Assembly: GCF_011299615.1 (NCBI RefSeq)
Contig: NZ_CP049861.1
Location: 186,001-250,000 of the forward strand
DNA: 64,000 nt
Source: Erysipelothrix sp. HDW6C
GTDB taxonomy: Bacteria > Bacillota_I > Bacilli_A > Erysipelotrichales > Erysipelotrichaceae
Direction: 5' to 3'
Both the position numbers and the translations under genes were made by a program. Shown in pieces: positions 1 to 64,000 of the stretch; the stretch's first letter is position 1, and each line of letters starts with the position of its first letter. Under the pieces are notes generated by a model. That model ran no database searches and was not told the origin of the DNA. It saw only the letters and a program-made list of their open reading frames with translations.

Positions 1-220
1 CATTATGATCACGCATGCGTGAAATTAATGTTGTCGAATCCAAAAACGCACCACTCTCAATGATATCCAGCATATGCGCAAATATTTTTTGATGTTCTGT
101 ATTGTAAAAGTCTACAACGCCAAGATTGTATTCACGAATGGTTTCCGTTGCCTCGGGGTAAACGAGAAACGTTCCTAATAGTGCAATCTCCGCATCTTGA
201 CTGTATGGTAATTTACGCAT
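1..220 (-). CDS. dnaB: Replicative DNA helicase DnaB, N-terminal part (cut by window edge)
   Basis: Only the first 73 codons are in the window; the gene runs off the left edge. DnaB is the hexameric helicase that unwinds DNA ahead of the replication fork. The visible part begins MRKLPYSQDAEIALLG, which matches the start of the DnaB N-terminal domain (usually a PxxxEAEqavLG pattern), and continues with the helical text FYNTEHQKIFAHM typical of that domain. The helicase motor domain is outside the window. It follows rplI by 9 bases on the same strand, an order (gdpP-rplI-dnaB) widely conserved in Firmicutes. The start ATG at 220 is preceded by a GGAGGGGAC ribosome site. Confidence 0.88.
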   Translation of the reverse strand, partial: MRKLPYSQDAEIALLGTFLVYPEATETIREYNLGVVDFYNTEHQKIFAHMLDIIESGAFLDSTTLISRMRDHN

Positions 221-229
221 AGTCCCCTC

Positions 230-679
230 CTAGTTTTCGGCTAATAGATTTACTTTTAACACACCGGTTACGTCGCCATAGATTGTGGCGGTAATTTTAT
301 TGAGTCCAAGGTGTGTAACTGGACCATTGGGTTTAAATTTACGTTTATCCAATTTAATCTTATGTTGTTTGAACAAAGCTTCTTCAACATGTTTTGTTGA
401 TACAGATCCAAATACGCGCCCATCTTTACCAACTTTAACTGTAAATTCTAGGGTAATTTTTTCAAGTTCTTGTGCGATGAGTTTTGCTTCAGCAACTTTT
501 GCTGCGACTTCGTCTGCACGCTCTTGTTTTTGATCATCCAAAACCTCACGGCTTGTTTCACTGGCAATAACTGCCAAGTTTCCAGGTATCAAAAAGTTAC
601 GCGCATACCCATCGGCAACATTCACAATGTCATCCTTTTTTCCAAGTTTCTTAATATCTTTGAGTAGTATTACTTTCAT
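230..679 (-). CDS. rplI: Ribosomal protein L9
   Basis: bL9 is a two-domain, dumbbell-shaped protein of the large ribosomal subunit. The 149 residues match the family length. The N-terminal domain reads MKVILLKDIKKLGKKDDIVNV and then has the hallmark GYARNFLIPGNLA; a long helix follows (about residues 40-75) and a C-terminal domain with the VGKDGRVFGSVS signature. I place the start at the ATG at 679 rather than a GTG nine bases upstream, because family members start MKV and GAGGAAAG lies at good distance. The gdpP stop codon overlaps this leader, so the two are probably translationally coupled. Confidence 0.95.
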   Translation of the reverse strand: MKVILLKDIKKLGKKDDIVNVADGYARNFLIPGNLAVIASETSREVLDDQKQERADEVAAKVAEAKLIAQELEKITLEFTVKVGKDGRVFGSVSTKHVEEALFKQHKIKLDKRKFKPNGPVTHLGLNKITATIYGDVTGVLKVNLLAEN

Positions 680-680
680 A

Positions 681-2627
681 TTATTCACTTTCCTCTCTTA
701 CTTCTTCAATTGCATTTTGTAATTGTTCTACAATATCGTTCATTGATTGATTTCGAATGATGGTTGCTGCTCCTGTGAAATGACCACCACCACCCAAGCG
801 TTCCATCACAACTTGAACATTAAGTTCACCTTTTGAACGTGCAGAAATTCCGATTGCATCATCACCTACTGGTGCCAACACAAAGGAAGCCTCCACTTCG
901 CGGACCGATAAAATCTCATCCGCTGCCTGCGAAAGCATGGTTCGTGGGAGCGTTTCGTGTTTGTATGCAGCAATGACATAGTAATTATCATAGAGCTTAC
1001 TTGTCGCCAAAATCTTATTTTTCATTTCGAAATCTTCATAGTCATCTCTTAGCATGTTTTCAACTTCTGCAAGATCCGCACCAAATTTTCGCAACTCAGC
1101 AGCAGCCTGGAACGTTCTACTTCCACTGCGATTTCGGAAGCGATTGGTATCAATAATCATGCCAGTATACATAAATGTCGCGACTAATTTTCCAATCACA
1201 ACATTACGTCTATGGTAAGGGAACAATTCAACAATTAACTCACTTGCTGATGAGGCCGAAGACTCAATATAGGTAAGTATTGGTTTGAATTGAAACTCAC
1301 CGGTACGACGGTGATGGTCGATAACCGCGATGCGTTGTGACACTGCGATAATATCGGGGAACTGCGTTTGTTCTAAACTATGATGATCCACCATAATAAC
1401 CAATGTTTTCTCGTTAATTATATCGAGCGCTTGTGAATGGCTTATGAAATTATGATCTTTTTCGAAGTCTTCACGATATTTTCGAATTGAATCTGCTAAA
1501 TTTGCCTCTGTATCATCCAGATTGATGACAATTGATGCCCGTTTCCCATATACATCAGCAATTGCAGCAACTCCTAGCGCACTCGCAAAGCAGTCAAAAT
1601 CAGTCATACGATGACCGACAATTACAACTTCTGTTGAATTGTTAATTATCTCACCAAGGTTTTGGGCCATAACACGAACGCGAACCTTGCTTCGTTTTTC
1701 TACAGCTTCTGTTGATCCACCAAAGTAGGTCATCTCACTGTCTTTGGTATTAATGGCAACCTGATCACCACCTCGACCTTGGGCGAGTTCCAATGCCTTA
1801 TTTGACATATCCTCAAGTTCTTTCAAGTTATCACTTTGGCGTGCAAATGCGAGGGATAGAGTAATACTTGCATCCATCTTTGCGGCTTCTTTTCGAATCT
1901 CATGGAGTATTGAAAAGCGTTCTTGTGACAACTCTTGAAAGACTTCTTCATTTAAAACAAGCAAATATCGATCGGCGCGGATACGGCGAATGAACATGTC
2001 GTGTTTATCTGCCCAGCGAACAACCGCTTGGCGAATGTTCATATCAATCAGCGCAATGATCTGTTCTTCTTCGTATTGTGTTGTTTCTTCATAGTTATCC
2101 AAGTGAGCAATTCCCAACACGACTGAGTTGTTACGGTTAAGACGCTCAAGCTCCGTTAATTTTGTGACATCTTTAAAGAAAATAACGCGCTCATTATTCA
2201 TGATGGTTGCCTCAATGTCTTTGTCATTGATAACCATACGAACCTTCTTTTCTTTGCCATTAATTAACTTCATAACTTCTGGAAATACGTCACGGACACT
2301 TTCACCAATTGCATTTTCAACAAGACCATCACTGATCCACGTAATGCGTGCATCTTCATTGAGGGTTAACACGGTAATCTTTCCGTACTCAAACGCATCT
2401 TGCGCCTCAGCACCAACAATGTCAGCAACATCAAGAATACGTTCACGACTACTTTTGACAGAATTATAAAACATGACAAAAATCAATACCATGTTTACCA
2501 ACAGTGCAATGTATTGAACAATGTACAAGTATTCATTAAAGACAACATGAAAAAGCACCATTATCACCAGTTCAATAAAGACGAGTACAAGCAATCGCGT
2601 CTGTAATGTTTCAAAACGTTTGGACAT
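681..2627 (-). CDS. gdpP: Cyclic-di-AMP phosphodiesterase GdpP (DHH/DHHA1 with PAS and degenerate GGDEF)
   Basis: GdpP hydrolyses the second messenger c-di-AMP to pApA and so influences cell-wall and osmotic homeostasis. The 648 residues show the full family architecture: two membrane helices (about 10-60), a PAS-like region (about 80-160), a degenerate GGDEF-like region (about 170-300, no intact GGDEF), then a DHH phosphoesterase domain with GHRMTDFDCFASALG and MVDHHS metal-binding motifs, and DHHA1 ending in ERLGGGGHFTGAA. Length agrees with characterised homologues (about 650-660). The ATG at 2627 follows AGGGGG. It sits between a yybS-like gene and rplI, the standard Firmicutes order. Confidence 0.95.
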   Translation of the reverse strand: MSKRFETLQTRLLVLVFIELVIMVLFHVVFNEYLYIVQYIALLVNMVLIFVMFYNSVKSSRERILDVADIVGAEAQDAFEYGKITVLTLNEDARITWISDGLVENAIGESVRDVFPEVMKLINGKEKKVRMVINDKDIEATIMNNERVIFFKDVTKLTELERLNRNNSVVLGIAHLDNYEETTQYEEEQIIALIDMNIRQAVVRWADKHDMFIRRIRADRYLLVLNEEVFQELSQERFSILHEIRKEAAKMDASITLSLAFARQSDNLKELEDMSNKALELAQGRGGDQVAINTKDSEMTYFGGSTEAVEKRSKVRVRVMAQNLGEIINNSTEVVIVGHRMTDFDCFASALGVAAIADVYGKRASIVINLDDTEANLADSIRKYREDFEKDHNFISHSQALDIINEKTLVIMVDHHSLEQTQFPDIIAVSQRIAVIDHHRRTGEFQFKPILTYIESSASSASELIVELFPYHRRNVVIGKLVATFMYTGMIIDTNRFRNRSGSRTFQAAAELRKFGADLAEVENMLRDDYEDFEMKNKILATSKLYDNYYVIAAYKHETLPRTMLSQAADEILSVREVEASFVLAPVGDDAIGISARSKGELNVQVVMERLGGGGHFTGAATIIRNQSMNDIVEQLQNAIEEVREESE

Positions 2628-2688
2628 ATTAAACCCCCTAGGATTTCAACTTAAATTTTATCATAAAACGGCTGTTTATACCACGATG

Positions 2689-3234
2689 TCATTTCTTGAA
2701 ATGTTTGTGTAATAACCCAATAACCAAGTCACCACTAACTTTTATGATAAACACTTCCATTAAGGCTGTCACACCCAATGATACATAGGCAAAAACAGTA
2801 ATAATCATGGGATTGTTTATAAATGGAAAGAGGTTATTTAAACTTTGGATCATTTCGGGAATTGCGAAACCAAATGCCGCCCCAAAAAAGCCTACCATTA
2901 CAGCGTATACCGGAATAATTGCTAGAGACATGAGCACAAATGTCCGCTGACGCGTCATACGCTTCTCAGTCGCAAATATCGAAACCAACCCCACAAGTCC
3001 ATAGCCTGTCATCTGTATAATCGTAGGTGGAAATCCCGTTATAATAAACGCCATGAATATACAGCTAAAGTAAACAGGAATACTTGATTTTAGTGAATAA
3101 AAATATCCATACACAATAAGCGGCAAACTCAAAAACGACATAAAAAAACCAGCAGTAATACGCTCCATAAAAATAATAATACCTGTTAATGCAATCGTCA
3201 TTGCTCCAGCTGTAATATGCTTTGTGTTTCTCAT
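2689..3234 (-). CDS. YybS-like multi-pass membrane protein (short form)
   Basis: A 181-residue, very hydrophobic protein with about five or six predicted membrane segments and basic loops. I identify it as YybS-like only by position, immediately upstream of gdpP and downstream of rpsR as in Bacillus, and by its S-component-like helix pattern (for example the start MRNTKHITAGAMTIALTG). Known YybS (DUF2232) proteins are about 300 residues, so this one is much shorter, and remote identity cannot be tested here. No catalytic motif is seen; function unknown. The second of two adjacent ATG codons is taken as the start because AGGAGG then lies at proper distance. A hairpin separates it from rpsR. 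Confidence 0.55.
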   Translation of the reverse strand: MRNTKHITAGAMTIALTGIIIFMERITAGFFMSFLSLPLIVYGYFYSLKSSIPVYFSCIFMAFIITGFPPTIIQMTGYGLVGLVSIFATEKRMTRQRTFVLMSLAIIPVYAVMVGFFGAAFGFAIPEMIQSLNNLFPFINNPMIITVFAYVSLGVTALMEVFIIKVSGDLVIGLLHKHFKK

Positions 3235-3248
3235 CATTACCTCCTATT

Positions 3249-3275
3249 GAAAAATCCTCTCACGTGGAGAGGATT
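3249..3275 (-). terminator. Terminator or attenuator between rpsR and the yybS-like gene
   Basis: A 9-bp perfect stem (3253-3261 with 3267-3275) and 5-base loop is followed on the minus strand by a run of five T. It lies 14 bases after the rpsR stop and just before the next ribosome-binding site, so it probably ends most rpsF-ssb-rpsR transcripts. Confidence 0.65.
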
Positions 3276-3288
3276 ATATTTTTAGATC

Positions 3289-3522
3289 TTAGTTGTCTGA
3301 TACATATGGTAATAAAGCCATTTGGCGTGCACGTTTAATAGCTGTTGCTAAAGGACGTTGGTATTTCGCTTTTGTACCAGTAACACGTCTAGGAATAATT
3401 TTACCATTTGCTGAAATGAATCTTTTTAAGAGTTCCACATCTTTGTAATCGATTGTATCGATGTTATTTTTTGTAAAGTAGCAAACCTTACGACGTGGTC
3501 CACGGAATTTTTTGAATGACAT
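3289..3522 (-). CDS. rpsR: Ribosomal protein S18
   Basis: bS18 is a small-subunit protein that pairs with S6 on 16S rRNA. The 77 residues match the family size and carry its core features: the basic N-terminus ([11 protein letters not shown]), the [13 protein letters not shown] segment, and the typical [32 protein letters not shown] block. Only one cysteine is present, so this is the zinc-free form. ATG at 3522 follows AAAGGAG. Third gene of rpsF-ssb-rpsR. Confidence 0.96.
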
Positions 3523-3540
3523 AATCTATCTCCTTTCAAA

Positions 3541-4002
3541 TTAGAATGGAAGATCGTCACTAGTAATGTCAAGAACCGGTTCGTCATCCATCGAGAATGA
3601 TGGTTCAGGATCCGCTTGGTATGCAGGAGCATAACCTTGGTTTCCTTGTGATTGATACGGTTGAGTCGTTTGTTCACGATCTTGACGTTGTGTGCGTGAT
3701 TCAAGTGATTGAACAGAATCTGCCCATACGTCTTGAGTGTACACTTTTTTACCTGTAGCGTCTTCATACGAACCCGATGTTATTTTACCTTCGACACTCA
3801 CTAAAGCACCCTTTGTAAGGTACTTTGCCATGAATTCAGCAGTTTGATTCCAAGCGACACAAGAGATAAAATCTGCTTGATCGTTTTGACCGCCACGGCG
3901 ATTTGCTGCGACAGTGAAGGAAACGACTGATTTTCCATTTTGAGTTTTTCTAAGTTCTGGATCTCGAGTTAAGCGACCCACTAATACAACGCGGTTAATC
4001 AT
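3541..4002 (-). CDS. ssb: Single-stranded DNA-binding protein SSB
   Basis: SSB protects single-stranded DNA and recruits replication and repair proteins. The 153 residues consist of an OB-fold (about 1-105) starting MINRVVLVGRLTRDPELR, then a glutamine-rich disordered linker, then an acidic tail ending DDLPF, the docking peptide used by partner proteins. Length and layout are standard. It lies between rpsF and rpsR, the canonical arrangement, with AAAGGAG before the ATG at 4002. Confidence 0.96.
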   Translation of the reverse strand: MINRVVLVGRLTRDPELRKTQNGKSVVSFTVAANRRGGQNDQADFISCVAWNQTAEFMAKYLTKGALVSVEGKITSGSYEDATGKKVYTQDVWADSVQSLESRTQRQDREQTTQPYQSQGNQGYAPAYQADPEPSFSMDDEPVLDITSDDLPF

Positions 4003-4015
4003 TTAAATCACTCCT

Positions 4016-4309
4016 TTAGATTTTTTCGTCTAAACGAACAATCATGTGACGTAACACATCTTTGTTGATACGTGTTAAACGATTGAATTCGTTAACTGCT
4101 GTTTCTTCTGATGCGAATGTTGTAACCACATAGTGACCTTTTTTAAAGTCTTCGATTTCGTATGCTAGTTCACGTAAACCCCATTCGTTGATGTTTTCGA
4201 TTGTTCCGCCGTTATCTGTTAAGATAGCGTGTGACTTTTCGATTACAGCCTTGCGAGCTTCTTCATCAAGTGTAGGTTTTACGATGTACATTAGTTCATA
4301 ATTACGCAT
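4016..4309 (-). CDS. rpsF: Ribosomal protein S6
   Basis: bS6 is a small-subunit ribosomal protein that acts as a heterodimer with S18. The 97 residues begin MRNYELMYIVKPTLDEE and contain the family segment WGLRELAYEIEDFKKGHYVV; length is normal. The upstream in-frame codons reach further but lie in the leader; the start at 4309 is fixed by a near-perfect AAGGAGGTG. It heads rpsF-ssb-rpsR from a strong promoter about 65 bases upstream. Confidence 0.96.
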   Translation of the reverse strand: MRNYELMYIVKPTLDEEARKAVIEKSHAILTDNGGTIENINEWGLRELAYEIEDFKKGHYVVTTFASEETAVNEFNRLTRINKDVLRHMIVRLDEKI

Positions 4310-4401
4310 TTGTACACCTCCTTCTGGTCTATGGCTCTTGCGAGCAAGGATAATTGTTTTATCCGTTTCTCCATTATAACAAAAGAAACCCTCGCTGTAA
4401 A
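4310..4401 (-). promoter_or_regulatory. rpsF promoter and structured 5' leader
   Basis: On the minus strand TTTACA (4396-4401) and TATAAT (4373-4378) are separated by exactly 17 bases, a near-consensus housekeeping promoter. The roughly 60-base leader that follows can form two small hairpins: GGATAA pairing with TTATCC, and GCTC pairing with GAGC around a GCAA tetraloop. In other Firmicutes the S6-S18 complex represses its own operon through an rpsF leader; whether this leader has that binding motif I cannot decide. Confidence 0.65.
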
Positions 4402-4441
4402 CATATCTCATCACTTCTAGATACGTTTTATTGGGTTTCTT
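4379..4441 (-). terminator. Terminator of the ispD-like gene, overlapping the rpsF promoter
   Basis: Outer arms at 4433-4441 and 4383-4391 (AAGAAACCC with GGGTTTCTT) enclose a second, imperfect stem. The minus strand continues CTTTTGTTA. It lies directly after the ispD-like stop codon, and its 3' arm falls within the spacer of the rpsF promoter. Confidence 0.5.
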
Positions 4442-4450
4442 TCCTATTTA

Positions 4451-5089
4451 TTATTTTTCTTGCTTTAAGATGAAGCGTGCATTGCGAATATCGCCTTTTT
4501 CAACCGCAATGGGTTGATCAGACACTGCAGCAACGACCGCTGCATCATCATTATAATGAACGCCATCTCGTAGTGCTTTGCGGTAACAATCAATAATAAA
4601 TGATGTTTGGAATGCTTGTGGTGTTTGTGTAACCATGTATTCTGTTGTATCAACAGATTCAACAATGTAACCATCCACAACACGGTGCATTGTGCCACGT
4701 GGACGAATTGCCAATACGCATGCCTTTTCAACGTCCATGCGCGCCATTAGTTTATTAATGAGTGATTGTTTGACCCATGGACGAACACCGTCATGGATTA
4801 AAACAACATCTTCTGATATCGCTGTTAAACCAATCAATACACTCTCTTGACGTGTGACTCCACCCTTAACGTAAACAATTTTTCCACTGCCGTTTGTTTG
4901 GACGACTTTACGCATATCAGCTGGACTTGTGACAATCACAATTTGTTTGCATTTTTCATCGTTCAAGAAGATTGAAATCGTCTGCCCCAAGACACTTTTC
5001 GAATCATCAAAAGACGCCAAAGCCTTCTCATAACTTTGACCTTCTCCTGCTCGTTTTCCTGCCGCTATTAAAAGCACTGAATAATCCAT
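4451..5089 (-). CDS. ispD: IspD-family cytidylyltransferase, divergent nucleotide-binding loop
   Basis: IspD joins CTP to 2-C-methyl-D-erythritol 4-phosphate in the MEP isoprenoid pathway; related enzymes (TarI) make CDP-ribitol. The 212 residues match the family. Visible family motifs are LIHDGVRPWV (usually hDavRP), VTQTPQAF, NDDAAVV and the closing EKGDIRNARFIL. The N-terminal loop is unusual: after AAG it reads KRAGEGQSYEKAL instead of xGxRMGxxxPKQ. The lysine of the PKQ motif aligns, but the usual arginine does not. The start at 5089 (MDYSVLLIAAG) follows AGAGGTG; upstream codons are not family-like. The gene stands alone, so context does not decide between MEP and teichoic-acid roles. 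Confidence 0.75.
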   Translation of the reverse strand: MDYSVLLIAAGKRAGEGQSYEKALASFDDSKSVLGQTISIFLNDEKCKQIVIVTSPADMRKVVQTNGSGKIVYVKGGVTRQESVLIGLTAISEDVVLIHDGVRPWVKQSLINKLMARMDVEKACVLAIRPRGTMHRVVDGYIVESVDTTEYMVTQTPQAFQTSFIIDCYRKALRDGVHYNDDAAVVAAVSDQPIAVEKGDIRNARFILKQEK

Positions 5090-5259
5090 ACCACACCTCT
5101 TCTTTTGAGTTATTCTAACACACTGATAGTCCACATTAAAGCACAATCAACAAAAATCATAATTTTCACCTTCAACACTGCATAAATGCATCTAAAAGTA
5201 CTCCAATTAATTCTTACATGTCATCGAAGAGTGCAGCCAGTTCTTCTTCCTAAGCCAAA

Positions 5260-5284
5260 TAACAAAGAGACTATTTCTAGTCTC
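5260..5284 (-). terminator. Putative lysS terminator
   Basis: A 7-bp stem (GAGACTA with TAGTCTC, 5267-5284) with a 4-base loop lies 13 bases after the lysS stop. The following minus-strand tract (TTTGTTATTT) is only moderately T-rich. Confidence 0.5.
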
Positions 5285-5296
5285 ATGTTTTGCATT

Positions 5297-6781
5297 TTAT
5301 CGTTGTCTCATATGCGGGAATAGTAATACATCACGAATGCTTGCGCTATCTGTTAGCAGCATAATAAGACGATCCAAACCAATCCCGATTCCACCCGTTG
5401 GAGGCATGCCATATTCCAGTGCTTCTACATAGTCAACATCCATGTCTGTTGCTTCATCATTACCCAAATCTTTTTCTTTCAATTGGTTTTCAAAGCGCTC
5501 GCGTTGATCAATTGGATCATTCAACTCACTAAACGCGTTCGCATACTCACGACCATCAACAAAGAATTCAAAACGATCCGTAAAACGTGGATCCGCTTCA
5601 TTTTTCTTTGCAAGTGGCGAAATTTCCACTGGATGACCGTATACAAAAGTTGGTTGAACAATGGTCTCTTCACAGAATTGTTCAAAGAACTCATTGACAA
5701 CGTGACCAAATGATAGCTGATGTTTTTGCATTGTAAGTCCATGTTCTTTCGCAATTGCAACAGCTTCTTCATCTGTTTGCACTGCAAAGAAATCAACACC
5801 TTTAACTTCCTTGATGAGTTCCACCATGTGTATGCGTTTGAACGGTCCTTGCAAACTAATTGGTGTGCCTTGGTAACTTATTTCGCGTGTTCCCAATACA
5901 TTATCTGCTAAATAACCAACATATTCTTCAGTTAACTCCATCCAATCAACCATGTCAGCATATGCAATATACGCTTCAATCGTTGTGAATTCCGGATTAT
6001 GTTTTGGACTCATTCCTTCATTTCGGAATAAACGACCAATTTCATAGACACCTTCCATACCACCTACAATAAGTCTTTTTAGCGGTAATTCTGTTGCAAT
6101 ACGAAGGTAAAAGTCCATGTCCAAGGTATTGTGATGGGTTACGAATGGACGTGCGGCAGCACCAGATAAGATGGGTGTTAACACTGGCGTTTCCACCTCC
6201 ACTAATCCTTTTCCATCAAAGAAATCGCGTGTTGCGCGCATAATTTTTGGACGCATAAACGCAGCACGTCTCGACTCTTCATTCATGATCAAATCCAAGT
6301 AGCGACGACGGTATCTTTCTTCAACATCTTGAAGTCCGTGAAACTTATCTGGTAGTGGTCTTAATGCTTTTGTTAAGTGCACAACATTGGTTGCTTTTAC
6401 GGACAACTCACCGTGGTTTGTACGGAAAATTGTGCCCTCAACACCGATAATATCACCAAGGTCAAGATCTTTAAAATATTCAAATTGATCGTCCCCTACA
6501 GTGTCCTTACGGATGTATACTTGAATCTGGCCGTTACGGTCTTGAAGATGAACAAAACCCGCCTTCCCCATCACACGTTTTGTCATCACTCGTCCTGCAA
6601 TTGAAGTAGGAACTTCAAGTTCCGCAAGTTCTTCTTTTGATTTTGTATCGTAAGCATCCACAATATCTGACGAATGTTCTTTAGGTTTAAAACCACTAGC
6701 GTATGGGTTAATTCCCTTGCTACGCAGTTCCTCCATTTTCTCACGACGAACGATTTCTTGTTCTGTTAATTCATGTGACAT
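5297..6781 (-). CDS. lysS: Lysyl-tRNA synthetase, class II
   Basis: This enzyme charges tRNA-Lys with lysine. The 494 residues match class II bacterial LysRS (about 490-505). An N-terminal OB-fold anticodon-binding domain (about 55-150, with [19 protein letters not shown]) is followed by the catalytic core. Class II motif 2 is seen as [20 protein letters not shown], and motif 3 as [15 protein letters not shown] near the C-terminus. It is the second gene after hslO on the same strand, with a 90-base gap, and ends at a hairpin. Confidence 0.97.
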
Positions 6782-6871
6782 AGTTTCACTCTTCTTCCTA
6801 GTTTCATATTCTTCTACTATCTTAACAAATAATTAAGACAAATTCACCCCAATATCCCCTATTTATCATTT

Positions 6872-7747
6872 CTAGTTCTTTTTACGCTCGTCAATAAGTT
6901 CAACCAATTCTTCCTCTTTGAACTTATATTCTGTATTGCAATAATGACATTTTAAAGTTGCACCATGGTCTTCTTCAATGAGCGCCTGCAAGTCTTCTGT
7001 ATTCAACGTACGTAAAACATCTCGCATTTGTGTCTTATTACATCCACAGAAGTATTGAACATCACCCGTTTGCAAAATAACTGTTTCATCAAAAAGATTC
7101 GCAGCGACTTCAATTGCCTCTTGGTTGACCATTAACTCTGATACTGGTGGTAATTCCGCAAACACTTTTTCAATTGTTACAATATCTTCTTCTGTCGCTT
7201 CTGGTAATACTTGAACTAATATTGCACCCGCGGATTTGATCGTTAAGTCCTCATTCACCAATACCCCTACTGAAAGCGCTGATGGCACTTGTTCACTTTG
7301 AGCATAGTAATATGCAAAATCATCACCAATTTCACCCGTTTGCAATTCTGTTTGTGAGCTAAACGTTGCCGTATCTCCTGTTTTATGTGTCACACGTAGA
7401 AATCCACTCCCTACGATGCCACCAACATCTAGTTTTCCGGTAGCTTCGTTAACTTGGTGGACATGTGGGTTTGATACCAGTCCGCGAATGAAGCCACGGT
7501 TATCAGCATTTACAAGTATGTGGTTCAATTCACCATCACTCTTGATTTCAATAACCAATTTTTCTTCGTCACTTTTTAATGTTGACCCCATAATCACGGC
7601 CACACTCATGACACGACCTAATGCTGCAGATGCAGCCGGATAAGTATCATGAATTTGACGTGCACGTTCTACAGTTTCTGTTGTCTTCGTCACAAAGAAA
7701 CGAACACGACCTCCTAATGCAATTCCTCTTACAATTTTATCTGACAT
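6872..7747 (-). CDS. hslO: Redox-regulated chaperone Hsp33
   Basis: Hsp33 is a cytosolic holdase chaperone switched on by oxidation, when its zinc centre opens and disulfides form. The 291 residues have the N-terminal chaperone domain (start MSDKIVRGIALGGRVRFFV) and the C-terminal zinc switch with all four cysteines: CGC at 234-236 and CHYC at 267-270. The start at 7747 is chosen because AAGGAAG lies just upstream; an upstream in-frame start would lie inside the ftsH terminator. It follows ftsH and precedes lysS; hslO is often near ftsH in Firmicutes. Confidence 0.95.
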   Translation of the reverse strand: MSDKIVRGIALGGRVRFFVTKTTETVERARQIHDTYPAASAALGRVMSVAVIMGSTLKSDEEKLVIEIKSDGELNHILVNADNRGFIRGLVSNPHVHQVNEATGKLDVGGIVGSGFLRVTHKTGDTATFSSQTELQTGEIGDDFAYYYAQSEQVPSALSVGVLVNEDLTIKSAGAILVQVLPEATEEDIVTIEKVFAELPPVSELMVNQEAIEVAANLFDETVILQTGDVQYFCGCNKTQMRDVLRTLNTEDLQALIEEDHGATLKCHYCNTEYKFKEEELVELIDERKKN

Positions 7748-7768
7748 TATTTTGTCTTCCTTTCGATT

Positions 7769-7792
7769 AAAAAGCCCCATTTAAGATGGGGC
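7769..7792 (-). terminator. ftsH terminator
   Basis: A 7-bp GC-rich stem (GCCCCAT with ATGGGGC, 7774-7792) with a 5-base loop is followed by five T on the minus strand, just after the ftsH stop. Good intrinsic terminator shape. Confidence 0.8.
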
Positions 7793-7798
7793 ACTTCA

Positions 7799-9670
7799 TT
7801 ACGCTATTGCTACTTCTGGATCAATTGGGCTGTGACCAGCATCATTTACAGAACGTCCTTCAACAATATTGCGAATTTGTTCAGCAGTGATTGTCTCTTC
7901 TTCAAGAAGAGCCTCAACAATTTTTTCCATGAGATCACGGTTATCTTCAATAATAACGCGTGCTTGCTCTTTCGCTTCATCAACAATGCGACGAATTTCT
8001 TTATCAATTTCAAACGCAATTTCTGCGGAGTATCCAGTACGAGATGAATAATCACGACCTAAGAATACATTGTCACTATGACCATCATCATATTGAATCG
8101 GTCCTAAATTACTCATACCGAATGTTGTAACCATCAAACGCGCAATGCGTGTTGCACGTTGAATGTCATTGCTTGCTCCAGTAGAAATTTCGTTAAAGAA
8201 TACTTCCTCGGCAACACGACCACCCAGTAACCCAGTGATTTGTGCTTTCAAGTCTGTTTCGCTTTGTGTAAATGTTTCCTCTTCAGGAGTCATCAGGTTG
8301 TATCCACCTGCATCTCCACGAGGAATAATCGTAACTTTTTGCACCTTATCGGCAGCAGCAAGTTTAATACCAATAATTGCATGTCCTGTTTCGTGAACAG
8401 CAACCATGTGGCGTTCTTTTTCTGAATATTTACGTGATTTTTTAGCAGGACCCATCATTGTACGGTCGATTGCCTCATCAAGAATTTCCATTGTGATCTT
8501 TGGTTGTTTTTCACGAACCGTTAAGATTGCAGCTTCGTTCAAGACGTTTTCTAAGTCAGCACCTGAGAATCCAGGTGTACGACGGGCAATGTTCTCTAAT
8601 TCAACATCAGGTGCCAATTGTTTGTTGCGGGCATGAACACCAAGAATGGCTGTTCGGCCTTTAACATCGGGTAATCCAACAGTAATTGTTCTATCGAAAC
8701 GACCCGGTCTTAATAACGCAGGGTCAAGTACGTCAGCACGGTTTGTTGCTGCAAGAATTACAACACCTGAGTTTTCTTCAATTCCGTCCATCTCAACAAG
8801 CATTTGGTTCAGTGTTTGTTCACGTTCATCGTGACCACCACCCAAACCAGCACCACGTTGGCGACCGACAGCATCAATTTCATCAATAAAGATAACACTT
8901 GGAGCACTCGCCTTTGCTTGTTTAAACATATCACGAACACGGCTGGCACCAACACCAACGAACATCTCAACAAAATCAGAACCTGAAATTGCAAAGAACG
9001 GTACGTCAGCTTCACCCGCTGCTGCTTTCGCTAGCAAGGTCTTACCAGTTCCAGGAGGACCTACTAAGAGCATACCTTTTGGTATACGTGCACCCATTTC
9101 CTCGTATTTTTTTGGACTCTTTAAATAATCGATTAACTCTTTCATTTCTTCTTTTTCTTCATCTGCACCTGCTACATCTTTAAAGCGTACGCGGACGTTA
9201 CTTTGGATTTTAGCACGGGATTTACTGAACTCGAAGGCTTTGTTATTGCCACCGCCGCCCATTTTTGAGAAGAGGAAGAACATGGCTCCACCAAGAATGA
9301 TGTAAGGAACTGTAAACAATAACATATCGATAAATGGATTTGTTTCCGTAACATCGATATACTCTACTTTTCCACCTTCACCCTTTAGAAGCTCATGCAA
9401 TTCATTTGTAATTTGTTCTGATTTTGGGAATCGTGTTGTAAATTGAATTACACGACCATTTTCTTCGTACACACCACTTACATCAATTACGTAAGCTTTT
9501 TGTGAAATGGTTGACTCTTTAATATCATACTTTTCAACTGCAGCGTAAAATTCTTTTGTAGTCAGCGTTTTCGATACGGGATTAATTGCAAAGCGAACAA
9601 GAAGAATCATCATCATGACCCCAATTAATACAAGAAATACGCTGTTCTTTTTATTGTTGTTGTTTTTCAA
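7799..9670 (-). CDS. ftsH: ATP-dependent zinc metalloprotease FtsH (probable TTG start)
   Basis: FtsH is a membrane-anchored AAA+ protease that degrades damaged membrane proteins and short-lived regulators. It has two membrane helices (about 10-27 and 113-135) flanking an extracytoplasmic segment, then an AAA+ domain with Walker A GPPGTGKT (about 204-211), Walker [10 protein letters not shown] and the zinc motif HETGH (about 426-430). The reading frame extends to a GTG at 9679, but AAAGGAG is immediately next to that codon, while the TTG at 9670 is 8 bases from it; I therefore favour TTG (623 residues). Directly downstream of hpt, the usual tilS-hpt-ftsH order. Confidence 0.96.
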
Positions 9671-9684
9671 CCTAATCACTCCTT

Positions 9685-10224
9685 TTACTGGTAGACTTCA
9701 TCTTTCAAGATTCCGATATAAGGTAATTGTCTGTATTTTTCATTGAAATCCAATCCAAATCCAATAACGAATTCGTTGGGAATTTCAAAACCGATGAAAT
9801 CTGCGAATACATCAACTTCACGACGTGATGGTTTATCTAACAGTGAGATAACCTTAACATCGTTAGCGCCCTTATTTTTTAATAACTGGATTATTGCTTT
9901 AATTGTATGACCTGTGTCTACAATATCTTCTACAAGAAGGATATTTAGACCTTTAATTGAACGATCTAAATCTTTCAATATTTTTATATCGCGTGATGTT
10001 TCTGTACCTTCATAACTTGAAACGTCCATGAAATCATATTCAATGTCCAAGTCAACGTACTTAATTAGTCGAGCCAAGAATGGAACCGATCCTTTTAAGA
10101 GTGCAACAAGCACAACTGGACCTTCAGCGTCCTTATAATGATCTGTGACGACTTTTCCAAGTTCTTCACATTTCTTTTCTATTTGTTCTTCACTGATTAA
10201 TACTTCTTTTACATCCTTATGCAT
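9685..10224 (-). CDS. hpt: Hypoxanthine-guanine phosphoribosyltransferase
   Basis: Purine salvage enzyme joining hypoxanthine or guanine to PRPP. The 179 residues match the family length. The PRPP loop is seen as ILLVEDIVDTGHT, and the base-recognition end as KPSRREVDV and the closing FGLDFNEKYRQLPYIG. The start at 10224 lies one base past the tilS stop, with an AGGAGGAT 13 bases upstream inside the tilS end, so translation is probably coupled to tilS. Confidence 0.95.
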   Translation of the reverse strand: MHKDVKEVLISEEQIEKKCEELGKVVTDHYKDAEGPVVLVALLKGSVPFLARLIKYVDLDIEYDFMDVSSYEGTETSRDIKILKDLDRSIKGLNILLVEDIVDTGHTIKAIIQLLKNKGANDVKVISLLDKPSRREVDVFADFIGFEIPNEFVIGFGLDFNEKYRQLPYIGILKDEVYQ

Positions 10225-10225
10225 A

Positions 10226-11446
10226 CTAAAAATGATCCTCCTGCGATACGTTTAATTCTATCACAAAAAGATTGGGATTGTTAGAGTAATGATGTTCATC
10301 ACAGCCTATTCCCACAACAAAAACAATATCTTTCGCGCAATTTTCAACTACAAGCCATTTTTCACGCTGATGATGCGGTATTTTTCGGTCAATAAAGAAG
10401 CGATTCACCTTTTTTCTACCAAAACGCAAGGCGATGGAATCACCAGGCTTTGCATATCGAACTGTGATTGGGAAATCATTATCGCTTAATGTAAGTCCTT
10501 GGATTTTCGATCCTTCTGATGCAAATGCATACACATCAAAGTCTCCATATTCCAATTGAGAATGACGATTGTTCAATGCCGAATGACTTTGCACTGTGAC
10601 TTCACCATAACTTGCAAAAAGACTTTGATTATTGAAGGTGAATTTTGCCGTTCCGCTTTCAATTGCTTTAACCATTTCATCCAAGTATTTTTTCGTGGTT
10701 CTTGTCACATCAATATTGTTTTTTTCAAGCCATCGTCGCAACACTAAAGATGGATGTGGTTGCGATAGCAACTGTGGTATCGGGATTGTGTCTCCCCAAG
10801 TATCTACCCGTTTTTCGAACTGTTGTTTTTGTGCTTCCCAGTCATGTTTCCTTTGAGACATCGATTCCATGAGTGATTGCTTTTCAGTTTCACTGATAGC
10901 GTTGAGTTCCGCTCTTATGCGATTTCGAGTATATGTGGTATCCGCATTTGATTCATCAAAACCAAAAATGATGTTGTTTGTTTGACAGTATTCCAGTATG
11001 TCTTTTTTTGTATACTTCAAAAGTGGACGCCATACCTTCATTTCGCCATATCGGCTGTATTCGTCAATCCCGACTGAGTTGCTTCGCATCTCCCGTTGCT
11101 TCTGAAAGAGATACGTTTCCAAATCATCATCTGCATGATGTCCAAGAGCTACGCCATTCGCCTCGTATTTTGTGCATAATTCTTTAAAGAAATCATAGCG
11201 AAAAACACGCGCACTTTGTTGAAAGTTCTTGTGTTTCCCATCATCCCTATAATCACGTTTCTCAAATTCAATACCGTAGCTTCCGGCATATTTTTGCACG
11301 ATTTCCTGATCACGATCACTAGAGGTTCTTCTTTTGTAATTAACATGCGCCACGACTAATTCGTAACCGCGTAATCGCAAAGTATCCAACAGCACCATCG
11401 AATCTGGGCCACCGGAAACCGCGACAATCCATTTCTCTTGTCCCAT
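10226..11446 (-). CDS. tilS: tRNA(Ile)-lysidine synthetase
   Basis: TilS puts lysine on cytidine 34 of a tRNA-Ile so that it reads AUA codons; it is essential in most bacteria. The 406-residue protein has the N-type ATP-pyrophosphatase P-loop VAVSGGPDSMVLLD near residues 8-21, LGHHADDDLETYL in the catalytic domain, and a C-terminal domain with DRKIPHHQREKW. The start ATG at 11446 follows AGGTG. It sits between a PemK-like gene and hpt. Confidence 0.94.
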   Translation of the reverse strand: MGQEKWIVAVSGGPDSMVLLDTLRLRGYELVVAHVNYKRRTSSDRDQEIVQKYAGSYGIEFEKRDYRDDGKHKNFQQSARVFRYDFFKELCTKYEANGVALGHHADDDLETYLFQKQREMRSNSVGIDEYSRYGEMKVWRPLLKYTKKDILEYCQTNNIIFGFDESNADTTYTRNRIRAELNAISETEKQSLMESMSQRKHDWEAQKQQFEKRVDTWGDTIPIPQLLSQPHPSLVLRRWLEKNNIDVTRTTKKYLDEMVKAIESGTAKFTFNNQSLFASYGEVTVQSHSALNNRHSQLEYGDFDVYAFASEGSKIQGLTLSDNDFPITVRYAKPGDSIALRFGRKKVNRFFIDRKIPHHQREKWLVVENCAKDIVFVVGIGCDEHHYSNNPNLFVIELNVSQEDHF

Positions 11447-11460
11447 AGTTTCACCTATAG

Positions 11461-12024
11461 TTATTTTAGCACATCATCTTGAAATAACCCCAAATTTAAG
11501 TAATATCTTATTTCTCTAAACATTGCTGAATTGGGTGCAATATGGCCATTAACCGATATAATGCGCGCTGAGTTTATAAACTTACAATCATTTAGAAAGA
11601 GCACCGATGGTTTGTTAAGCCCTCGTATCTTGCCAATATAATACAGATGGCGTTTGCCCTCATCATTAAGATTACGCGCTTGTTGTATTGATGACGCCTT
11701 CGATGTCATTGGTATTACGAGCAATTTATGATTATGAGACGCAAGGACCAACCCAAAGTGTTGGTATCCATTTTCGTTAATGTATGCATGTCCAAAATCA
11801 ATATAGCAGACATCACCCACTGAAACATCAATATTCAATGCCTCACTGGACCAATAATTCATGCGGTGGATACGGTTGTAGCCACTAATGCACTCCTTTT
11901 TCTGTTGCCAGCTGGTCATTTTTCGCAGGAATGCTTCATAGTCTTTAAGGTACTCTTTAATGAGTTGTTCGTGGTTATCAACATCGTAGTCCCGAAACCA
12001 TTGTTCTTTAATCTTAATAAACAT
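11461..12024 (-). CDS. PemK/MazF-like protein without a partner antitoxin
   Basis: A 187-residue protein whose middle part resembles the PemK/MazF beta-barrel: GDVCYIDFGHAYINENGYQHFG, then LVLASHNHKLLVIPMTSK, then FLNDCKFINSARI. Classical members are sequence-specific endoribonucleases of about 110 residues made next to an antitoxin. Here there is an extra N-terminal helical stretch (about 1-60), and no antitoxin-size gene is adjacent: upstream is a terminator, downstream is tilS 14 bases away. I infer either a domesticated RNA-binding or cleaving protein or a toxin controlled elsewhere. The family assignment rests on pattern only. The start is the ATG at 12024; a GTG just upstream overlaps the ribosome site. 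Confidence 0.6.
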   Translation of the reverse strand: MFIKIKEQWFRDYDVDNHEQLIKEYLKDYEAFLRKMTSWQQKKECISGYNRIHRMNYWSSEALNIDVSVGDVCYIDFGHAYINENGYQHFGLVLASHNHKLLVIPMTSKASSIQQARNLNDEGKRHLYYIGKIRGLNKPSVLFLNDCKFINSARIISVNGHIAPNSAMFREIRYYLNLGLFQDDVLK

Positions 12025-12068
12025 CACTTCCTTTCACTTACTAGATATGCCCTGAAAGAAAGTACTCC

Positions 12069-12100
12069 TAAAAAAAACATACCATTCATTTCGGTATGTT
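12069..12100 (-). terminator. Terminator of the BlaI/M56-M23 operon
   Basis: An 8-bp stem (AACATACC with GGTATGTT) with a 9-base loop is followed by eight T on the minus strand, ten bases beyond the M56-M23 stop codon. Confidence 0.8.
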
Positions 12101-12109
12101 CTTATGAAT

Positions 12110-13462
12110 CTATCGTTTTACAGTCGTAGTTTCAATATTTTCAACCCCACCATCATTCCCATAATACTCAATGTGAACATGTGGAAATGAGGCATCGCCA
12201 CTTTGGCCCATCACACCCAATGGGTCATGAACACTAAGGAAATCACCGACTTGAACGATTTGTGACTCAAGTTGTCCGTAAAGTGATTGATTCCCATTCT
12301 CGTGTTCAAGTACTACATAATTTCCAAAATGCGCATCCGCCGCAACTTCAATCACCTTCCCAGGTGTAATCGGATAAACATCGGCACTGAGTCTGCCATC
12401 AGTATATCCAAAGTCCATACCATCATGCCCCTCAAAGCAGCCAATGCCGCACAGCATTTCACCATCGATTAAAGGTGATAAAAATGCACCTTCACCTTTA
12501 ATATTTAGTGATTCATTTTCATTACGTGTGCTTTTAATCGGTTTTGATGTTAAGGATTGACCATTCGCATAAATTAGATTTTGTGATGTAAATCCAATCG
12601 TGCCAAGTGCAGCGATAACGCTAATTGTGACGAAGATTCCATGTTTTCTTTTATAGTGTTTTCTTTCCATAAATGCCTCGATTCTATGCATGATTTTTTT
12701 CTGTGCAGATGAGAACGCAATACCATGACGCGAGTTTTGATGTGAACGTCGTTCCAACATGGCGATAATGAGCAATCCATAATTTTTGCGTTCAGTTTGA
12801 TCCATGTCTTTAGTAACAAGTTCATCGCAGGACGTTTCCATATAATAGAACAGAGTCGACTTTATCAAAAAGAACACAGGATTGAACCAATGTATTATAT
12901 GAAGAATTAAAACTATTTGTTTTATCAGCGCATCGTGACGCTGAACGTGAATGAACTCATGGCGTAAAACAAGCCGTTTATCCGCATCGCCAATGTCATT
13001 GGGGATAATAATTTTTTGATTTCGAATTCCGTAAGTTAGAGGACCGCGAACATATGTAGAGTTATAAACATTTGATTCTCCCGTTGCGACTAAGAATTGA
13101 TCCATCCGTTTATTGAACATCCAATAGCGTAGTATATAGATTACAATGAATAACAACGTAGCAACGCTGTAAATGAACGCCAACGTATTGACACTTGCTA
13201 CCTTATCACCATGATTCACCACAGTTGCCCTCAGTGTCATTATCGGCTCAAAGGTCGACCGCACAACTTCAGTATTGACATGAATTGGTGGCATTAGGAT
13301 ATGTATTGGAATTACAAATGCTAAAACTACCACCCCCATGAGTATGTATTTCATTTTTTCACTCAGATGACGCTTTAAACAACGAGTAAGTACCATCACC
13401 ACAAGATACATCAACGTTCCATTAAACGATAATTGCAGTATCCCTTTCGTCAACTGCGTCAT
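12110..13462 (-). CDS. BlaR1-like M56 membrane protease fused to an M23 (LytM) peptidase domain
   Basis: The 450 residues combine two proteases. The N-terminal 290 residues have about four membrane helices and the cytosolic M56 zinc motif HEFIH (168-172) with a following SCDELV, as in BlaR1/MecR1, which cut the BlaI repressor. After a last helix (about 276-292) comes an extracellular domain with the M23 zinc signature: H346xxxD350 in EGHDGMDFG and HVH at 428-430. M23 enzymes cut peptidoglycan cross-bridges. BlaR1 carries a beta-lactam-binding domain here, so this may instead sense or cut wall peptides. It overlaps the blaI stop by 4 bases, so the pair is one unit. Partner and ligand are inference. 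Confidence 0.85.
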   Translation of the reverse strand: MTQLTKGILQLSFNGTLMYLVVMVLTRCLKRHLSEKMKYILMGVVVLAFVIPIHILMPPIHVNTEVVRSTFEPIMTLRATVVNHGDKVASVNTLAFIYSVATLLFIVIYILRYWMFNKRMDQFLVATGESNVYNSTYVRGPLTYGIRNQKIIIPNDIGDADKRLVLRHEFIHVQRHDALIKQIVLILHIIHWFNPVFFLIKSTLFYYMETSCDELVTKDMDQTERKNYGLLIIAMLERRSHQNSRHGIAFSSAQKKIMHRIEAFMERKHYKRKHGIFVTISVIAALGTIGFTSQNLIYANGQSLTSKPIKSTRNENESLNIKGEGAFLSPLIDGEMLCGIGCFEGHDGMDFGYTDGRLSADVYPITPGKVIEVAADAHFGNYVVLEHENGNQSLYGQLESQIVQVGDFLSVHDPLGVMGQSGDASFPHVHIEYYGNDGGVENIETTTVKR

Positions 13463-13818
13463 TTTTTATTCAACCACGCTTTCAACTCCGAAATTTCGCT
13501 GGCTGTAAGGCTATCTCCATCCACAAGTGATGCAACAAAATTACGGATTGATCCAGAGTGAACATTGGTAATGATTTTCTTGGTTTCAAACACCGAGTAT
13601 TCACTACGATTAATTGCTGCCGTGTAATAGTTGCTTCGGTTAATTTTTTCGACACGCAAATAACCCTTTTCGCTTAGACGGTTCATAAACGTCTGAACCG
13701 TTGTCGTTTTCCATCCATTATCAGATAGCAGATCTTGAATATCTTTGACCGTCACAGCTTTATTGTGCTCCCAAATCACGTTCATGATTTCAAGTTCAGT
13801 TTCACTAATATTTTTCAT
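13459..13818 (-). CDS. blaI: BlaI/MecI-family repressor
   Basis: A 119-residue winged-helix repressor starting MKNISETELEIMNVIWE and containing the family stretch WKTTTVQTFMNRLSEKGYL. BlaI-type proteins dimerise on TACA/TGTA dyads and are released when an M56 protease cuts them. The start at 13818 is set by GGAGGTC; more upstream codons lie within the operator region. The gene overlaps the M56-M23 gene by 4 bases, matching the usual blaI-blaR1 logic. Two dyads of the expected type lie directly upstream, so autorepression is likely. No beta-lactamase gene is nearby, arguing for a cell-wall rather than resistance role. Confidence 0.9.
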   Translation of the reverse strand: MKNISETELEIMNVIWEHNKAVTVKDIQDLLSDNGWKTTTVQTFMNRLSEKGYLRVEKINRSNYYTAAINRSEYSVFETKKIITNVHSGSIRNFVASLVDGDSLTASEISELKAWLNKK

Positions 13819-13829
13819 AAGACCTCCAA

Positions 13830-13878
13830 AACTACTGTTTGTAGTTATAAAACTACACCATGTAGTTTGAAGTGTCAA
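13830..13878 (-). promoter_or_regulatory. blaI promoter with two BlaI-type operators
   Basis: Two perfect dyads share half-sites: AACTAC/GTAGTT at 13830-13846 and AAACTAC/GTAGTTT at 13850-13868, each with a 5-base spacer. Centres are 21 bases apart, two helical turns, so repressor dimers would sit on one face. A TTGACA (13873-13878 on the minus strand) is 17 bases from TAGTTT, placing the second dyad over the -10 region. Confidence 0.75.
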
Positions 13879-13880
13879 AT

Positions 13881-13903
13881 AAAAAACCATCCGAAGATGG
13901 CTT
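13881..13903 (-). terminator. mreB terminator
   Basis: On the minus strand an 8-bp stem (one G-U pair) capped by a TTCG tetraloop is followed by six T. The hairpin starts right at the mreB stop codon. Confidence 0.8.
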
Positions 13904-14901
13904 TATCCGACTAATTCTAAGTTTTCCAACATGATACCCGTTCCCTCAGCAACACATGTTAATGCGTTTTCTGCTACGTAAACAGGAATACTTAACTTGT
14001 GTGAAATTAAAGTATCAAGGCCATGGAGCAAGGCACCACCACCGGTTAACACAATACCACGAGTTACGATATCTGCTGATAATTCTGGAGGTGTTTGTTC
14101 CAACACAGTACGGCATGCTCGTACAATTTCTTGTAAGCTTTCATGCATTGCTTGAGCAGTTTCTTCTGCTTTAAGTGTAATTGTATTTGGAAGACCTGTA
14201 ACCAAGTCACGTCCACTTACTGCAAATGTCTTTGTTTCCATTGTTTCTGCAGCTTCTTTTGAAGCGATACCAATGTGAGTTTTAATCTCTTCAGCAGTAC
14301 GGTCACCAATTAAAAGTTTGTAAGTATCTTTAACATATTTGATAATGTCGTGATCCATACGGTCTCCCGCAACTTTTAATGAAGTACTTGTAACAATTTC
14401 ACCCAATGAGAGAATCGCAACGTCTGTAGTACCACCACCTATATCAAGAACCATCGATCCTGTAGGCTTCGAAATGTCCAAGTTCGCTCCAATTGCAGCT
14501 ACTTTTGGCTCTTCCTCGATATAGACACGTTTTGCTCCTGCACGGTATGCAGCATCACTGATCGCTTTACGTTCTACTGAGGTAATATTTGAAGGACAGC
14601 AAATCAAGATTGTTGGTCTTGAGAAGATTCCTTTTAGGTTTAATTTTCGTACGAAGTACTGTAACATCATTTCTGTTACTTCAAAATCTGCAATAACCCC
14701 ATCTTTTAATGGACGAATTGCAAGAACACGTCCTGGTGTACGTCCAAGCATTTCTTTAGCTGTAGTACCTACTGCGAGGCATTTTTTTGTTTGGGCATCG
14801 ATTGAAACAACTGATGGTTCATCCAATACGACCCCTTCACCTTTTACATAAATTAAAATATTTGCGGTTCCTAAGTCAATTCCGACTGCTTTTGAAAACA
14901 T
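13903..14901 (-). CDS. mreB: MreB/Mbl-type actin-like cell-shape protein
   Basis: MreB polymers under the membrane guide lateral cell-wall synthesis in rods. The 332 residues match the family. Actin-fold ATP motifs are visible: phosphate 1 GIDLGTANILIYV near the start, phosphate 2 MVLDIGGGTTDVAILS, and the adenosine motif GIVLTGGGALLHGLD. The gene is not followed by mreC/mreD and instead ends at a terminator, so it may be an Mbl or MreBH paralogue; I cannot distinguish. A DUF1146 gene lies 26 bases upstream on the same strand. Confidence 0.93.
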   Translation of the reverse strand: MFSKAVGIDLGTANILIYVKGEGVVLDEPSVVSIDAQTKKCLAVGTTAKEMLGRTPGRVLAIRPLKDGVIADFEVTEMMLQYFVRKLNLKGIFSRPTILICCPSNITSVERKAISDAAYRAGAKRVYIEEEPKVAAIGANLDISKPTGSMVLDIGGGTTDVAILSLGEIVTSTSLKVAGDRMDHDIIKYVKDTYKLLIGDRTAEEIKTHIGIASKEAAETMETKTFAVSGRDLVTGLPNTITLKAEETAQAMHESLQEIVRACRTVLEQTPPELSADIVTRGIVLTGGGALLHGLDTLISHKLSIPVYVAENALTCVAEGTGIMLENLELVG

Positions 14902-14927
14902 AAGTATCCTCCAATTTCTATGTCTTT

Positions 14928-15128
14928 TTACATGAAATAGTTTGTAGATAATCCTAATAAAAATTGCGCCACGATATATCCAAGTCCTAATGACAACAGT
15001 AAGAGTAATAATTGCATCCGCAATTCGCCGCCTTTGCGCATAAACTTACCAAAATCTACGCCGCTAAGCGCATATGCCGATACCATAAAACTCACTAAAT
15101 ATAACCCAATTCTAAGAATATCATTCAT
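14928..15128 (-). CDS. DUF1146 (YwzB-like) small membrane protein
   Basis: A 66-residue protein with two hydrophobic helices (about 5-22 and 39-58) around a short basic loop (FGKFMRKGGELRM), the layout of the DUF1146/YwzB family of Firmicutes. Function is unknown. In several Firmicutes the family is encoded near the ATP synthase or mreB/mbl; here it directly precedes mreB. The start at 15128 follows AGGTG. Confidence 0.7.
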   Translation of the reverse strand: MNDILRIGLYLVSFMVSAYALSGVDFGKFMRKGGELRMQLLLLLLSLGLGYIVAQFLLGLSTNYFM

Positions 15129-15245
15129 TTTTATTCACCTATACTACTATAACAAAACTTAGCACATATTTCCATTAGTTCTATACTTTCTCATAAAGTT
15201 CACACACTCTTGGTTTGTTGCCTCTGTTTTCACACTTTCAAATCA

Positions 15246-15276
15246 TTAAAAAGCTCAAGGTTTTTTCACCTTGAGC
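15246..15276 (-). terminator. Terminator of the antiterminator gene
   Basis: An 8-bp perfect stem (GCTCAAGG with CCTTGAGC, 15253-15276) with an 8-base loop is followed by five T on the minus strand, four bases past the stop codon. Confidence 0.8.
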
Positions 15277-15280
15277 AAAC

Positions 15281-16123
15281 TTATTCAATCTCACCAATGA
15301 TATTAACCAGATGGATAACAATATAGGCAAGTTCTTCTTTTTCCATGTGAATATTCATTTCTTTCTCAATAATTCCAATGATATCTTCAGCAATTTCCGC
15401 TTGCTTTTTGTAAGATGAAATAAGCAATGTATTCACCTGTTCGTTCAATGCTTTTTTATTGGACAACGCGCTTTCAATAATAAAGCGAATATGTGTTAGA
15501 AAACGTGAATAATGGACCGTGTCTTTATTCAATTCGAGTTCATATTTTTTAGTAATTAATTGCTCAATTTCCCACACGATCCCATTGAGTTTATCCAAAT
15601 TTTCTCGTGTTAGTTTATCGGAAATATTCTGAATGTGAAGGGCAATATATGACACCTCCGCATCAGGAATAATGATTGAATACTTCTCTGAAATTGAACT
15701 GCAAAGTGTCTTTGATTTTTCATACGCATCAGGATATAACGCACGTATTTCATGACTGAAAAACGAATTGATTGCTTCATCTTTAATGATACGTGTATAT
15801 GTTGCGGCAAGGTGATCTGCAAGTGTTATTAAATCAGGTGTGGTGAATTTATTAACACCATATTCAGAAATCAGTTGAATTGTATCCATAACCATGGCAA
15901 CAATTTCATCGTCAAAACCATTGATGATTCGATTAAATTCATTTGTTTGATTTGAGAGTTTGTAGGCTTTATCGTAAGGTGTCCCTTGTGGAAGAACATC
16001 GCCAGCCTTATAACCAAAACCGATACCCTTACCCATGATCACAATCTCAGAAATTGAATCGCTCCCGACTAAGGAACTGTTATTTAGGATTCGTTTTATT
16101 GTAAAATTCTTTGAAGTGTTCAT
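15281..16123 (-). CDS. LicT/BglG-family transcription antiterminator
   Basis: These proteins bind a RAT hairpin in nascent mRNA and stop an overlapping terminator from forming; PTS phosphorylation of their PRD domains controls dimerisation. The 280 residues show the RNA-binding CAT domain (about 1-58: FTIKRILNNSSLVG and VIMGKGIGFGYKAGD), PRD1 (about 65-170, with conserved histidines as in TLADHLAATY and SFFSHEI) and PRD2 (about 175-280, ending YIVIHLVNIIGEIE). Its own leader carries a RAT-like element, and the only other copy seen precedes murQ-murP-EIIA, 1.5 kb away on the other strand. I infer that it senses flux through that PTS and autoregulates. Confidence 0.92.
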   Translation of the reverse strand: MNTSKNFTIKRILNNSSLVGSDSISEIVIMGKGIGFGYKAGDVLPQGTPYDKAYKLSNQTNEFNRIINGFDDEIVAMVMDTIQLISEYGVNKFTTPDLITLADHLAATYTRIIKDEAINSFFSHEIRALYPDAYEKSKTLCSSISEKYSIIIPDAEVSYIALHIQNISDKLTRENLDKLNGIVWEIEQLITKKYELELNKDTVHYSRFLTHIRFIIESALSNKKALNEQVNTLLISSYKKQAEIAEDIIGIIEKEMNIHMEKEELAYIVIHLVNIIGEIE

Positions 16124-16210
16124 GGGTCCTCCTCGTTTGTGTAGCCGTTTTCACTAACATTATACATTCTATCACTGTTGAAGCATATTCATACGACTGT
16201 CAATCATTCA

Positions 16211-16281
16211 TAAAAAAAGCCAAGATGTTCTCTAAAAAGAACTTCTTGGCTTTTGCTCAATTGATTCATCGATAACACGCC
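16211..16281 (-). promoter_or_regulatory. RAT-like element overlapping a terminator upstream of the antiterminator gene
   Basis: Minus strand: GGC (16279-16281) pairs with GCC (16248-16250) around an internal loop GTGTTA opposite GCAAAA, and a top stem TCGAT/ATTGA. This is the RAT layout, and GCAAAAGCC resembles the conserved 3' half (GGCAAAACC) of Bacillus RATs. That half overlaps the left arm of a long near-perfect hairpin (down to 16217) followed by seven T. The two structures exclude each other, as in sac/lic/bgl leaders. Confidence 0.75.
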
Positions 16282-16289
16282 TTAGTGAG

Positions 16290-16318
16290 ATTATGTCACT
16301 ATTGAATGGGCTTGTCAA
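16290..16318 (-). promoter_or_regulatory. Promoter of the antiterminator gene
   Basis: TTGACA (16313-16318) and CATAAT (16290-16295) are 17 bases apart on the minus strand. Predicted transcription starts within a few bases of the RAT-like GGC, leaving almost no other leader. The promoter is just beyond the stop of the upstream oxidoreductase gene. Confidence 0.75.
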
Positions 16319-16350
16319 TGGCTCACCCATTAGAAAATATCTATCAAGAA

Positions 16351-16920
16351 TTAGGCAACCTCATAACACTTTTGTAACCATCTTTCGATTTTCTCTGGTT
16401 TTCGACCTTTTATATAGGTCATGCGAATATGCTTTTTCACACGAATACCGGTCATGATTCTTAGGACCTGATTCTTAAGAACATTCCCATAGTCTTGAAG
16501 TGCAACCACTCGGAAAATTGGTGGAGTATCATCCGTTGTAATCAAGGACGCTGTTTTCCCTTTCAAGTGGCCTTGCGGAAAGAGACCTTTGAAGTTGTAG
16601 CTGAACCCTGTTGTAAAAACTTTTTCCAAATATCCTTTCATAATAGCAGGCATGGATCCCCACCAAATTGGATAAATGAATATGATATGGTCCGCCCAAC
16701 TTACTTGATCTCGATATTTTTTCATGTCTTCGCGGTATTGCATGTCGCGACGCCGGTTTTGTGCATCAAAGCGGAGGATCGGATCAAAGTTATCCTGATA
16801 CAAATCCAGTGTCACAACTGTATTGCCACGTTTTTCTTGACCCGCCTTTACCCTTTTGTATATCTCATAATTGAGACTTCTGTGATTAGGGTAAGCAAAT
16901 ATTATTAAAGTATTTTTCAT
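16351..16920 (-). CDS. NAD(P)H-dependent flavodoxin-like oxidoreductase (YwrO/MdaB-type)
   Basis: A 189-residue flavodoxin-fold quinone or general reductase expected to use FMN or FAD and NAD(P)H. Family motifs: AYPNHRSLNYEIYKRV at the start (phosphate-binding loop), ADHIIFIYPIWWGSMPAIMKGYLEKVF in the middle (the flavin-contacting IWWxxxPAilKG stretch) and FSYNFKGLFPQGHLKGK. It lies 7 bases downstream of a MerR regulator, a common pairing in which the regulator controls the reductase. Substrate unknown; a quinone, azo or aldehyde-stress role is possible. Confidence 0.88.
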   Translation of the reverse strand: MKNTLIIFAYPNHRSLNYEIYKRVKAGQEKRGNTVVTLDLYQDNFDPILRFDAQNRRRDMQYREDMKKYRDQVSWADHIIFIYPIWWGSMPAIMKGYLEKVFTTGFSYNFKGLFPQGHLKGKTASLITTDDTPPIFRVVALQDYGNVLKNQVLRIMTGIRVKKHIRMTYIKGRKPEKIERWLQKCYEVA

Positions 16921-16927
16921 TCCTTAC

Positions 16928-17347
16928 TTATTCAAGTACAGATTCATAAGCCTCGCCAATGATTTGATCGATTCCCTCACACGAGTCCAACGCATCTACT
17001 TGTTTCAACGTACTGTCGAGCATCTTAACAAGGTTGTTGAGATCATGAATTTGTTGGATCAAGTTCTCTCGTTTTTCGTGTAGGAACTTCTTAGATGCCG
17101 CCAATGAAGCGTGTGGATTCCCTAAATCACGGCGGTTTTTAAGTACAATTTTTATCTCATCTAAAGAGAAATTCCCGCGTTTCAACATCAATACAAGCTG
17201 CAAATCCAGATAATCAGCCTTAGAATATCTTCGATAACCATTTTCAAGACGTTGTGGGCACACCAAACCGAGTGTGTCGTAATAGCGGAGTGTTTGCTTA
17301 GAAATATTCATGGTTTTCGCCATGGATTCGATTGTATAATTATCCAT
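16928..17347 (-). CDS. MerR-family transcriptional regulator
   Basis: A 139-residue regulator with an N-terminal winged helix (MAKTMNISKQTLRYYDTLGLV and NGYRRYSKADY, the classic MerR RYYxxxGLx and YRxYs motifs), then a helical dimerisation region with a coiled coil (about 80-115), and a short C-terminus. It lacks the cysteine pattern of metal sensors (single Cys near residue 123). It is followed by its likely target reductase; a MerR-type dyad covers its own promoter. Confidence 0.9.
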   Translation of the reverse strand: MDNYTIESMAKTMNISKQTLRYYDTLGLVCPQRLENGYRRYSKADYLDLQLVLMLKRGNFSLDEIKIVLKNRRDLGNPHASLAASKKFLHEKRENLIQQIHDLNNLVKMLDSTLKQVDALDSCEGIDQIIGEAYESVLE

Positions 17348-17373
17348 ACTTTTTCCTTTCTGGAGTTACAATA

Positions 17374-17395
17374 ACATTATAGTCGACTTTAATGT
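17374..17395 (-). promoter_or_regulatory. MerR-type operator over the merR promoter
   Basis: A 22-base near-perfect dyad (ACATTA-AGT / ACT-TAATGT around a central CG, one mismatched position) lies 27 bases before the merR start. A TATAAT (17376-17381 on the minus strand) is inside it; the -35 match (near 17398) is weak, as usual for MerR promoters that need distortion by the regulator. Confidence 0.6.
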
Positions 17396-17551
17396 CAAGT
17401 CATTTCCAGTCTCTAAATCTATCATACGTATTTTTTTTGATGCGTCATGCTCACTGTCACAAACAGATTAATTCATGTACTCAACAGTCGGGTTTTACAC
17501 ATTCCAGTAACATTATTTCAACCTTTTCACATTTAATCTGAAACATATTTG

Positions 17552-17580
17552 TTGACAAACTTATAACGAAATGCAATTAT
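17552..17580 (+). promoter_or_regulatory. Promoter of the murQ-murP-EIIA operon
   Basis: TTGACA (17552-17557) is followed after 17 bases by AATTAT (17575-17580). The predicted start is at the RAT-like element, matching the design in front of the antiterminator gene. Upstream to 17396 I see nothing else. Confidence 0.6.
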
Positions 17581-17587
17581 AGACTTA

Positions 17588-17653
17588 GGCGTGCAATCTT
17601 AACGGAGCAAGAGCCAAAGTTATCGTTTTTTATGATACACTTTGGCTCTTTTT
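17588..17653 (+). promoter_or_regulatory. RAT-like element and overlapping terminator in the murQ leader
   Basis: GGC (17588-17590) pairs with GCC (17613-17615) around GTGCAA opposite GCAAGA, with a small top stem TCT/GGA. GCAAGAGCC resembles the conserved 3' half of sac/lic RATs. Overlapping it is a hairpin with a 10-bp perfect outer stem (17611-17620 with 17639-17648) followed by five T. RAT and terminator cannot coexist, so the operon should need a bound antiterminator. Confidence 0.75.
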
Positions 17654-17686
17654 CTGTTTTGATGCTCGAGAGGGAGGAGCGTTTCA

Positions 17687-18574
17687 ATGATTGATTTATC
17701 AAAATTCACCACAGAACAACGCAATCCAGATACACTGAATTTGGATTCAATGACCCCATTAGAGATTGTCACTGTGATGAACCATGAAGATGCAAAAGTC
17801 GCAACTGCAGTACAGTCAGAGTTGCCGAAAATTGCATCACTGGTAGCACTCGTATCGGATGCGTTCCGTAATTCCGGACGCTTAATATACATGGGTGCAG
17901 GTACAAGTGGGCGACTCGGTGTCCTTGATGCCGTTGAATGTCCACCAACTTTCGGCGTTGATTCTGATGTTGTTATCGGACTTATAGCCGGTGGCGAGGG
18001 TGCATTCATCCAAGCAGTCGAAGGAGCAGAAGATAGTATTGATGCAGGTGTTAACGATTTGAAGTCTCTTGAACTTACCGATCGTGACATCGTAGTCGGA
18101 CTTGCTGCAAGTGGCCGTACCCCATATGTTTTAGGTGGATTGGATTATGCACATGCAGTAGGTTGTAAAACAGCAGCCATTGCATGCAATCGCAATTCCA
18201 TCATCGGCCAACACGCGGATATCGCAATTGAAGTTGTTGTTGGCCCAGAAGTGCTAACTGGTTCTACGCGTCTCAAAGCGGGAACTGCTCAGAAATTGGT
18301 CCTAAACATGATTACTACCGCAGCTATGGTGGGCGTTGGAAAAGTCTACCAAAACCTTATGGTAGATGTCATGCAAACAAACGACAAATTGGTTGTTCGT
18401 GGACAAAATATTGTTATGGCAGCTACGGATGCTGATCGCACGACCGCAACACAAACACTCGAACTTGCCGGTGGTAGTGTAAAACTTGCGATTGTTATGA
18501 TTCTACATCACTGTGATGCCAACAGGGGGCGTCAGCTACTTGCTGACCACGCTGATCATATCAGCGCACTATAA
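17687..18574 (+). CDS. murQ: N-acetylmuramic acid 6-phosphate etherase
   Basis: MurQ removes the lactyl ether of MurNAc-6-phosphate to give GlcNAc-6-phosphate and D-lactate. The 295-residue SIS-domain protein matches the family (about 300), with MGAGTSGRLGVLDAVECPPTF near residue 65, VGLAASGRTPYVLGGL and STRLKAGTAQKLVLNM, all MurQ hallmarks. GGGAGGAGC precedes the ATG. First gene of a three-gene operon with murP and an EIIA, so imported MurNAc is processed at once. Expression is likely governed by antitermination. Confidence 0.95.
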   Translation: MIDLSKFTTEQRNPDTLNLDSMTPLEIVTVMNHEDAKVATAVQSELPKIASLVALVSDAFRNSGRLIYMGAGTSGRLGVLDAVECPPTFGVDSDVVIGLIAGGEGAFIQAVEGAEDSIDAGVNDLKSLELTDRDIVVGLAASGRTPYVLGGLDYAHAVGCKTAAIACNRNSIIGQHADIAIEVVVGPEVLTGSTRLKAGTAQKLVLNMITTAAMVGVGKVYQNLMVDVMQTNDKLVVRGQNIVMAATDADRTTATQTLELAGGSVKLAIVMILHHCDANRGRQLLADHADHISAL

Positions 18575-18587
18575 AAGGAGAAACAAA

Positions 18588-20003
18588 ATGGAAAACTTAG
18601 ATTTAGCGAAAGTAATTCTTGATGTTACCGGTGGAAAAGAAAATATCAGTTCCGCGCAACATTGCATGACTCGCTTACGTCTCAAAATTAAAGACGAGTC
18701 CAAGGTTGATCAAGAAGCATTGAAGAATACCGATGGTGTATTGGGTGTTGTCCAAAGTGATACACTTCAAATTGTAATTGGACCAGGACGTGTTAAAAAG
18801 ATCTATGATATCTTTGTTGACGACCTTGGTGTTGCTCGTGGTGGTGAAGCATCATGGGAAGAAAATAAAGATGCCATGAAGGCAGGCCAAAAACAATCGC
18901 CATTCAAAGCAGCTCTTAAAACAATCTCAAATATTTTCATTCCTATGATTCCTGCAATCATCGCAGCTGGATTATTCAATGGATTTGCCAGTTTGATTGG
19001 TCAATTCTTCCTTGATGCTGAAACAACAACAGGATTCTGGTACATTCTTAAAACACTCTTCTCTCTAATTGGTACTGGATTCCTCGGATACTTTGCAATT
19101 TATACGGGTATCAATGCTGCTCGTGAGTTCCGCGGAACAGAAGCTCTTGGTGGGATGATTGGTGCAATGTCAATTGCCACACCACTTATTGCACTTTCCA
19201 CTACTCTTGGTCTCTATAATGCTGACCAACCGCTTGAATCAATCCTCACTACAGGTAAAGGTGGTATTATCGGTGTCATTATCGGTGTATGGATTATGTC
19301 TAAGATCGAGCGTGCAATTCGTAAAGTTGTTCCTGATGTTCTTGATTTAATCGTGACACCATTCCTAACACTTCTCATTTCAGGAGCAATCTTCGTTCTT
19401 GGAATCATGCCAATTGCCGGATTCCTTTCTGACTGGTTGGTGGTCGCACTTAACGTACTCATTAACTCTCCAAATCCTATTGTCAGTGTTATTTCAGGAT
19501 TCGTGCTTGCTGCAGTCTTTCTACCAATGGTCCTACTTGGACTTCATCATGGATTAATTCCAATCTATGCGATTCAATTAGAAACACTTGGCGGCGTTAC
19601 CCTCTTCCCTGTTCTCGCAATGGCTGGTGCTGGTCAAGTTGGTGCTGCAATCGCAATCTACTTTAAAGCTAAAAAAGCAGGAAATACAAGTCTTACCAAG
19701 ATTATTACCGGTGCTTTACCAGCAGGATTCTTAGGTGTTGGTGAGCCACTCATTTACGGGGTAACATTACCACTTGGAAAACCCTTTATCACAGCCGGTC
19801 TAGGTGCTGGATTTGGTGGTGCCTATGTCATGTTGATGAAAGTTATGGCAGTTGCATGGGGTCCCTCTGGCCTTGTTGCGATTCCATTAATGAAAACATC
19901 GGCAATGATGCTTCACTTCTTTATTGGATTGGTTATCGCATATGTAGCTGGGTTTATTATTACTTCAGTTATCATGAAGCCAAAGGACGTCGTCCAAAAC
20001 TAG
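18588..20003 (+). CDS. murP: PTS EIIBC, MurNAc-type (MurP-like)
   Basis: Sugar permease and phosphotransferase of the glucose-superfamily PTS. The 471 residues have an N-terminal EIIB domain with phosphocysteine C26 (AQHCMTRLRL) and a C-terminal EIIC of about ten membrane helices (about 105-465), with GLHHGLIPIYAIQ and the conserved GVGEPLIYGVTLPL loop. No EIIA domain is fused, as in MurP and TreB. The assignment to MurNAc comes from the murQ neighbour; sequence alone shows only the family. Start at 18588 follows AAAAGGAG, 13 bases after murQ. Confidence 0.88.
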   Translation: MENLDLAKVILDVTGGKENISSAQHCMTRLRLKIKDESKVDQEALKNTDGVLGVVQSDTLQIVIGPGRVKKIYDIFVDDLGVARGGEASWEENKDAMKAGQKQSPFKAALKTISNIFIPMIPAIIAAGLFNGFASLIGQFFLDAETTTGFWYILKTLFSLIGTGFLGYFAIYTGINAAREFRGTEALGGMIGAMSIATPLIALSTTLGLYNADQPLESILTTGKGGIIGVIIGVWIMSKIERAIRKVVPDVLDLIVTPFLTLLISGAIFVLGIMPIAGFLSDWLVVALNVLINSPNPIVSVISGFVLAAVFLPMVLLGLHHGLIPIYAIQLETLGGVTLFPVLAMAGAGQVGAAIAIYFKAKKAGNTSLTKIITGALPAGFLGVGEPLIYGVTLPLGKPFITAGLGAGFGGAYVMLMKVMAVAWGPSGLVAIPLMKTSAMMLHFFIGLVIAYVAGFIITSVIMKPKDVVQN

Positions 20004-20056
20004 CTGCATTGCAATGAGGGTTGTATGGTATATCAAGATTTTAATGGAGGTATTTA

Positions 20057-20533
20057 ATGTTCTTTAAGAAAAAACAAAAATTCACAGATACTGATGTCGT
20101 TGCTGTTTGCGATGGTGAGGTCATTGCCATGAGCGCAGTTAACGATCAGGTATTCAGTTCAAAAGCCATGGGGGATGGTTTTGCAGTAAGACCTTCCAGC
20201 GGTACAGTATATGCACCCATGAATGGAACAATTGCTTCTATTTTCCCTACAAAACATGCCATTACCATGACAAGCACAAGCGGTCATGAAATCATGATTC
20301 ATATGGGAATTGACACCGTCAATCTTGGCGGTGAAGGATTTAAAGTCCACGTTCAGGAAGGTCAAACAATTACTGCTGGATCCCCAATTGCTGAAATGGA
20401 CTTAAAATCGATTACACCTCAAGTACCCTCGACCGACGTCATCGTTGTCTTCTTCAATTTAAAAGAAAATGAATCTGTCATAACAACTAGCGCGCATGCA
20501 GTAGGCGGCAAGGATGTCATATTCACGTTTTAG
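20057..20533 (+). CDS. crr: PTS EIIA, glucose (Crr) family
   Basis: A 158-residue soluble EIIA of the glucose family. The two active-site histidines are visible at H67 (TKHAITM) and H82 (IMIHMGIDTVNL), with the same 15-residue spacing as in E. coli Crr. It follows murP by 53 bases, with TGGAGG before the ATG, and presumably donates phosphate to MurP Cys26. It could also feed other EIIBC proteins. The operon ends at a strong terminator. The symbol marks the family, not proven regulatory duties. Confidence 0.92.
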   Translation: MFFKKKQKFTDTDVVAVCDGEVIAMSAVNDQVFSSKAMGDGFAVRPSSGTVYAPMNGTIASIFPTKHAITMTSTSGHEIMIHMGIDTVNLGGEGFKVHVQEGQTITAGSPIAEMDLKSITPQVPSTDVIVVFFNLKENESVITTSAHAVGGKDVIFTF

Positions 20534-20540
20534 ACAACGC

Positions 20541-20580
20541 AAAGGAAGGCTAATCATTCTACGATTAGCCTTCCTTTTTT
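20541..20580. terminator. Bidirectional terminator between EIIA and cutC
   Basis: A 15-bp perfect stem (20541-20555 with 20563-20577) and 7-base loop, with T runs on the plus side and A runs on the other. It ends the plus-strand murQ operon and, two bases from the cutC stop, the converging minus-strand cluster. Confidence 0.9.
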
Positions 20581-21313
20581 ATTTAACCGTTTCAAGAAAC
20601 GTTTTTAATTTTTTTGTATCGACACCTTCATAGTCACCACTCTCAGAATAAGAATAGGATACGGCATCGCTTGCAGTCGTTGGATCGATAAACCAGCCTT
20701 TAAATGATGAATGAACTTGGCTAATGCCCGTTTTTGCTACGATTTCATTTGCATTATCCACGTTAACGCCTGCTCCAACACAAAATTCAATCTGTGATCC
20801 GTACTCAGTCTGTAATTTAGCAAGTAATGCTATTCCTTGATCCGCACTGCTCGCTTGACCACTCGTGAGCACTCTGTCGACACCACAAGCAATCAAATCT
20901 TCAATCGCTTCAATGGGATCGCTTGCCCGATCAAATGCACGGTGGAAAATCGCCTCCACCCCTTTTGTGTGTGCAAGTTCAACAAAGCGGCGGGTCAGTT
21001 CTTTATCCACATTGCTGAATGCATCCAAAAATCCAAAAACCAATCCATCACTACCATGTTCTAATAAATACTTCGCATCGGTAATCATTGTTTGGATTTC
21101 ATACGCATTGTAGTGAAAGCCACCTGGGCGCGCCCTAACCATTGTGATAATTGGTAACGTTGTAATTTTTTTTGCTTCAATTAAGGTTGCGATACTCGGT
21201 GTAAGTCCTCCCAAGTGAATTGCGTTGTTCAGTTCAATGCGGTCGGCACCACATTGTTGAGCAACTGCGCAATCTTCTAAAGAACCCGCACATACTTCTA
21301 CATATACTGTCAT
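20579..21313 (-). CDS. cutC: CutC-family TIM-barrel protein
   Basis: The 244 residues match CutC: start VYVEVCAGSLEDCAVAQQCG, then ADRIELNNAIHLGGLTPS, MVRARPGGFHYN and the HRAFD motif. CutC was named for copper tolerance in E. coli, but its biochemical activity is not settled and it is a TIM-barrel sometimes encoded near sugar genes. It is the last gene of the glycoasparagine-type cluster, 2 bases after aspA, so a metabolic role is plausible here. That role is inference. Confidence 0.9.
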   Translation of the reverse strand: MTVYVEVCAGSLEDCAVAQQCGADRIELNNAIHLGGLTPSIATLIEAKKITTLPIITMVRARPGGFHYNAYEIQTMITDAKYLLEHGSDGLVFGFLDAFSNVDKELTRRFVELAHTKGVEAIFHRAFDRASDPIEAIEDLIACGVDRVLTSGQASSADQGIALLAKLQTEYGSQIEFCVGAGVNVDNANEIVAKTGISQVHSSFKGWFIDPTTASDAVSYSYSESGDYEGVDTKKLKTFLETVK

Positions 21314-21315
21314 TA

Positions 21316-22719
21316 TTACACCTTCTTCCGTGGCATGATCATCGTTTCAGGACACAATGCATCATCCAATTGCTCTGATGTCATGAGGTTTCTAGAAATC
21401 ACGACTTCTCGCAATGATTTATTATTATCGAGGGCTTCTTTCGTAATCTCAGATACTTTTGAATAGCCCAATTCTTTGACAAGAGCCGTTGCCATGGCAA
21501 GCGAATGTTCCACATAATCATGAATACGTTTCTCATTGACTGTAATTCCTTCGACGGCATTTACTCTAAGGGTCACACACGCATTTTTAAGCACTTCCAG
21601 TGACTCAAATAAGTTTTTAAACAACACAGGCTCAAAGACATTTAATTCCATCTGACCCGCCTCTGCCGCCATTGTAACGGTTGCATCGTTTCCGATAACT
21701 TGGAAGCAAACTTGATTGACTACTTCAGGAATGACTGGGTTAACTTTACCAGGCATGATTGATGATCCGGGTTGTTTTCCAGGTAAGTTAATTTCATTAA
21801 AGCCTACCTTCGGACCCGAGGCCATCATCCGCAAATCATTGCAAATTCGTGACAAGCCAATCGCAAATGTTTTAAGTTCACTGTGAACGTATGCAAATCC
21901 ATCGATGTGTTTGGTCGCATCAACAAGGTCATCTGCACTTTCAAAATCTATATTTGATATTTCGCACAATGCACTGACAGCATACTCTCGATATCCTTTT
22001 ACAGAATTGATACCTGTGCCAACAGCGGTTGCTCCAAGATTAATGACTTGCATTTCTTCAAGCGCATGCTGAAGGCGACGAATATCACGACGAATCGATG
22101 TCTCATAACTCGCAAAAACTTGTCCCATTGAGATGAGAACCGCATCTTGCAGATGTGTTCGTCCAACTTTAATTATATGGTCGTACTCTTTTGCCTTCTG
22201 TGAGAAAGCAGTGGCCAACGCATCCATGACACTTAAAAGTTGTCGCCCTAGTAAGATTGTTGTGACTTTACCCGCAGTTGGGATGATATCATTTGTCGAT
22301 TGTGCTTTATTGGCATGATCATTGGGATGGACACGTTCATAAGTTCCCAATGTACCGCCAAGTATTTGATTGGCACGATTGGCAATGATTTCGTTGATAT
22401 TCATATTCAATGAGGTTCCTGCTCCCCCTTGAATTGCATCCGTAACAAAGTACTCTTGGTAGGAACCTGCAATAATTTCATCACACACTTGAATTATTGC
22501 CTGGGAAATATCTTCTGACATTTCACCCACTTCATAATTTGCGTAAGCGCAGGCCTTCTTAACCTGAGCCAAGGCAACAAACATCAACGGATGAACCGCT
22601 GAACCCGTAATATGAAAATTATCAATAGCTCTTACAGTTTGCGCGCCATACAACGCATCTTTTGGAACCTTAACCGCTCCTAAAGAATCATACTCAATTC
22701 TAAAACTATCTCCACTCAT
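21316..22719 (-). CDS. aspA: Aspartate ammonia-lyase (aspartase)
   Basis: Converts L-aspartate to fumarate and ammonia. The 467 residues belong to the class II fumarase/aspartase superfamily; the C3 loop is GSSIMPGKVNPV. Features pointing to aspartase rather than fumarase: IQGGAGTSLNMN (fumarases have QTGSGTQ/S) and THLQDAVLISMGQ (fumarases have THLQDATP). The true fumarase of this window, at 29.5 kb, has the latter pair, which makes the contrast clear. It lies downstream of a glycosylasparaginase and M20 dipeptidase, both of which can release aspartate, giving a coherent supply line. Confidence 0.92.
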   Translation of the reverse strand: MSGDSFRIEYDSLGAVKVPKDALYGAQTVRAIDNFHITGSAVHPLMFVALAQVKKACAYANYEVGEMSEDISQAIIQVCDEIIAGSYQEYFVTDAIQGGAGTSLNMNINEIIANRANQILGGTLGTYERVHPNDHANKAQSTNDIIPTAGKVTTILLGRQLLSVMDALATAFSQKAKEYDHIIKVGRTHLQDAVLISMGQVFASYETSIRRDIRRLQHALEEMQVINLGATAVGTGINSVKGYREYAVSALCEISNIDFESADDLVDATKHIDGFAYVHSELKTFAIGLSRICNDLRMMASGPKVGFNEINLPGKQPGSSIMPGKVNPVIPEVVNQVCFQVIGNDATVTMAAEAGQMELNVFEPVLFKNLFESLEVLKNACVTLRVNAVEGITVNEKRIHDYVEHSLAMATALVKELGYSKVSEITKEALDNNKSLREVVISRNLMTSEQLDDALCPETMIMPRKKV

Positions 22720-22732
22720 GTGTCTGCTCCTT

Positions 22733-23851
22733 CTACAGTATTTCTGCTAAGTGAAACAACGCACTTCCGTATATCTTTGCATTCATTGCAATATCTTCAA
22801 GATTCATCCACTCATCAGGAAGATGGGCAATCCCATTTTCCCCTGGAAAACTGGGTCCATATGCGATAATATTCGGGATGATTTTGGCATAAGTTCCCCC
22901 GGTTGTCGTAACAGGTTCAAGTCGCTCTCCCATTACTTCCGCGTAACTTTGTGTCAAAGGCTCAATATATTTCGAATGTTTATCGTTAAGAACAGGGTCC
23001 CAATTATGGATTAGTTGATAGACAATACCTTCAGGCATCGTCGATGCAATGATATCCCCTAATTCAACAATACCCTTTACTGCTGGATAACTCAATGCCA
23101 TTTGAAAATAATCATACCCATTATCATCAATGCCCATCGTATATCCCCGCATGATCAATTCACCAAAATCGTCATCCTTCACATTGATTCCCAGTTTCAC
23201 ACCGTTATTTGGGCTCGACAAAATAAAGTCATTTAAGTACTGATAAAAGTTAGCGCGATTGCCTTTATTTACGATTCGTATTAACCCACGACCACGTTCA
23301 CCATATACAACGGGCCATTTGCAATCCGGCGTCCAACCGAAAACAGGCGGTTTTTCTTTTGTAAGATAGTGTTGAACACACTTGAATCCTGTTTCTTCAT
23401 TGGTTCCAAATACGATTCGAACCGGCAATTTGAACTTTATTCCCAATTCTTTCATGGCATACAGTGCATACAGATTTGTGATAATGGGTCCTTTGTTATC
23501 CAAAACACCGCGACCATAAATACGCTCACCGTCAATTTCTCCACCCAATGGATTGTGAATCCAACCTTTTCCCAAAGGAACGACATCGACATGGCCAAAA
23601 ATTCCGATGTAATCCCCATCTCCATCTCCGTATTGCGCGTAGCCAATTTTGTTATCGATATTCTTTGTTGTGAATCCCAGTTCCGCTGAAATAGCAAGGG
23701 CTTCATCCAACGCACGCTTGGGTCCAATTCCGTACGGTGCGTCCGGCAAGGGTTCACTTTCAACCGACTCAATTGCAACCATGCGTTGAATGCTTTTAAG
23801 AATGTCTGGCATCAATGATTCTATTTTAGCGTGTATTTGCTCAATCATCAT
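22733..23851 (-). CDS. M20 family dipeptidase (PepV/Sapep-like, short)
   Basis: A dinuclear zinc dipeptidase of 372 residues. Metal ligands are seen in FGHVDVVPLGKGW, GRGVLDNKGP and GTNEETG, all typical of PepV/Sapep. PepV proteins are usually 440-470 residues; this one lacks part of the central lid, so substrate preference may differ. The first Met overlaps the stop of the glycosylasparaginase gene by 4 bases, so the two are tightly coupled. One reading is that it trims a neighbouring amino acid from glycosyl-asparaginyl dipeptides, since glycosylasparaginases need a free Asn backbone. That is inference. Confidence 0.85.
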   Translation of the reverse strand: MMIEQIHAKIESLMPDILKSIQRMVAIESVESEPLPDAPYGIGPKRALDEALAISAELGFTTKNIDNKIGYAQYGDGDGDYIGIFGHVDVVPLGKGWIHNPLGGEIDGERIYGRGVLDNKGPIITNLYALYAMKELGIKFKLPVRIVFGTNEETGFKCVQHYLTKEKPPVFGWTPDCKWPVVYGERGRGLIRIVNKGNRANFYQYLNDFILSSPNNGVKLGINVKDDDFGELIMRGYTMGIDDNGYDYFQMALSYPAVKGIVELGDIIASTMPEGIVYQLIHNWDPVLNDKHSKYIEPLTQSYAEVMGERLEPVTTTGGTYAKIIPNIIAYGPSFPGENGIAHLPDEWMNLEDIAMNAKIYGSALFHLAEIL

Positions 23852-24804
23852 TTTTCCTCCAATGGTTTCATACGGTCGGTCAAATAATCATCCAACCATG
23901 CTTGCGATGCCTTTTCATGCACCATTGAATCGCCAACACGTTTGGTTGTATAAACCGTCACAGGTTGGCTTTCCGTTGCGACAGAAAATGAGAATGTATC
24001 AATATTTGCAGCCGCACCCCATTCCCCATCTTTGTTAATTGCAACAATTGAAATATCGCCTGCCTTACCGCGACGCGCAATAAGTTCACGATCAAGATCA
24101 AATGTCACGCGCTCACATGCTTGTTGTGGGTGCATCCCTTGTTTCATCAAACGCACCACTTCATACGATACAACACCCTTCATTAAGTCTTCACCAAGTC
24201 CAGTCGCGGTAGCTGCACCAACATGACTGTCCGCGTACAATCCTGAACCAATAATTGGAGAATCACCCACACGTCCTGCCTTTTTCATAAACAATCCACT
24301 TGTGGATGTTCCAGCGACAATATTCCCTTGGCAGTCCAAACTTACCATCCCAACGGTATCGTGACCTGAGTAGGGGGAAATTTCCATTTCTTGGGTCTCT
24401 TTAACACGGTTGCGATAGTGAATTTTAGCGCGATCTGTTAGCATATTTTTGCGTTCAAACCCCATGCGATGCGCATATTTTTCCGCACCAACACCCACTA
24501 ACATATTATTTACTTTAAACAAACTGAGTGAGCGGGCAATTGATATTGGATTGGCAAAATCTTTTATTGCTGCAATGGCACCAACATCAAATGTTGTTCC
24601 ATCCATGTATGCAGCATCCAACTCAACTTCCATCTCCTCATTCGGTAATCCCCCATAACCTACCGATTTATAAAATGGGAAATCTTCAACGTACTTAATT
24701 GCCGTCTCAACCGCATCTCCTGCGCTTCCATTTTCTTGGAGGCCAGCAACAGCCACATCCAATCCTTCTTTGGCCATACGCCATGTTGCAATAATACCCC
24801 ACAT
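23848..24804 (-). CDS. Glycosylasparaginase (N4-(GlcNAc)-L-asparagine amidase), cytoplasmic
   Basis: An Ntn-hydrolase that splits the GlcNAc-Asn bond left by N-glycoprotein breakdown, giving aspartate and 1-amino-GlcNAc, which decays to GlcNAc and ammonia. The 318 residues contain the self-cleavage site HDT at 148-150 (Thr150 becomes the nucleophile), TSTSGLFMKK, then AGRVGDSPIIGSG with the substrate-binding Arg178 and Asp181, and ATATG near 200; these match characterised glycosylasparaginases better than plant-type isoaspartyl peptidases. No signal peptide: it starts MWGIIATWRMA after AAGAGG, so the substrate must be imported. A PTS is encoded just upstream. Confidence 0.92.
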   Translation of the reverse strand: MWGIIATWRMAKEGLDVAVAGLQENGSAGDAVETAIKYVEDFPFYKSVGYGGLPNEEMEVELDAAYMDGTTFDVGAIAAIKDFANPISIARSLSLFKVNNMLVGVGAEKYAHRMGFERKNMLTDRAKIHYRNRVKETQEMEISPYSGHDTVGMVSLDCQGNIVAGTSTSGLFMKKAGRVGDSPIIGSGLYADSHVGAATATGLGEDLMKGVVSYEVVRLMKQGMHPQQACERVTFDLDRELIARRGKAGDISIVAINKDGEWGAAANIDTFSFSVATESQPVTVYTTKRVGDSMVHEKASQAWLDDYLTDRMKPLEEK

Positions 24805-24820
24805 AATTTTTACCTCTTTC

Positions 24821-25339
24821 TTAATAAGTATATTCTTGATACGTTTCTTTTGCTTGCCCTTCAACTTTTGCTTTTGCAACTTTAATCATATTTATTAAGG
24901 AATCATTGAGTCCGATTCCGCCTTTTTTAGGCATCTTCACGATCGTAACGCTATCTTTAAACGATTCAATCACGTGTGCATTCTCTTCAGAACACACTAC
25001 AATCGCTTTACTATCCGAACCCGCTTCAATTGCTTGCGCAATGATTGCGGACATGTGAGCGTAATCAGCATAGTTGAAACATGGACCGCAAATTACAACA
25101 TCTGCCTTCAGCTTTGTTGTGAGTGCGACAATCTTCCGCTTTACTTCTTCCTCATTGTCAAAGAAGTATCCATTACCACAGTACATCGTTGCAAGCACTG
25201 TACCACCTGCTTCTTTGATAAATTTCTCAAACATATGGTACGAACCGATTCCACCCTTTTCTACAGCAAGTTCCACATTGGGTCTTTCTTTACCCCCTGC
25301 ACCTGCCTGTGTTTGATCAAAAAATAATAATATTCTCAT
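24821..25339 (-). CDS. Short GrdB-like protein (glycine reductase B N-terminal homologue, no selenocysteine)
   Basis: A 172-residue protein beginning MRILLFFDQTQAGAGGKERP. The pattern (FxxAGxGGKE, then GNGYFFDNEEEV, then ICGPCFNYADYAHM) resembles the N-terminal region of glycine/sarcosine/betaine reductase protein B, whose corresponding segment reads AGPAFNAGRYG. Full GrdB proteins are about 435 residues and have a selenocysteine site; neither is present, and no other reductase subunit is nearby. So it is not a functional reductase; a small-molecule-binding or deaminating role is possible. Start at 25339 follows AAGGAGG. Located between EIIC and glycosylasparaginase, hence probably part of the same pathway. 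Function unknown. Confidence 0.7.
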   Translation of the reverse strand: MRILLFFDQTQAGAGGKERPNVELAVEKGGIGSYHMFEKFIKEAGGTVLATMYCGNGYFFDNEEEVKRKIVALTTKLKADVVICGPCFNYADYAHMSAIIAQAIEAGSDSKAIVVCSEENAHVIESFKDSVTIVKMPKKGGIGLNDSLINMIKVAKAKVEGQAKETYQEYTY

Positions 25340-25363
25340 GGGAATCCTCCTTGTTATAAAAAT

Positions 25364-25411
25364 ACTCGAAGCGCATGAAGTCCGTGTCGGTCTTTCCAAG
25401 TCGCTTCGAGT
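25364..25411 (-). other. Long intercistronic hairpin between EIIC and the GrdB-like gene
   Basis: A perfect 10-bp outer stem (25364-25373 with 25402-25411) encloses an inner imperfect stem (AAG-T-CCG with CGG-T-CTT). The minus strand continues ATTTTTAT before the next ribosome site. It could be a partial terminator or an mRNA-processing or stability element that sets enzyme levels relative to the transporter. Confidence 0.6.
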
Positions 25412-25423
25412 CTACTTCCTTAA

Positions 25424-26776
25424 TTATAGATCATCAAACGAAATATCGTCCAATGAAATGTCATCAAGTTCATCTTTAATTTTTTCTTGTGGTGCTGCTT
25501 CATCAGCAAGGTATTGGTTATCCATGATTTTAAAGAATGGATAATAGATGGCACAACCAAGTGCGACCAATCCAATTTGCAATACCCCAGCCCAGATGCT
25601 ACCCGTCGAGAGCCAACCCGAGAAGAACACAGGGGTCGTCCACGGCAGGGCGATTCCAGATGTCAGCGGAATTAATCCCATCGACATAAACACGGTCGAA
25701 ATAATTGAATTAATAACTGGAACAAAGATAAATGGAATTAGAATAATTGGGTTCAACACAACTGGTAACCCAAAGATAATCATCTCATTAATTCCAAATA
25801 CTCCTGGAACAATTGATAATCGTCCCAATTGTTTCATACGTTGTGACTTCCCAACTGTAAGCATAACAATGACAAGCGAGAGTGTACTTCCACCCCCACC
25901 AAAGTTAGAGAAGAAATCACGGAATGGGCCGGTAAAGATATAACGCAAGGGTTCACCCAATTCAAATGCATTTAAGTTTGCAATTGTCATTGCTTCATGA
26001 ATTGGTCTAAATACTGTATTTGTAACCGCAGGTCCATTAATTCCAAAGAACCAGAATAGATTTGATAGGAATTGGTAAATAACATCAAATGCTGCAAATT
26101 CTCCGAATCCCATCAATGGAGCTTGAAGCATTTTATAGACAAACACATGTGCATAACCAAAGTCTGTAACTTGGAATATCATGCGGAATCCAAAGAAGAT
26201 AACCATGACGAATGCACTTGGGATAAGTGCGGCGAATGACTCCATTACTGCCGGTGGTACCCCATCAGGAAGTTTGATGACCCAGCCTTTATTCTTTACC
26301 CATGCAAAGATTTGTACCGATAATAATGCCGTAATCATTGCCAAGAAGATTCCTTGTGAACCAAGGTTTCCAAATGAGAATCCTTTGAATGCTTTTCCTG
26401 CCTCGTTAACATATTCAGGGTATGACTGTTGTGTGATGATGAGAAAGGCAACAAAGGCTATAACTGCACCCGAGATTCGATCAACTTCTTTTTCCCGTGC
26501 ATAGCTGTATCCAATACCAATAACCGTTAAGAGTGAAATAACATCAAATGTTGCACTAACAACAGATGATAAATGTCCATCCCATCCTTCTCCAAAGATA
26601 CCGGCCATAAATTCGGGATAACCCGTGATTGGAAAGTTCGCAATGAGAAGAAAAATAGATGCAACAACAATTAAGGGTGTACTGATAATAAAACCATCAC
26701 GTATTGCGGATAAGACTTTATTTTTACTTAGTTTTTCCGCAATCGGTGCTAATACATTTTCAAGTTTATTAAACAT
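25424..26776 (-). CDS. PTS EIIC, lactose/cellobiose/chitobiose family
   Basis: The membrane channel of a PTS permease. The 450 residues contain about ten hydrophobic helices and the family-typical stretches GDGFIISTPLIV-like (RDGFIISTPLIVVASIF), FWFFGINGPAV, GGGGSTLSL and IPGVFGINEMIIFGLPVVLNP. The family carries cellobiose, diacetylchitobiose, lactose and similar glycosides. The start overlaps the EIIB stop (TAATG). The C-terminus has an acidic, repeated tail (ISLDDISFDD). With glycosylasparaginase downstream, GlcNAc-Asn or another GlcNAc glycoside is a reasonable substrate guess; sequence alone does not give it. Confidence 0.93.
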   Translation of the reverse strand: MFNKLENVLAPIAEKLSKNKVLSAIRDGFIISTPLIVVASIFLLIANFPITGYPEFMAGIFGEGWDGHLSSVVSATFDVISLLTVIGIGYSYAREKEVDRISGAVIAFVAFLIITQQSYPEYVNEAGKAFKGFSFGNLGSQGIFLAMITALLSVQIFAWVKNKGWVIKLPDGVPPAVMESFAALIPSAFVMVIFFGFRMIFQVTDFGYAHVFVYKMLQAPLMGFGEFAAFDVIYQFLSNLFWFFGINGPAVTNTVFRPIHEAMTIANLNAFELGEPLRYIFTGPFRDFFSNFGGGGSTLSLVIVMLTVGKSQRMKQLGRLSIVPGVFGINEMIIFGLPVVLNPIILIPFIFVPVINSIISTVFMSMGLIPLTSGIALPWTTPVFFSGWLSTGSIWAGVLQIGLVALGCAIYYPFFKIMDNQYLADEAAPQEKIKDELDDISLDDISFDDL

Positions 26777-27102
26777 TATTGCTTCTCCTTATCTTTAATT
26801 AACTTTATTGAACGCTTCAACACTCTTTCCCCATCGACATTACCGTAATCCTCAAGTTCGATTACTTCGATTGGAATCCCCAAATGCCCATACTTTTCGA
26901 TGGTTGGTTCCAATCGATATTTTACTTGTGGCCCCAATAAGATAACATCTGGATTAAATTCTTTAATTATCTGTTCCATCTTGGAATCCGAAAATGCCTT
27001 AACTTCAATTGGAAGTTTGTATTCATTGGCGACTTGCTGCATTTTACTCGCCAGCAAACTTGTCGACATTCCAGCGTTACAGAATAGATAAACACGTTTC
27101 AT
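26776..27102 (-). CDS. PTS EIIB, lactose/cellobiose family
   Basis: A 108-residue cytoplasmic subunit that takes phosphate from EIIA on Cys8 (KRVYLFCNAGMSTSLLA) and passes it to the sugar in EIIC. Phosphatase-like loop after the Cys is intact and the length is standard. It is the first gene behind the internal promoter and cre-like site at 27.13 kb, overlaps EIIC by the stop/start (TAATG), and is separated from its EIIA by a terminator. Confidence 0.95.
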   Translation of the reverse strand: MKRVYLFCNAGMSTSLLASKMQQVANEYKLPIEVKAFSDSKMEQIIKEFNPDVILLGPQVKYRLEPTIEKYGHLGIPIEVIELEDYGNVDGERVLKRSIKLIKDKEKQ

Positions 27103-27131
27103 AAGATTTCTCCTCCTCTTATTCTATGTCC

Positions 27132-27149
27132 ATTATACAACCGCTTTCA
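27132..27149 (-). promoter_or_regulatory. Internal promoter with cre-like site upstream of EIIB
   Basis: Minus strand TATAAT (27132-27137) is overlapped by TGAAAGCGGTTGTA (27136-27149), which matches the CcpA operator consensus TGWAANCGNTNWCA at 12 of 14 positions. No good -35 box is seen, as expected where an activator helps. A small dyad CGGAA/TTCCG at 27182-27196 lies just upstream and could bind the LicR-type activator. Confidence 0.6.
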
Positions 27150-27198
27150 TTGTTGCGCTTATAACCCTTTTCCTAACTCCACGGAATTATCTTCCGCA

Positions 27199-27222
27199 TA
27201 AAAAAAACGAGTCAGAGACTCG
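27199..27222 (-). terminator. Terminator between EIIA and EIIB
   Basis: A 6-bp stem (CGAGTC with GACTCG, 27208-27222) with a 3-base loop is followed by eight T on the minus strand. It overlaps the EIIA stop codon. It splits the cluster into malic enzyme-fumarase-regulator-EIIA and EIIB-to-cutC units. Confidence 0.8.
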
Positions 27223-27547
27223 CAATTTTTAACTCCAGTTCTTGAATTTTACGTTGTGTAGCAATGCTTTCTTCAGCCATAATCTTTATTGTTTCCGCAG
27301 CCATTAGTTGATCTTCTGCGTGCATCAGTAACAAGTCGATTAGTGTCTTTTCACCATTGGCCTCTTTTTGAATTAAACCAAAGTGAGCCTCATGACCCTC
27401 AAGTCGCTTTGCTTCACCTTCTTCAATCTGCGCTTCTGCTTGTTCAAAATTATAATGACGGGCAGATTGCATGGCCTCAATAAACAATGATTTTGCAGCA
27501 CCTACGTTACTAATAATTTTAAAACTTATTAACTCTAATTCATCCAT
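27212..27547 (-). CDS. PTS EIIA, lactose/cellobiose family
   Basis: A 111-residue three-helix subunit of the lactose/cellobiose PTS, phosphorylated by HPr on H76 (LLLMHAEDQLMAAETI). The sequence also has the family stretch IISNVGAAKSLFIEAMQSAR and the EAQIEEGEAKRLEGHEAHFGL helix. Usual length 100-115. It lies 10 bases after the regulator gene, and a terminator separates it from EIIB. Placing EIIA with the regulator may let its phosphorylation state track regulator levels; that is inference. Confidence 0.94.
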   Translation of the reverse strand: MDELELISFKIISNVGAAKSLFIEAMQSARHYNFEQAEAQIEEGEAKRLEGHEAHFGLIQKEANGEKTLIDLLLMHAEDQLMAAETIKIMAEESIATQRKIQELELKIASL

Positions 27548-27557
27548 AATGAACCTC

Positions 27558-29459
27558 CTAATCGTTAATCATCCAATATACAAACTCATCACGTTTACGA
27601 GACTCTATGAGATTTGTCATTTTATTTGCATTCGTAATCGTTTCACTGAGCCAATCAAAGAACAGCCACATTGTCGCACTGTCAGATTCTGTGATTGCTA
27701 AGAGTATGACCAGTTTCACTTGAAACGTTCCCCACATAATGGGTTTATCCAAGATTCCAATCGAAATGATGGATTGCTTGCTCTCCATTTTTAATGGATG
27801 CGGGATTGCTAAAGCGTAATCGAACGATGTTGACGACATTTTCTCGCGATCCAGCACCGACTTTGTAAATGAATCTGGAACATATCCCTCTTTAACTAAA
27901 TCTTGACTCATAAAGCGAATTACCGCTTCGGGTGTTTCAAAGTCTAGGTCTGTATAAAAGAAGCGCTCGTCGACCAGTTTTCCAAAGTGGCGTCCAAATG
28001 CAAGGTTGAAGCGCCTTTTATCAAGCTCATTAAGCGTTACAAATATATTGCTTTCATCTTCCTGATTTACAAACATTGAAATCTGTACCGTTGGGATACT
28101 CAGTGCGTGCTCGAGTGGTGACAATGTGATAATCAAATCCACATTTTGTTGGGCAACTTCTCTTTCAACAAAGTAAGTTTGGATGGATACAATTTCCAAC
28201 CGTTCTCCAAATACGTTGCGAATTTTGCCTTCCGTTAGTTTTGCAAAACTCTGATTATTTGGGGAAATCAATAGTACTTTATGTTTATATTTCATAGTCA
28301 ATCGATCGTATGCAGCTCCTATATGTAGTGCAACAAACCCTGCTTCCGACTCTGATATTTCACATCCTACCGTTGTTTCAATAATCCGCGAGACATGCAA
28401 TCCCATTTCAAACACCAACGGATACTTAACCTTAATCTCATTCAAGTGAGCATTTGGGATTGAGACATTTTTTTGCAGTCTCCCTAAGAGGGACTGAAGA
28501 TGCAAATGCAAACCACTTTGGAAATCACTGTCAGCTGAGAAATCGAGATCAAAGACTGAGTTTAAATGATTACTGATATCTTTGATGAGATTTCCAATGC
28601 TGACATTTCGCTCTCCCAACAACATATGTGTGTCGGGTAACTGGGCATTCTTATACCCTGACAACAATCTTGCAATCGCAATGACTTCTTCTTCACGATA
28701 TTGAATTGGGACGATTGAGATAACTTGTGTTAGGAAGTGTTCAGCAATTTGCATTTCGACTTCTCCATGATCCGAGCCACCATCAACGGGTTCAAGATAG
28801 TTCCCATTGAGCATCCTCTCGATTGTAATTCCAATATGAATGATAATCATCGGAATTGATGTCTCACGAAGTTTATAATCGTGTGCAGATAAACTGTCTT
28901 CAAGAATTTCCATGATTCGTAGTAAATCAAATTTCTCATACAGTGCCGCAATCCGATTGAGATTCAAGAAATTCCCATGAATCTCATTGGAAAGTAAATC
29001 ACGATAAAGCCGACGTTTAATCTGTTCATTTCCTTCAAAGTAAATGCGGTTTTTCTCGCGTACGAGTCGCATTCCAGTGTAAGGACTCAGTATTTTTCGA
29101 ACACGTTTAATATCACTTTCAATCGTATGTTCACTAACATACAAAGCATCCTGTAGTTCTAAAAACGTAATATTATTCTTGTGAAACAACAAGCGTTTGA
29201 TAATATACATTGTCCGCTCTTCTGGTGTTTGCGGGAGTGTTGAGGATTCAAAATTAACCTTGGAATACAGAGCGGTGTTAAGACGATAACCATCCCGTGT
29301 GCTCGATTCAATCAAGCCGGGATACGCTCGATTGATTTCTTCGATATCTGAACGAATTGTGCGATCGGTAACACCAACACGTTTGGATAAATCTTTACCT
29401 TTTATCCACGAATCCAATTCATCAAGTTTTCTTAAGATATCGCGTCGTCTCGTATTCAT
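27558..29459 (-). CDS. BglG-family PTS-controlled activator (LicR/MtlR type)
   Basis: A 633-residue DNA-binding activator controlled by PTS phosphorylation. In order: an HTH domain at the start (LSKRVGVTDRTIRSDIEEIN), a second Mga-like HTH (about 85-140, LQDALYVSEHTIESDIKRV), PRD1 and PRD2 (about 180-400), an EIIB-like domain (about 405-490) and an EIIA-like domain (about 500-633) with a phosphorylatable His in ALAIPHPLKM. This is a classic LicR/MtlR layout. It lies between fumarase and its EIIA in the cluster, so it is the likely regulator of the PTS and perhaps the whole pathway. Unlike LicT it should act on DNA, not RNA. Confidence 0.93.
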   Translation of the reverse strand: MNTRRRDILRKLDELDSWIKGKDLSKRVGVTDRTIRSDIEEINRAYPGLIESSTRDGYRLNTALYSKVNFESSTLPQTPEERTMYIIKRLLFHKNNITFLELQDALYVSEHTIESDIKRVRKILSPYTGMRLVREKNRIYFEGNEQIKRRLYRDLLSNEIHGNFLNLNRIAALYEKFDLLRIMEILEDSLSAHDYKLRETSIPMIIIHIGITIERMLNGNYLEPVDGGSDHGEVEMQIAEHFLTQVISIVPIQYREEEVIAIARLLSGYKNAQLPDTHMLLGERNVSIGNLIKDISNHLNSVFDLDFSADSDFQSGLHLHLQSLLGRLQKNVSIPNAHLNEIKVKYPLVFEMGLHVSRIIETTVGCEISESEAGFVALHIGAAYDRLTMKYKHKVLLISPNNQSFAKLTEGKIRNVFGERLEIVSIQTYFVEREVAQQNVDLIITLSPLEHALSIPTVQISMFVNQEDESNIFVTLNELDKRRFNLAFGRHFGKLVDERFFYTDLDFETPEAVIRFMSQDLVKEGYVPDSFTKSVLDREKMSSTSFDYALAIPHPLKMESKQSIISIGILDKPIMWGTFQVKLVILLAITESDSATMWLFFDWLSETITNANKMTNLIESRKRDEFVYWMIND

Positions 29460-29478
29460 GCCTTCACCTCATTTTATC

Positions 29479-30852
29479 TTATTGCTTTTCTGGTTTGACC
29501 ATCGCTTCATAATCAAAGAACAAATCAAAATCTTCTGAACTCATTAACCCAAGACCGACCACTACTTCCTTAATGCTAATACCACGGTCATGAGCTTCTT
29601 TGACAATCAATGCCGTCTGATCATAACCAAATTTTTGATTGAGGTATGTTGCAGTCATTAATGAAGTCGTTAAGTTATATCTCATTTTATCCTTGTTTAG
29701 TGTTATACCACGTAGGCAACGCGTGTCGAAAGAATTCATGCCATCGGACAGTAAACGCACGGATTGCCAAAATGCATTCGCAATTAAAGGCATGTATGCA
29801 TTCAATTGGAAGTTTCCTAATGAAGATCCAATTGATATTGATTGATTGTTGGCCATAACTTGAACACATACCATCGCCAATGATTCAGCTTGGGTTGGAT
29901 TGACTTTACCAGGCATGATTGAGCTACCCGCTTCATTTGCTGGTAGATTAATTTCGCCCAGGCCGACACGTGGACCACTCGCAAGCAAGCGGATATCATT
30001 GACCATCTTTAAAGTATTGGTAGCAATTGTATTGATTGCCCCATGTGAGAATACAAAACTATCTTTGGTACTTATGGCATGGAATTTATTCTCTGATGGT
30101 GTAAAATCCAAATGCAGACGCGCATTCAATGCATCCGTCACATCCTGATCAAAACCACTATAGGTATTCAACCCAGTTCCGACCGCTGTTGCTCCCATCG
30201 CTAATTTACGCAAGTACTTCAACGTATCTTCAGTTTGTTGAATGCCTTCTGTAAACATCATCCGCCATCCACTCACTTCTTGTCCAAAGGTGATTGGGGT
30301 CGCATCTTGCAAGTGGGTGCGTCCGGTCTTGAGGACCTCCATATATTGAGATTCCATCTTAAGCAGCGTGTTCTCAATGTTTCGCAACTCGGGAATGAGT
30401 CCGTTAGCCAGCATTGTTGTTGCCATAATATGCATTGCAGTTGGAAACACATCATTGGAAGATTGTCCCATGTTAACATCATCGTTGGGATGAATCAGTT
30501 TTTCACCAACAGCTTGATTGGCATGATTGGCAATTACTTCGTTGGCATTCATATTTGTTTGTGTTCCACTTCCTGTCTGCCAGATTGCGAGTGGAAAATG
30601 ACGGTAGAAATCTTCCGCAAGAAGGCTGTCGATGCTCGCAATAATTGCGTCCGCTTTCTCTGGAGCGAGTTTTTGCTGCTTTTTATTCGCAACAGCGCAT
30701 GCACGCTTTAATTCCAACAGAGCCTTGATTAGATCAACCGGCATTTTTTCGATGCCCACGGGAAAGTTCTCAATTGAGCGTTGCGTATTCGCACCCCATA
30801 ACGCGCCATCATCAATGGTAACTTCTCCATAAATATCTTTAACTGAAGCCAT
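29479..30852 (-). CDS. fumC: Fumarate hydratase class II
   Basis: Reversible hydration of fumarate to L-malate. The 457 residues match the family, with fumarase-specific WQTGSGTQTNMNANEV, THLQDATPITFGQE and the mobile loop GSSIMPGKVNPTQ. Both signatures separate it from the aspartase at 21.3 kb. It begins 2 bases after the malic enzyme stop and precedes the regulator by 19 bases. With aspartase and malic enzyme in one cluster it completes aspartate to pyruvate; no other TCA-cycle genes are in the window, which argues for a degradative role. Confidence 0.95.
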   Translation of the reverse strand: MASVKDIYGEVTIDDGALWGANTQRSIENFPVGIEKMPVDLIKALLELKRACAVANKKQQKLAPEKADAIIASIDSLLAEDFYRHFPLAIWQTGSGTQTNMNANEVIANHANQAVGEKLIHPNDDVNMGQSSNDVFPTAMHIMATTMLANGLIPELRNIENTLLKMESQYMEVLKTGRTHLQDATPITFGQEVSGWRMMFTEGIQQTEDTLKYLRKLAMGATAVGTGLNTYSGFDQDVTDALNARLHLDFTPSENKFHAISTKDSFVFSHGAINTIATNTLKMVNDIRLLASGPRVGLGEINLPANEAGSSIMPGKVNPTQAESLAMVCVQVMANNQSISIGSSLGNFQLNAYMPLIANAFWQSVRLLSDGMNSFDTRCLRGITLNKDKMRYNLTTSLMTATYLNQKFGYDQTALIVKEAHDRGISIKEVVVGLGLMSSEDFDLFFDYEAMVKPEKQ

Positions 30853-30854
30853 GT

Positions 30855-32036
30855 CTACACCTCCTGTGCTACGCCTGTTTCAATTGCCTTTCGTGCGACT
30901 GATGCTGCAACAATGTTTGATACATCCTTGTTGAGAGCATTAGGAAGAATGTTTGTTTCCGTAATGTCTTTATCATCAATCATTGAAGCAATTCCTTCGG
31001 CAGCAGCAAGTTTCATTGCTTCATTAATTTCAGTAGCACGTACTTGAAGAGCACCTTGGAAAATACCTGGGAATGCAAGCACATTATTAACTTGGTTTGG
31101 ATAATCAGAGCGACCTGTACCTGCGATGCGTGCACCTGCTGCAATTGCATCATCGTATGGAATTTCTGGATTCGGATTGGCAAGTGCAAATACAACTGCA
31201 TCTTTGTTCATCGATTTTACATCATCTTGAGAAACAATATTGGCCATGGATACACCAATGAATACATCTGCATCTACAAGGGCATCGGATAGTGTTTTCT
31301 CATCTTTGGTTGGCATCAGATAGTTGCATAGTTCTTGAACAACGAAATTGTACTCTGAGCTGTTCTTTGGGTTAACCACACCGGTACTGTTTGTTGCCAT
31401 AATATTTTTAACACCATATGCATGCAGCATACGAATAATCGAACTCCCTGCAGCTCCCGTACCCGATACAACAACTTTTGCGTCCTTGAGATCTTTATTT
31501 AAGAGTTTGAATGCATTGAATAGACCTGCCATTACGACAATTGCAGTCCCGTGTTGATCATCATGGAATACAGGAATATTTAATTGTTTTTTGAGTTCCT
31601 GTTCAATATAAACACACTCTGGTGCTTTGATATCTTCCAAATTAATCCCACCAAATGTAGGCGCCATGAGTTTGACGGCTTTGATAATTTCATCTGAGTC
31701 TTTTGTATCAAGCATAATTGGAACTGCGTTTACATTGGAGAACGCTTTAAAAAGCATTGACTTCCCTTCCATAACTGGAAGACCTGCTTCGGGTCCAATG
31801 TCTCCCAAGCCAAGTACGGCTGTACCATTGCTGACAACTGCAACGGTATTTCCTTTCCATGTATAATCATAAACTTTGGATATATCTGCTTTAATTTCAA
31901 GGCAAGGCTCGGCGACTCCTGGTGAATAAAGCAAACTCAAGTCATCCAGTGATGTCACTTCCATTTTATTTTTAACTTCAACTTTTCCTTTTAACTTCTT
32001 GTGTAACGCTAACGATCTCTCTTTAAGTGTGTTCAT
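30855..32036 (-). CDS. NAD(P)-dependent malic enzyme
   Basis: Oxidative decarboxylation of malate to pyruvate and CO2. The 393 residues match short bacterial malic enzymes. Catalytic and cofactor parts: LYSPGVAEPC, the GDIGPEAGLPVMEGKSMLFK segment with the conserved lysine, GINLEDIKAPECVYIE, PVFHDDQHGTA (metal binding) and a Rossmann GTGAAGSS. The start at 32036 (MNTLKERSLALH) follows ACAGGAGGAAC; an upstream in-frame start would lie in the leader. First gene of the cluster, so pyruvate and NAD(P)H formation is built into the pathway. Confidence 0.94.
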   Translation of the reverse strand: MNTLKERSLALHKKLKGKVEVKNKMEVTSLDDLSLLYSPGVAEPCLEIKADISKVYDYTWKGNTVAVVSNGTAVLGLGDIGPEAGLPVMEGKSMLFKAFSNVNAVPIMLDTKDSDEIIKAVKLMAPTFGGINLEDIKAPECVYIEQELKKQLNIPVFHDDQHGTAIVVMAGLFNAFKLLNKDLKDAKVVVSGTGAAGSSIIRMLHAYGVKNIMATNSTGVVNPKNSSEYNFVVQELCNYLMPTKDEKTLSDALVDADVFIGVSMANIVSQDDVKSMNKDAVVFALANPNPEIPYDDAIAAGARIAGTGRSDYPNQVNNVLAFPGIFQGALQVRATEINEAMKLAAAEGIASMIDDKDITETNILPNALNKDVSNIVAASVARKAIETGVAQEV

Positions 32037-32079
32037 ACGTTCCTCCTGTATGTCATAGTATAATTGTAACAAATCTTTG

Positions 32080-32140
32080 CCCATGACCCTATATAAATCA
32101 TGGGAATCACTTAGGAAATTTGATATGCCATTCTCCTAAG
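32080..32140 (-). promoter_or_regulatory. Two dyads upstream of the malic enzyme operon
   Basis: One dyad pairs CCCATGA with TCATGGG (32080-32104, 11-base gap). The second pairs CTTAGGA with TCCTAAG (32110-32140, 17-base gap). They lie 45-105 bases before the malic enzyme start. A TATACT (32057-32062, minus) could be a -10 box, but no good -35 goes with it, suggesting activator dependence. Confidence 0.45.
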
Positions 32141-32144
32141 TCGA

Positions 32145-32174
32145 TAAAAAAGACACACCGAAATTGATGTGTCT
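32145..32174 (-). terminator. upp terminator
   Basis: A 9-bp stem with one G-U pair (32151-32159 with 32166-32174) and 6-base loop is followed by six T on the minus strand, ten bases past the upp stop. Confidence 0.75.
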
Positions 32175-32183
32175 TCATATTCA

Positions 32184-32804
32184 TTATTTTGTTCCGTAAA
32201 TACGGTCCCCAGCATCGCCAAGTCCCGGTACGATATAGCCATGTTCGTTTAGTTTTTCATCAAGTGCTGCTAAAAAGATATCAACATCTGGGTGAAGTTT
32301 TTTGATGAACTCCACACCTTCAGGTGCACCGACAAGGCAAACAAGCTTAATATTTTTTGCTCCGCGTTTTTTAACAATTTCAATGGCTGCATCCGCAGAT
32401 CCACCCGTTGCAAGCATTGGGTCTAAAACTAGAACTTCTGCTTTGTCCAAATCTTCAGGGAACTTTGCAAAATACTCATGGGGTAAAAGTGTTTCCTCAT
32501 CACGGTAAACACCAACGTGCCCAACTTTTGCAGTAGGGATTAAATCTAAAATCCCTTCAACCATTCCAAGACCGGCACGGATAATTGGAACGAGAACAAC
32601 CTCTTTACGAAGTTCAAATGTATCATATTTTCCACTGTGTGTATCAATCGTTACAGGCTCTAACTTTAAGTCGCGCGTAATTTCATAAGCCATCAAACCA
32701 GCAATTTCGTCAAGATTTTGACGGAAATCCTTGGTGCCTGTTGATGTACAACGCATTTGCGTTAATTTATGGGTAATTAATGGGTGATTTAATACTGTAA
32801 TCAT
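32184..32804 (-). CDS. upp: Uracil phosphoribosyltransferase
   Basis: Salvages uracil to UMP with PRPP. The 206-residue length matches, and the PRPP loop is [18 protein letters not shown]; the closing [10 protein letters not shown] is the family's uracil-binding end. It starts 1 base after glyA, in the common glyA-upp pair, and ends at a terminator, making it the last gene of the tdk-to-upp operon. Confidence 0.96.
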
Positions 32805-32805
32805 A

Positions 32806-34038
32806 CTATGCTCGGTCTCCTCTTACTGGGTAATTTTGTGTAAATGCTTTTACTTCTTCGTTAATTCGGTTGATTGCTTCGGGATCATCATGGTGTGTTA
32901 GGGCATCATGAATGAAATGAGCAACTTTCTTAAATTCTTCTTCCTTGAATCCACGACTGGTCATTGCAGGTGTTCCCAATCGAATCCCACTTGTTACGGC
33001 TGGTCGCTCTGTATCAAAGGGAATTGCATTTTTGTTAATGGTGATACTTACTTCGCCAAGAATTTTTTCTGCATGCGCCCCTGTGATTCCAATACTGCGT
33101 TTGACATCAATCATGATGAGATGATTATCAGTACCGCCACTCACAAGACGGTAACCTAGTTTTTCCATCTCACTTGCAATCACACGAGTGTTTTTGATTA
33201 CTTGTTCTTGATATGTTTGAAAACTTGGTTGTAAGGCCTCATGGAAACAGACCGCCTTTGCTGCAATAACATGCATCAATGGCCCCCCTTGCATTCCTGG
33301 GAATACAGAACGGTCGATGTCTTTGGCAAATTCTTTCTTACATAAGATGATACCACCACGTGGTCCACGCAGTGTTTTGTGGGTTGTTGAAGTTACAAAG
33401 TCCGCATACGGCACAGGATTGGGATGCAATCCTGCTGCAATTGGGCCTGCAATATGAGCCATATCGACCATAAGGTAAGCACCAACTTCATCAGCAATTT
33501 CACGGAATTTCGCAAAGTCAATCGTACGTGAATATGCACTTGCTCCTGCTACAATAAGTTTCGGTTTAACTTCGAGTGCTTTCGCACGCACCGCTTCATA
33601 ATCAATCATTTCATTGAAACGATCCACACCATAACTGAAGAAGGTGTAGTTAATTCCTGAGAAATTCAACTGATGTCCATGTGTTAAGTGTCCGCCGGAA
33701 TTTAAGTCCATTCCAAGCACAACATCGCCATGCTCAAGAACTGTCATATAAACAGCCATGTTAGCTTGTGATCCACTATGAGGTTGAACATTCGCATGTT
33801 CAGCTCCATAAATTTCCTTAACACGTTCAATGGCAAGATTCTCAACAACATCAACATACTCACAGCCACCATAATAACGTTTTCCTGGATAGCCTTCTGC
33901 ATATTTATTGGTCAGAACACTGCCTTGTGCTTCGAGAACTTGATTGGAAACAAAGTTCTCAGAGGCAATCAATTCGATGTGCTCTAACTGGCGTTGCTCT
34001 TCATTCGCAATCGCGGTAAATATTAAGTCATCTCTCAT
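32806..34038 (-). CDS. glyA: Serine hydroxymethyltransferase
   Basis: PLP enzyme interconverting serine and glycine with one-carbon transfer to tetrahydrofolate. The 410 residues match GlyA. Signatures: [30 protein letters not shown], and the PLP-lysine motif [12 protein letters not shown]. The start overlaps the rpiB stop (TAATG), indicating coupling. Confidence 0.97.
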
Positions 34039-34493
34039 TAACGACCCTCCTTGATTTCAATATCTTTAATTTTATTAATACGACGTGTGTGACGTTCATC
34101 TTGGCTGTACGCTGTACCCAACCATGTACGAACAATCGCCTCATTCATAGCAAGTTCGGTTGTGCGTCCTGCAAGCGCTAGAATATTTGAATCGTTGTGC
34201 TCGCGTGTGAGTTCCGCAACTTCAGTACTTGTAACCAAAGCAGCACGAATACCACGAACTTTATTGGCAACAATGGATGCACCAATACCTGTCCCACAAA
34301 GAATAATCCCCATTTCATACTCGCCATCCGCTACTGCTTTAACTGCTGGATAGATGACATCGGGATAATCAACACTTGCATCGGAGTGAACACCATAGTC
34401 TTCAAACTCATAACCCATCTCTGTAATCACTGATTTCAAGGCCTCTTTTTGTTCAAAACCACCTTGATCACTTGCTAATGCTATCTTCTTCAT
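34038..34493 (-). CDS. rpiB: Ribose-5-phosphate isomerase B
   Basis: Interconverts ribose 5-phosphate and ribulose 5-phosphate in the pentose phosphate pathway. The 151 residues match RpiB/LacAB: start [19 protein letters not shown], then the active-site stretch [25 protein letters not shown]-like with Cys, and [15 protein letters not shown] at the end. The start at 34493 follows AAAGGAGG; upstream codons overlap the preceding gene. Sandwiched between tsaC and glyA with overlapping ends. Confidence 0.94.
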
Positions 34494-35098
34494 TGTACTG
34501 CCTCCTTTTGTATTTGTTCTAAAGTAATAATACCTTCCCTTAAGCATACTATTTCTGGACCCGTTAGGTCAAATACGCTTGACGACTTTCCACCATCAAT
34601 GTTTCCAATGACGACACCTGAGATACGTCCCTCAAGTTGTTCAAGAACCATATCCGAAGATGTTGCTGTGGTGAGCCCAGAACGGTTCGCCGACGGTAGC
34701 CAAATCGGATGGCCGACTTTGGTAATAATTTCATGAACCCACGCATCATCCGCCATACGAATCCCCAATGTCTTTTGGTCACCAAGGAAATCAAAAACGC
34801 CTTCTTTACGTTTAAAGATAAACGTTACCGCACCCGGCATAAATGTGCGCATCAAGTGACGTTGGACGTCTGTTAACTCAGCCACCGCTTCAATTTGTGC
34901 TTCACTTGCCACCATTAATGGGAACGGCTTATTCTCTGGACGCTCTTTCGCATCCTTTAGTTTTTGATACATCGCATCATTACCACTGTGTGCTGCAAGT
35001 CCATAAACAGTATCCGTCATGATGGCAACGAGGCCACCTTCTTTAATTGTCGATGCAATTGCATCTATTTCTTTTTTATCAAATTGTTTTGTTTCCAT
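34490..35098 (-). CDS. tsaC: L-threonylcarbamoyladenylate synthase (Sua5/YrdC/YwlC)
   Basis: Makes threonylcarbamoyl-AMP for the t6A modification of ANN-decoding tRNAs. The 202 residues carry the family motifs MTDTVYGLAAHS, KDAKERPENKPFPLMV, and LPSANRSGLTTATSS. No long C-terminal Sua5 domain is present, so it is the YrdC/TsaC-like form. The start at 35098 follows GAGGTGG. Its location between prmC and rpiB is usual in Firmicutes. Confidence 0.93.
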   Translation of the reverse strand: METKQFDKKEIDAIASTIKEGGLVAIMTDTVYGLAAHSGNDAMYQKLKDAKERPENKPFPLMVASEAQIEAVAELTDVQRHLMRTFMPGAVTFIFKRKEGVFDFLGDQKTLGIRMADDAWVHEIITKVGHPIWLPSANRSGLTTATSSDMVLEQLEGRISGVVIGNIDGGKSSSVFDLTGPEIVCLREGIITLEQIQKEAVQ

Positions 35099-35148
35099 AA
35101 TCCACCTCAAACCTTGTGTCTATTTTACCATAAAAAAAGATACTAATC

Positions 35149-35997
35149 TTAAGTTTGATTAATACCTTTATAGATGAATACCATCCGATCAAGACCATTA
35201 ATATCTTGACGTAATTCAATTGTAGCGTCGCTAAAAAATTCATGACTTAAAGCAACCACAGCATCCCCAATATCAAAACCAATTTCAAAAGCAATGACCG
35301 CACGGTCATTTAATACCTTGTGTGCATTTTCAAGAACGCGACGGTAAAAGAAGAGTCCGTCCTCGCCACCAAATAACGCAACATGTGGTTCGTTGTTCAA
35401 TACTGAAGTTTGGATGTGTTCTGTATTTTTTATATACGGTGGATTGCAGACAAGAATATCGAGTTTAATATCTTTATCAATGAGCGGTTGCAACATATCG
35501 CCTTGCATGAATGTAACTTCCGCTTCATTGAATGTTGCATTCTTTTGTGCAACTTCCAATGCTTCCCCACTGATATCCGATGCATACACATGTGTATTCA
35601 ACTCTTTGGCAAGTGCAATGCCAATGGCACCACTTCCGCAAGCAACATCGGCAATTACTGGATTTTCAAAGTAAGCATCCACATCTGCAAGGACATACCC
35701 CACAAGTTCTTCTGTTTCCCCACGAGGAATTAATACGCCTTCATCAACAAAGATTTTGTATCCAAAGAACCATTCATACCCAAGCACATAGCCCAACGGA
35801 ACATCTGCAGCAAGTTCTTGAATTTTCTTATTATAATCTTCAGCAATCTCAGTGAGTGCCTCATCATCAAATACAAGGAACATATCCAAATCATGCTCAC
35901 GTAAGAGCTCAAGCATTAAAACACGGGCAAAGCCCGTGTAGACACCTGATTTATCCAGTACATCTGTTGCTATGTTTACGAGTTGTTTATAAGTCAT
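35149..35997 (-). CDS. prmC: Release factor glutamine methyltransferase
   Basis: Methylates the GGQ glutamine of release factors RF1 and RF2. The 282 residues have the SAM-binding motif VADVACGSGAIGIAL and the catalytic NPPY motif (VCNPPYIKNTE), with the N-terminal RF-docking region including LIPRGETEELV. The start overlaps the prfA stop (TAATG), fitting enzyme and substrate encoded together. Confidence 0.95.
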   Translation of the reverse strand: MTYKQLVNIATDVLDKSGVYTGFARVLMLELLREHDLDMFLVFDDEALTEIAEDYNKKIQELAADVPLGYVLGYEWFFGYKIFVDEGVLIPRGETEELVGYVLADVDAYFENPVIADVACGSGAIGIALAKELNTHVYASDISGEALEVAQKNATFNEAEVTFMQGDMLQPLIDKDIKLDILVCNPPYIKNTEHIQTSVLNNEPHVALFGGEDGLFFYRRVLENAHKVLNDRAVIAFEIGFDIGDAVVALSHEFFSDATIELRQDINGLDRMVFIYKGINQT

Positions 35998-37079
35998 TAA
36001 ACGCCTTGTTCGAGGATTTCCTTTTGTTCTTGCTCAAGAAGTGCATTCACAATTTCATCCAACTTACCTTCCATAATAATATCTAACTTTTGCAATGTTA
36101 ATCCAATACGGTGATCACTCACGCGGTTTTGTGGATAGTTGTATGTTCTAATTTTTTCCGAACGGTCACCACGACCAATTTTTGTACTACGAGTTGCTGA
36201 GCGTTCCTCATCGAGTTTGCGTTGATGATGTTCAAAGACACGCGCACGAATCAAACGCATCGCCGTATCACGGTTTGCATGTTGTGAACGTCCATCTTGA
36301 CACTTCACAGTTATACCTGTAGGTTTGTGAACAATTCGAACAGCGGAGTCGGTTTTATTAACGTGTTGTCCACCAGCCCCAGAAGCACGCATTGTGTCGA
36401 CTTCCAAATCATTCGGATCGATATCAATTTCTTCTTCTTCAACATCCGCCAATACAATAACAGTAGCAGTCGATGTATGAATACGACCTTGTGTTTCTGT
36501 TTTTGGTACACGTTGTACACGGTGTGCTCCAGATTCAAATTTAAAATGACGGTACGGTTCTTGTCCACGTACGATGAATGAAATCAGTGTATATCCACCG
36601 GAATCAGCTTCGGACGCTTCAATGACTTCATACTTATAACCCAGTGTTTCTGCATAACGCGTATACATACGGTACAAGTCACCTGCAAAAATATTTCCTT
36701 CATCGCCACCAGCTGCACCACGAATTTCGATAATTGCATCATAACTATCGGCAGGGTCACGCGGGATTAAAAGCACGCGCAGTTCTTCCTGTAGATTTTC
36801 CATCTTTTCGGAGTACTCTGCAATTTCCATTTCTGCAAGTTCACGCAATTCAACTTCAGTTTCAACTGCAAGCATCTCTTCTGCTTGTGTCACAAGATCT
36901 TCTGCTTCTAAATATTTATTATAAGCAGATAACGTTTGTTGCATTCCAGATTGTTCTTTTCCGAGTTTCGCCATTTGCTTACGATCGCCCAATACTTCGG
37001 GTGTCATCATTAATTCAGTGATTTCTGCATCACGTGATTTAATGCGCTCAAGACGCTCTTTCATTGTTTTTTCTAACAT
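35997..37079 (-). CDS. prfA: Peptide chain release factor 1
   Basis: Terminates translation at UAA and UAG. The 360 residues match RF1, with the catalytic GGQ in [19 protein letters not shown] and the helical N-terminal domain with [15 protein letters not shown]. The codon-recognition tripeptide region lies in ERLSEVP-like sequence near residue 180 but I could not confirm the PxT itself. Overlaps the tdk stop by TAATG. Confidence 0.95.
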
Positions 37080-37693
37080 TATTTTTCACCTTTACTATAT
37101 CCATTGATTGTTGGCTTGTCATATACAATATGATCATGGCGGCAACGTGCTTCATATGCCTCACTTGCTCCAACCAACACAACTGGATCATTATATGATG
37201 CAGGTTCACCATTAACCAGTCGTTGCGAACGTGTCGCAGGTGCCCCACATTTTGTACAAACAGCAGTAAGTTTTGTAACAAACTCTGCAGTTGTCATGAG
37301 TTTGGGGATAACCCCAAATGCCTCACCTCTAAAATCCATATCCAACCCTGCAACCATAACACGCTTCCCTTGGAGCGCAAGATGATCACAGACCTTTACA
37401 ATTTCGTCATCGAAAAACTGTACCTCATCAATAGCAACAACATCTGTCTCATCTGTAACATACTCTAATATCTTCACAGCTGAATCAATCACTACCGATC
37501 GAACCCGTGTTCCTGCGTGTGAAACGACCTCGTCATCACTGTAACGATTATCCACAGCCGGTTTAAAAACTAAGATGTTTTTGTTTGCATACTTCAGTGT
37601 ATTAATTCGACGAATTAATTCCTCTGTCTTTCCTGCAAACATGCATCCTGTTATTACTTCTACATACCCCTCTTGATACTGATGATACATCAT
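37079..37693 (-). CDS. tdk: Thymidine kinase
   Basis: Phosphorylates thymidine in pyrimidine salvage. The 204 residues match the type II family: P-loop [15 protein letters not shown], Walker B-like [13 protein letters not shown], the lasso loop and a zinc-binding [13 protein letters not shown]. The start is at ATG 37693 (or the next ATG), after GAGGTGA. First gene of an operon through upp. Confidence 0.95.
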
Positions 37694-37732
37694 TTTTCAA
37701 TCACCTCTTACATTACATTCTAACGTATTTGC

Positions 37733-37763
37733 CTAAAAAAAATAAGGGGTGAGCCCCTTATTT
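37733..37763 (-). terminator. rpmE terminator
   Basis: A 10-bp stem (37740-37749 with 37754-37763) with a 4-base loop followed by eight T on the minus strand. The rpmE stop codon is inside the hairpin. Confidence 0.85.
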
Positions 37764-37961
37764 CATACCATATTTCTTATTGAATTTGTCAATACGTCCG
37801 GCTGCATTAGCGAAACGTTGTTTACCTGTATAGAAAGGGTGGCAGTTTGAGCATGTATCTACACGTAGACCTTCTGCTGTTGATCCCACTTCAATTTCTG
37901 TATTACAAGATGTACAAACAATTTTTGTTGCATGGTATTCTGGATGAATTCCTTGTTTCAT
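37758..37961 (-). CDS. rpmE: Ribosomal protein L31 (zinc type)
   Basis: A 67-residue large-subunit protein. The start MKQGIHPEY, the CTSC pair and [14 protein letters not shown] place it in the zinc-binding L31 form, with four cysteines. It is a single-gene unit ending at a strong hairpin that overlaps its stop. In many bacteria an upregulated zinc-free L31 paralogue exists; none is in this window. Confidence 0.95.
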
Positions 37962-38082
37962 AATATGTCGTCTCCTTCCGCCTAAGTGTAAGTTTAACTA
38001 CCTTAGATAAGTGCTTAGTAATGATACCACAATCGCGCCTCATTAGCAATCCTTTTGTTTACGCGAACGAGCACTGTGTGCA

Positions 38083-38502
38083 TCATTGATTCAGAATCAA
38101 TTTCCCATTATAAAAATACAGTGTTCTAACAAACTCATTATCACCATCCGGTGTCTTTTCAACAACCTTATATCGCATTGCAACCAAGTCAATGTTTTGT
38201 GAGGATACACTTAGAATCTCCTCCAACAATGCCCGCTTCTCTTGGCTTGCATCCGTATTCAAAGCTGCATTGGTCGACAGTATTTGTTCGTAGATTTGTT
38301 CAAGTTCATCATGCACACGCTCTGCATCAACCTCAATCGATAGGGGTTGTCCTAATTGAGACTCCACTTCTGATTGAAGTGTACCATCCACAAGCGTGAA
38401 TATTGTAGGCGCAACATACTTCGGTTTTTGTTGTGCATTTAAGTACAAGAATCCACAAACCGCAACAATCGCAAGCAGTGCTAGAATTAGCCATTTTTTC
38501 AT
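38083..38502 (-). CDS. Unknown membrane-anchored protein
   Basis: A 139-residue protein beginning MKKWLILALLAIVAVCGFLYLN, a signal anchor with a single Cys but no clear lipobox. The rest is a soluble, mixed helix-strand domain with several acidic stretches, ending in LYFYNGKLILNQ. I do not recognise the family. The start at 38502 follows GGAGAA. It is 15 bases downstream of a GNAT-like gene on the same strand and could be co-expressed. Role unknown. Confidence 0.65.
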   Translation of the reverse strand: MKKWLILALLAIVAVCGFLYLNAQQKPKYVAPTIFTLVDGTLQSEVESQLGQPLSIEVDAERVHDELEQIYEQILSTNAALNTDASQEKRALLEEILSVSSQNIDLVAMRYKVVEKTPDGDNEFVRTLYFYNGKLILNQ

Positions 38503-38517
38503 CGTATTCTCCATTAT

Positions 38518-39354
38518 CTAGATTTGTATTGAATACCCTCGGTAATCATCAATCCTTTCAAATCCCAGTGTTTCCATGCCATAAATTTTGTCCAGTTCTA
38601 TTTCTTCAACAAGATAGATAACTTTCTCAACACCTCTAATACTTAATGACCACAACACGTCATTCAAAAGCATCGCATTCGCATTATCAGAATCAAGAAA
38701 ATATATCTCTGCATATTTCCTGTTCTGTTTTTGATAATTCATAGCACATACCGAACCTGTAATAGGGGACACGTCGATTGTACGAATTGTCCATTTATCT
38801 CGGTTTGCAAGAATTCGTGTTCCGTTCCAATATGCATCAGGATACAAGCGGTTGTGATAATCACTAAATGCTTCCTCACCATCTCGCTTTAGGTCTTCAG
38901 TAAAGGTACTACTCGTAAATTTATCATGATCCGATAGTATTCGCTCATAGCGTATCAATTTATCAACACATTGAAATCCTTCCTGTCCTAAGAAATCGAT
39001 TGCTTCGCGATTGGAACTTGGATACCCTATAAAAAATTGGTAACCTTTATATTTTTGTCGAATGTACTTATAGAACATCTCAGCAAACTCCTGATATTTT
39101 CGTTCGCACGCAATACCACCAACAGCTTGAAGATACTTACCCTCACAGTCAACAATTAATGGAAGGATTGCATAGTCATCACCATCTCGCAGGATAAGAA
39201 GGGTCTCATCACGTATAGCACCATTCAAAACTTTTCGTATGTCTTCACGATTATCCATGATTGGATAAAAGCGTGTCTTGGGGTTTTGGTAAATGCTCCA
39301 GCAGTAATCTACCAGTTCATCAACTGACATCTCGCCTATCGTAACCCACTCCAT
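38518..39354 (-). CDS. Putative GNAT-family protein
   Basis: A 278-residue protein that seems to contain two GNAT-like folds: the first half has a beta-strand run ending GFQCVDKLIRYER, and the second ends ETLGFERIDDYRGYSI, both typical of GNAT C-termini (GFxxxxxxxxY). Clear acetyl-CoA binding motif (R/Q-x-x-G-x-G/A) is not seen. The start at 39354 follows AGGAGG; upstream codons are not supported. It probably acetylates a small molecule or protein, but the target is not apparent. Confidence 0.55.
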   Translation of the reverse strand: MEWVTIGEMSVDELVDYCWSIYQNPKTRFYPIMDNREDIRKVLNGAIRDETLLILRDGDDYAILPLIVDCEGKYLQAVGGIACERKYQEFAEMFYKYIRQKYKGYQFFIGYPSSNREAIDFLGQEGFQCVDKLIRYERILSDHDKFTSSTFTEDLKRDGEEAFSDYHNRLYPDAYWNGTRILANRDKWTIRTIDVSPITGSVCAMNYQKQNRKYAEIYFLDSDNANAMLLNDVLWSLSIRGVEKVIYLVEEIELDKIYGMETLGFERIDDYRGYSIQI

Positions 39355-39434
39355 CGTTTTACCTCCTATAGGATCATCTTTGCTATAATCTTTCATTCAG
39401 GATTCTCAATGTTTTTTTTCACACTAACACCACC

Positions 39435-39609
39435 TTATTCACCGGTGATATCTATTTTATACTTCCCGAGAGAACTAACTGTATGGACGAACAGAGTACT
39501 AATGTCATTTCCTGGATAGATTACCACTACTTCCCCACCAAAGTCGGGTAGATCGTATCTGGCGAGAAACCTTTCTGGTGAATTCATTAATTTTCTTTAT
39601 TTCCTTCAT
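39435..39609 (-). other. Possible frameshifted small gene in a 350-base gap
   Basis: Minus strand: an ATG at 39609 follows a fine AAAGGAGC site but the frame stops after 30 codons. A shifted frame from ATG 39587 runs 50 codons to 39435 and reads protein-like, ending FVHTVSSLGKYKIDITGE. The strong ribosome site and the shift suggest a small gene with a frameshift, or a short peptide gene with weak start. No family recognised. The rest of 39397-39746 holds only the next gene's terminator. Confidence 0.3.
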
Positions 39610-39710
39610 TATTTGCTCCTTTGAAAATATGTCTTAACAATAATCGAATGCGACCATCCTACTCTTTTTCCAACGTAATGTTATCATAACAATTTTCTTA
39701 CCAATCTCCA

Positions 39711-39739
39711 AATTAAAACACGCACATTCAGTGTGCGTG
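39711..39739 (-). terminator. Terminator of the metalloprotease-like gene
   Basis: An 8-bp stem (CACGCACA with TGTGCGTG, 39719-39739) with a 5-base loop followed by TTTTAATTT on the minus strand, eight bases past the stop. Confidence 0.75.
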
Positions 39740-39746
39740 CTTCGAC

Positions 39747-40619
39747 TTATTGTTCGTAACCTCTATATGCAAGAATTCTTCTCGCAAACCCTCGATATCC
39801 TTTAGCGTAAATACCTTGCAATGTATGGTCACTTTTTGCACTAAACTTTAAAAATAGTTTTCCACTTATGGCTCCAAATTTATCCCAATAATTGCGATTC
39901 GTATTCATAGCGATTAGCAGTTCGTTTTGTCTCGCTTCTGCTTTCTCTTTCAACACTTCACAAAGTTGATGGGTCGACTCGCGATAATAATGGCTATATT
40001 CTAGAGGGTCAATGTCACTATTATCCGCAAGAAAATGTGCGAATCCTTCATCAAAGACCAAGTAATCAACCTTTTCTTCAAAAGATGCACCTTCTTTAAG
40101 GATGTAATCTTTCCGAATACAGACATGTGCTAACTCATGCGTAAGCAGTTGTTGCATGAGTTCTGAAAGCGTGATTCCTTGCTGTAGATAAGCATCAATG
40201 TTTTGCAGATCAATAATAATGACACCGTTGCGCACCATCATGTCATAAACACTTGGGCACCCAACAACCAATTCAATTGATGTATCTTTAGTTGCCTCAC
40301 GCCAATCTTTAAAGATGGTGTCAAAGTATTGAATGTTGAGTGGTGTGAAATTGTGGAGTAACGTGATAATACTGTCTCTTAATTCTCTTAATTGCAACTG
40401 TTCAAGAATCGGCGCACTAAAGTGATGCTCTCCTGGAATTATTTCATCGAAAACCCAGTAATCTGAAACATTGTTCTCTCCATCCAGATATCGTTGTATT
40501 TGAGTATCAATTACCTTCATATTTGAATACTCAACTGTCGTTTCCAACAATGATGATCCATGACCAATCTTTTGTGGGTAACTTAATCTGAATAATTGTC
40601 TTACGCGGTTTTCGGGCAA
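39747..40619 (-). CDS. Putative gluzincin-type zinc metalloprotease
   Basis: A 290-codon frame with HELAH (161-165) and a downstream Glu in FDEGFAHFLAD (Glu191). HExxH plus a following E-G-x-A pattern is typical of gluzincin proteases. No signal peptide or membrane segment, so it should be cytoplasmic. The true start is uncertain: the TTG at 40619 has weak upstream signals, while ATG 40520 (Met34) is also possible. It follows an XRE regulator gene by 12 bases, a pairing seen for ImmA/IrrE-type proteases that cleave their regulator partners; sequence similarity to ImmA beyond the zinc motif is not evident. Confidence 0.6.
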   Translation of the reverse strand: MPENRVRQLFRLSYPQKIGHGSSLLETTVEYSNMKVIDTQIQRYLDGENNVSDYWVFDEIIPGEHHFSAPILEQLQLRELRDSIITLLHNFTPLNIQYFDTIFKDWREATKDTSIELVVGCPSVYDMMVRNGVIIIDLQNIDAYLQQGITLSELMQQLLTHELAHVCIRKDYILKEGASFEEKVDYLVFDEGFAHFLADNSDIDPLEYSHYYRESTHQLCEVLKEKAEARQNELLIAMNTNRNYWDKFGAISGKLFLKFSAKSDHTLQGIYAKGYRGFARRILAYRGYEQ

Positions 40620-40631
40620 TGACGCTAAACA

Positions 40632-41465
40632 TTAGAGGAATACAACGAACGGTGTAATTTCGGCCATTCGTTTTTCTCGTATCAGGTAATCAACAATTAA
40701 TTTGACCGTTTCTTCATCCACAAATGGTGCGAGAGGAATTAAGCCTTCAACACGCGCATTCGGTTGAGATAAAGTATTTTCAACATGTTTGTGAAGGGCA
40801 TCCTCTTCTAAAAATGGATACAATCCTTCAATTCCTTCTGTTTCGCTCTTTGCGTGAGCATCGGTGAATAACTTATCAATGGTCTTTGCATCCATAAAAG
40901 GTGCAAAAGGGATAATATCTTTAAGTTTAAAATCTTCTCGTTGTTCTAAGCGACCGATAATCATACCCAGATCTTCTTCATCAATAAATGCAACCAGTGG
41001 CACAATATCACGTATACCATAGCGATCAATGTTTTCAAGAATCCAATCTTTAATCTGATCTGACTCCATGAATGGCGCAATTGCAATGAGTGATTCCACT
41101 GTGAATTCTTCAGGATCAACTTTACTGAATACTTTTTCAAAGAGATCTGGTTTTGTAATAGGCGCAATATCTATGAGTTCTTTCTCATTTAACGGCTCAT
41201 TTTTTTCTACTTTGCGTACTGATTCTGCCATCCTTACATTACCAAGGAGCTCATCAATTGAAATGGAAAATATTTGTGAGAGTTCTGATAGTTTTCCAAT
41301 ATCTGGACTTGTTAATCCATTTTCCCAAGATGATACTGCTTGGTGGCTTACACCTAGCGTTTCTGCCAACTCTCCTTGTGTAAGATTCCGTTGCTTCCGT
41401 TGTGTGGCAATTACCTTACCAAGATGGTTCATATCAAATGTATTTACGTTGTGACTGATTTTCAT
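40632..41465 (-). CDS. XRE-type HTH regulator with tandem IAPFM repeats
   Basis: A 277-residue protein: an N-terminal Cro/C1 HTH (about 13-68, with LAETLGVSHQAVSSWENG) followed by at least five helical repeats of about 30-35 residues, each around the phrase I-A/V-P-F-M/V-x: DIAPITKPD, AIAPFMESD, VPLVAFIDEED, IPFAPFMDAKT, IPLAPFVDEET. The repeats would form a solenoid for protein binding. The start at 41465 is chosen because GAGG is 7 bases upstream. The gene for a HExxH protein follows. Regulatory target unknown. Confidence 0.8.
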   Translation of the reverse strand: MKISHNVNTFDMNHLGKVIATQRKQRNLTQGELAETLGVSHQAVSSWENGLTSPDIGKLSELSQIFSISIDELLGNVRMAESVRKVEKNEPLNEKELIDIAPITKPDLFEKVFSKVDPEEFTVESLIAIAPFMESDQIKDWILENIDRYGIRDIVPLVAFIDEEDLGMIIGRLEQREDFKLKDIIPFAPFMDAKTIDKLFTDAHAKSETEGIEGLYPFLEEDALHKHVENTLSQPNARVEGLIPLAPFVDEETVKLIVDYLIREKRMAEITPFVVFL

Positions 41466-41519
41466 AATCATGCCTCGCTTTCTGATTAAATCTTACGATG
41501 TGAGTACCAAATATTAAAG

Positions 41520-41556
41520 CAAGCGCTCCTTGAATTTGAAATTCAAGTAACGCTTG
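41520..41556 (-). terminator. Hairpin downstream of the ThrE-type pair
   Basis: CAAGCG/CGCTTG (41520-41525 with 41551-41556) encloses a perfect inner stem TTGAATTT/AAATTCAA (41530-41546). The 3' T tract on the minus strand is short (CTTTAATATTT), so this may be a weak terminator. Confidence 0.5.
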
Positions 41557-41561
41557 AGTCA

Positions 41562-41999
41562 CTATTTCGTCAGTATTTTCATGATAATACGGTAAAATAT
41601 CTCAATCACAACAATCGCAAGCGCAATGGTGATCGATATGGTAAATGTTTTAGTAAGAAGTTCTATTCCCATGATGTAATCGCCACTCATTAAACTACGA
41701 ATAGCTTGGTATGCCGAAATACCTGGGACGAGCGGAAATATTCCCGGTAGGTTGAATGTCGTCGTTGGAACTTTTGCTTGGCGTGCAAAAATAATTGAAC
41801 AAACGGACACAGTTACAGCACCAAAGAAAACCGAGACTGTAGTACTTACATTTTGTCCCAATAAAATCCAATTGACCATCCACCCAAACATTCCCGTTAA
41901 ACCACAGCGAACCAGCACACGGCGAGGAACATTAACAATGATTCCAAATCCTAGTGATGTAATGAAACTACTTAGTAATTGCGTTATTATTGTCATCAT
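41562..41999 (-). CDS. ThrE-type exporter, C-terminal half (ThrE_2/DUF3815)
   Basis: A 145-residue membrane protein with about five helices. It matches the ThrE_2 half found as a separate subunit in many Firmicutes: MLxGFGIIVNVPRRVLVRCGLTGMFG-like start (IIVNVPRRVLVRCGLTGMFGW), and PGIFPLVPGISAYQAIRSL. The partner, ThrE N-terminal half, lies directly upstream and they share a 1-base overlap. Together they should export threonine, serine or another small molecule; the substrate is not known. Confidence 0.85.
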   Translation of the reverse strand: MMTIITQLLSSFITSLGFGIIVNVPRRVLVRCGLTGMFGWMVNWILLGQNVSTTVSVFFGAVTVSVCSIIFARQAKVPTTTFNLPGIFPLVPGISAYQAIRSLMSGDYIMGIELLTKTFTISITIALAIVVIEIFYRIIMKILTK

Positions 42000-42748
42000 T
42001 AAAACCTCAAGGCGCTCATGACACCTGCTCCAATCATCCCAGCAATCATGATTGCTTCAATCATGAACACCGTTCCTGATATGGTATTCCCTACCAAGAA
42101 ATCCCGAATTGAATTCATGATTTGAATCCCCGGAACCAAAACAATAATACTTCCAATGATGACCGTATCTATATTTGTTACCAAACCCAATGAATTTAAA
42201 TAGTTTGCAAATGTCGCCATCAAGAACGTCGCCATGAATTCTTGTAAAAATCGTACCTGCATTGTTTTGCTAACAACTGTATAAAACCAATATCCTATAA
42301 GCCCCGTTGCAATGGTTACCACCATATCATTTAATGAGCCTTGGAAAATAAGCATCATTGCACCACTAATACATCCCGCTGCAACAATCTTTAACCATTG
42401 TGGGAAATCGGGTGTTTCTTTTTCAATCTCACCCATACGTTGATAGAGTTCTTCTATGTTAAGTATCCCAGCACTGAATTCACGAGAGGCGCGGTTGACT
42501 TCGCCAATTTTTTCCATATTTTGGCGACGACTGGATATCCGTTTCATTTTTGTACTGTGACCAAAATGCGTTGTTACGAAAATTCCGGTGGGAATCACAA
42601 AACTCATCGCTTCGTTTGTACCATGCTTTACCGCTAACATGCGGTTCATGGTATCTTCAACACGATGCATCTCTGCACCGTTTTCCATTAAAATTTTTCC
42701 TGCCAAGATACATGCATCCAAAAGCATGTCTTCTTCCTTATAGTTCAT
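41999..42748 (-). CDS. ThrE-type exporter, N-terminal half (DUF1212)
   Basis: A 249-residue protein with a cytoplasmic domain (about 1-115; GKILMENGAEMHRVEDTMNR and RQNMEKIGEVNRASREF) followed by about five membrane helices ending VLVPGIQIMNSIRDFLVGN. This is the ThrE/DUF1212 family. The catalytic-like glutamate in NGAEMHRVED is present. Transcribed divergently from padR, and overlapping its ThrE_2 partner. Confidence 0.87.
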   Translation of the reverse strand: MNYKEEDMLLDACILAGKILMENGAEMHRVEDTMNRMLAVKHGTNEAMSFVIPTGIFVTTHFGHSTKMKRISSRRQNMEKIGEVNRASREFSAGILNIEELYQRMGEIEKETPDFPQWLKIVAAGCISGAMMLIFQGSLNDMVVTIATGLIGYWFYTVVSKTMQVRFLQEFMATFLMATFANYLNSLGLVTNIDTVIIGSIIVLVPGIQIMNSIRDFLVGNTISGTVFMIEAIMIAGMIGAGVMSALRF

Positions 42749-42798
42749 GACCCACCACCATTCTTCTCATATTCTAACACTTTTTAGTGAATTTGTAT

Positions 42799-42834
42799 TA
42801 GTACCTTGTATCGCAAGGTACTATGTGATACTAT
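42799..42834 (+). promoter_or_regulatory. padR promoter and autoregulatory dyad
   Basis: TTGTAT (42806-42811), 17 bases, TACTAT (42829-42834) forms a promoter. A perfect 10-bp dyad (TAGTACCTTG with CAAGGTACTA, 42799-42823, 5-base spacer) covers the -35 box, positioned for PadR autorepression. Reading the other way it is near the ThrE-type start. Confidence 0.75.
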
Positions 42835-42854
42835 GTTGTCAAGGTGGTGATGTG

Positions 42855-43172
42855 ATGAACACACAATTCAAAAAAGGTGTTCTTGAGCTTTGCGTGCTTG
42901 CACTCTTATCGCGAAAAGAATACTACGGGTATGAAATCGTCAGCCTTATCTCGGAAACGATTGAAATATCCGAAGGGACAATGTACCCCTTACTCAAGAG
43001 ATTAAAAGATGATGGCTTAGTGTCAACCCGTTTGGTTGAATCATCACAAGGACCCTCACGCAAGTATTATTCATTGACTGCTTCAGGTCAGGAATATACG
43101 AAGATTAAAATTGATGAATGGTTTGATTTCACAGATCATGTGGACGAACTGTTGAAAGGAGACACACTATGA
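42855..43172 (+). CDS. PadR-family transcriptional regulator
   Basis: A 105-residue PadR winged-helix protein: FKKGVLELCVLALLSRKEYYGYEIV, then SEGTMYPLLKRLKDDGLV, SSQGPSRKYYSLTASG. This is the small PadR-s2 type that commonly precedes a HAAS/DUF1700 and a DUF4097 gene. AAGGTGG precedes ATG 42855. The three genes overlap by 4 bases each. A perfect dyad over its promoter suggests autorepression. Confidence 0.93.
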   Translation: MNTQFKKGVLELCVLALLSRKEYYGYEIVSLISETIEISEGTMYPLLKRLKDDGLVSTRLVESSQGPSRKYYSLTASGQEYTKIKIDEWFDFTDHVDELLKGDTL

Positions 43173-43759
43173 CACGAAATGAATATTTACACATCCTAAG
43201 GAAGAACATTCAAGTATTACCACTTGATGAGATTGATGACATTATTAATGATGTTGCGTCACACTTTGACTTTGGCCTTGAAGAGGGAAAAACTGAGGAA
43301 GAGGTTTCACGCCAATTGGGAGATCCTCTTGATATGGCACGTCAATTTACAGGTGGACGCACGCATACAGCGCAATCACAATCCTATCGTCATGAACCAC
43401 AACGCCCTTATGATACAACCAGCGCGCGCTTCTTACGTTTCTGTGTCTTCATGATGGCAGGTGTATTCTTGATTGGACCCATTATTGGTGTATATGCTGT
43501 AATCTTATCCTTCATACTCATCGGATTTGTGTTTACGGTTTGCTCCGTGATTGTGCTCTTCTCACCGTTAATGCAAGCTGCTTGGCCTTTCTTTATATCA
43601 ACACCGTTCTCATTTGGAACGACTGTACTGCTCTTTGTAGGAATGCTTGCATTGGGTGTGGGAATTGCATGGCTTTCACTGTTGGCATTCCGTGCATTTA
43701 ACCGCATCATTAAAAAGGGATACCAAATTATTATGGGATCGCCGGAGTTGTCACTATGA
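43169..43759 (+). CDS. HAAS (DUF1700) membrane protein
   Basis: A 196-residue protein with the HAAS domain at the N-terminus (MTRNEYLHILRKNI and the QLGDPLDMARQF segment, about 1-65), a polar linker and about three membrane helices (about 90-175). HAAS proteins are encoded next to PadR regulators and DUF4097 proteins and are thought to work with them at the membrane. Function not established. Confidence 0.85.
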   Translation: MTRNEYLHILRKNIQVLPLDEIDDIINDVASHFDFGLEEGKTEEEVSRQLGDPLDMARQFTGGRTHTAQSQSYRHEPQRPYDTTSARFLRFCVFMMAGVFLIGPIIGVYAVILSFILIGFVFTVCSVIVLFSPLMQAAWPFFISTPFSFGTTVLLFVGMLALGVGIAWLSLLAFRAFNRIIKKGYQIIMGSPELSL

Positions 43760-44682
43760 GACGCTCATTCAACAAAATCTGGATTCCTGTCCTGCTTGTT
43801 ATTGTGGGAATAACACTAACAAGCGTTGCTGTTGGTGGTGTTACACGCCAAATCTATGAACAGTTAAACTTTAATGAAACAATCACTGGGAACTTCGTAG
43901 AGAACACACAACCGCTTGATGCATCGATTACAGACATCAACATCTATGCAGATGCGACAAACAGTATCAATATCGTATTTGATGATTCGCAAACACCCTC
44001 ACTCAAGACCGTAGGCGAATCCACTGATCTTGTGGTCCGTACATCTGGAGAATCGCTCACAATTAAAACTTCTGAAAGTTTGTGCAACGGGAACATTCTA
44101 TCGTGTAACAATCCGCGTTTCGATACGATTGCATTGGTACTCCCAACCTCTATGAAGGGAAGCATTCGAATTGAGGCCTTGGTTCAAAACGTCTCAATCG
44201 ACGCAAAATCAATCCAGACTCTCGACCGTGTTGTCGTCAAGACCCTCAATACGGCAGTCAAGGTCAATAATATTGAAGGATCACTAAAGTTTGATACATT
44301 GAACCTCACCTTGGATGCTCAAAATGTTGCAGGTAACATCGATATTAATGGTGCCGATGTTAATGCAACAATCGTTGGAAATAAAAATAAGCTTGCCATC
44401 AATTCCAATACTTTGAACATGAGCGCAAATGTATCCAGTATGGGCGATTTGACACTTGATACTGACGGATTAAATGTTAATGTCATTGCGATTGTCCAAG
44501 AAAAATCAGGATACTCTGTACGCATGACCGGATTAAGTTCCAGTTATTCTAACTTGATTGGAAGCAACAGTAATTCAAGACTGTTTGGTGACATCAGGGA
44601 TCACTTCACCACTTCCGAAGGAAACCAAAACATTTCCATTTCTATGGATGGACTTAATCAATCCCTTACCCTTACACATTAA
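43756..44682 (+). CDS. DUF4097-family beta-solenoid surface protein
   Basis: A 308-residue protein with an N-terminal membrane anchor (SFNKIWIPVLLVIVGITL) and then a long run of short beta-strand repeats rich in N, D, T, V and S (DINIYADATNSINIVFDD, NLTLDAQNVAGNIDINGADV), the DUF4097 pattern. It is extracytoplasmic. In the PadR-HAAS-DUF4097 module its role is unknown; an envelope stress sensor is one idea. Confidence 0.8.
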   Translation: MRRSFNKIWIPVLLVIVGITLTSVAVGGVTRQIYEQLNFNETITGNFVENTQPLDASITDINIYADATNSINIVFDDSQTPSLKTVGESTDLVVRTSGESLTIKTSESLCNGNILSCNNPRFDTIALVLPTSMKGSIRIEALVQNVSIDAKSIQTLDRVVVKTLNTAVKVNNIEGSLKFDTLNLTLDAQNVAGNIDINGADVNATIVGNKNKLAINSNTLNMSANVSSMGDLTLDTDGLNVNVIAIVQEKSGYSVRMTGLSSSYSNLIGSNSNSRLFGDIRDHFTTSEGNQNISISMDGLNQSLTLTH

Positions 44683-44706
44683 AAGCTGTCTCGCGACAGC
44701 TTTTTT
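44681..44706. terminator. Bidirectional terminator
   Basis: A 9-bp stem (44682-44690 with 44695-44703) with loop TCGC and six T on the plus strand, A run on the other side. It ends the padR operon and the converging GNAT gene. Confidence 0.85.
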
Positions 44707-46207
44707 AGTTTATTTTCTTAACCATGATTAGACAGGGATTCGCTTCACCCCACAGTTGTGGCAAAACTTCGATGCCATGAAAACCGACAGCCTCATAAAA
44801 GAGACGGGTCTTGGCATAATGCGGATCTGGATGTGAAGCAGCCAGTGTTTTAACCATTAAAACCTCAATTCTATTTTGGGCAGCATGAATTTCTGCAAGT
44901 CGCATGAGTTTTCGACCGATTCCATGTCGGTGATACAAGGGATCAATTCCCTGGACATGAATCTCAAGAGCACCTCCAGCATGGTAATTTAAAGCCGTAA
45001 ATCCAATCACCTTGGCTTGATCATACACTGCATATACAACCATCGCTTTAACCTCTTCTACATACGCTTCAGTACTTTCTGGAATGCCAAACCATTCTGG
45101 AAGTAATTCGAGAATATGTGCACATACCTCCGACTTCTTCTCAGCATCAAATATTTGTTGAGTTTGATAGGCAAAGTGATGATCACAATTCCATTCTTCA
45201 CGGGTAATGCCATAACCTACTGAATCGTAGTAAACGCCTTTATGATAGCGCGCACGTCTGACGACCTTTTCTCGTTTGAAACCAAGAATATCACCAACGC
45301 GCATCATTCCAAAATTTCCCGACCATGTCGTAAACCCAACACGGTCAACATTCTCATTATCGAAAATACGTTGCGTCATTTCAATTGCAACAGTACGTGC
45401 AATCCCCTTCGACCAATACGCATCATCAAAAATATCCATTCCAAATTCCAACCAACGTGTATCTTTATTTTCCCAGTAATAATTTGCACAACCGACAATG
45501 GCATCGTTATAACGAATGACCAGCGCAGTCTTGCTATTTAAAAGGAATTTTCCATCGCGTTCAAGATAATCTTCAAATGTCAGCATTTCAAATTCATTAA
45601 AGTATGGTGCATCCAATTCGGTCCATGGATAGTATGACTCCTTGGCACTTAACTCCCACAACCGTTCCATATCGGATGCTTTCGGCTGCTCCAATGTAAT
45701 ACTATCTTTCAAGTAATGCGGTGAGGGTTTAAAAGTCTTCCATGTTACTTCAAAGTATGTGTCTGCATCACGATAGTAAGTCGGTACAGGTTTTGCGATA
45801 AATCCAAGTTTCGCATACAAGCGTAACGCATCTTTGTTCTCAAGACTTGGATCGACACAACAACGACTCACACCTGTTTTATTGAGTACCGTATCAATCA
45901 CATAACTTAATGCATACGCAGCGATTCCTTTGCCCATAGCATGCGGAAGCACTTTAATATCCAATGTCGCAAAATCGTTTTCATAGTCTAGACGATAAAA
46001 CGTCTCTCCACAGTAACCCAGGGTATCATCATAAATACTAAAATGCGATGATATCTTGCTTCCCTCGATATTCTTGATCCATGATTCAAGTGCCTCAAAC
46101 GTTATTCCCAATCCATCAGGAAAACCTACGTACTTCATAACTTCCGGGTGATTCCAAAGTTTCTGCACATTCACTAAATCTTTATATTCTGTTTTCTTTA
46201 TTTGCAT
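44705..46207 (-). CDS. Protein of three fused GNAT acetyltransferase domains
   Basis: A 500-residue protein with three GNAT units in line. Unit 1 (about 1-160) has HAMGKGIAAYALSY and RLYAKLGF; unit 2 (about 170-345) has AYWSKGIARTVAIEM and VGDILGFKRE; unit 3 (about 350-500) has YHRHGIGRKLMRLAE and RLFYEAVGFH. All three keep a usable R/K-G-x-G/A acetyl-CoA motif. Units 1 and 2 resemble RimJ/RimL-type acetyltransferases and may arise from a duplication; unit 3 is different in style. Start at 46207 follows AAGGGAA. Substrates unknown. Confidence 0.85.
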   Translation of the reverse strand: MQIKKTEYKDLVNVQKLWNHPEVMKYVGFPDGLGITFEALESWIKNIEGSKISSHFSIYDDTLGYCGETFYRLDYENDFATLDIKVLPHAMGKGIAAYALSYVIDTVLNKTGVSRCCVDPSLENKDALRLYAKLGFIAKPVPTYYRDADTYFEVTWKTFKPSPHYLKDSITLEQPKASDMERLWELSAKESYYPWTELDAPYFNEFEMLTFEDYLERDGKFLLNSKTALVIRYNDAIVGCANYYWENKDTRWLEFGMDIFDDAYWSKGIARTVAIEMTQRIFDNENVDRVGFTTWSGNFGMMRVGDILGFKREKVVRRARYHKGVYYDSVGYGITREEWNCDHHFAYQTQQIFDAEKKSEVCAHILELLPEWFGIPESTEAYVEEVKAMVVYAVYDQAKVIGFTALNYHAGGALEIHVQGIDPLYHRHGIGRKLMRLAEIHAAQNRIEVLMVKTLAASHPDPHYAKTRLFYEAVGFHGIEVLPQLWGEANPCLIMVKKIN

Positions 46208-46276
46208 ATGTTCCCTTTCTTGCATAGTAAAAAACACTTTATTACTTTATGATGAGTGTCCACGCAAGAGTTAATT

Positions 46277-46318
46277 TTAAAGTTTCTTACGAGGTGTCAT
46301 TGTGAATGTTGTAAGCAT
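46277..46318 (-). CDS. Possible 13-residue leader ORF
   Basis: An ATG at 46318 follows AGAGGTGGTCTT, a strong ribosome-binding site, and encodes MLTTFTMTPRKKL then stop at 46277, about 70 bases before the triple GNAT gene. It could be a regulatory leader peptide. No attenuator hairpin clearly follows, so support is limited to the ribosome site. Confidence 0.3.
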   Translation of the reverse strand: MLTTFTMTPRKKL

Positions 46319-46359
46319 AAGACCACCTCTTCTCTACCTCTAGTATATCGTGTTTCTGA

Positions 46360-46388
46360 ATAGAAAAAAAGGGTTTCCCCTTTTTTTA
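46360..46388 (-). terminator. Terminator of the YtrA-type ABC operon
   Basis: AAAGGG-GAAA-CCCTTT hairpin embedded in a longer A/T stem with eight T on the minus strand; it overlaps the last gene's stop codon. Confidence 0.7.
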
Positions 46389-47027
46389 TGTTATATCGCG
46401 ATTGCAATACTCACGTTCAATATTGCGATCAGCGTAGAATACCCTATACAAACCATAGCACGCAAAGAGTGCTATCATCCCGATTGTAGTGATTTTAAAC
46501 AAAATACCATCGAATCGCTTGTATCCCACCATAAGAAACATGCATGCCGTTACGATCATACGAACGAACACGCCATGTCCTGCTCCACGCAGTGTACTTG
46601 CTAAGGTACTATTTAATACAATATAATGAGCAATTGCACCAAACACTAAGGTAGTCAAAACATCCACTGCTGTAATTTGAATTGGTCGCAATAAGACACC
46701 AATCGTGAACAGAACAACGACACCCATTCCCAGTGACATACGCCACTGGATATGGGTGCGAAGTCCCTTGATAATATCTTGCTTGTTCAGTTCTGTCGAT
46801 AATAAATAGCCTTGCATGCGAGTCGAGAGGGTCTCTTCATACCGTTCACTGGATACAAGAATCAACAATGCATTCGTCAACAATAGAATACCCGTTGTTC
46901 CCAAAAACGTTTCACTACCAAATTCGTTGTTTGTGATTCTATAGACGAGAATAAGAACTACACATATCTGTCCCGAAATTTGCACAAAGGGCATAGCATT
47001 GTGTTCGTATCTAAGATATTTTTTCAT
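46386..47027 (-). CDS. ABC transporter-associated membrane protein
   Basis: A 213-residue hydrophobic protein with about six predicted helices, starting MKKYLRYEHNAMPFVQISGQ. It overlaps the second ATPase gene by 17 bases and closes the ABC operon. No family recognised beyond location; likely a permease subunit for the ATPase at 47.0 kb. AAAGGG lies 12 bases before the start. Confidence 0.6.
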   Translation of the reverse strand: MKKYLRYEHNAMPFVQISGQICVVLILVYRITNNEFGSETFLGTTGILLLTNALLILVSSERYEETLSTRMQGYLLSTELNKQDIIKGLRTHIQWRMSLGMGVVVLFTIGVLLRPIQITAVDVLTTLVFGAIAHYIVLNSTLASTLRGAGHGVFVRMIVTACMFLMVGYKRFDGILFKITTIGMIALFACYGLYRVFYADRNIEREYCNRDIT

Positions 47028-47844
47028 GACGATGCACCCTTTCGATATAATACAAGACTCTTTCAAGTGAAATGGTTTCCAAATTATCCACAGTGGCATG
47101 TTGTGCATCCATGAGTGCTTCAGTTCCAAAATCACCGGACCAATAATTTATGATTCCTGCCGTGGGAAGGTCCTCAAAGGCACCTTGCCATAATTTATAG
47201 CGACTGACGATCTCATCTGGGCTTGATTGAAATAACACCACGCCCTCTTGAATATAAATTACTTGATCACATATTCGTTCAAAATCCTCGATATTATTAC
47301 TACTTACTATAACTGTATTTTTACCATCCAACATATACTCTTGAATATCATCAAGGAGCAGTTGCTTACGCTTACTATCCAAACCTAACGTCGGCTCATC
47401 TAAGATTAATAGCGATGATTCAATTGAGCGCGCAATTGCGTACATTGATATTTTTTTGCTCCCATTCGATAGTTCTTCCCGTGTTCCAAACCCATTCCCC
47501 TCAAGTGCTTTCAAACGATTCCAGGACCCTTCTTTTTTAAAGAAGGGTTGAACATACTCCATCCACTCCACAATGGATGTAAAGGCATCCTTATCAGAAA
47601 ATGGATAGTTATCTGGCATGTACGCTATTGCATGATTTTTTTTGTACTTCATGATTGATTGGTTATCAATAAGAATTTCTCCAGCATCCGCATCAATGAT
47701 GCCGGCAATCAATTTGAGGAGTGACGATTTGCCTTTGCCATTTTTTCCACACAGGACAACAAGTTTACCCTCTCCTATCGTTAGATTTAAGTCTTCAATA
47801 CTCAATTTATTACGCAGTTTGTAAACATTCTTAAATTCAATCAT
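47011..47844 (-). CDS. ABC transporter ATPase (second)
   Basis: A 277-residue ATPase with Walker A GKNGKGKSSLL, an ABC-signature-like stretch in ELSNGSKKI, Walker B LLILDEPTLGLD and a divergent H-loop position (VSSNNIED). The C-terminal 75 residues extend beyond the ATPase core. The signature is weaker than in the upstream ATPase. Genes overlap on both sides, so the two ATPases probably pair with different or the same permease subunits. Confidence 0.9.
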   Translation of the reverse strand: MIEFKNVYKLRNKLSIEDLNLTIGEGKLVVLCGKNGKGKSSLLKLIAGIIDADAGEILIDNQSIMKYKKNHAIAYMPDNYPFSDKDAFTSIVEWMEYVQPFFKKEGSWNRLKALEGNGFGTREELSNGSKKISMYAIARSIESSLLILDEPTLGLDSKRKQLLLDDIQEYMLDGKNTVIVSSNNIEDFERICDQVIYIQEGVVLFQSSPDEIVSRYKLWQGAFEDLPTAGIINYWSGDFGTEALMDAQHATVDNLETISLERVLYYIERVHRHEKIS

Positions 47845-48574
47845 GGTGTGCTGTCCCTTGCATTAAATTAATAAACGCGTCAATTGTTGCGAATTCTTCA
47901 TCAACGCCCCTTGCCTTCAGCACCTTACGGCCTTCTTGCTGAAGTGATTCTATATCACACTTTAAGATCATTTCACCATTTTCAAGGTAGATTATGTAGT
48001 CAATCAAACGGCCCAATTCGCTCACATTATGTGTAGCGATGAGAATGGTAGCATCAACGTTGTAACGGTAATCACTGAGATCATCAATGATTTCAAGACG
48101 CGTTGCAGGATCAATTCCTTCTGTGGGTTCATCCAAAACAAGTAATTCAGCATTATGTGACAATGCGATCGCACACATCAACCGTTGACGCATCCCTGTA
48201 GAAAGCATTGACACGCGATCATTGACGTCAATATCATAACGCTCAGTTGCATCTGTAAATGCCATTTTATCCCACGCGTGTTTAAAGGTTAATTCCATAA
48301 TGCGCACAATTTCTCTTACTCTTAGATTGTCTTTAAATGGAAATGTGTCCGGCATATAGGCGAGAATTTCGCGGAATTCTTTCCTCCCTTCCCACATGAC
48401 TGTTCCACTTTGCATGGGGTTGTGGGACACCAATTCTTTGATTAATGTCGTTTTTCCTGCACCATTTTCACCGAAGATGCCGCAAATGATCCCTTGTGGT
48501 AAATCAAAGTTTAACGGTCCTAATTCAAATGTGTTCTCTACATAAAGATTTTTAACGCTCAATGTTGATGCCAT
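47837..48574 (-). CDS. ABC transporter ATPase (first)
   Basis: A 245-residue ATPase with Walker A GENGAGKTTLI, signature region LSTGMRQRLMCAIAL, Walker B LLVLDEPTEGID and H-loop IATHNVSEL; all are standard. The family is the YtrB/CcmA-like group. Overlaps the next ATPase by 8 bases and the upstream membrane gene by 23. Predicted to export or sense an envelope-active compound. Confidence 0.93.
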   Translation of the reverse strand: MASTLSVKNLYVENTFELGPLNFDLPQGIICGIFGENGAGKTTLIKELVSHNPMQSGTVMWEGRKEFREILAYMPDTFPFKDNLRVREIVRIMELTFKHAWDKMAFTDATERYDIDVNDRVSMLSTGMRQRLMCAIALSHNAELLVLDEPTEGIDPATRLEIIDDLSDYRYNVDATILIATHNVSELGRLIDYIIYLENGEMILKCDIESLQQEGRKVLKARGVDEEFATIDAFINLMQGTAHHD

Positions 48575-49124
48575 ATTCTTTCCTCCTGCTCTTGTACAAT
48601 GTTGTTTCTTTAAGTAATTGATAGATAACCACCACGAGAAGATTTAATGATATAAACGTATAACTGAAATCAAGGACACCCGCAAATATCAAGAGGATAA
48701 CGATAAAAGCATAGACGATCGCGATTAGCCAGGAATAATCTGTAATGGGCGTTTTGCGAATATAATTACTTTCCACAATCGTACGAAGCAGACTGACAAG
48801 GTAGATACAGATGACAAAGTCAAATCCCATGTTAGCATCGTTTTGGGAAAGTATGACTGGAACAAGAAGTATAATTGCATATGCTAGTGCAAATACCATG
48901 TTTCCAACCAAACGCTCAACAAAAGTAAGCGGTAAAGATTTTTCAAATGCACTGATGGGTTTCCACGATGCATTTGTGATCATGGCAAATACGTAGACCA
49001 TGGCAAAAGGATTAGAATCCTGACTCTGGGTGAAAGAAATAAAAACGGCAGCAATTCCACCACCCAAATGAATCAAAAGTGATTTGCGATCTCGATTCAG
49101 ATTTAGAACCATTTGAGACATCAT
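48552..49124 (-). CDS. ABC operon membrane protein
   Basis: A 190-residue protein with about five membrane helices (MVYVFAMITN, RLVGNMVFALAYAIILLVPVIL, IVYAFIVILLIFAGVL, ISLNLLVVVIYQLL). Likely one permease half, partnering the ATPase at 47.8 kb. Overlaps its neighbours on both sides, as expected of an operon. No specific family beyond this. Confidence 0.7.
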   Translation of the reverse strand: MMSQMVLNLNRDRKSLLIHLGGGIAAVFISFTQSQDSNPFAMVYVFAMITNASWKPISAFEKSLPLTFVERLVGNMVFALAYAIILLVPVILSQNDANMGFDFVICIYLVSLLRTIVESNYIRKTPITDYSWLIAIVYAFIVILLIFAGVLDFSYTFISLNLLVVVIYQLLKETTLYKSRRKEYGINIER

Positions 49125-49735
49125 ATGATTTCCTCCTCTAATCTTTTCTTTGGGCGCAACCGATAAGAAAGACCATGAACTGTAATAATTGGAAGTGCAG
49201 CGAATAGGATTACCCCCAGAAACGAAGCTTTTAGATTTCTTCCACCTGTGATGAAATAAGCGGCGATGAGAAATGAGAGCTGTGAAGCATAGACGATTGT
49301 TTGTTTAACGCCATTACGTAAGGTTGGCACCAGCCTGATTGAGACGTAAATATAGGATTGAAGGCCACTCATTACTATAAGCGCAACGATGATAGGAACC
49401 GTGACTACCTGTATGCCACTTGCTGAAATAATCAATCCAACTGCCAGCACTTCAACCACACCACGCAATACAAATAGATAATTCCCCAACCAAATTTCGT
49501 ACCATCGATACGGAAGTGAATACGAATAGGCATTGTTTGCGGCTTTCAAATTATAATCATTTGAATATATGAACCACATCATTTGCAGCTGAATCAGGGA
49601 ACTTGATGGTGTATCCCCAACGAGCGTATCAAGCAAATAGAAGGAAGCCATATAAGCCACAATACCGATTAGTTCTTGAATGATATTTTTAAAGCGCGCA
49701 TGTTCGCAATAGTTTTGATAAGCAATGGCCCACAT
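49121..49735 (-). CDS. ABC operon membrane protein
   Basis: A 204-residue protein with about six predicted helices; begins MWAIAYQNYCEHARFKNIIQ. Directly follows the GntR-type regulator by 22 bases and overlaps the next membrane gene by 4. It resembles permease-half proteins of YtrA-type operons by position only. Function inferred from context. Confidence 0.65.
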   Translation of the reverse strand: MWAIAYQNYCEHARFKNIIQELIGIVAYMASFYLLDTLVGDTPSSSLIQLQMMWFIYSNDYNLKAANNAYSYSLPYRWYEIWLGNYLFVLRGVVEVLAVGLIISASGIQVVTVPIIVALIVMSGLQSYIYVSIRLVPTLRNGVKQTIVYASQLSFLIAAYFITGGRNLKASFLGVILFAALPIITVHGLSYRLRPKKRLEEEII

Positions 49736-49757
49736 AAGCTTCCCTCTTCTCTAAGTA

Positions 49758-50135
49758 TTACACATCTTCATTTTCTAATATATCGTACATTTCAATGATT
49801 TCTTCCCTACTAATCTTTGCTGCTCTTGCGAGTACAAGAATCGCTTCAAGTTTCTCTTGTATTTCACTGAGGTACGATTCCTTGAGGACCTCGTGTTTCT
49901 GGTCGGCAACATAACTTCCCTTACCGGGAACCGTGACAATAAATCCATCGCGTTCCAACTCCTCATAGACACGTTTCGTAGTAATGACACTGATTCGCAA
50001 TTCTTTAGCAAGGAGTCGGATGGATGGTAAAAGTTCGCCCTGTCTAAGTTCCTTGGCGATTATCTTTTCTTTGAGTTGACTCGCAATTTGTTCATAAATT
50101 GGTTTGTCGCTATTGTTACGAATGTATAAGTCCAT
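49758..50135 (-). CDS. GntR-family regulator, YtrA type
   Basis: A 125-residue regulator with a GntR winged helix (about 10-75: IYEQIASQLKEKIIAKELRQGELLPSIR-like text split as PIYEQIASQLKEKI and LLPSIRLLAKELRIS, then TTKRVYEELERDGFI) and a short YtrA C-terminus that only dimerises, with no ligand pocket. YtrA-type regulators repress ABC transporter operons induced by cell-wall antibiotics. It heads the five-gene operon and likely acts on the dyad over its promoter. Confidence 0.92.
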   Translation of the reverse strand: MDLYIRNNSDKPIYEQIASQLKEKIIAKELRQGELLPSIRLLAKELRISVITTKRVYEELERDGFIVTVPGKGSYVADQKHEVLKESYLSEIQEKLEAILVLARAAKISREEIIEMYDILENEDV

Positions 50136-50144
50136 GTGTCACCT

Positions 50145-50185
50145 CTGTATATACTCAATATATACAGTATGTACAGATTTGTCAA
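50145..50185 (-). promoter_or_regulatory. Promoter and operator of the YtrA-type operon
   Basis: TTGACA (50180-50185) and TATATT (50157-50162) are 17 bases apart on the minus strand. A perfect 9-bp dyad (CTGTATATA with TATATACAG, 50145-50167, 5-base spacer) covers the -10 box and start, a good autorepression site for a YtrA-type protein. Confidence 0.8.
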
Positions 50186-50234
50186 TATAAAGATCTTATA
50201 ATCGTCAAATAAATCCACAAATGGACTCTACGTA

Positions 50235-50275
50235 AAAAAAGGCCTACTGCTTTTATTCGGAAGCAGTAGGCTTTT
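50235..50275. terminator. Terminator downstream of the sensor kinase gene
   Basis: An 11-bp perfect stem (50242-50252 with 50261-50271) with an 8-base loop and T runs on both strands. It ends the two-component operon on the minus strand. Confidence 0.85.
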
Positions 50276-50289
50276 TGAGATTGGTGTTC

Positions 50290-51618
50290 TTACTTCGGAA
50301 GGCGAATCGTTACTGTGATTCGATCGGTATCAATCGAGATATCAACTTGTCCATTGAGCAAGTTTGTTAGATCCTTAATTAAATAGACGCCATTATGACC
50401 AATATCTTCACCATCATAATAAATGGTACTGAATACGCTGTTACTTTGTTTAATTCGTGCAACGTGTTCTCGTGTTGTTTCATTACTAATGGTCAAGATG
50501 ACACTGTCATGATCCCCATTTAAGTCAATGGAAGCCACACTTCCATCGTTGGCATATTTACTCACATTCGTTATGAGATTATGAATAAGAAGTTTCAAGA
50601 TTACTTGGTTGATTTCCATAGGAATGGTTTCATCAGACTCCAAATCGAGTATGATTGACTTCCTAAGAAAATCTTGTCCGAAATGACTCAAAATATCTTG
50701 GACTACCACCACTAAATCTATGGTGTCTTTTCGGGTTGCGAATTCATGAGCCTCGTTTCCCATGAGTTCGATAACGTCGTTGATATCACTCAACGCTTCA
50801 CTGCTCGCCTGTATCGCCTCTCCCATCAGTTGTTTTGATTCTGTGGGTGTAAGCTTCGCAAACTTTCGCAACAGCTCGCTATTCAGCATTAGAACGCGAT
50901 GAATAGGTGACTTCAAGTCGTGAACAAATCCCCGTGCAAGGGTCACTGTCATGTCTAGGTATGCAGAGTTTATTAAAAACTCTTTCTCTAATTCAGTATA
51001 CTCAAGATTTACTTCGTCAACTTTTCTCCCCAGTCGTGTCGATACCGTTGCGAGTCGGTGGTTTATCTCCATTGGTCCCGACTCTACCTCATCAAACTTT
51101 AGTTGTTCAAGACTGTCAATTGACTGTTCGATGTGATCAATGGGTACAACAAAACGTTTGTAAAAGTAATAAACTGTTATTAGCAGGATTAGAAACGACA
51201 CAGCAGTTGCAATACCTTGTGACCAACGAAATGCAGAGAAATTTAAGTTTTCCGGTTGTTGGAATATGGTCAGATGGAGATTCACATCATCGATTGCTTT
51301 GTCGATTTCAACTAATAAGGGAGCACTGGTCAAACGTGCTTTTCCAGAGTCATACACAATCTCTGTGCCACGACTGATTGTAACATGATAATTCGCACGT
51401 TCGGAGAGATCGTTTAGATGGCTTCGACGACTCTCATTATCCATCCCAATTGATTGGATAACTTCAGCTTCAACCGATTTAACAAAATCAACTTCATAAC
51501 GTGCATACTCATTTGGAAAATTAACAGTTTTACCCAGTATGTGGAGCACACTTAGTGCATAAGATACAACCAATACAAAAAGGATAATCGAATGTTGAAT
51601 TCTACCCTTTTTACTCAT
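50290..51618 (-). CDS. Sensor histidine kinase
   Basis: A 442-residue membrane kinase. Two membrane helices (about 12-30 and 134-153) flank a 100-residue extracellular sensor region; then come a HAMP-like coil, a phosphoacceptor H233 in GFVHDLKSPIHRVLML, and an ATPase domain with NLITNVSKYAN (N-box) and a GHNGVYLIKDL G-box. The start at 51618 overlaps the response regulator stop by 8 bases; upstream codons belong to that gene. Signal unknown. Confidence 0.9.
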   Translation of the reverse strand: MSKKGRIQHSIILFVLVVSYALSVLHILGKTVNFPNEYARYEVDFVKSVEAEVIQSIGMDNESRRSHLNDLSERANYHVTISRGTEIVYDSGKARLTSAPLLVEIDKAIDDVNLHLTIFQQPENLNFSAFRWSQGIATAVSFLILLITVYYFYKRFVVPIDHIEQSIDSLEQLKFDEVESGPMEINHRLATVSTRLGRKVDEVNLEYTELEKEFLINSAYLDMTVTLARGFVHDLKSPIHRVLMLNSELLRKFAKLTPTESKQLMGEAIQASSEALSDINDVIELMGNEAHEFATRKDTIDLVVVVQDILSHFGQDFLRKSIILDLESDETIPMEINQVILKLLIHNLITNVSKYANDGSVASIDLNGDHDSVILTISNETTREHVARIKQSNSVFSTIYYDGEDIGHNGVYLIKDLTNLLNGQVDISIDTDRITVTIRLPK

Positions 51619-52291
51619 TCCACTTGTAACCAACACCACGGATTGATGCTATAGAAAAAGTCTTTAGCTTCATTCTTAGATTCTTTACGTGTACATCAAT
51701 AATGCGCTCATTCATGCCGTCGTTGCAATCATTAGGCCATGCAGCCGTTAGAATTTCATTTCGGGATACAACTTTAGATTTATTGCGCAATAGTGTTTCC
51801 AAAATTCCAAATTCAATAGGTGTGCAATCAATGGTAGTGTCTTCCTTTGTTACGATGCGAGTATCTAAGTCCACAATAATGTTCTCTTTCTTCGATACGA
51901 GACGCTGTTTATGTTGTGCAACTTTTGGTATATCATTCAAAAATAAATTTTCAATATACTTTACGATCACTGAGAAATCGCGCGTTTTATCCAAGTACAA
52001 ATCAATGTGCAAATCAATGGCTGCCAACTCTGTTTCCGCGGATGGATTTCCTGTTAATATCGCTGTACGAATATAGGGATCAATATTTTTCGCAGTTGAA
52101 ATGAGGCGAATTCCATCAATATCTTCTAAGTTTAAATCTGAGAGGATGAGGTCATAGCTGTAAATTGCAACTTTCTCAATTGCTTCGAGCGCGTTGAATG
52201 ATGTATCAACGTCATACCCACTTTCTCGTAGCCGGCGAGTAATGTATTCATTGTATTCAGGATTGTCTTCAATATATAATATACGGTTCAT
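51611..52291 (-). CDS. OmpR-family response regulator
   Basis: A 226-residue regulator: receiver domain (about 1-115) with acidic pocket E8/D9, phosphoacceptor D52 (LILSDLNLED), switch residue T79 and K100, followed by a winged-helix DNA-binding domain (about 130-226) closing with IDVHVKNLRMKL and RGVGYKW. The start at 52291 follows TGGAGGTG; upstream codons are in the leader. Paired with the kinase by an 8-base overlap. A 38-base palindrome lies 67 bases upstream. Confidence 0.93.
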   Translation of the reverse strand: MNRILYIEDNPEYNEYITRRLRESGYDVDTSFNALEAIEKVAIYSYDLILSDLNLEDIDGIRLISTAKNIDPYIRTAILTGNPSAETELAAIDLHIDLYLDKTRDFSVIVKYIENLFLNDIPKVAQHKQRLVSKKENIIVDLDTRIVTKEDTTIDCTPIEFGILETLLRNKSKVVSRNEILTAAWPNDCNDGMNERIIDVHVKNLRMKLKTFSIASIRGVGYKWNE

Positions 52292-52341
52292 ATCGCACCT
52301 CCATTTTTCTTTGTTTATTATCTCACAATGTTCCAATTCAA

Positions 52342-52395
52342 CACATGGTTCATGTGAAGATTTATGTACTTTATGCATTAAAAGTACATAAATCT
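52342..52395 (-). promoter_or_regulatory. Long palindrome upstream of the response regulator
   Basis: Perfect 15-bp arms (52358-52372 with 52381-52395) separated by 8 bases, with a second dyad CACATG/CATGTG (52342-52356) next to it. The first is too A/T-rich and lacks a T tail to be a plain terminator; it could bind a dimeric regulator such as the encoded response regulator. Confidence 0.5.
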
Positions 52396-52429
52396 GTACA
52401 GAAGACCCTTAATCTTAATTTAAGGCACA

Positions 52430-52454
52430 AAAAAGAGCAGAAATTTCTGCTCTT
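52430..52454 (-). terminator. pflA terminator
   Basis: Perfect AAGAGCAG/CTGCTCTT stem (52433-52454) with loop of six bases, followed by six T on the minus strand. It overlaps the pflA stop codon. Confidence 0.85.
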
Positions 52455-53196
52455 AGTTACTTTTTCGAATCACATCAACTTTGTTGATGAGGTACTCTTG
52501 AAGCTCCATACATGTATCTTTATTCATGGCAGGTACACCTTCGAGAGGGTATTCTTTACCAATCGTTTCATACTTATTAACACCCATTGTATGGTAAGGT
52601 AACAACTCAATGCGCTCAATATTATTTAATGGCGCAATATAATCTGCTAATTCATTCATATATTGGTAGTTGTCATGGAAACCAGGCACAATAACCACAC
52701 GAATCCAAATTGGAACATTGTGAGCTTGTGCTTTCTCAAGAAATTGTTGTGTCACACGTAATGGTGCACTGGTCATTTCACGGTATTTTTTTTCTTCAAG
52801 ACCCTTTATGTCGTAAAGAATCGTGTCAGTGACACTGAGGATATCATCAAATGTATCAACACGTCCGAATCCGGATGTATCAAGACATGTGCTAATGCCT
52901 TCAGCCTTACACGCTTTCATCGCTTCATATAGAAACTCGGGTTGATTTAATGGTTCGCCACCGCAGAACGTCACACCCCCATCTTTTCCATAATAAGGTT
53001 TGTAACGCTTGAGTTTATCGACTAACGCTTCTACCGTGATTTCATCCGCTGGATCTGTTCGCCACATATCTGGATTGTGACAGAATAGACAGCGAAGGGG
53101 ACAGCCCGATAAGAACGCAATCGTTCTTATCCCTGGACCATCCACCATTCCCATTGATTCTAATTTGCGAACATAACCTGTTCTAGATTGTTTCAT
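52453..53196 (-). CDS. pflA: Pyruvate formate-lyase activating enzyme
   Basis: Radical SAM enzyme that installs the glycyl radical on PflB. The 247 residues match; the iron-sulfur motif C-x3-C-x2-C is in [15 protein letters not shown], and the SAM-binding GGEP in [13 protein letters not shown]. The start (ATG 53196) lies inside the end of pflB, overlapping by 14 bases, so translation is coupled. No strong ribosome site is seen there. Confidence 0.95.
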
Positions 53197-55408
53197 GGAA
53201 GGTACGGCTGATAACTTCTTCTTGTTGCTCTGTCGATAGACGGTTGAAGTTAACGGCATAACCTGAGACACGAATTGTTAATTGTGGGTATTTTTCAGGG
53301 TGCTTCATAGCATCTTGTAATAACTCACGGTTTAAGACGTTAACATTTAAGTGGTGAGCTTTTTGGTTAAAGTAACCATTCATAACACCTACCAAGTTGT
53401 TAACACGTTCGTCTTCGCTCTTACCAAGAACTTGAGGAACGATTGAGAATGTGTTTGAAACACCATCTTCACAAACTTCTGCATAAGGAATCTTAGCAAC
53501 TGAGTTAAGTGAAGCAAGTGCTCCGGAGCTGTCGCGTCCGTGCATTGGGTTAGCACCTGGTGCGAATGGTTCTCCAGCAACACGTCCATCAGGTGTAGCA
53601 CCTGTTTTCTTACCATAAACAACATTTGATGTAATTGTAAGAATTGAAAGTGTATGTTTAGCACCACGGATTAATGGGTGTGTCTTGAGTAATTCTGAGA
53701 AACGTTCAACTAAATCAACAGCGATTTGGTCAACACGGTCATCATCGTTACCATATTTTGGATAGTCGCCTTCAACCTTGAAGTCTACAGCTAATCCTTC
53801 TTCATTACGAATTGGTGACACTTTCGCATATTTAATAGCTGATAATGAGTCAGCAACAACTGAAAGTCCAGCAATACCGAATGCCATCAAACGTTGTACG
53901 TTTGTGTCATGAAGTGCCATTTGGCTCTTTTCGTATGCATATTTATCGTGCATGTAGTGAATAATGTTCATTGTATCAACATAAACGCGTGCTACTTCTT
54001 GCAAGACTTTGTCATATTCAACCATGACTTTGTCGAAATCAAGAACATCGTCGTTCATTGCAGGTACATTTTCGATTACTTTAATTCCCTTAACTTCGTC
54101 ACGACCTTCGTTAATTGTGTAAAGAAGTGCCTTTGCTAAGTTTGTACGTGCTCCAAAGTATTGCATTTGTTTACCGATTTGCATAGCTGAAACACAGCAA
54201 GCAATTCCGTAGTCATCGCCAAATCCTGGACGCATGATATCGTCATTTTCATATTGGATAGCACCTGTTTCGATTGACATTTTCGCACAGTAACGTTTGA
54301 AGCCAATTGGCATGTCATCTGACCAAAGAACAGTCATGTTTGGTTCTGGTGCAGGTCCTAAGTTTGTAAGTGTATGTAAGTAACGGAATGAGTTCTTTGT
54401 TACAAGTGTGCGTCCGTCATCGCCCATACCACCGATTGATTCTGTAACCCATGTTGGGTCTCCAGCGAATAAATCATCGTATTCTGGTGTACGTAAGTGA
54501 CGTACTAAACGGAGTTTCATGATGAATTGATCAATGTAAGCTTGTGCTTCATTTTCGTCAATTAATCCAGCTTTAAGATCGCGTTCAATATAGATGTCTA
54601 AGAATGATGAAGTACGTCCTAGTGACATAGCAGCACCGTTGTTTTCTTTAACAGCTGCAAGGTATGCGAAGTATGTCCATTGGATTGCTTCTTTTGCATT
54701 TGTAGCTGGAACTGAAATATCGAAACCATATTTTGAAGCCATTGATGTGATTGCTGCTAATGCGCGAATTTGCTCATTAACTTCTTCACGTTGTTGGATT
54801 CCATCTGCATTGATTGTCGTCAATCCTGCTAAGTCTTTTTTCTTTTCGTCAACTAAGAATGCTGTACCGTAAAGTGCAACACGACGGTAATCACCAATAA
54901 TACGTCCACGTCCGTAAGCATCTGGAAGACCTGTTAAAAGTCCTGTTGTACGGTATTTACGGATTTCAGGAGTATAAGCGTCAAATACACCAGCATTATG
55001 AGTTTTGGTATATGTATGCCAGAAGTGGCTTGTTTGATCATCTAATTTACGTCCATAGATATCCAAGATGTTATCTACCAAACGAATACCACCATAAGGG
55101 TTGATAATACGTTTTAATGGCGCATCTGTTTGAAGTCCCACGATTTCTTCATCTTCTTTGATGATGTATCCTGGAGCAAAGTTATCGATTCCTGACATTT
55201 CATTCATTTCAATATCAAGAACACGAACTTTAACTTCCTCTTTAAGTAGTTCTAAGCAACGTTTCCAAAGACGGTCTGTTGAGTCCGCAAGTGGTGCTAA
55301 GAATTTGTCATCACCTTCATAAGGTGTAACGTTTAGTTGGATAAAATCACGTACGTCGATTTTATCTTGCCATTGTCCTTTTTTAAATCCATTCCATGCA
55401 TTTGTCAT
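53183..55408 (-). CDS. pflB: Formate acetyltransferase (pyruvate formate-lyase)
   Basis: Converts pyruvate and CoA to acetyl-CoA and formate in anaerobic metabolism. The 741 residues match PflB. The active-site Cys-Cys pair is seen in GIACCVSAM, and the glycyl-radical site in RVSGYAVNF near residue 716. Starts [18 protein letters not shown], typical of the family, with AAAGGAG upstream. A divergent YheO-like regulator and a 300-base regulatory gap lie upstream. Aspartate-derived pyruvate from the 20.6-32 kb cluster would feed this enzyme. Confidence 0.97.
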
Positions 55409-55679
55409 TTTGTAAGCATCTCCTTTGCTGTTTTACATTCTCATTTTACCACTCTGTTCGCTCAAGTTTTACGATGACGTAACTATTTTTTATCATTTCT
55501 CAAATTATGATAATTTCCCTTCAAAATCACAGGGTTTTCCAACACACTTGAGAAATGTGTGCGCGTTTTCACATTGTTTTGTGACTTACATTGGATAAAC
55601 CCCTTACATAGCCGATATTCTGTTATTTGTGCAATATACTTGTTAAGTGGTTTCACAAAGTTTATGATGGAATAGGCGA
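55409..55679. promoter_or_regulatory. pflB upstream regulatory region with dyads
   Basis: About 270 bases without a gene. Dyads: TTGTTAA...TTCACAA (55640-55658), near the Rex consensus (TTGTGAAnnnnTTCACAA) but with one mismatch and a 5-base spacer; TCACA/TGTGA (55569-55584); and TTATCAT/ATGATAA nearer the gene (about 55492-55515). A convincing pflB promoter was not identified. Redox control of pflB is plausible but not shown. Confidence 0.4.
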
Positions 55680-55708
55680 TTGTAAGAAAGCGCTTTTTCT
55701 TATATAAT
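55680..55708 (+). promoter_or_regulatory. Promoter of the YheO-like regulator, with possible cre site
   Basis: TTGTAA (55680-55685), 17 bases, TATAAT (55703-55708) is a strong promoter. Within the spacer lies AGAAAGCGCTTTTT, close to the CcpA consensus (11 of 14), so catabolite repression may act here. Confidence 0.7.
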
Positions 55709-55736
55709 AATGGCATACGAAATGGAGGGACATCGC

Positions 55737-56414
55737 ATGGACTTTAATCCAACGGAATACCTAAAGAAATACATCCCTGTTATTGATTTCCTAGCAGAGC
55801 TTTTAGGAAAGAACTCGGAAATCGTCTTACATGACTTAACCAACCTGGATTCATCGGTTCTCGCTATTCGCAATAACTACATTACCAAACGTGAGGTTGG
55901 GGCTCCAGCAACCGATTATGTACTGAGAGCATTAAAAACAGGGATTAATGAGGGCTTAGATTATACAGTCGGCTATCGTGAGATCGCCAACCGTGATCAT
56001 AAGCAGTTAAAATCTGCCTCGTTTTACTTACGTAAAGATAACGAACTTTTAGGGATGATATGCGTTAATACTGATGAGTCCATCTTTAAGGAACTTAACA
56101 GTACAATTGATACAATGGAATTACTCTTGAGAACCTATCGTCAAAATCAAACGGAAGAACATTCGGTCATCCCCGAAACATTCTCACGTTCAATTGAGGA
56201 AATGGCTGAGAATACAGTTCTCGAACTCTCTGTTTCCAAAGGAATTCCTGTTGATAAATTCAAACAAGAAGATAAATTCGAAACGATTGAAGTGCTTTAT
56301 GACAGTGGCTTCTTCTTACTCAAAGGGGCAGTTCCGGAGATTGCAAGAATGCTTAAGATTTCTGAACCAACAGTCTATCGTTACCTACAAAACGTCAAAG
56401 CAAAAGATAATTAA
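55737..56414 (+). CDS. YheO-like PAS/HTH transcriptional regulator
   Basis: A 225-residue regulator with an N-terminal YheO-type PAS domain (about 10-110: IDFLAELLGKNSEIVLHDL, then VLRALKTGINEGLDYTVGYRE) and a C-terminal DNA-binding helix-turn-helix (about 180-220: GAVPEIARMLKISEPTVYRYLQ). Such proteins (for example DauR) respond to small metabolites. The start at 55737 follows GGAGG. Divergently placed to pflB, hence a candidate regulator of it. Ligand unknown. Confidence 0.85.
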   Translation: MDFNPTEYLKKYIPVIDFLAELLGKNSEIVLHDLTNLDSSVLAIRNNYITKREVGAPATDYVLRALKTGINEGLDYTVGYREIANRDHKQLKSASFYLRKDNELLGMICVNTDESIFKELNSTIDTMELLLRTYRQNQTEEHSVIPETFSRSIEEMAENTVLELSVSKGIPVDKFKQEDKFETIEVLYDSGFFLLKGAVPEIARMLKISEPTVYRYLQNVKAKDN

Positions 56415-56416
56415 TG

Positions 56417-56444
56417 AGAAAACCAGCCAATTGGCTGGTTTTTT
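56417..56444. terminator. Bidirectional terminator
   Basis: A perfect 12+12-base palindrome (56419-56442, AAAACCAGCCAA and its mirror) with T tails on both sides, ending the regulator gene and the converging ABC transporter operon. Confidence 0.85.
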
Positions 56445-57477
56445 AGTTTTGTTCTTTCTTTTGCAAGAGCACTGCGAATACTACAATTAATCCTTTGAAG
56501 GCCTCACGCAAGAAGGGTGGTACACCCAAGAGATTCAGAAGGTTGTTCATAACCGCAATAATCAATGTACCCAAAACAGTTCCGGCTATCGAACCACGAC
56601 CGCCCGACATGCTTGTACCCCCAACAATTACTGCAGCAATTGCATCCATTTCATAACCACTTCCAGCGTTGGCAAAGTCCATTGAACCAATACGCGCAAC
56701 TTGAAGTACGGATGCAATCGCAACGAGGAATCCAATCAATGTATAAATACCGATGCGAACACGGTCAACATTGATACCCGATAGTTTCGCAGCACGTTGG
56801 TTTGATCCAATTGCAAAGATGCGACGACCAAATCGAGTTTTCTTTGCGACATACGCCAGAATGAGCGCTGCAATAATCCAGTAAATTATTGGTAATAAAT
56901 AACGGCCACCAATTTTGTAATTGGCAATGTTGAGAAATCCTGCCGGTACGGTTGGCGTGACCGATTGCATAAAGTGTTGCGTAACACTACGGAATATTTT
57001 CATTGTTCCCAATGTTGCGATAAATGGCGGAATTTTTCCTTTAGATATGAGCAAACCCGTCCCAGTCCCCAGTAAGATCCCCATCGCCAACGCGACAATG
57101 ATTCCGATAATATAGGCAGGTAAACCTGTGATTCCTATCGATGTAAGAATTCCTGTTGCACTTCCATCGATGAAGAGCATCAATACTGCACTGATGGCAA
57201 CAAGCATTGAACCAACCGAAAGCTCAATACCCCCAGAAATGATAACAAAAGTCATTCCCAAGGCAATAATACCCACACTGGCATTATTACGAAGAATGTT
57301 GAGCATATTGTTAACCCATGCATCGAGCCATGCCATAAATGATGGATAGTTAAACCCCAGTGCTGCTGTTTGCAAGGCAATCATCACCAAAAGTGCGATA
57401 CCGGTACTAAATACAGGATTCTCAGACCACATGTGTTTGATGTTCTCAAAATTAAATTTCTTTTTAATTGCTTCCAT
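56443..57477 (-). CDS. Ribose-type sugar ABC transporter permease
   Basis: A 344-residue permease of the RbsC/XylH family with about ten helices (GIIALGMTFVIISGGIELSVGSM-like stretch as MTFVIISGGIELSVGSM, IIVALAMGILLGTGTGLLIS, AIAAVIVGGTSMSGGRGSI), the last being the conserved EAA-like loop. The start at 57477 overlaps the ATPase stop; GAAGGAAG lies just upstream, which favours it over codons upstream. Last gene of the sugar operon. Confidence 0.93.
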   Translation of the reverse strand: MEAIKKKFNFENIKHMWSENPVFSTGIALLVMIALQTAALGFNYPSFMAWLDAWVNNMLNILRNNASVGIIALGMTFVIISGGIELSVGSMLVAISAVLMLFIDGSATGILTSIGITGLPAYIIGIIVALAMGILLGTGTGLLISKGKIPPFIATLGTMKIFRSVTQHFMQSVTPTVPAGFLNIANYKIGGRYLLPIIYWIIAALILAYVAKKTRFGRRIFAIGSNQRAAKLSGINVDRVRIGIYTLIGFLVAIASVLQVARIGSMDFANAGSGYEMDAIAAVIVGGTSMSGGRGSIAGTVLGTLIIAVMNNLLNLLGVPPFLREAFKGLIVVFAVLLQKKEQN

Positions 57478-58978
57478 TGATGTCACTTCCTTCTTCATCT
57501 TTTCCACCTGTTGCTAGGTGCATAATACTGTGTTCATTCATCTGTTCATGGTCAAGTTCGCCTTGAATGACCCCATGATACATAACCAATGTACGATCAC
57601 AAGTACGAATAATTTCCTGTGGTTCATTTGACAGGAGAATAATAGCAACACCACTATCCGCCAGCTTATGAATAATGTCGTATATTTCTTCTTTCGATCC
57701 AACATCAACCCCTTGCGTTGGATTATCAAGAATCAATATCTTAGGATTTGTAAGAAGCCATTTAGAGAGTACTACTTTTTGTTGATTCCCTCCCGACAGA
57801 CTGTTTATAGAGTCTGTTGGCTTACCCATTTTTATATGTAATTCTTCACGTTTCTGGTTGAATGCTTCTAATATGCCCTTCATATCGAGTTGTCCGAATG
57901 CATTGCTGTAAGCATCAAACGAGGCGAGCGTTCCATTTTCTAAAATGTCCATATCACGAATAATGGCATTTTCTTTTCGGTTACGCGGAACATATCCAAT
58001 ACCGAGTTCCATCGCAGCTGTGATGGAATTGATGGTTACTGGTTTTCCTGATACTTTAATTGTTCCACTTTGATAAGGAATGTCACCAAACACGGATAAG
58101 AATAACTCACTTCTTCCATCACCCAAAAGTCCAGTAACGCCCATGACTTCACCCGTTCTAACCTGAAGGTCAACGTTTTTATACAATGTTTCATGTGTTA
58201 ATTGATTGAGTTCAAGGACAACTTCTCCAGAATTGCGTTCACGTACGATGACTTCGGATCGCACATCATGCCCAACCATGTGTCGCGCCAACTCTTTTGT
58301 ATTGGTATTCGCTACACGGTCTGATGCAACCATGTTTCCATTACGCAAGACAGTATAGCAATCACAGATTTCCATGATTTCTTCAAGCTTATGCGAAATA
58401 AAGATGATTCCTACACCTTCGTTTCGAAGTTTCTTCATCATACTGAAAACGCGTTCGATTTCTGGTCCCGTTAGGGATGTTGTTGGTTCATCCATAATGA
58501 TGTACTTAGCATCCATTAAGAGCGCACGAGAGATTTCCACAATTTGTTTGTACGATGCGTCCAATGTTGCAACATGGACACATGGATCAAGTTCGAGATC
58601 CATTTTCGCAAAAATTTCGCGTGTCTTCTCAATCATCGTTTTCGTATCGGGTACAAAACGATTTTTCATAATTTCATTTCCCAAGAAGAGATTCTCATAG
58701 ACCGCAAGATCATTAACAAGATTCAATTCTTGATGAATGAAAGCAATCCCTGAACTCAATGAATCAACAGGGCTCTCAAAATTAACAGCGTGATTATTAA
58801 TCATAATCTCCCCTTCATCCATGGGGAGTACTCCACCGAGTATATTCATCAATGTAGATTTCCCAGCGCCATTTTCACCCAACAAGGCTAAAATCTCACC
58901 ATCTTTGATTGTTAAATCAACATTTGATAATACACGGTTGGCACCGAATGATTTTGATATATTCTTCATTTCTATCAT
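57464..58978 (-). CDS. Ribose-type sugar ABC transporter ATPase
   Basis: A 504-residue protein with two ATP-binding domains. The first has GENGAGKSTLMN, and a Walker B in YIIMDEPTTSL; the second has a degenerate P-loop GLLGDGRSELFL, but NSLSGGNQQKVVLSKWL signature and ILDNPTQGVDVGSK, typical of RbsA/XylG/MglA. The start at 58978 (MIEMKNISKSF) follows AAGGATG. Feeds the permease with energy for sugar import. Confidence 0.93.
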   Translation of the reverse strand: MIEMKNISKSFGANRVLSNVDLTIKDGEILALLGENGAGKSTLMNILGGVLPMDEGEIMINNHAVNFESPVDSLSSGIAFIHQELNLVNDLAVYENLFLGNEIMKNRFVPDTKTMIEKTREIFAKMDLELDPCVHVATLDASYKQIVEISRALLMDAKYIIMDEPTTSLTGPEIERVFSMMKKLRNEGVGIIFISHKLEEIMEICDCYTVLRNGNMVASDRVANTNTKELARHMVGHDVRSEVIVRERNSGEVVLELNQLTHETLYKNVDLQVRTGEVMGVTGLLGDGRSELFLSVFGDIPYQSGTIKVSGKPVTINSITAAMELGIGYVPRNRKENAIIRDMDILENGTLASFDAYSNAFGQLDMKGILEAFNQKREELHIKMGKPTDSINSLSGGNQQKVVLSKWLLTNPKILILDNPTQGVDVGSKEEIYDIIHKLADSGVAIILLSNEPQEIIRTCDRTLVMYHGVIQGELDHEQMNEHSIMHLATGGKDEEGSDINGSN

Positions 58979-59000
58979 CGTTGTCACATCCTTCCAATTA

Positions 59001-59030
59001 GGAAAAGGGAGCAAGCACTCTTGCTCCCTT
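59001..59030 (-). terminator. Hairpin between the binding-protein and ATPase genes
   Basis: An 11-bp perfect stem (59005-59015 with 59020-59030) with loop of four is followed by four T on the minus strand. In such operons it is a stop or mRNA end that lets binding protein be made in excess. Confidence 0.65.
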
Positions 59031-59039
59031 ACTTAACCA

Positions 59040-59987
59040 TTAATATGGTGAATTCGCATCCAAGAAATCTTGGTAGTTTTCACGGTCAACAATTTGTGTT
59101 TCAATAACACGTACTTTTTCAGGAGTTTTACCTTCTAAGAGTTCAAGTGCAACGTCTACAGCATCTTTAACCATTGTTGGGCTATACAATGCTGATGAAA
59201 TCCAAATGTTTGTGTTTTCTGGCATCATCTTGAAGTATTCTTGACTTCCACCACCACCGGTGATGGCTTTAATATCTGTACGGCCTGCTTCGGAAATTGC
59301 TTGAAGCGCACCGATTGATGTTTCATCGTCCATTGAGAATACAGCATCAATTTTGCTATTTGCAGTTAAGATATCTGACATATCTGTAAGTCCTGCTTCG
59401 CGTGTAAATTGTGTCGCATACGTTACAAGATTTAATTCTGGAGCAATCTTAGCGATTGTTTCCTCAAATCCTTTTTTACGTAATTGCGCAACAGATCCTG
59501 ATGTTGGAACATCCAAAATAACAACGGTTCCTTCTTTACCGATTTTATCCACAATGTATTCAGCACCTTTAACACCCATTTGTTCGTTATCACCCGTTAC
59601 ACGGTAGATATCATCACCATTGATTTCAATGTCGAAGTTAACAATTTTAATGCCTTCTTCTGCAGCCTGATTAATTGGAACTTCCATACCTTCCCATTGT
59701 GGGAACGCTACAATCGCTTGAGCTCCCCATGTTTTAAGATCATCGAGTTGTGTTGTCATTTCCGCAGCATTGTTACTTGTATAAATCTTGTATTCAACTT
59801 TATCTGAAAGTTCTTTTGCGCGTGCTTCAGCATTTGTCGCAACAGCCGCTACCCAACCGTGTGTTACGGATGGTGCAAGAATACCAATTTTATATTTCTC
59901 ACCTTCTGCAGGTTTCTCGCTTGATCCACAAGCGACTAATACGAAAGCCATTGCAAGTACTACTAATGATTTGAAAGTCTTTTTCAT
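59040..59987 (-). CDS. Sugar-binding lipoprotein (ribose/RbsB family)
   Basis: A 315-residue binding protein with a lipoprotein signal: hydrophobic segment then LVACGSS (lipobox, Cys20). The mature part is a type I periplasmic-binding fold (KIGILAPSVTHGWVAAV, then GVKGAEYIVDKIG, SMDDETSIGALQAI), the family of ribose, galactose and inositol sensors. Substrate not derivable from sequence; the neighbours (two Gfo/Idh dehydrogenases, isomerase) suggest a polyol or inositol-like sugar. Confidence 0.93.
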   Translation of the reverse strand: MKKTFKSLVVLAMAFVLVACGSSEKPAEGEKYKIGILAPSVTHGWVAAVATNAEARAKELSDKVEYKIYTSNNAAEMTTQLDDLKTWGAQAIVAFPQWEGMEVPINQAAEEGIKIVNFDIEINGDDIYRVTGDNEQMGVKGAEYIVDKIGKEGTVVILDVPTSGSVAQLRKKGFEETIAKIAPELNLVTYATQFTREAGLTDMSDILTANSKIDAVFSMDDETSIGALQAISEAGRTDIKAITGGGGSQEYFKMMPENTNIWISSALYSPTMVKDAVDVALELLEGKTPEKVRVIETQIVDRENYQDFLDANSPY

Positions 59988-60005
59988 AATTCCTCCTAGA
60001 ATTGT

Positions 60006-60974
60006 TTATTCTTTGATCATTAATTCCAATTGCTCTAATACATTTATGACTTGTTGCTCTGAAACATACGGTGTCTCTTGGTTTGCAACGATGCAATCAA
60101 TGAAATGTTCCAACTCAGTGTGGTACATCCCAATATCTGAAACGTTGATTCCCGTCTCTGCCGCGTCCTCTTGCGACGAAGATACAAACACTTCGATGTC
60201 TCCTTGTGCAGGATAGCCAATGACACGTTCTCCATCATTCACCAATAACCCGTTTTCAAAGTAAACGCGCCAACGTGCGGTGAACGGAATCTGTGCATTA
60301 AACCATGCTGCTTCAGCGACTACATTGAGTCCATGATAAGTGTAGTTGAATCGATACTGTTCTTCATACTGACCATTTCCACTGCTTGTGGTAAAACTAA
60401 ATCCTTCTGGTCGGCCAAACAAACTGATCATCAAATCCAAATCATGGATGTGTAAATCATATGGCAACAATCCTCCCTTCTTCTTATCGAACATCCAACC
60501 ATTACTCCAACGCGGCACTTCCGATAAGCGTTCAAAGACAGCATCCAAGGGTTTTCCATAGCGCTCGTCTTTTACAAAATCGCGAAGTACTTTCGTTGCA
60601 TCCATAAATTGCACGACGTGAGCGACATACAAGTGACATGCATTATCGCGTGCAATATCAAATAACCGCGCCGCCTCACGACTGCTTAGCGACAAGGGTT
60701 TTTCACAAATAACATCAATACCTTTGGTGAGCACTGACTTGCACAATTCATAATGTGTAAATGTTGGAGTGCAAATATCAAACAAATCCACATTGTGATT
60801 TAAAATTGCCTCATCAACGGTACTGTAGACTGGCACATTCCATTCTGCCGCACGGTTACGGTCATTATCTGATGTCCCAACCACTGCCATAACATTGGCA
60901 GCCTTTATTTCTTGGTAGCACATGTAATGGACATTTCCCATACCACCTGCGCCAACGATTACAATATTAACCAT
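60006..60974 (-). CDS. Gfo/Idh/MocA-type oxidoreductase (second)
   Basis: A 322-residue NAD(P)-dependent sugar dehydrogenase: Rossmann start MVNIVIVGAGGMGNVHY, then CEKPLSLSSREAARLF (conserved EKP) and a C-terminal substrate domain (about 130-322, LLPYDLHIHDLDLM with the catalytic His/Asp region). The start at 60974 overlaps the preceding isomerase stop. Fits oxidation of an inositol, glucoside or other cyclic polyol; substrate not known. Confidence 0.9.
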   Translation of the reverse strand: MVNIVIVGAGGMGNVHYMCYQEIKAANVMAVVGTSDNDRNRAAEWNVPVYSTVDEAILNHNVDLFDICTPTFTHYELCKSVLTKGIDVICEKPLSLSSREAARLFDIARDNACHLYVAHVVQFMDATKVLRDFVKDERYGKPLDAVFERLSEVPRWSNGWMFDKKKGGLLPYDLHIHDLDLMISLFGRPEGFSFTTSSGNGQYEEQYRFNYTYHGLNVVAEAAWFNAQIPFTARWRVYFENGLLVNDGERVIGYPAQGDIEVFVSSSQEDAAETGINVSDIGMYHTELEHFIDCIVANQETPYVSEQQVINVLEQLELMIKE

Positions 60975-61788
60975 GGATATCACATCCTAACTTTTCTAAA
61001 GTATCTTTTGAGTCGCGAAGCGCCTGATTGACTTCATCAATATCTTTGGGTCCCGCTTGTGTAAACTCGATTTCAATACTGATTGGAATTATCCGGTCCG
61101 ATGAATCCAAGAGTTCAAATATACGCTTAAAGTCTAGCGTTCCTTTCCCAATAGCAGGGAAGTTCCACTCTTGTTTTGCACCATCTTTATCTTTCAAATG
61201 TACATAGCTGATATCATCAACAACCGATTCCAAATCTTCATACATATCACCCTCACCATAAAAGATGGCATTTGCGGTGTCGTATGCAATTCCCACGCGT
61301 GGATTATCAAGGGGATCAATGATCTCTTGAATCCGTTTTCCAGTTCCATGATCACCATGTACCTCAATCGTTAATTGAAGGTCAAGGAGATTAAGATAGG
61401 GTATGACTTTTTGAATGTTTTGACGGAGTTGATCATCACTCGCATGATTCGCATCCTCTAGATGTGCTTCTCCGACCGACGTTACGATGTACTTACTGTC
61501 AAAGAAGTGTGCAAGATGCATGTTATCAATGAAATCGCCCAACCGCGTCGGATCCATTAGATTGGTGTGACCACTCATTCCCACAACATTTAAACCCAAC
61601 CGTGCAATCTCTTGTTTAATTGCCACAAGTTCATGCATGCTCATTGTTCGGTGGACATGCTCTGTCCACCCATCCGTTGCGGTGAGTTCGATGTTATGGT
61701 AGCCAATTTCGGCAATGTTATCGAGTGCCTCTTGAAGTGAGAAACCATGATAGGTATTCGTATTAACAGCAATCGGGCGTTTATTCAT
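60967..61788 (-). CDS. Sugar phosphate isomerase/epimerase-like TIM barrel
   Basis: A 273-residue TIM-barrel of the AP endonuclease 2/xylose isomerase-like superfamily; motifs include FSLQEALDNIAEIGYHNIEL, QLTIEVHGDHGTGKRI, VGIAYDTANAIFYGEGD and YVHLKDKDG (metal-binding E, D, H residues). In inositol pathways such proteins are dehydratases or isomerases (IolE, IolI-like). Sits between two dehydrogenases with 8-base overlaps. Confidence 0.85.
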   Translation of the reverse strand: MNKRPIAVNTNTYHGFSLQEALDNIAEIGYHNIELTATDGWTEHVHRTMSMHELVAIKQEIARLGLNVVGMSGHTNLMDPTRLGDFIDNMHLAHFFDSKYIVTSVGEAHLEDANHASDDQLRQNIQKVIPYLNLLDLQLTIEVHGDHGTGKRIQEIIDPLDNPRVGIAYDTANAIFYGEGDMYEDLESVVDDISYVHLKDKDGAKQEWNFPAIGKGTLDFKRIFELLDSSDRIIPISIEIEFTQAGPKDIDEVNQALRDSKDTLEKLGCDIHG

Positions 61789-62935
61789 GAATTGTCACCC
61801 ATTGTTTTGTTTTGTTACTTTCCAATGTAGCCTCAACAAGTTTCATGAGATAGTGACCCTCGTTAAAGTCCACAATCGAATCCGATTGGTACACATCATT
61901 CTGGATGGTTTTATAAAATTCATGAATTGAATTCTTGAATGCATCTGCCCAACCCACTGCATGACCGTTAGGTAAAGAAATAAAATCACTCAGACTACGA
62001 TCAACATACTTGGGATCAGCATACAGCATCTCATTCCCACCCAATCGGTTACCAACAATAAGACGATCGGCCATTTCTTGTTTCCACGTTAGGGAAGACT
62101 TTGATCCACTAACAACAATCTCTAAACCATTTTTGTAACCACCTGTTACTTGGGATAAGACAATACTTACCTGAGCTCCATTATCCAAGCGAGCAATAAT
62201 CATTGCCGCATCTTCATTGACAACATCAACGGCCTTTGCCTCACCCACATATTCTTGACTGAATGTCTCGCCACGTTGTTCACGCTGGAATCGCTGTGGA
62301 TAAACCGTAACCAAGTTCGCAAATACTTCTTTTATTTTGGAGTTTGTCACAAATTGAACGATATCAAATACATGGGTTCCGATATCGGCAACAGTCCGTG
62401 AAGGACCAACCATTTTCGGTAAGAAATGCCAATCATAATCCGTATCAAACATAAGCCAATCTTGAATATACTCACTTTGAATCATCAAAACGTTACCAAT
62501 TTGCTCGTTTTGGATACGATGACGCATTTCACGCACCATCACATTGCTTCGATAATTGAGATTCACTGCATGATGAACCTGTTTGTCTTTCGCAATTCGA
62601 ACCAAATCTTCAGACTCGTGTGCTGTCAGTGACAGTGGTTTTTCACAGAATACGTTGACACCACGCTCAAGGGCTAATTTCGCCATTGGATAGTGCAAGA
62701 AGTTTGGTGTGCAGATGTGGACAACATCAATTTCTAAATTGTCCAACAGCTCCTCCATTGAAGTAAAAGCATGCTCAATACCATACTCTTGCGCAAACGC
62801 AGCAATTTTAGTTGCATCGGCATCCACCACAGCCACAACGCCTGTATTAGGCAGACGACGAATCGCCTCATAGTGCTGTTTACCAATAAAACCCGTTCCA
62901 ACGATGGCTGCTTTCATTGTTTTATGCTGTTTCAT
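61781..62935 (-). CDS. Gfo/Idh/MocA-type oxidoreductase (first)
   Basis: A 384-residue dehydrogenase: Rossmann start MKAAIVGTGFIGKQHYEAIRR, CEKPLSLTAHES, and a larger C-terminal substrate domain with GPSRTVADIGTHVFDI. A second, longer one than its paralogue at 60.0 kb; the two likely act on successive intermediates. Start at 62935 (MKQHKTM) after AAAAAGGAG; a later Met at residue 7 is possible. First gene of the sugar operon. Confidence 0.92.
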   Translation of the reverse strand: MKQHKTMKAAIVGTGFIGKQHYEAIRRLPNTGVVAVVDADATKIAAFAQEYGIEHAFTSMEELLDNLEIDVVHICTPNFLHYPMAKLALERGVNVFCEKPLSLTAHESEDLVRIAKDKQVHHAVNLNYRSNVMVREMRHRIQNEQIGNVLMIQSEYIQDWLMFDTDYDWHFLPKMVGPSRTVADIGTHVFDIVQFVTNSKIKEVFANLVTVYPQRFQREQRGETFSQEYVGEAKAVDVVNEDAAMIIARLDNGAQVSIVLSQVTGGYKNGLEIVVSGSKSSLTWKQEMADRLIVGNRLGGNEMLYADPKYVDRSLSDFISLPNGHAVGWADAFKNSIHEFYKTIQNDVYQSDSIVDFNEGHYLMKLVEATLESNKTKQWVTIHE

Positions 62936-62958
62936 GTTGTGTCAATCTCCTTTTTACA

Positions 62959-63021
62959 GTAAATATAGACTTATTTACACTTTGCATTTAAATAGTAACC
63001 CCTTTCATAACAAAAAGTCAA
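62959..63021 (-). promoter_or_regulatory. Promoter and dyad of the sugar operon
   Basis: TTGACT (63016-63021) and TACTAT (62992-62997), 18 bases apart on the minus strand, form a promoter. Just downstream is a perfect dyad GTAAATA/TATTTAC (62959-62978, 6-base gap), a possible operator for the divergent LacI-type regulator, though it lacks the central CG typical of LacI sites. Confidence 0.6.
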
Positions 63022-63091
63022 TAAATTTCTGCATTATTTATGTAATTTGATAATTATTTATCACAATTGTAATGTTTTCTTACGTAAAAAA

Positions 63092-63119
63092 TTGATTTTG
63101 AACTTTCTCATGATATAAT
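63092..63119 (+). promoter_or_regulatory. Promoter of the LacI-type regulator gene
   Basis: TTGATT (63092-63097) and TATAAT (63114-63119) with a 16-base spacer, then TTGGAGGACATC and the ATG at 63152. Confidence 0.7.
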
Positions 63120-63151
63120 TCACATATCCTAGAACGGATTTGGAGGACATC

Positions 63152-64000
63152 ATGGATATTGACAAAACACTAAAACCAACCATAGAAGATGTCGCGATGC
63201 GCGCTGGCGTATCCATTGCGACCGTCTCTCGTGTAATTAACGGGAAAGATCGCGTGAAGCCAGAAACAAAGCAGCGTGTCCACGATGCCATCAAAGAATT
63301 AGGCTTTGAAATACGCAAAGGTGAACTGCTTTCTGATAACGAAAGCAAAACAATCTTAGTTTGTGTTACGGAAATGAGTAACCCATTTAATGTCCCTGTT
63401 CTTGATGGTATTCAAGAAACAGCAGCAAACAATGGCTATGACATCTTATTTCTACAAACAAAGAATCAATATACAACATATGCAGACTACGAGGCATTTC
63501 TGAAGTCACAAAACTATGCCGGGATTATCTTTTTGTCCTCAATCACTCAAGAAAGATACACCCCGATTGTGGATGTTTTGCGTCACAAATCGCCGCTCGT
63601 TTTTTGTTCAGAGTATATCGGTGATGAAAGCGTAAGTTATGTATGTATCGATGATGAGGAAGCCATGCGCAAGTCAGCGTCATACATGCTTTCTTTAGGT
63701 CGCAAAAACATCGCATTCATCAACTCAAGCCTTAAACTCAACTACGCACGACTTCGTGAAAAAGGATTTCGAGCTGTTATGAGCGAGCACAACGTGCCCG
63801 TTAACGAACAACTCGTCACCCATTTATCAGCTGTCGATTTTCAACTTGCCTACTCAAATATTCTCCATATCCTGAATCAGAAGGATAAACCCGATGGCAT
63901 TATTTGCGTCTCAGACGTTTACGCTATCGCAGCATTAAAAGCATGTCGCAAAAAAGGATTACGTGTTCCTGAAGATTGCGCCATCATCGGTTTCGATAAC
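63152..64000 (+). CDS. LacI-family transcriptional regulator (cut by window edge)
   Basis: 283 codons are in the window, and the frame is open at the right edge. The N-terminal HTH is clear: PTIEDVAMRAGVSIATVSRVING, followed by the hinge (KQRVHDAIKELGF) and a type I periplasmic-binding-like effector domain (about 65 onward: TILVCVTEMSNPFNVPV, then ISFDYxxxx-like IIGFDN at the cut end). It is divergent from the sugar operon and is the natural candidate for its control. Start at 63152 follows TTGGAGG. Confidence 0.92.
   Translation, partial: MDIDKTLKPTIEDVAMRAGVSIATVSRVINGKDRVKPETKQRVHDAIKELGFEIRKGELLSDNESKTILVCVTEMSNPFNVPVLDGIQETAANNGYDILFLQTKNQYTTYADYEAFLKSQNYAGIIFLSSITQERYTPIVDVLRHKSPLVFCSEYIGDESVSYVCIDDEEAMRKSASYMLSLGRKNIAFINSSLKLNYARLREKGFRAVMSEHNVPVNEQLVTHLSAVDFQLAYSNILHILNQKDKPDGIICVSDVYAIAALKACRKKGLRVPEDCAIIGFDN

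Follow-up and report, generated by a model that had tools for sequence, protein, structure and literature searches.

A GlcT/NagY-like transcription antiterminator of Erysipelothrix sp. HDW6C very probably controls uptake and breakdown of the cell-wall sugar N-acetylmuramic acid (MurNAc) by transcription antitermination, as judged from comparison of the genes and their leader sequences. The window, that is, the whole stretch of DNA analysed here, covers 64,000 nucleotides of contig NZ_CP049861.1. The antiterminator gene lies on its minus strand (15281..16123) and encodes a CAT-PRD-PRD protein of 280 amino acids. The plus strand carries murQ for N-acetylmuramic acid 6-phosphate etherase (17687..18574), a murP-like gene for a PTS EIIBC (18588..20003) and a gene for a stand-alone EIIA of the glucose family (20057..20533; PF00358, 2.7e-47). 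Flavodoxin-like and MerR genes separate the antiterminator from murQ, and the two are thus not adjacent. The sequence-only reading had claimed that the antiterminator controls both the MurNAc operon and itself. This is very probably right in view of the shared RAT leaders, the matches to a covariance model (R2) and the pairing retained in relatives, with autoregulation seen only in the HDW6C genome.

Both transcription units start with a leader in which a RAT overlaps an intrinsic terminator, the arrangement known from targets of BglG/SacY antiterminators. The antiterminator gene has a sigma-70-like promoter on the minus strand (16290..16318; TTGACA at 16318-16313, 17 bases, CATAAT at 16295-16290; 11/12), and murQ-murP-EIIA has another on the plus strand (17552..17580; TTGACA at 17552-17557, 17 bases, AATTAT at 17575-17580; 10/12). 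A TG stands ahead of the second hexamer in both. As had been claimed, these near-consensus promoters would start transcription at a GGCGTG element: the predicted +1 positions (near 16283 on the minus strand and near 17587 on the plus strand) fall within about three bases of it in both leaders. The RAT hairpins occupy 16281-16248 of the minus strand (GGCGTGTTATCGATGAATCAATTGAGCAAAAGCC) and 17588-17615 of the plus strand (GGCGTGCAATCTTAACGGAGCAAGAGCC), and both have the form GGCGTG...GCAARAGCC. The terminator of the antiterminator leader, with its U tract, extends over 16209..16253 (minus strand; stem 16253-16216) and shares the last 6 bases of its RAT, and that of the murQ leader (17609..17655, plus strand; core about 17609-17650) overlaps the 3′ strand of its RAT. 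The predicted folds are −24.0 kcal/mol for the antiterminator leader and −27.4 kcal/mol for the murQ leader, and those of the RATs alone are −7.6 and −4.9 kcal/mol, respectively. The overlap and these folds agree with the further claim that the 3′ half of the element forms an arm of the terminator. Because the last bases of the RAT double as the foot of a strong terminator, RAT and terminator are mutually exclusive. An Rfam scan of the region gave no family over its gathering score. A perfect TATAAT is also present between the terminator and the antiterminator gene (16150-16200, minus strand), without a good −35 hexamer; it could provide basal, terminator-free expression of the antiterminator.

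Terminators are common, and the leaders could in principle represent protein-free attenuation, or terminators of the upstream genes that resemble RATs by chance. A loose RAT pattern, GGNNTGNNAN{7,28}GCAARANCC, indeed yields chance matches: it gave two matches here and two in the reversed control, which is not significant alone, and across relatives its matches were again mostly chance, with a similar number in the reversed control. For this reason a stricter pattern and covariance models were used instead. The stricter pattern, GCGTGNNATCN{3,16}GAGCAARAGC, has three matches in 395 genomes of the class and none in the control. Two of them are in this genome and the third is in a MurNAc operon of another genus (G029). 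Over about 85,000 species the strict pattern matched 53 stretches, most of them by chance, and a match was accepted only where genes for an antiterminator and a PTS lay close by. For model R2 the window was left out, and its eight training leaders all came from other organisms. In a scan of the whole genome (2.36 Mb) it ranked the two RATs of the window first and second, at 59.6 bits for murQ and 51.8 bits for the antiterminator (E-values 1e-8 and 5e-7), and the third match had 21.4 bits (E 1.2). The apical stem varies in sequence over nine RATs and its pairing stays: it has 34 consecutive pairs against 22.3 with shuffled partners, and 34 was reached in 1 of 100,000 shuffles, figures that serve as a guide and not as a strict probability since the RAT sequences are few and related. 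The outer lower pair occurs in G-C, A-U and G-U forms and is broken once. The specific matches of a model made without the window and the co-varying apical stem argue against leaders that are not RATs, as do the promoter-RAT-terminator spacing kept in several species and the co-occurrence of RAT and antiterminator, and we regard such leaders as scarcely credible.

The protein has the domain order of the BglG/SacY (CAT-PRD) antiterminators, a CAT RNA-binding domain (PF03123, CAT_RBD, 1.8e-12) followed by two PRD stretches (PF00874, 4.7e-29), all over the Pfam cut-offs, and phosphorylatable histidines are present in both PRD1 and PRD2. All four PRD histidines (H104, H163, H211 and H271) were found by alignment; H104, H211 and H271 are invariant across ten aligned antiterminators. 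The second histidine of PRD1 is replaced by Tyr in four of the ten, those of E. anatis, E. aquatica and an uncultured Erysipelothrix (G011) among them, so phospho-control may vary among relatives. The protein had been called LicT-type, a label that the NCBIfam models do not bear out: the GlcT equivalog (NF047357) is the best family with 181 bits (cut-off 320) and the LicT equivalog (NF046042) follows with 147 bits (cut-off 300), neither cut-off being reached. Orthologs of the antiterminator likewise score higher with GlcT than with LicT and pass neither cut-off. The nearest solved chain in the PDB is that of GlcT (3rio).

By its sequence and that of its RAT, the antiterminator looks more like GlcT and NagY than LicT. 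The RAT of Bacillus subtilis ptsG, CGTGTTA...GCATGAGT, has the same outline as the corresponding part of the window RAT, CGTGTTA...GCAAAAGC; a search of the phylum sample found no true GlcT over the cut-off. The GlcT-ptsG system shares the CAT-PRD-PRD architecture and provides both the best full-length model and the best PDB chain. However, the target in the window is the MurNAc operon and not the glucose PTS, the protein scores below the GlcT cut-off, its own gene has a RAT, and the lower stem is GGC/GCC. LicT-bglP/licS of B. subtilis is alike in its CAT-PRD-PRD fold and in the overlap of RAT and terminator, but in its RAT (consensus GGATTGTTACTG...CAGGCAAAACC) the lower stem consists of two pairs and the 3′ strand, CAAAACC, of seven bases, where the window RAT has three pairs and eight bases. 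A sac/lic shape had been proposed for the leaders, of which the RAT-terminator design stands, whereas the third lower pair (GGC/GCC) and the eight-base 3′ strand CAARAGCC depart from it. NagY of Enterococcus faecalis (nagY-nagE / hylA) is a BglG/SacY-family antiterminator of an amino-sugar PTS with a RAT overlapping the terminator, positive autoregulation and a second, unlinked target gene (PMC9981650). The window system resembles it in all of these respects; the differences are that the sugar of NagY is GlcNAc, not MurNAc, and that GCRUGGA closes the RAT region of NagY. The NagY system additionally involves RNase III (PMC12502629).

A difference in the RNA-binding domain accompanies that in the RAT. 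All six antiterminators with a GCAARAGC RAT have NNSS in the CAT domain, and LicT-like ones have NNN, the third position of which is Asn in LicT-like proteins and Ser in all Mur antiterminators. Two related systems with the RAT GGCGTGTGAT...GCATTAGCC have a CAT motif that differs from both NNSS and NNN. These sequence correspondences suggest a matched protein-RNA specificity of CAT and RAT. In the two related systems (L207:2481-6123 and L079:4855-10066), the RAT stands before one or more MurP-like EIIBC genes, and a PHP-domain protein, an EIIA and the antiterminator are also included. In Clostridium gasigenes (L173:1600-1628) a RAT of the same class as that of the window precedes nagE, beside a GlcT-like antiterminator and an EIIA; the RAT alone therefore does not specify MurNAc.

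Which antiterminator serves which PTS can be approached by elimination. Three CAT antiterminators are encoded in the genome, and a glucose-superfamily EIIB is clear at three places and falls below threshold at a fourth. The other two antiterminators are LicT-like (384 and 269 bits with the NCBIfam LicT model) and lie in operons of their own with their own EIIBC, one a LicT-like bgl operon and the other of the order EIIA-antiterminator-EIIBC, in which the RAT, GGGTTGTTACTGCTAAGAGCAAGCAAAACCT, has the canonical form GGGTTGTTACTG...AAGCAAAACCT. The RAT of this third paralog matches the LicT consensus. Since these two pairs are each linked, the antiterminator and the EIIBC of the window are left to each other. 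A scan with model R1, which was built on the RATs of the window, detected no RAT of the window type at the two paralog loci, and RATs of this class were found in the genome at two units only, the antiterminator gene and murQ-murP-EIIA. One could still imagine that the antiterminator controls its own gene and something else, and that a LicT-like paralog allows read-through into murQ: the antiterminator and murQ are not neighbours in the window, and cross-talk among antiterminators is known in this family. This is highly improbable, because the two RATs of the window are of one class and those of the paralogs of another, and because RAT and antiterminator stand directly beside murP or murQ in relatives.

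A close ortholog of the antiterminator (41-55% identity) was found in 5 of 13 Erysipelothrix genomes, and RAT scans were positive in exactly those five, where the RAT precedes murQ, murP or a gene of the beta-lactamase fold. The eight genomes lacking the ortholog gave only a chance-like pattern match (G004) and a weak 31-bit model match (G005), the latter of which belongs to another antiterminator system. The arrangement varies among species. In G011, murQ, murP, the antiterminator gene and mupG form a single operon with a RAT before murQ, and the order antiterminator-RAT-murP is found in both E. anatis and E. aquatica. Two RATs occur in E. inopinata, one heading murP and the other a divergent gene of 782 residues, and Erysipelotrichaceae SUG468 has the order EIIA-antiterminator-RAT-murP-murQ-RpiR gene-...-anmK. 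A RAT heading the antiterminator gene itself was seen only in HDW6C; the gene has none in E. anatis and E. aquatica. A second RAT-terminator (AGCGTGCTAATCTAGTAGATGCAAGAGCT) was noticed in G011 (L073:4315-4379); it lies upstream of the RAT of murQ at a distance of about 300 bases, with no clear gene between.

The regulon appears to reach beyond murQ and murP. Genes of the PF00144 beta-lactamase-fold family, to which PBP4B presumably belongs, are headed by a RAT in E. inopinata and also in E. anatis and E. aquatica, in the last two far from the antiterminator. PF00144 genes also lie near murQ in two further loci (L087 and L089), and those of the HDW6C genome have no RAT in their leaders. In E. 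coli, the PBP4B gene (yfeW) ends the murQ operon (PMC5061867). RATs before murQ, murP and unlinked PF00144 genes thus outline a muropeptide regulon that is controlled in trans.

The circuit would work as follows. Transcription would start almost exactly at the RAT, and without the protein the nascent RNA would form the terminator and thereby engage the RAT's 3′ strand. In the absence of substrate, phospho-EIIB of MurP would phosphorylate PRD1 and keep the antiterminator inactive. Once MurP passes its phosphate to incoming sugar, EIIB would stop phosphorylating PRD1, and the active antiterminator would dimerise and hold the RAT closed, so that polymerase reads into murQ-murP-EIIA. Read-through into the antiterminator's own gene would add positive feedback in HDW6C. 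RNA binding and control by EIIB of MurP are predicted by analogy with GlcT, in which phosphorylation of PRD1 by EIIB inactivates the protein and sugar import releases it (PMC12445079), and with NagY (PMC9981650); the PRD histidines that such control requires are present.

The inducer would be MurNAc or the disaccharide MurNAc-GlcNAc. MurQ is assigned firmly, with 400 bits against the cut-off of 302 (TIGR00274). For the EIIBC the MurNAc model (NF007152) is the best with 325 bits, below its cut-off of 516, and a sucrose EIIBC model is almost equal with 320 bits. The name MurP is given from the operon context and from its place in a MurP clade, and the protein is 70-75% identical to the MurP of relatives. 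It is possible, though we consider it the lesser chance, that the same circuit responds not to MurNAc itself, with the EIIBC importing a MurNAc disaccharide or another sugar. MurP of Staphylococcus aureus imports MurNAc-GlcNAc and works with MupG (PMC6262408). In the G011 operon the gene after the antiterminator encodes MupG_N, which also occurs at the second murQ locus of HDW6C, and the close sucrose score points the same way. On the other side, MurQ heads the operon and acts on MurNAc-6P, so at least a source of MurNAc-6P is expected, and the best model for MurP remains the MurNAc one.

The antitermination circuit had been contrasted with the control of MurNAc genes by MurR, and the contrast is genuine: MurR of E. 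coli represses its targets until MurNAc-6P relieves the repression (PMC5061867). MurR, of the RpiR family and with homologs in S. aureus and B. subtilis, governs the same catabolic genes and the MurNAc-6P route via MurP and MurQ, and the E. coli operon likewise includes a PBP4B gene. The difference is that MurR is a DNA-binding repressor sensing cytoplasmic MurNAc-6P, whereas the regulator here would be an RNA antiterminator reading PTS flux. No adjacent RpiR-family regulator was recognised among the neighbouring genes (about 12-24 kb of the window), so the operon lacks the make-up of a MurR-controlled one. The MurP of HDW6C groups with other Erysipelothrix MurP and with those of three genomes of related genera (G036, G018 and G015), in a clade of ten members with support of 97/99. 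In the other Erysipelothrix the partner of MurP is the antiterminator, and in the three related genomes an RpiR gene flanks the orthologous murQ-murP. Since orthologous genes have a MurR-type regulator instead, the regulator was swapped, and we infer that the repressor came first.

A second murQ of the genome is found at 1,433,599, in the company of anmK, mupG and a gene for an RpiR regulator. This locus (L081, 1429000-1440000) encodes an EIIC, MupG, the RpiR regulator, the second MurQ (49% identical) and AnmK, and scanning it with R1 revealed no RAT. The locus recurs in E. inopinata, whereas in most Erysipelothrix the sole murQ is about as distant as this second one. With an RpiR-linked murQ alongside the antiterminator system, both wirings coexist in one cell. 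We lean towards the view that in Erysipelothrix and some relatives MurR was replaced by a dedicated antiterminator that has a RAT subclass to itself (GGCGTG...GCAARAGCC, CAT NNSS) and would read PTS flux at the membrane while the RpiR-linked murQ-mupG-anmK reads cytoplasmic MurNAc-6P, making two parallel circuits with different inputs.

Each component of this system belongs to a known type; what looks new is their combination, with the MurNAc target, the regulator swap and the subclass of RAT. No report of antitermination of MurNAc genes was found in the open literature, subscription papers being outside the search. MurNAc recycling ties the turnover of the cell wall both to the supply of carbon and to the sensing of wall fragments by the host. 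If the circuit operates as proposed, these bacteria would detect external MurNAc as it passes through the PTS rather than from the MurNAc-6P level, and thus uptake would not be induced by internal recycling alone. The system would also be a clear case of one gene module in which an RNA antiterminator has taken the place of a transcription repressor, and would provide a new, apparently orthogonal CAT-RAT pair of use for a recognition code and as a tool part.

Two features of the neighbourhood may be added. A convergent CutC-family gene (20579-21313) lies just past murQ-murP-EIIA, and in a different genus another CutC-family gene is directly 3′ of murQ (L089:5540-6241). At 12110-13890 of the minus strand, a gene for a BlaI-like repressor is followed by one for a BlaR1-type M56 membrane protein, the C-terminal part of which is an M23 (LytM-type) peptidase domain and not a beta-lactam sensor.
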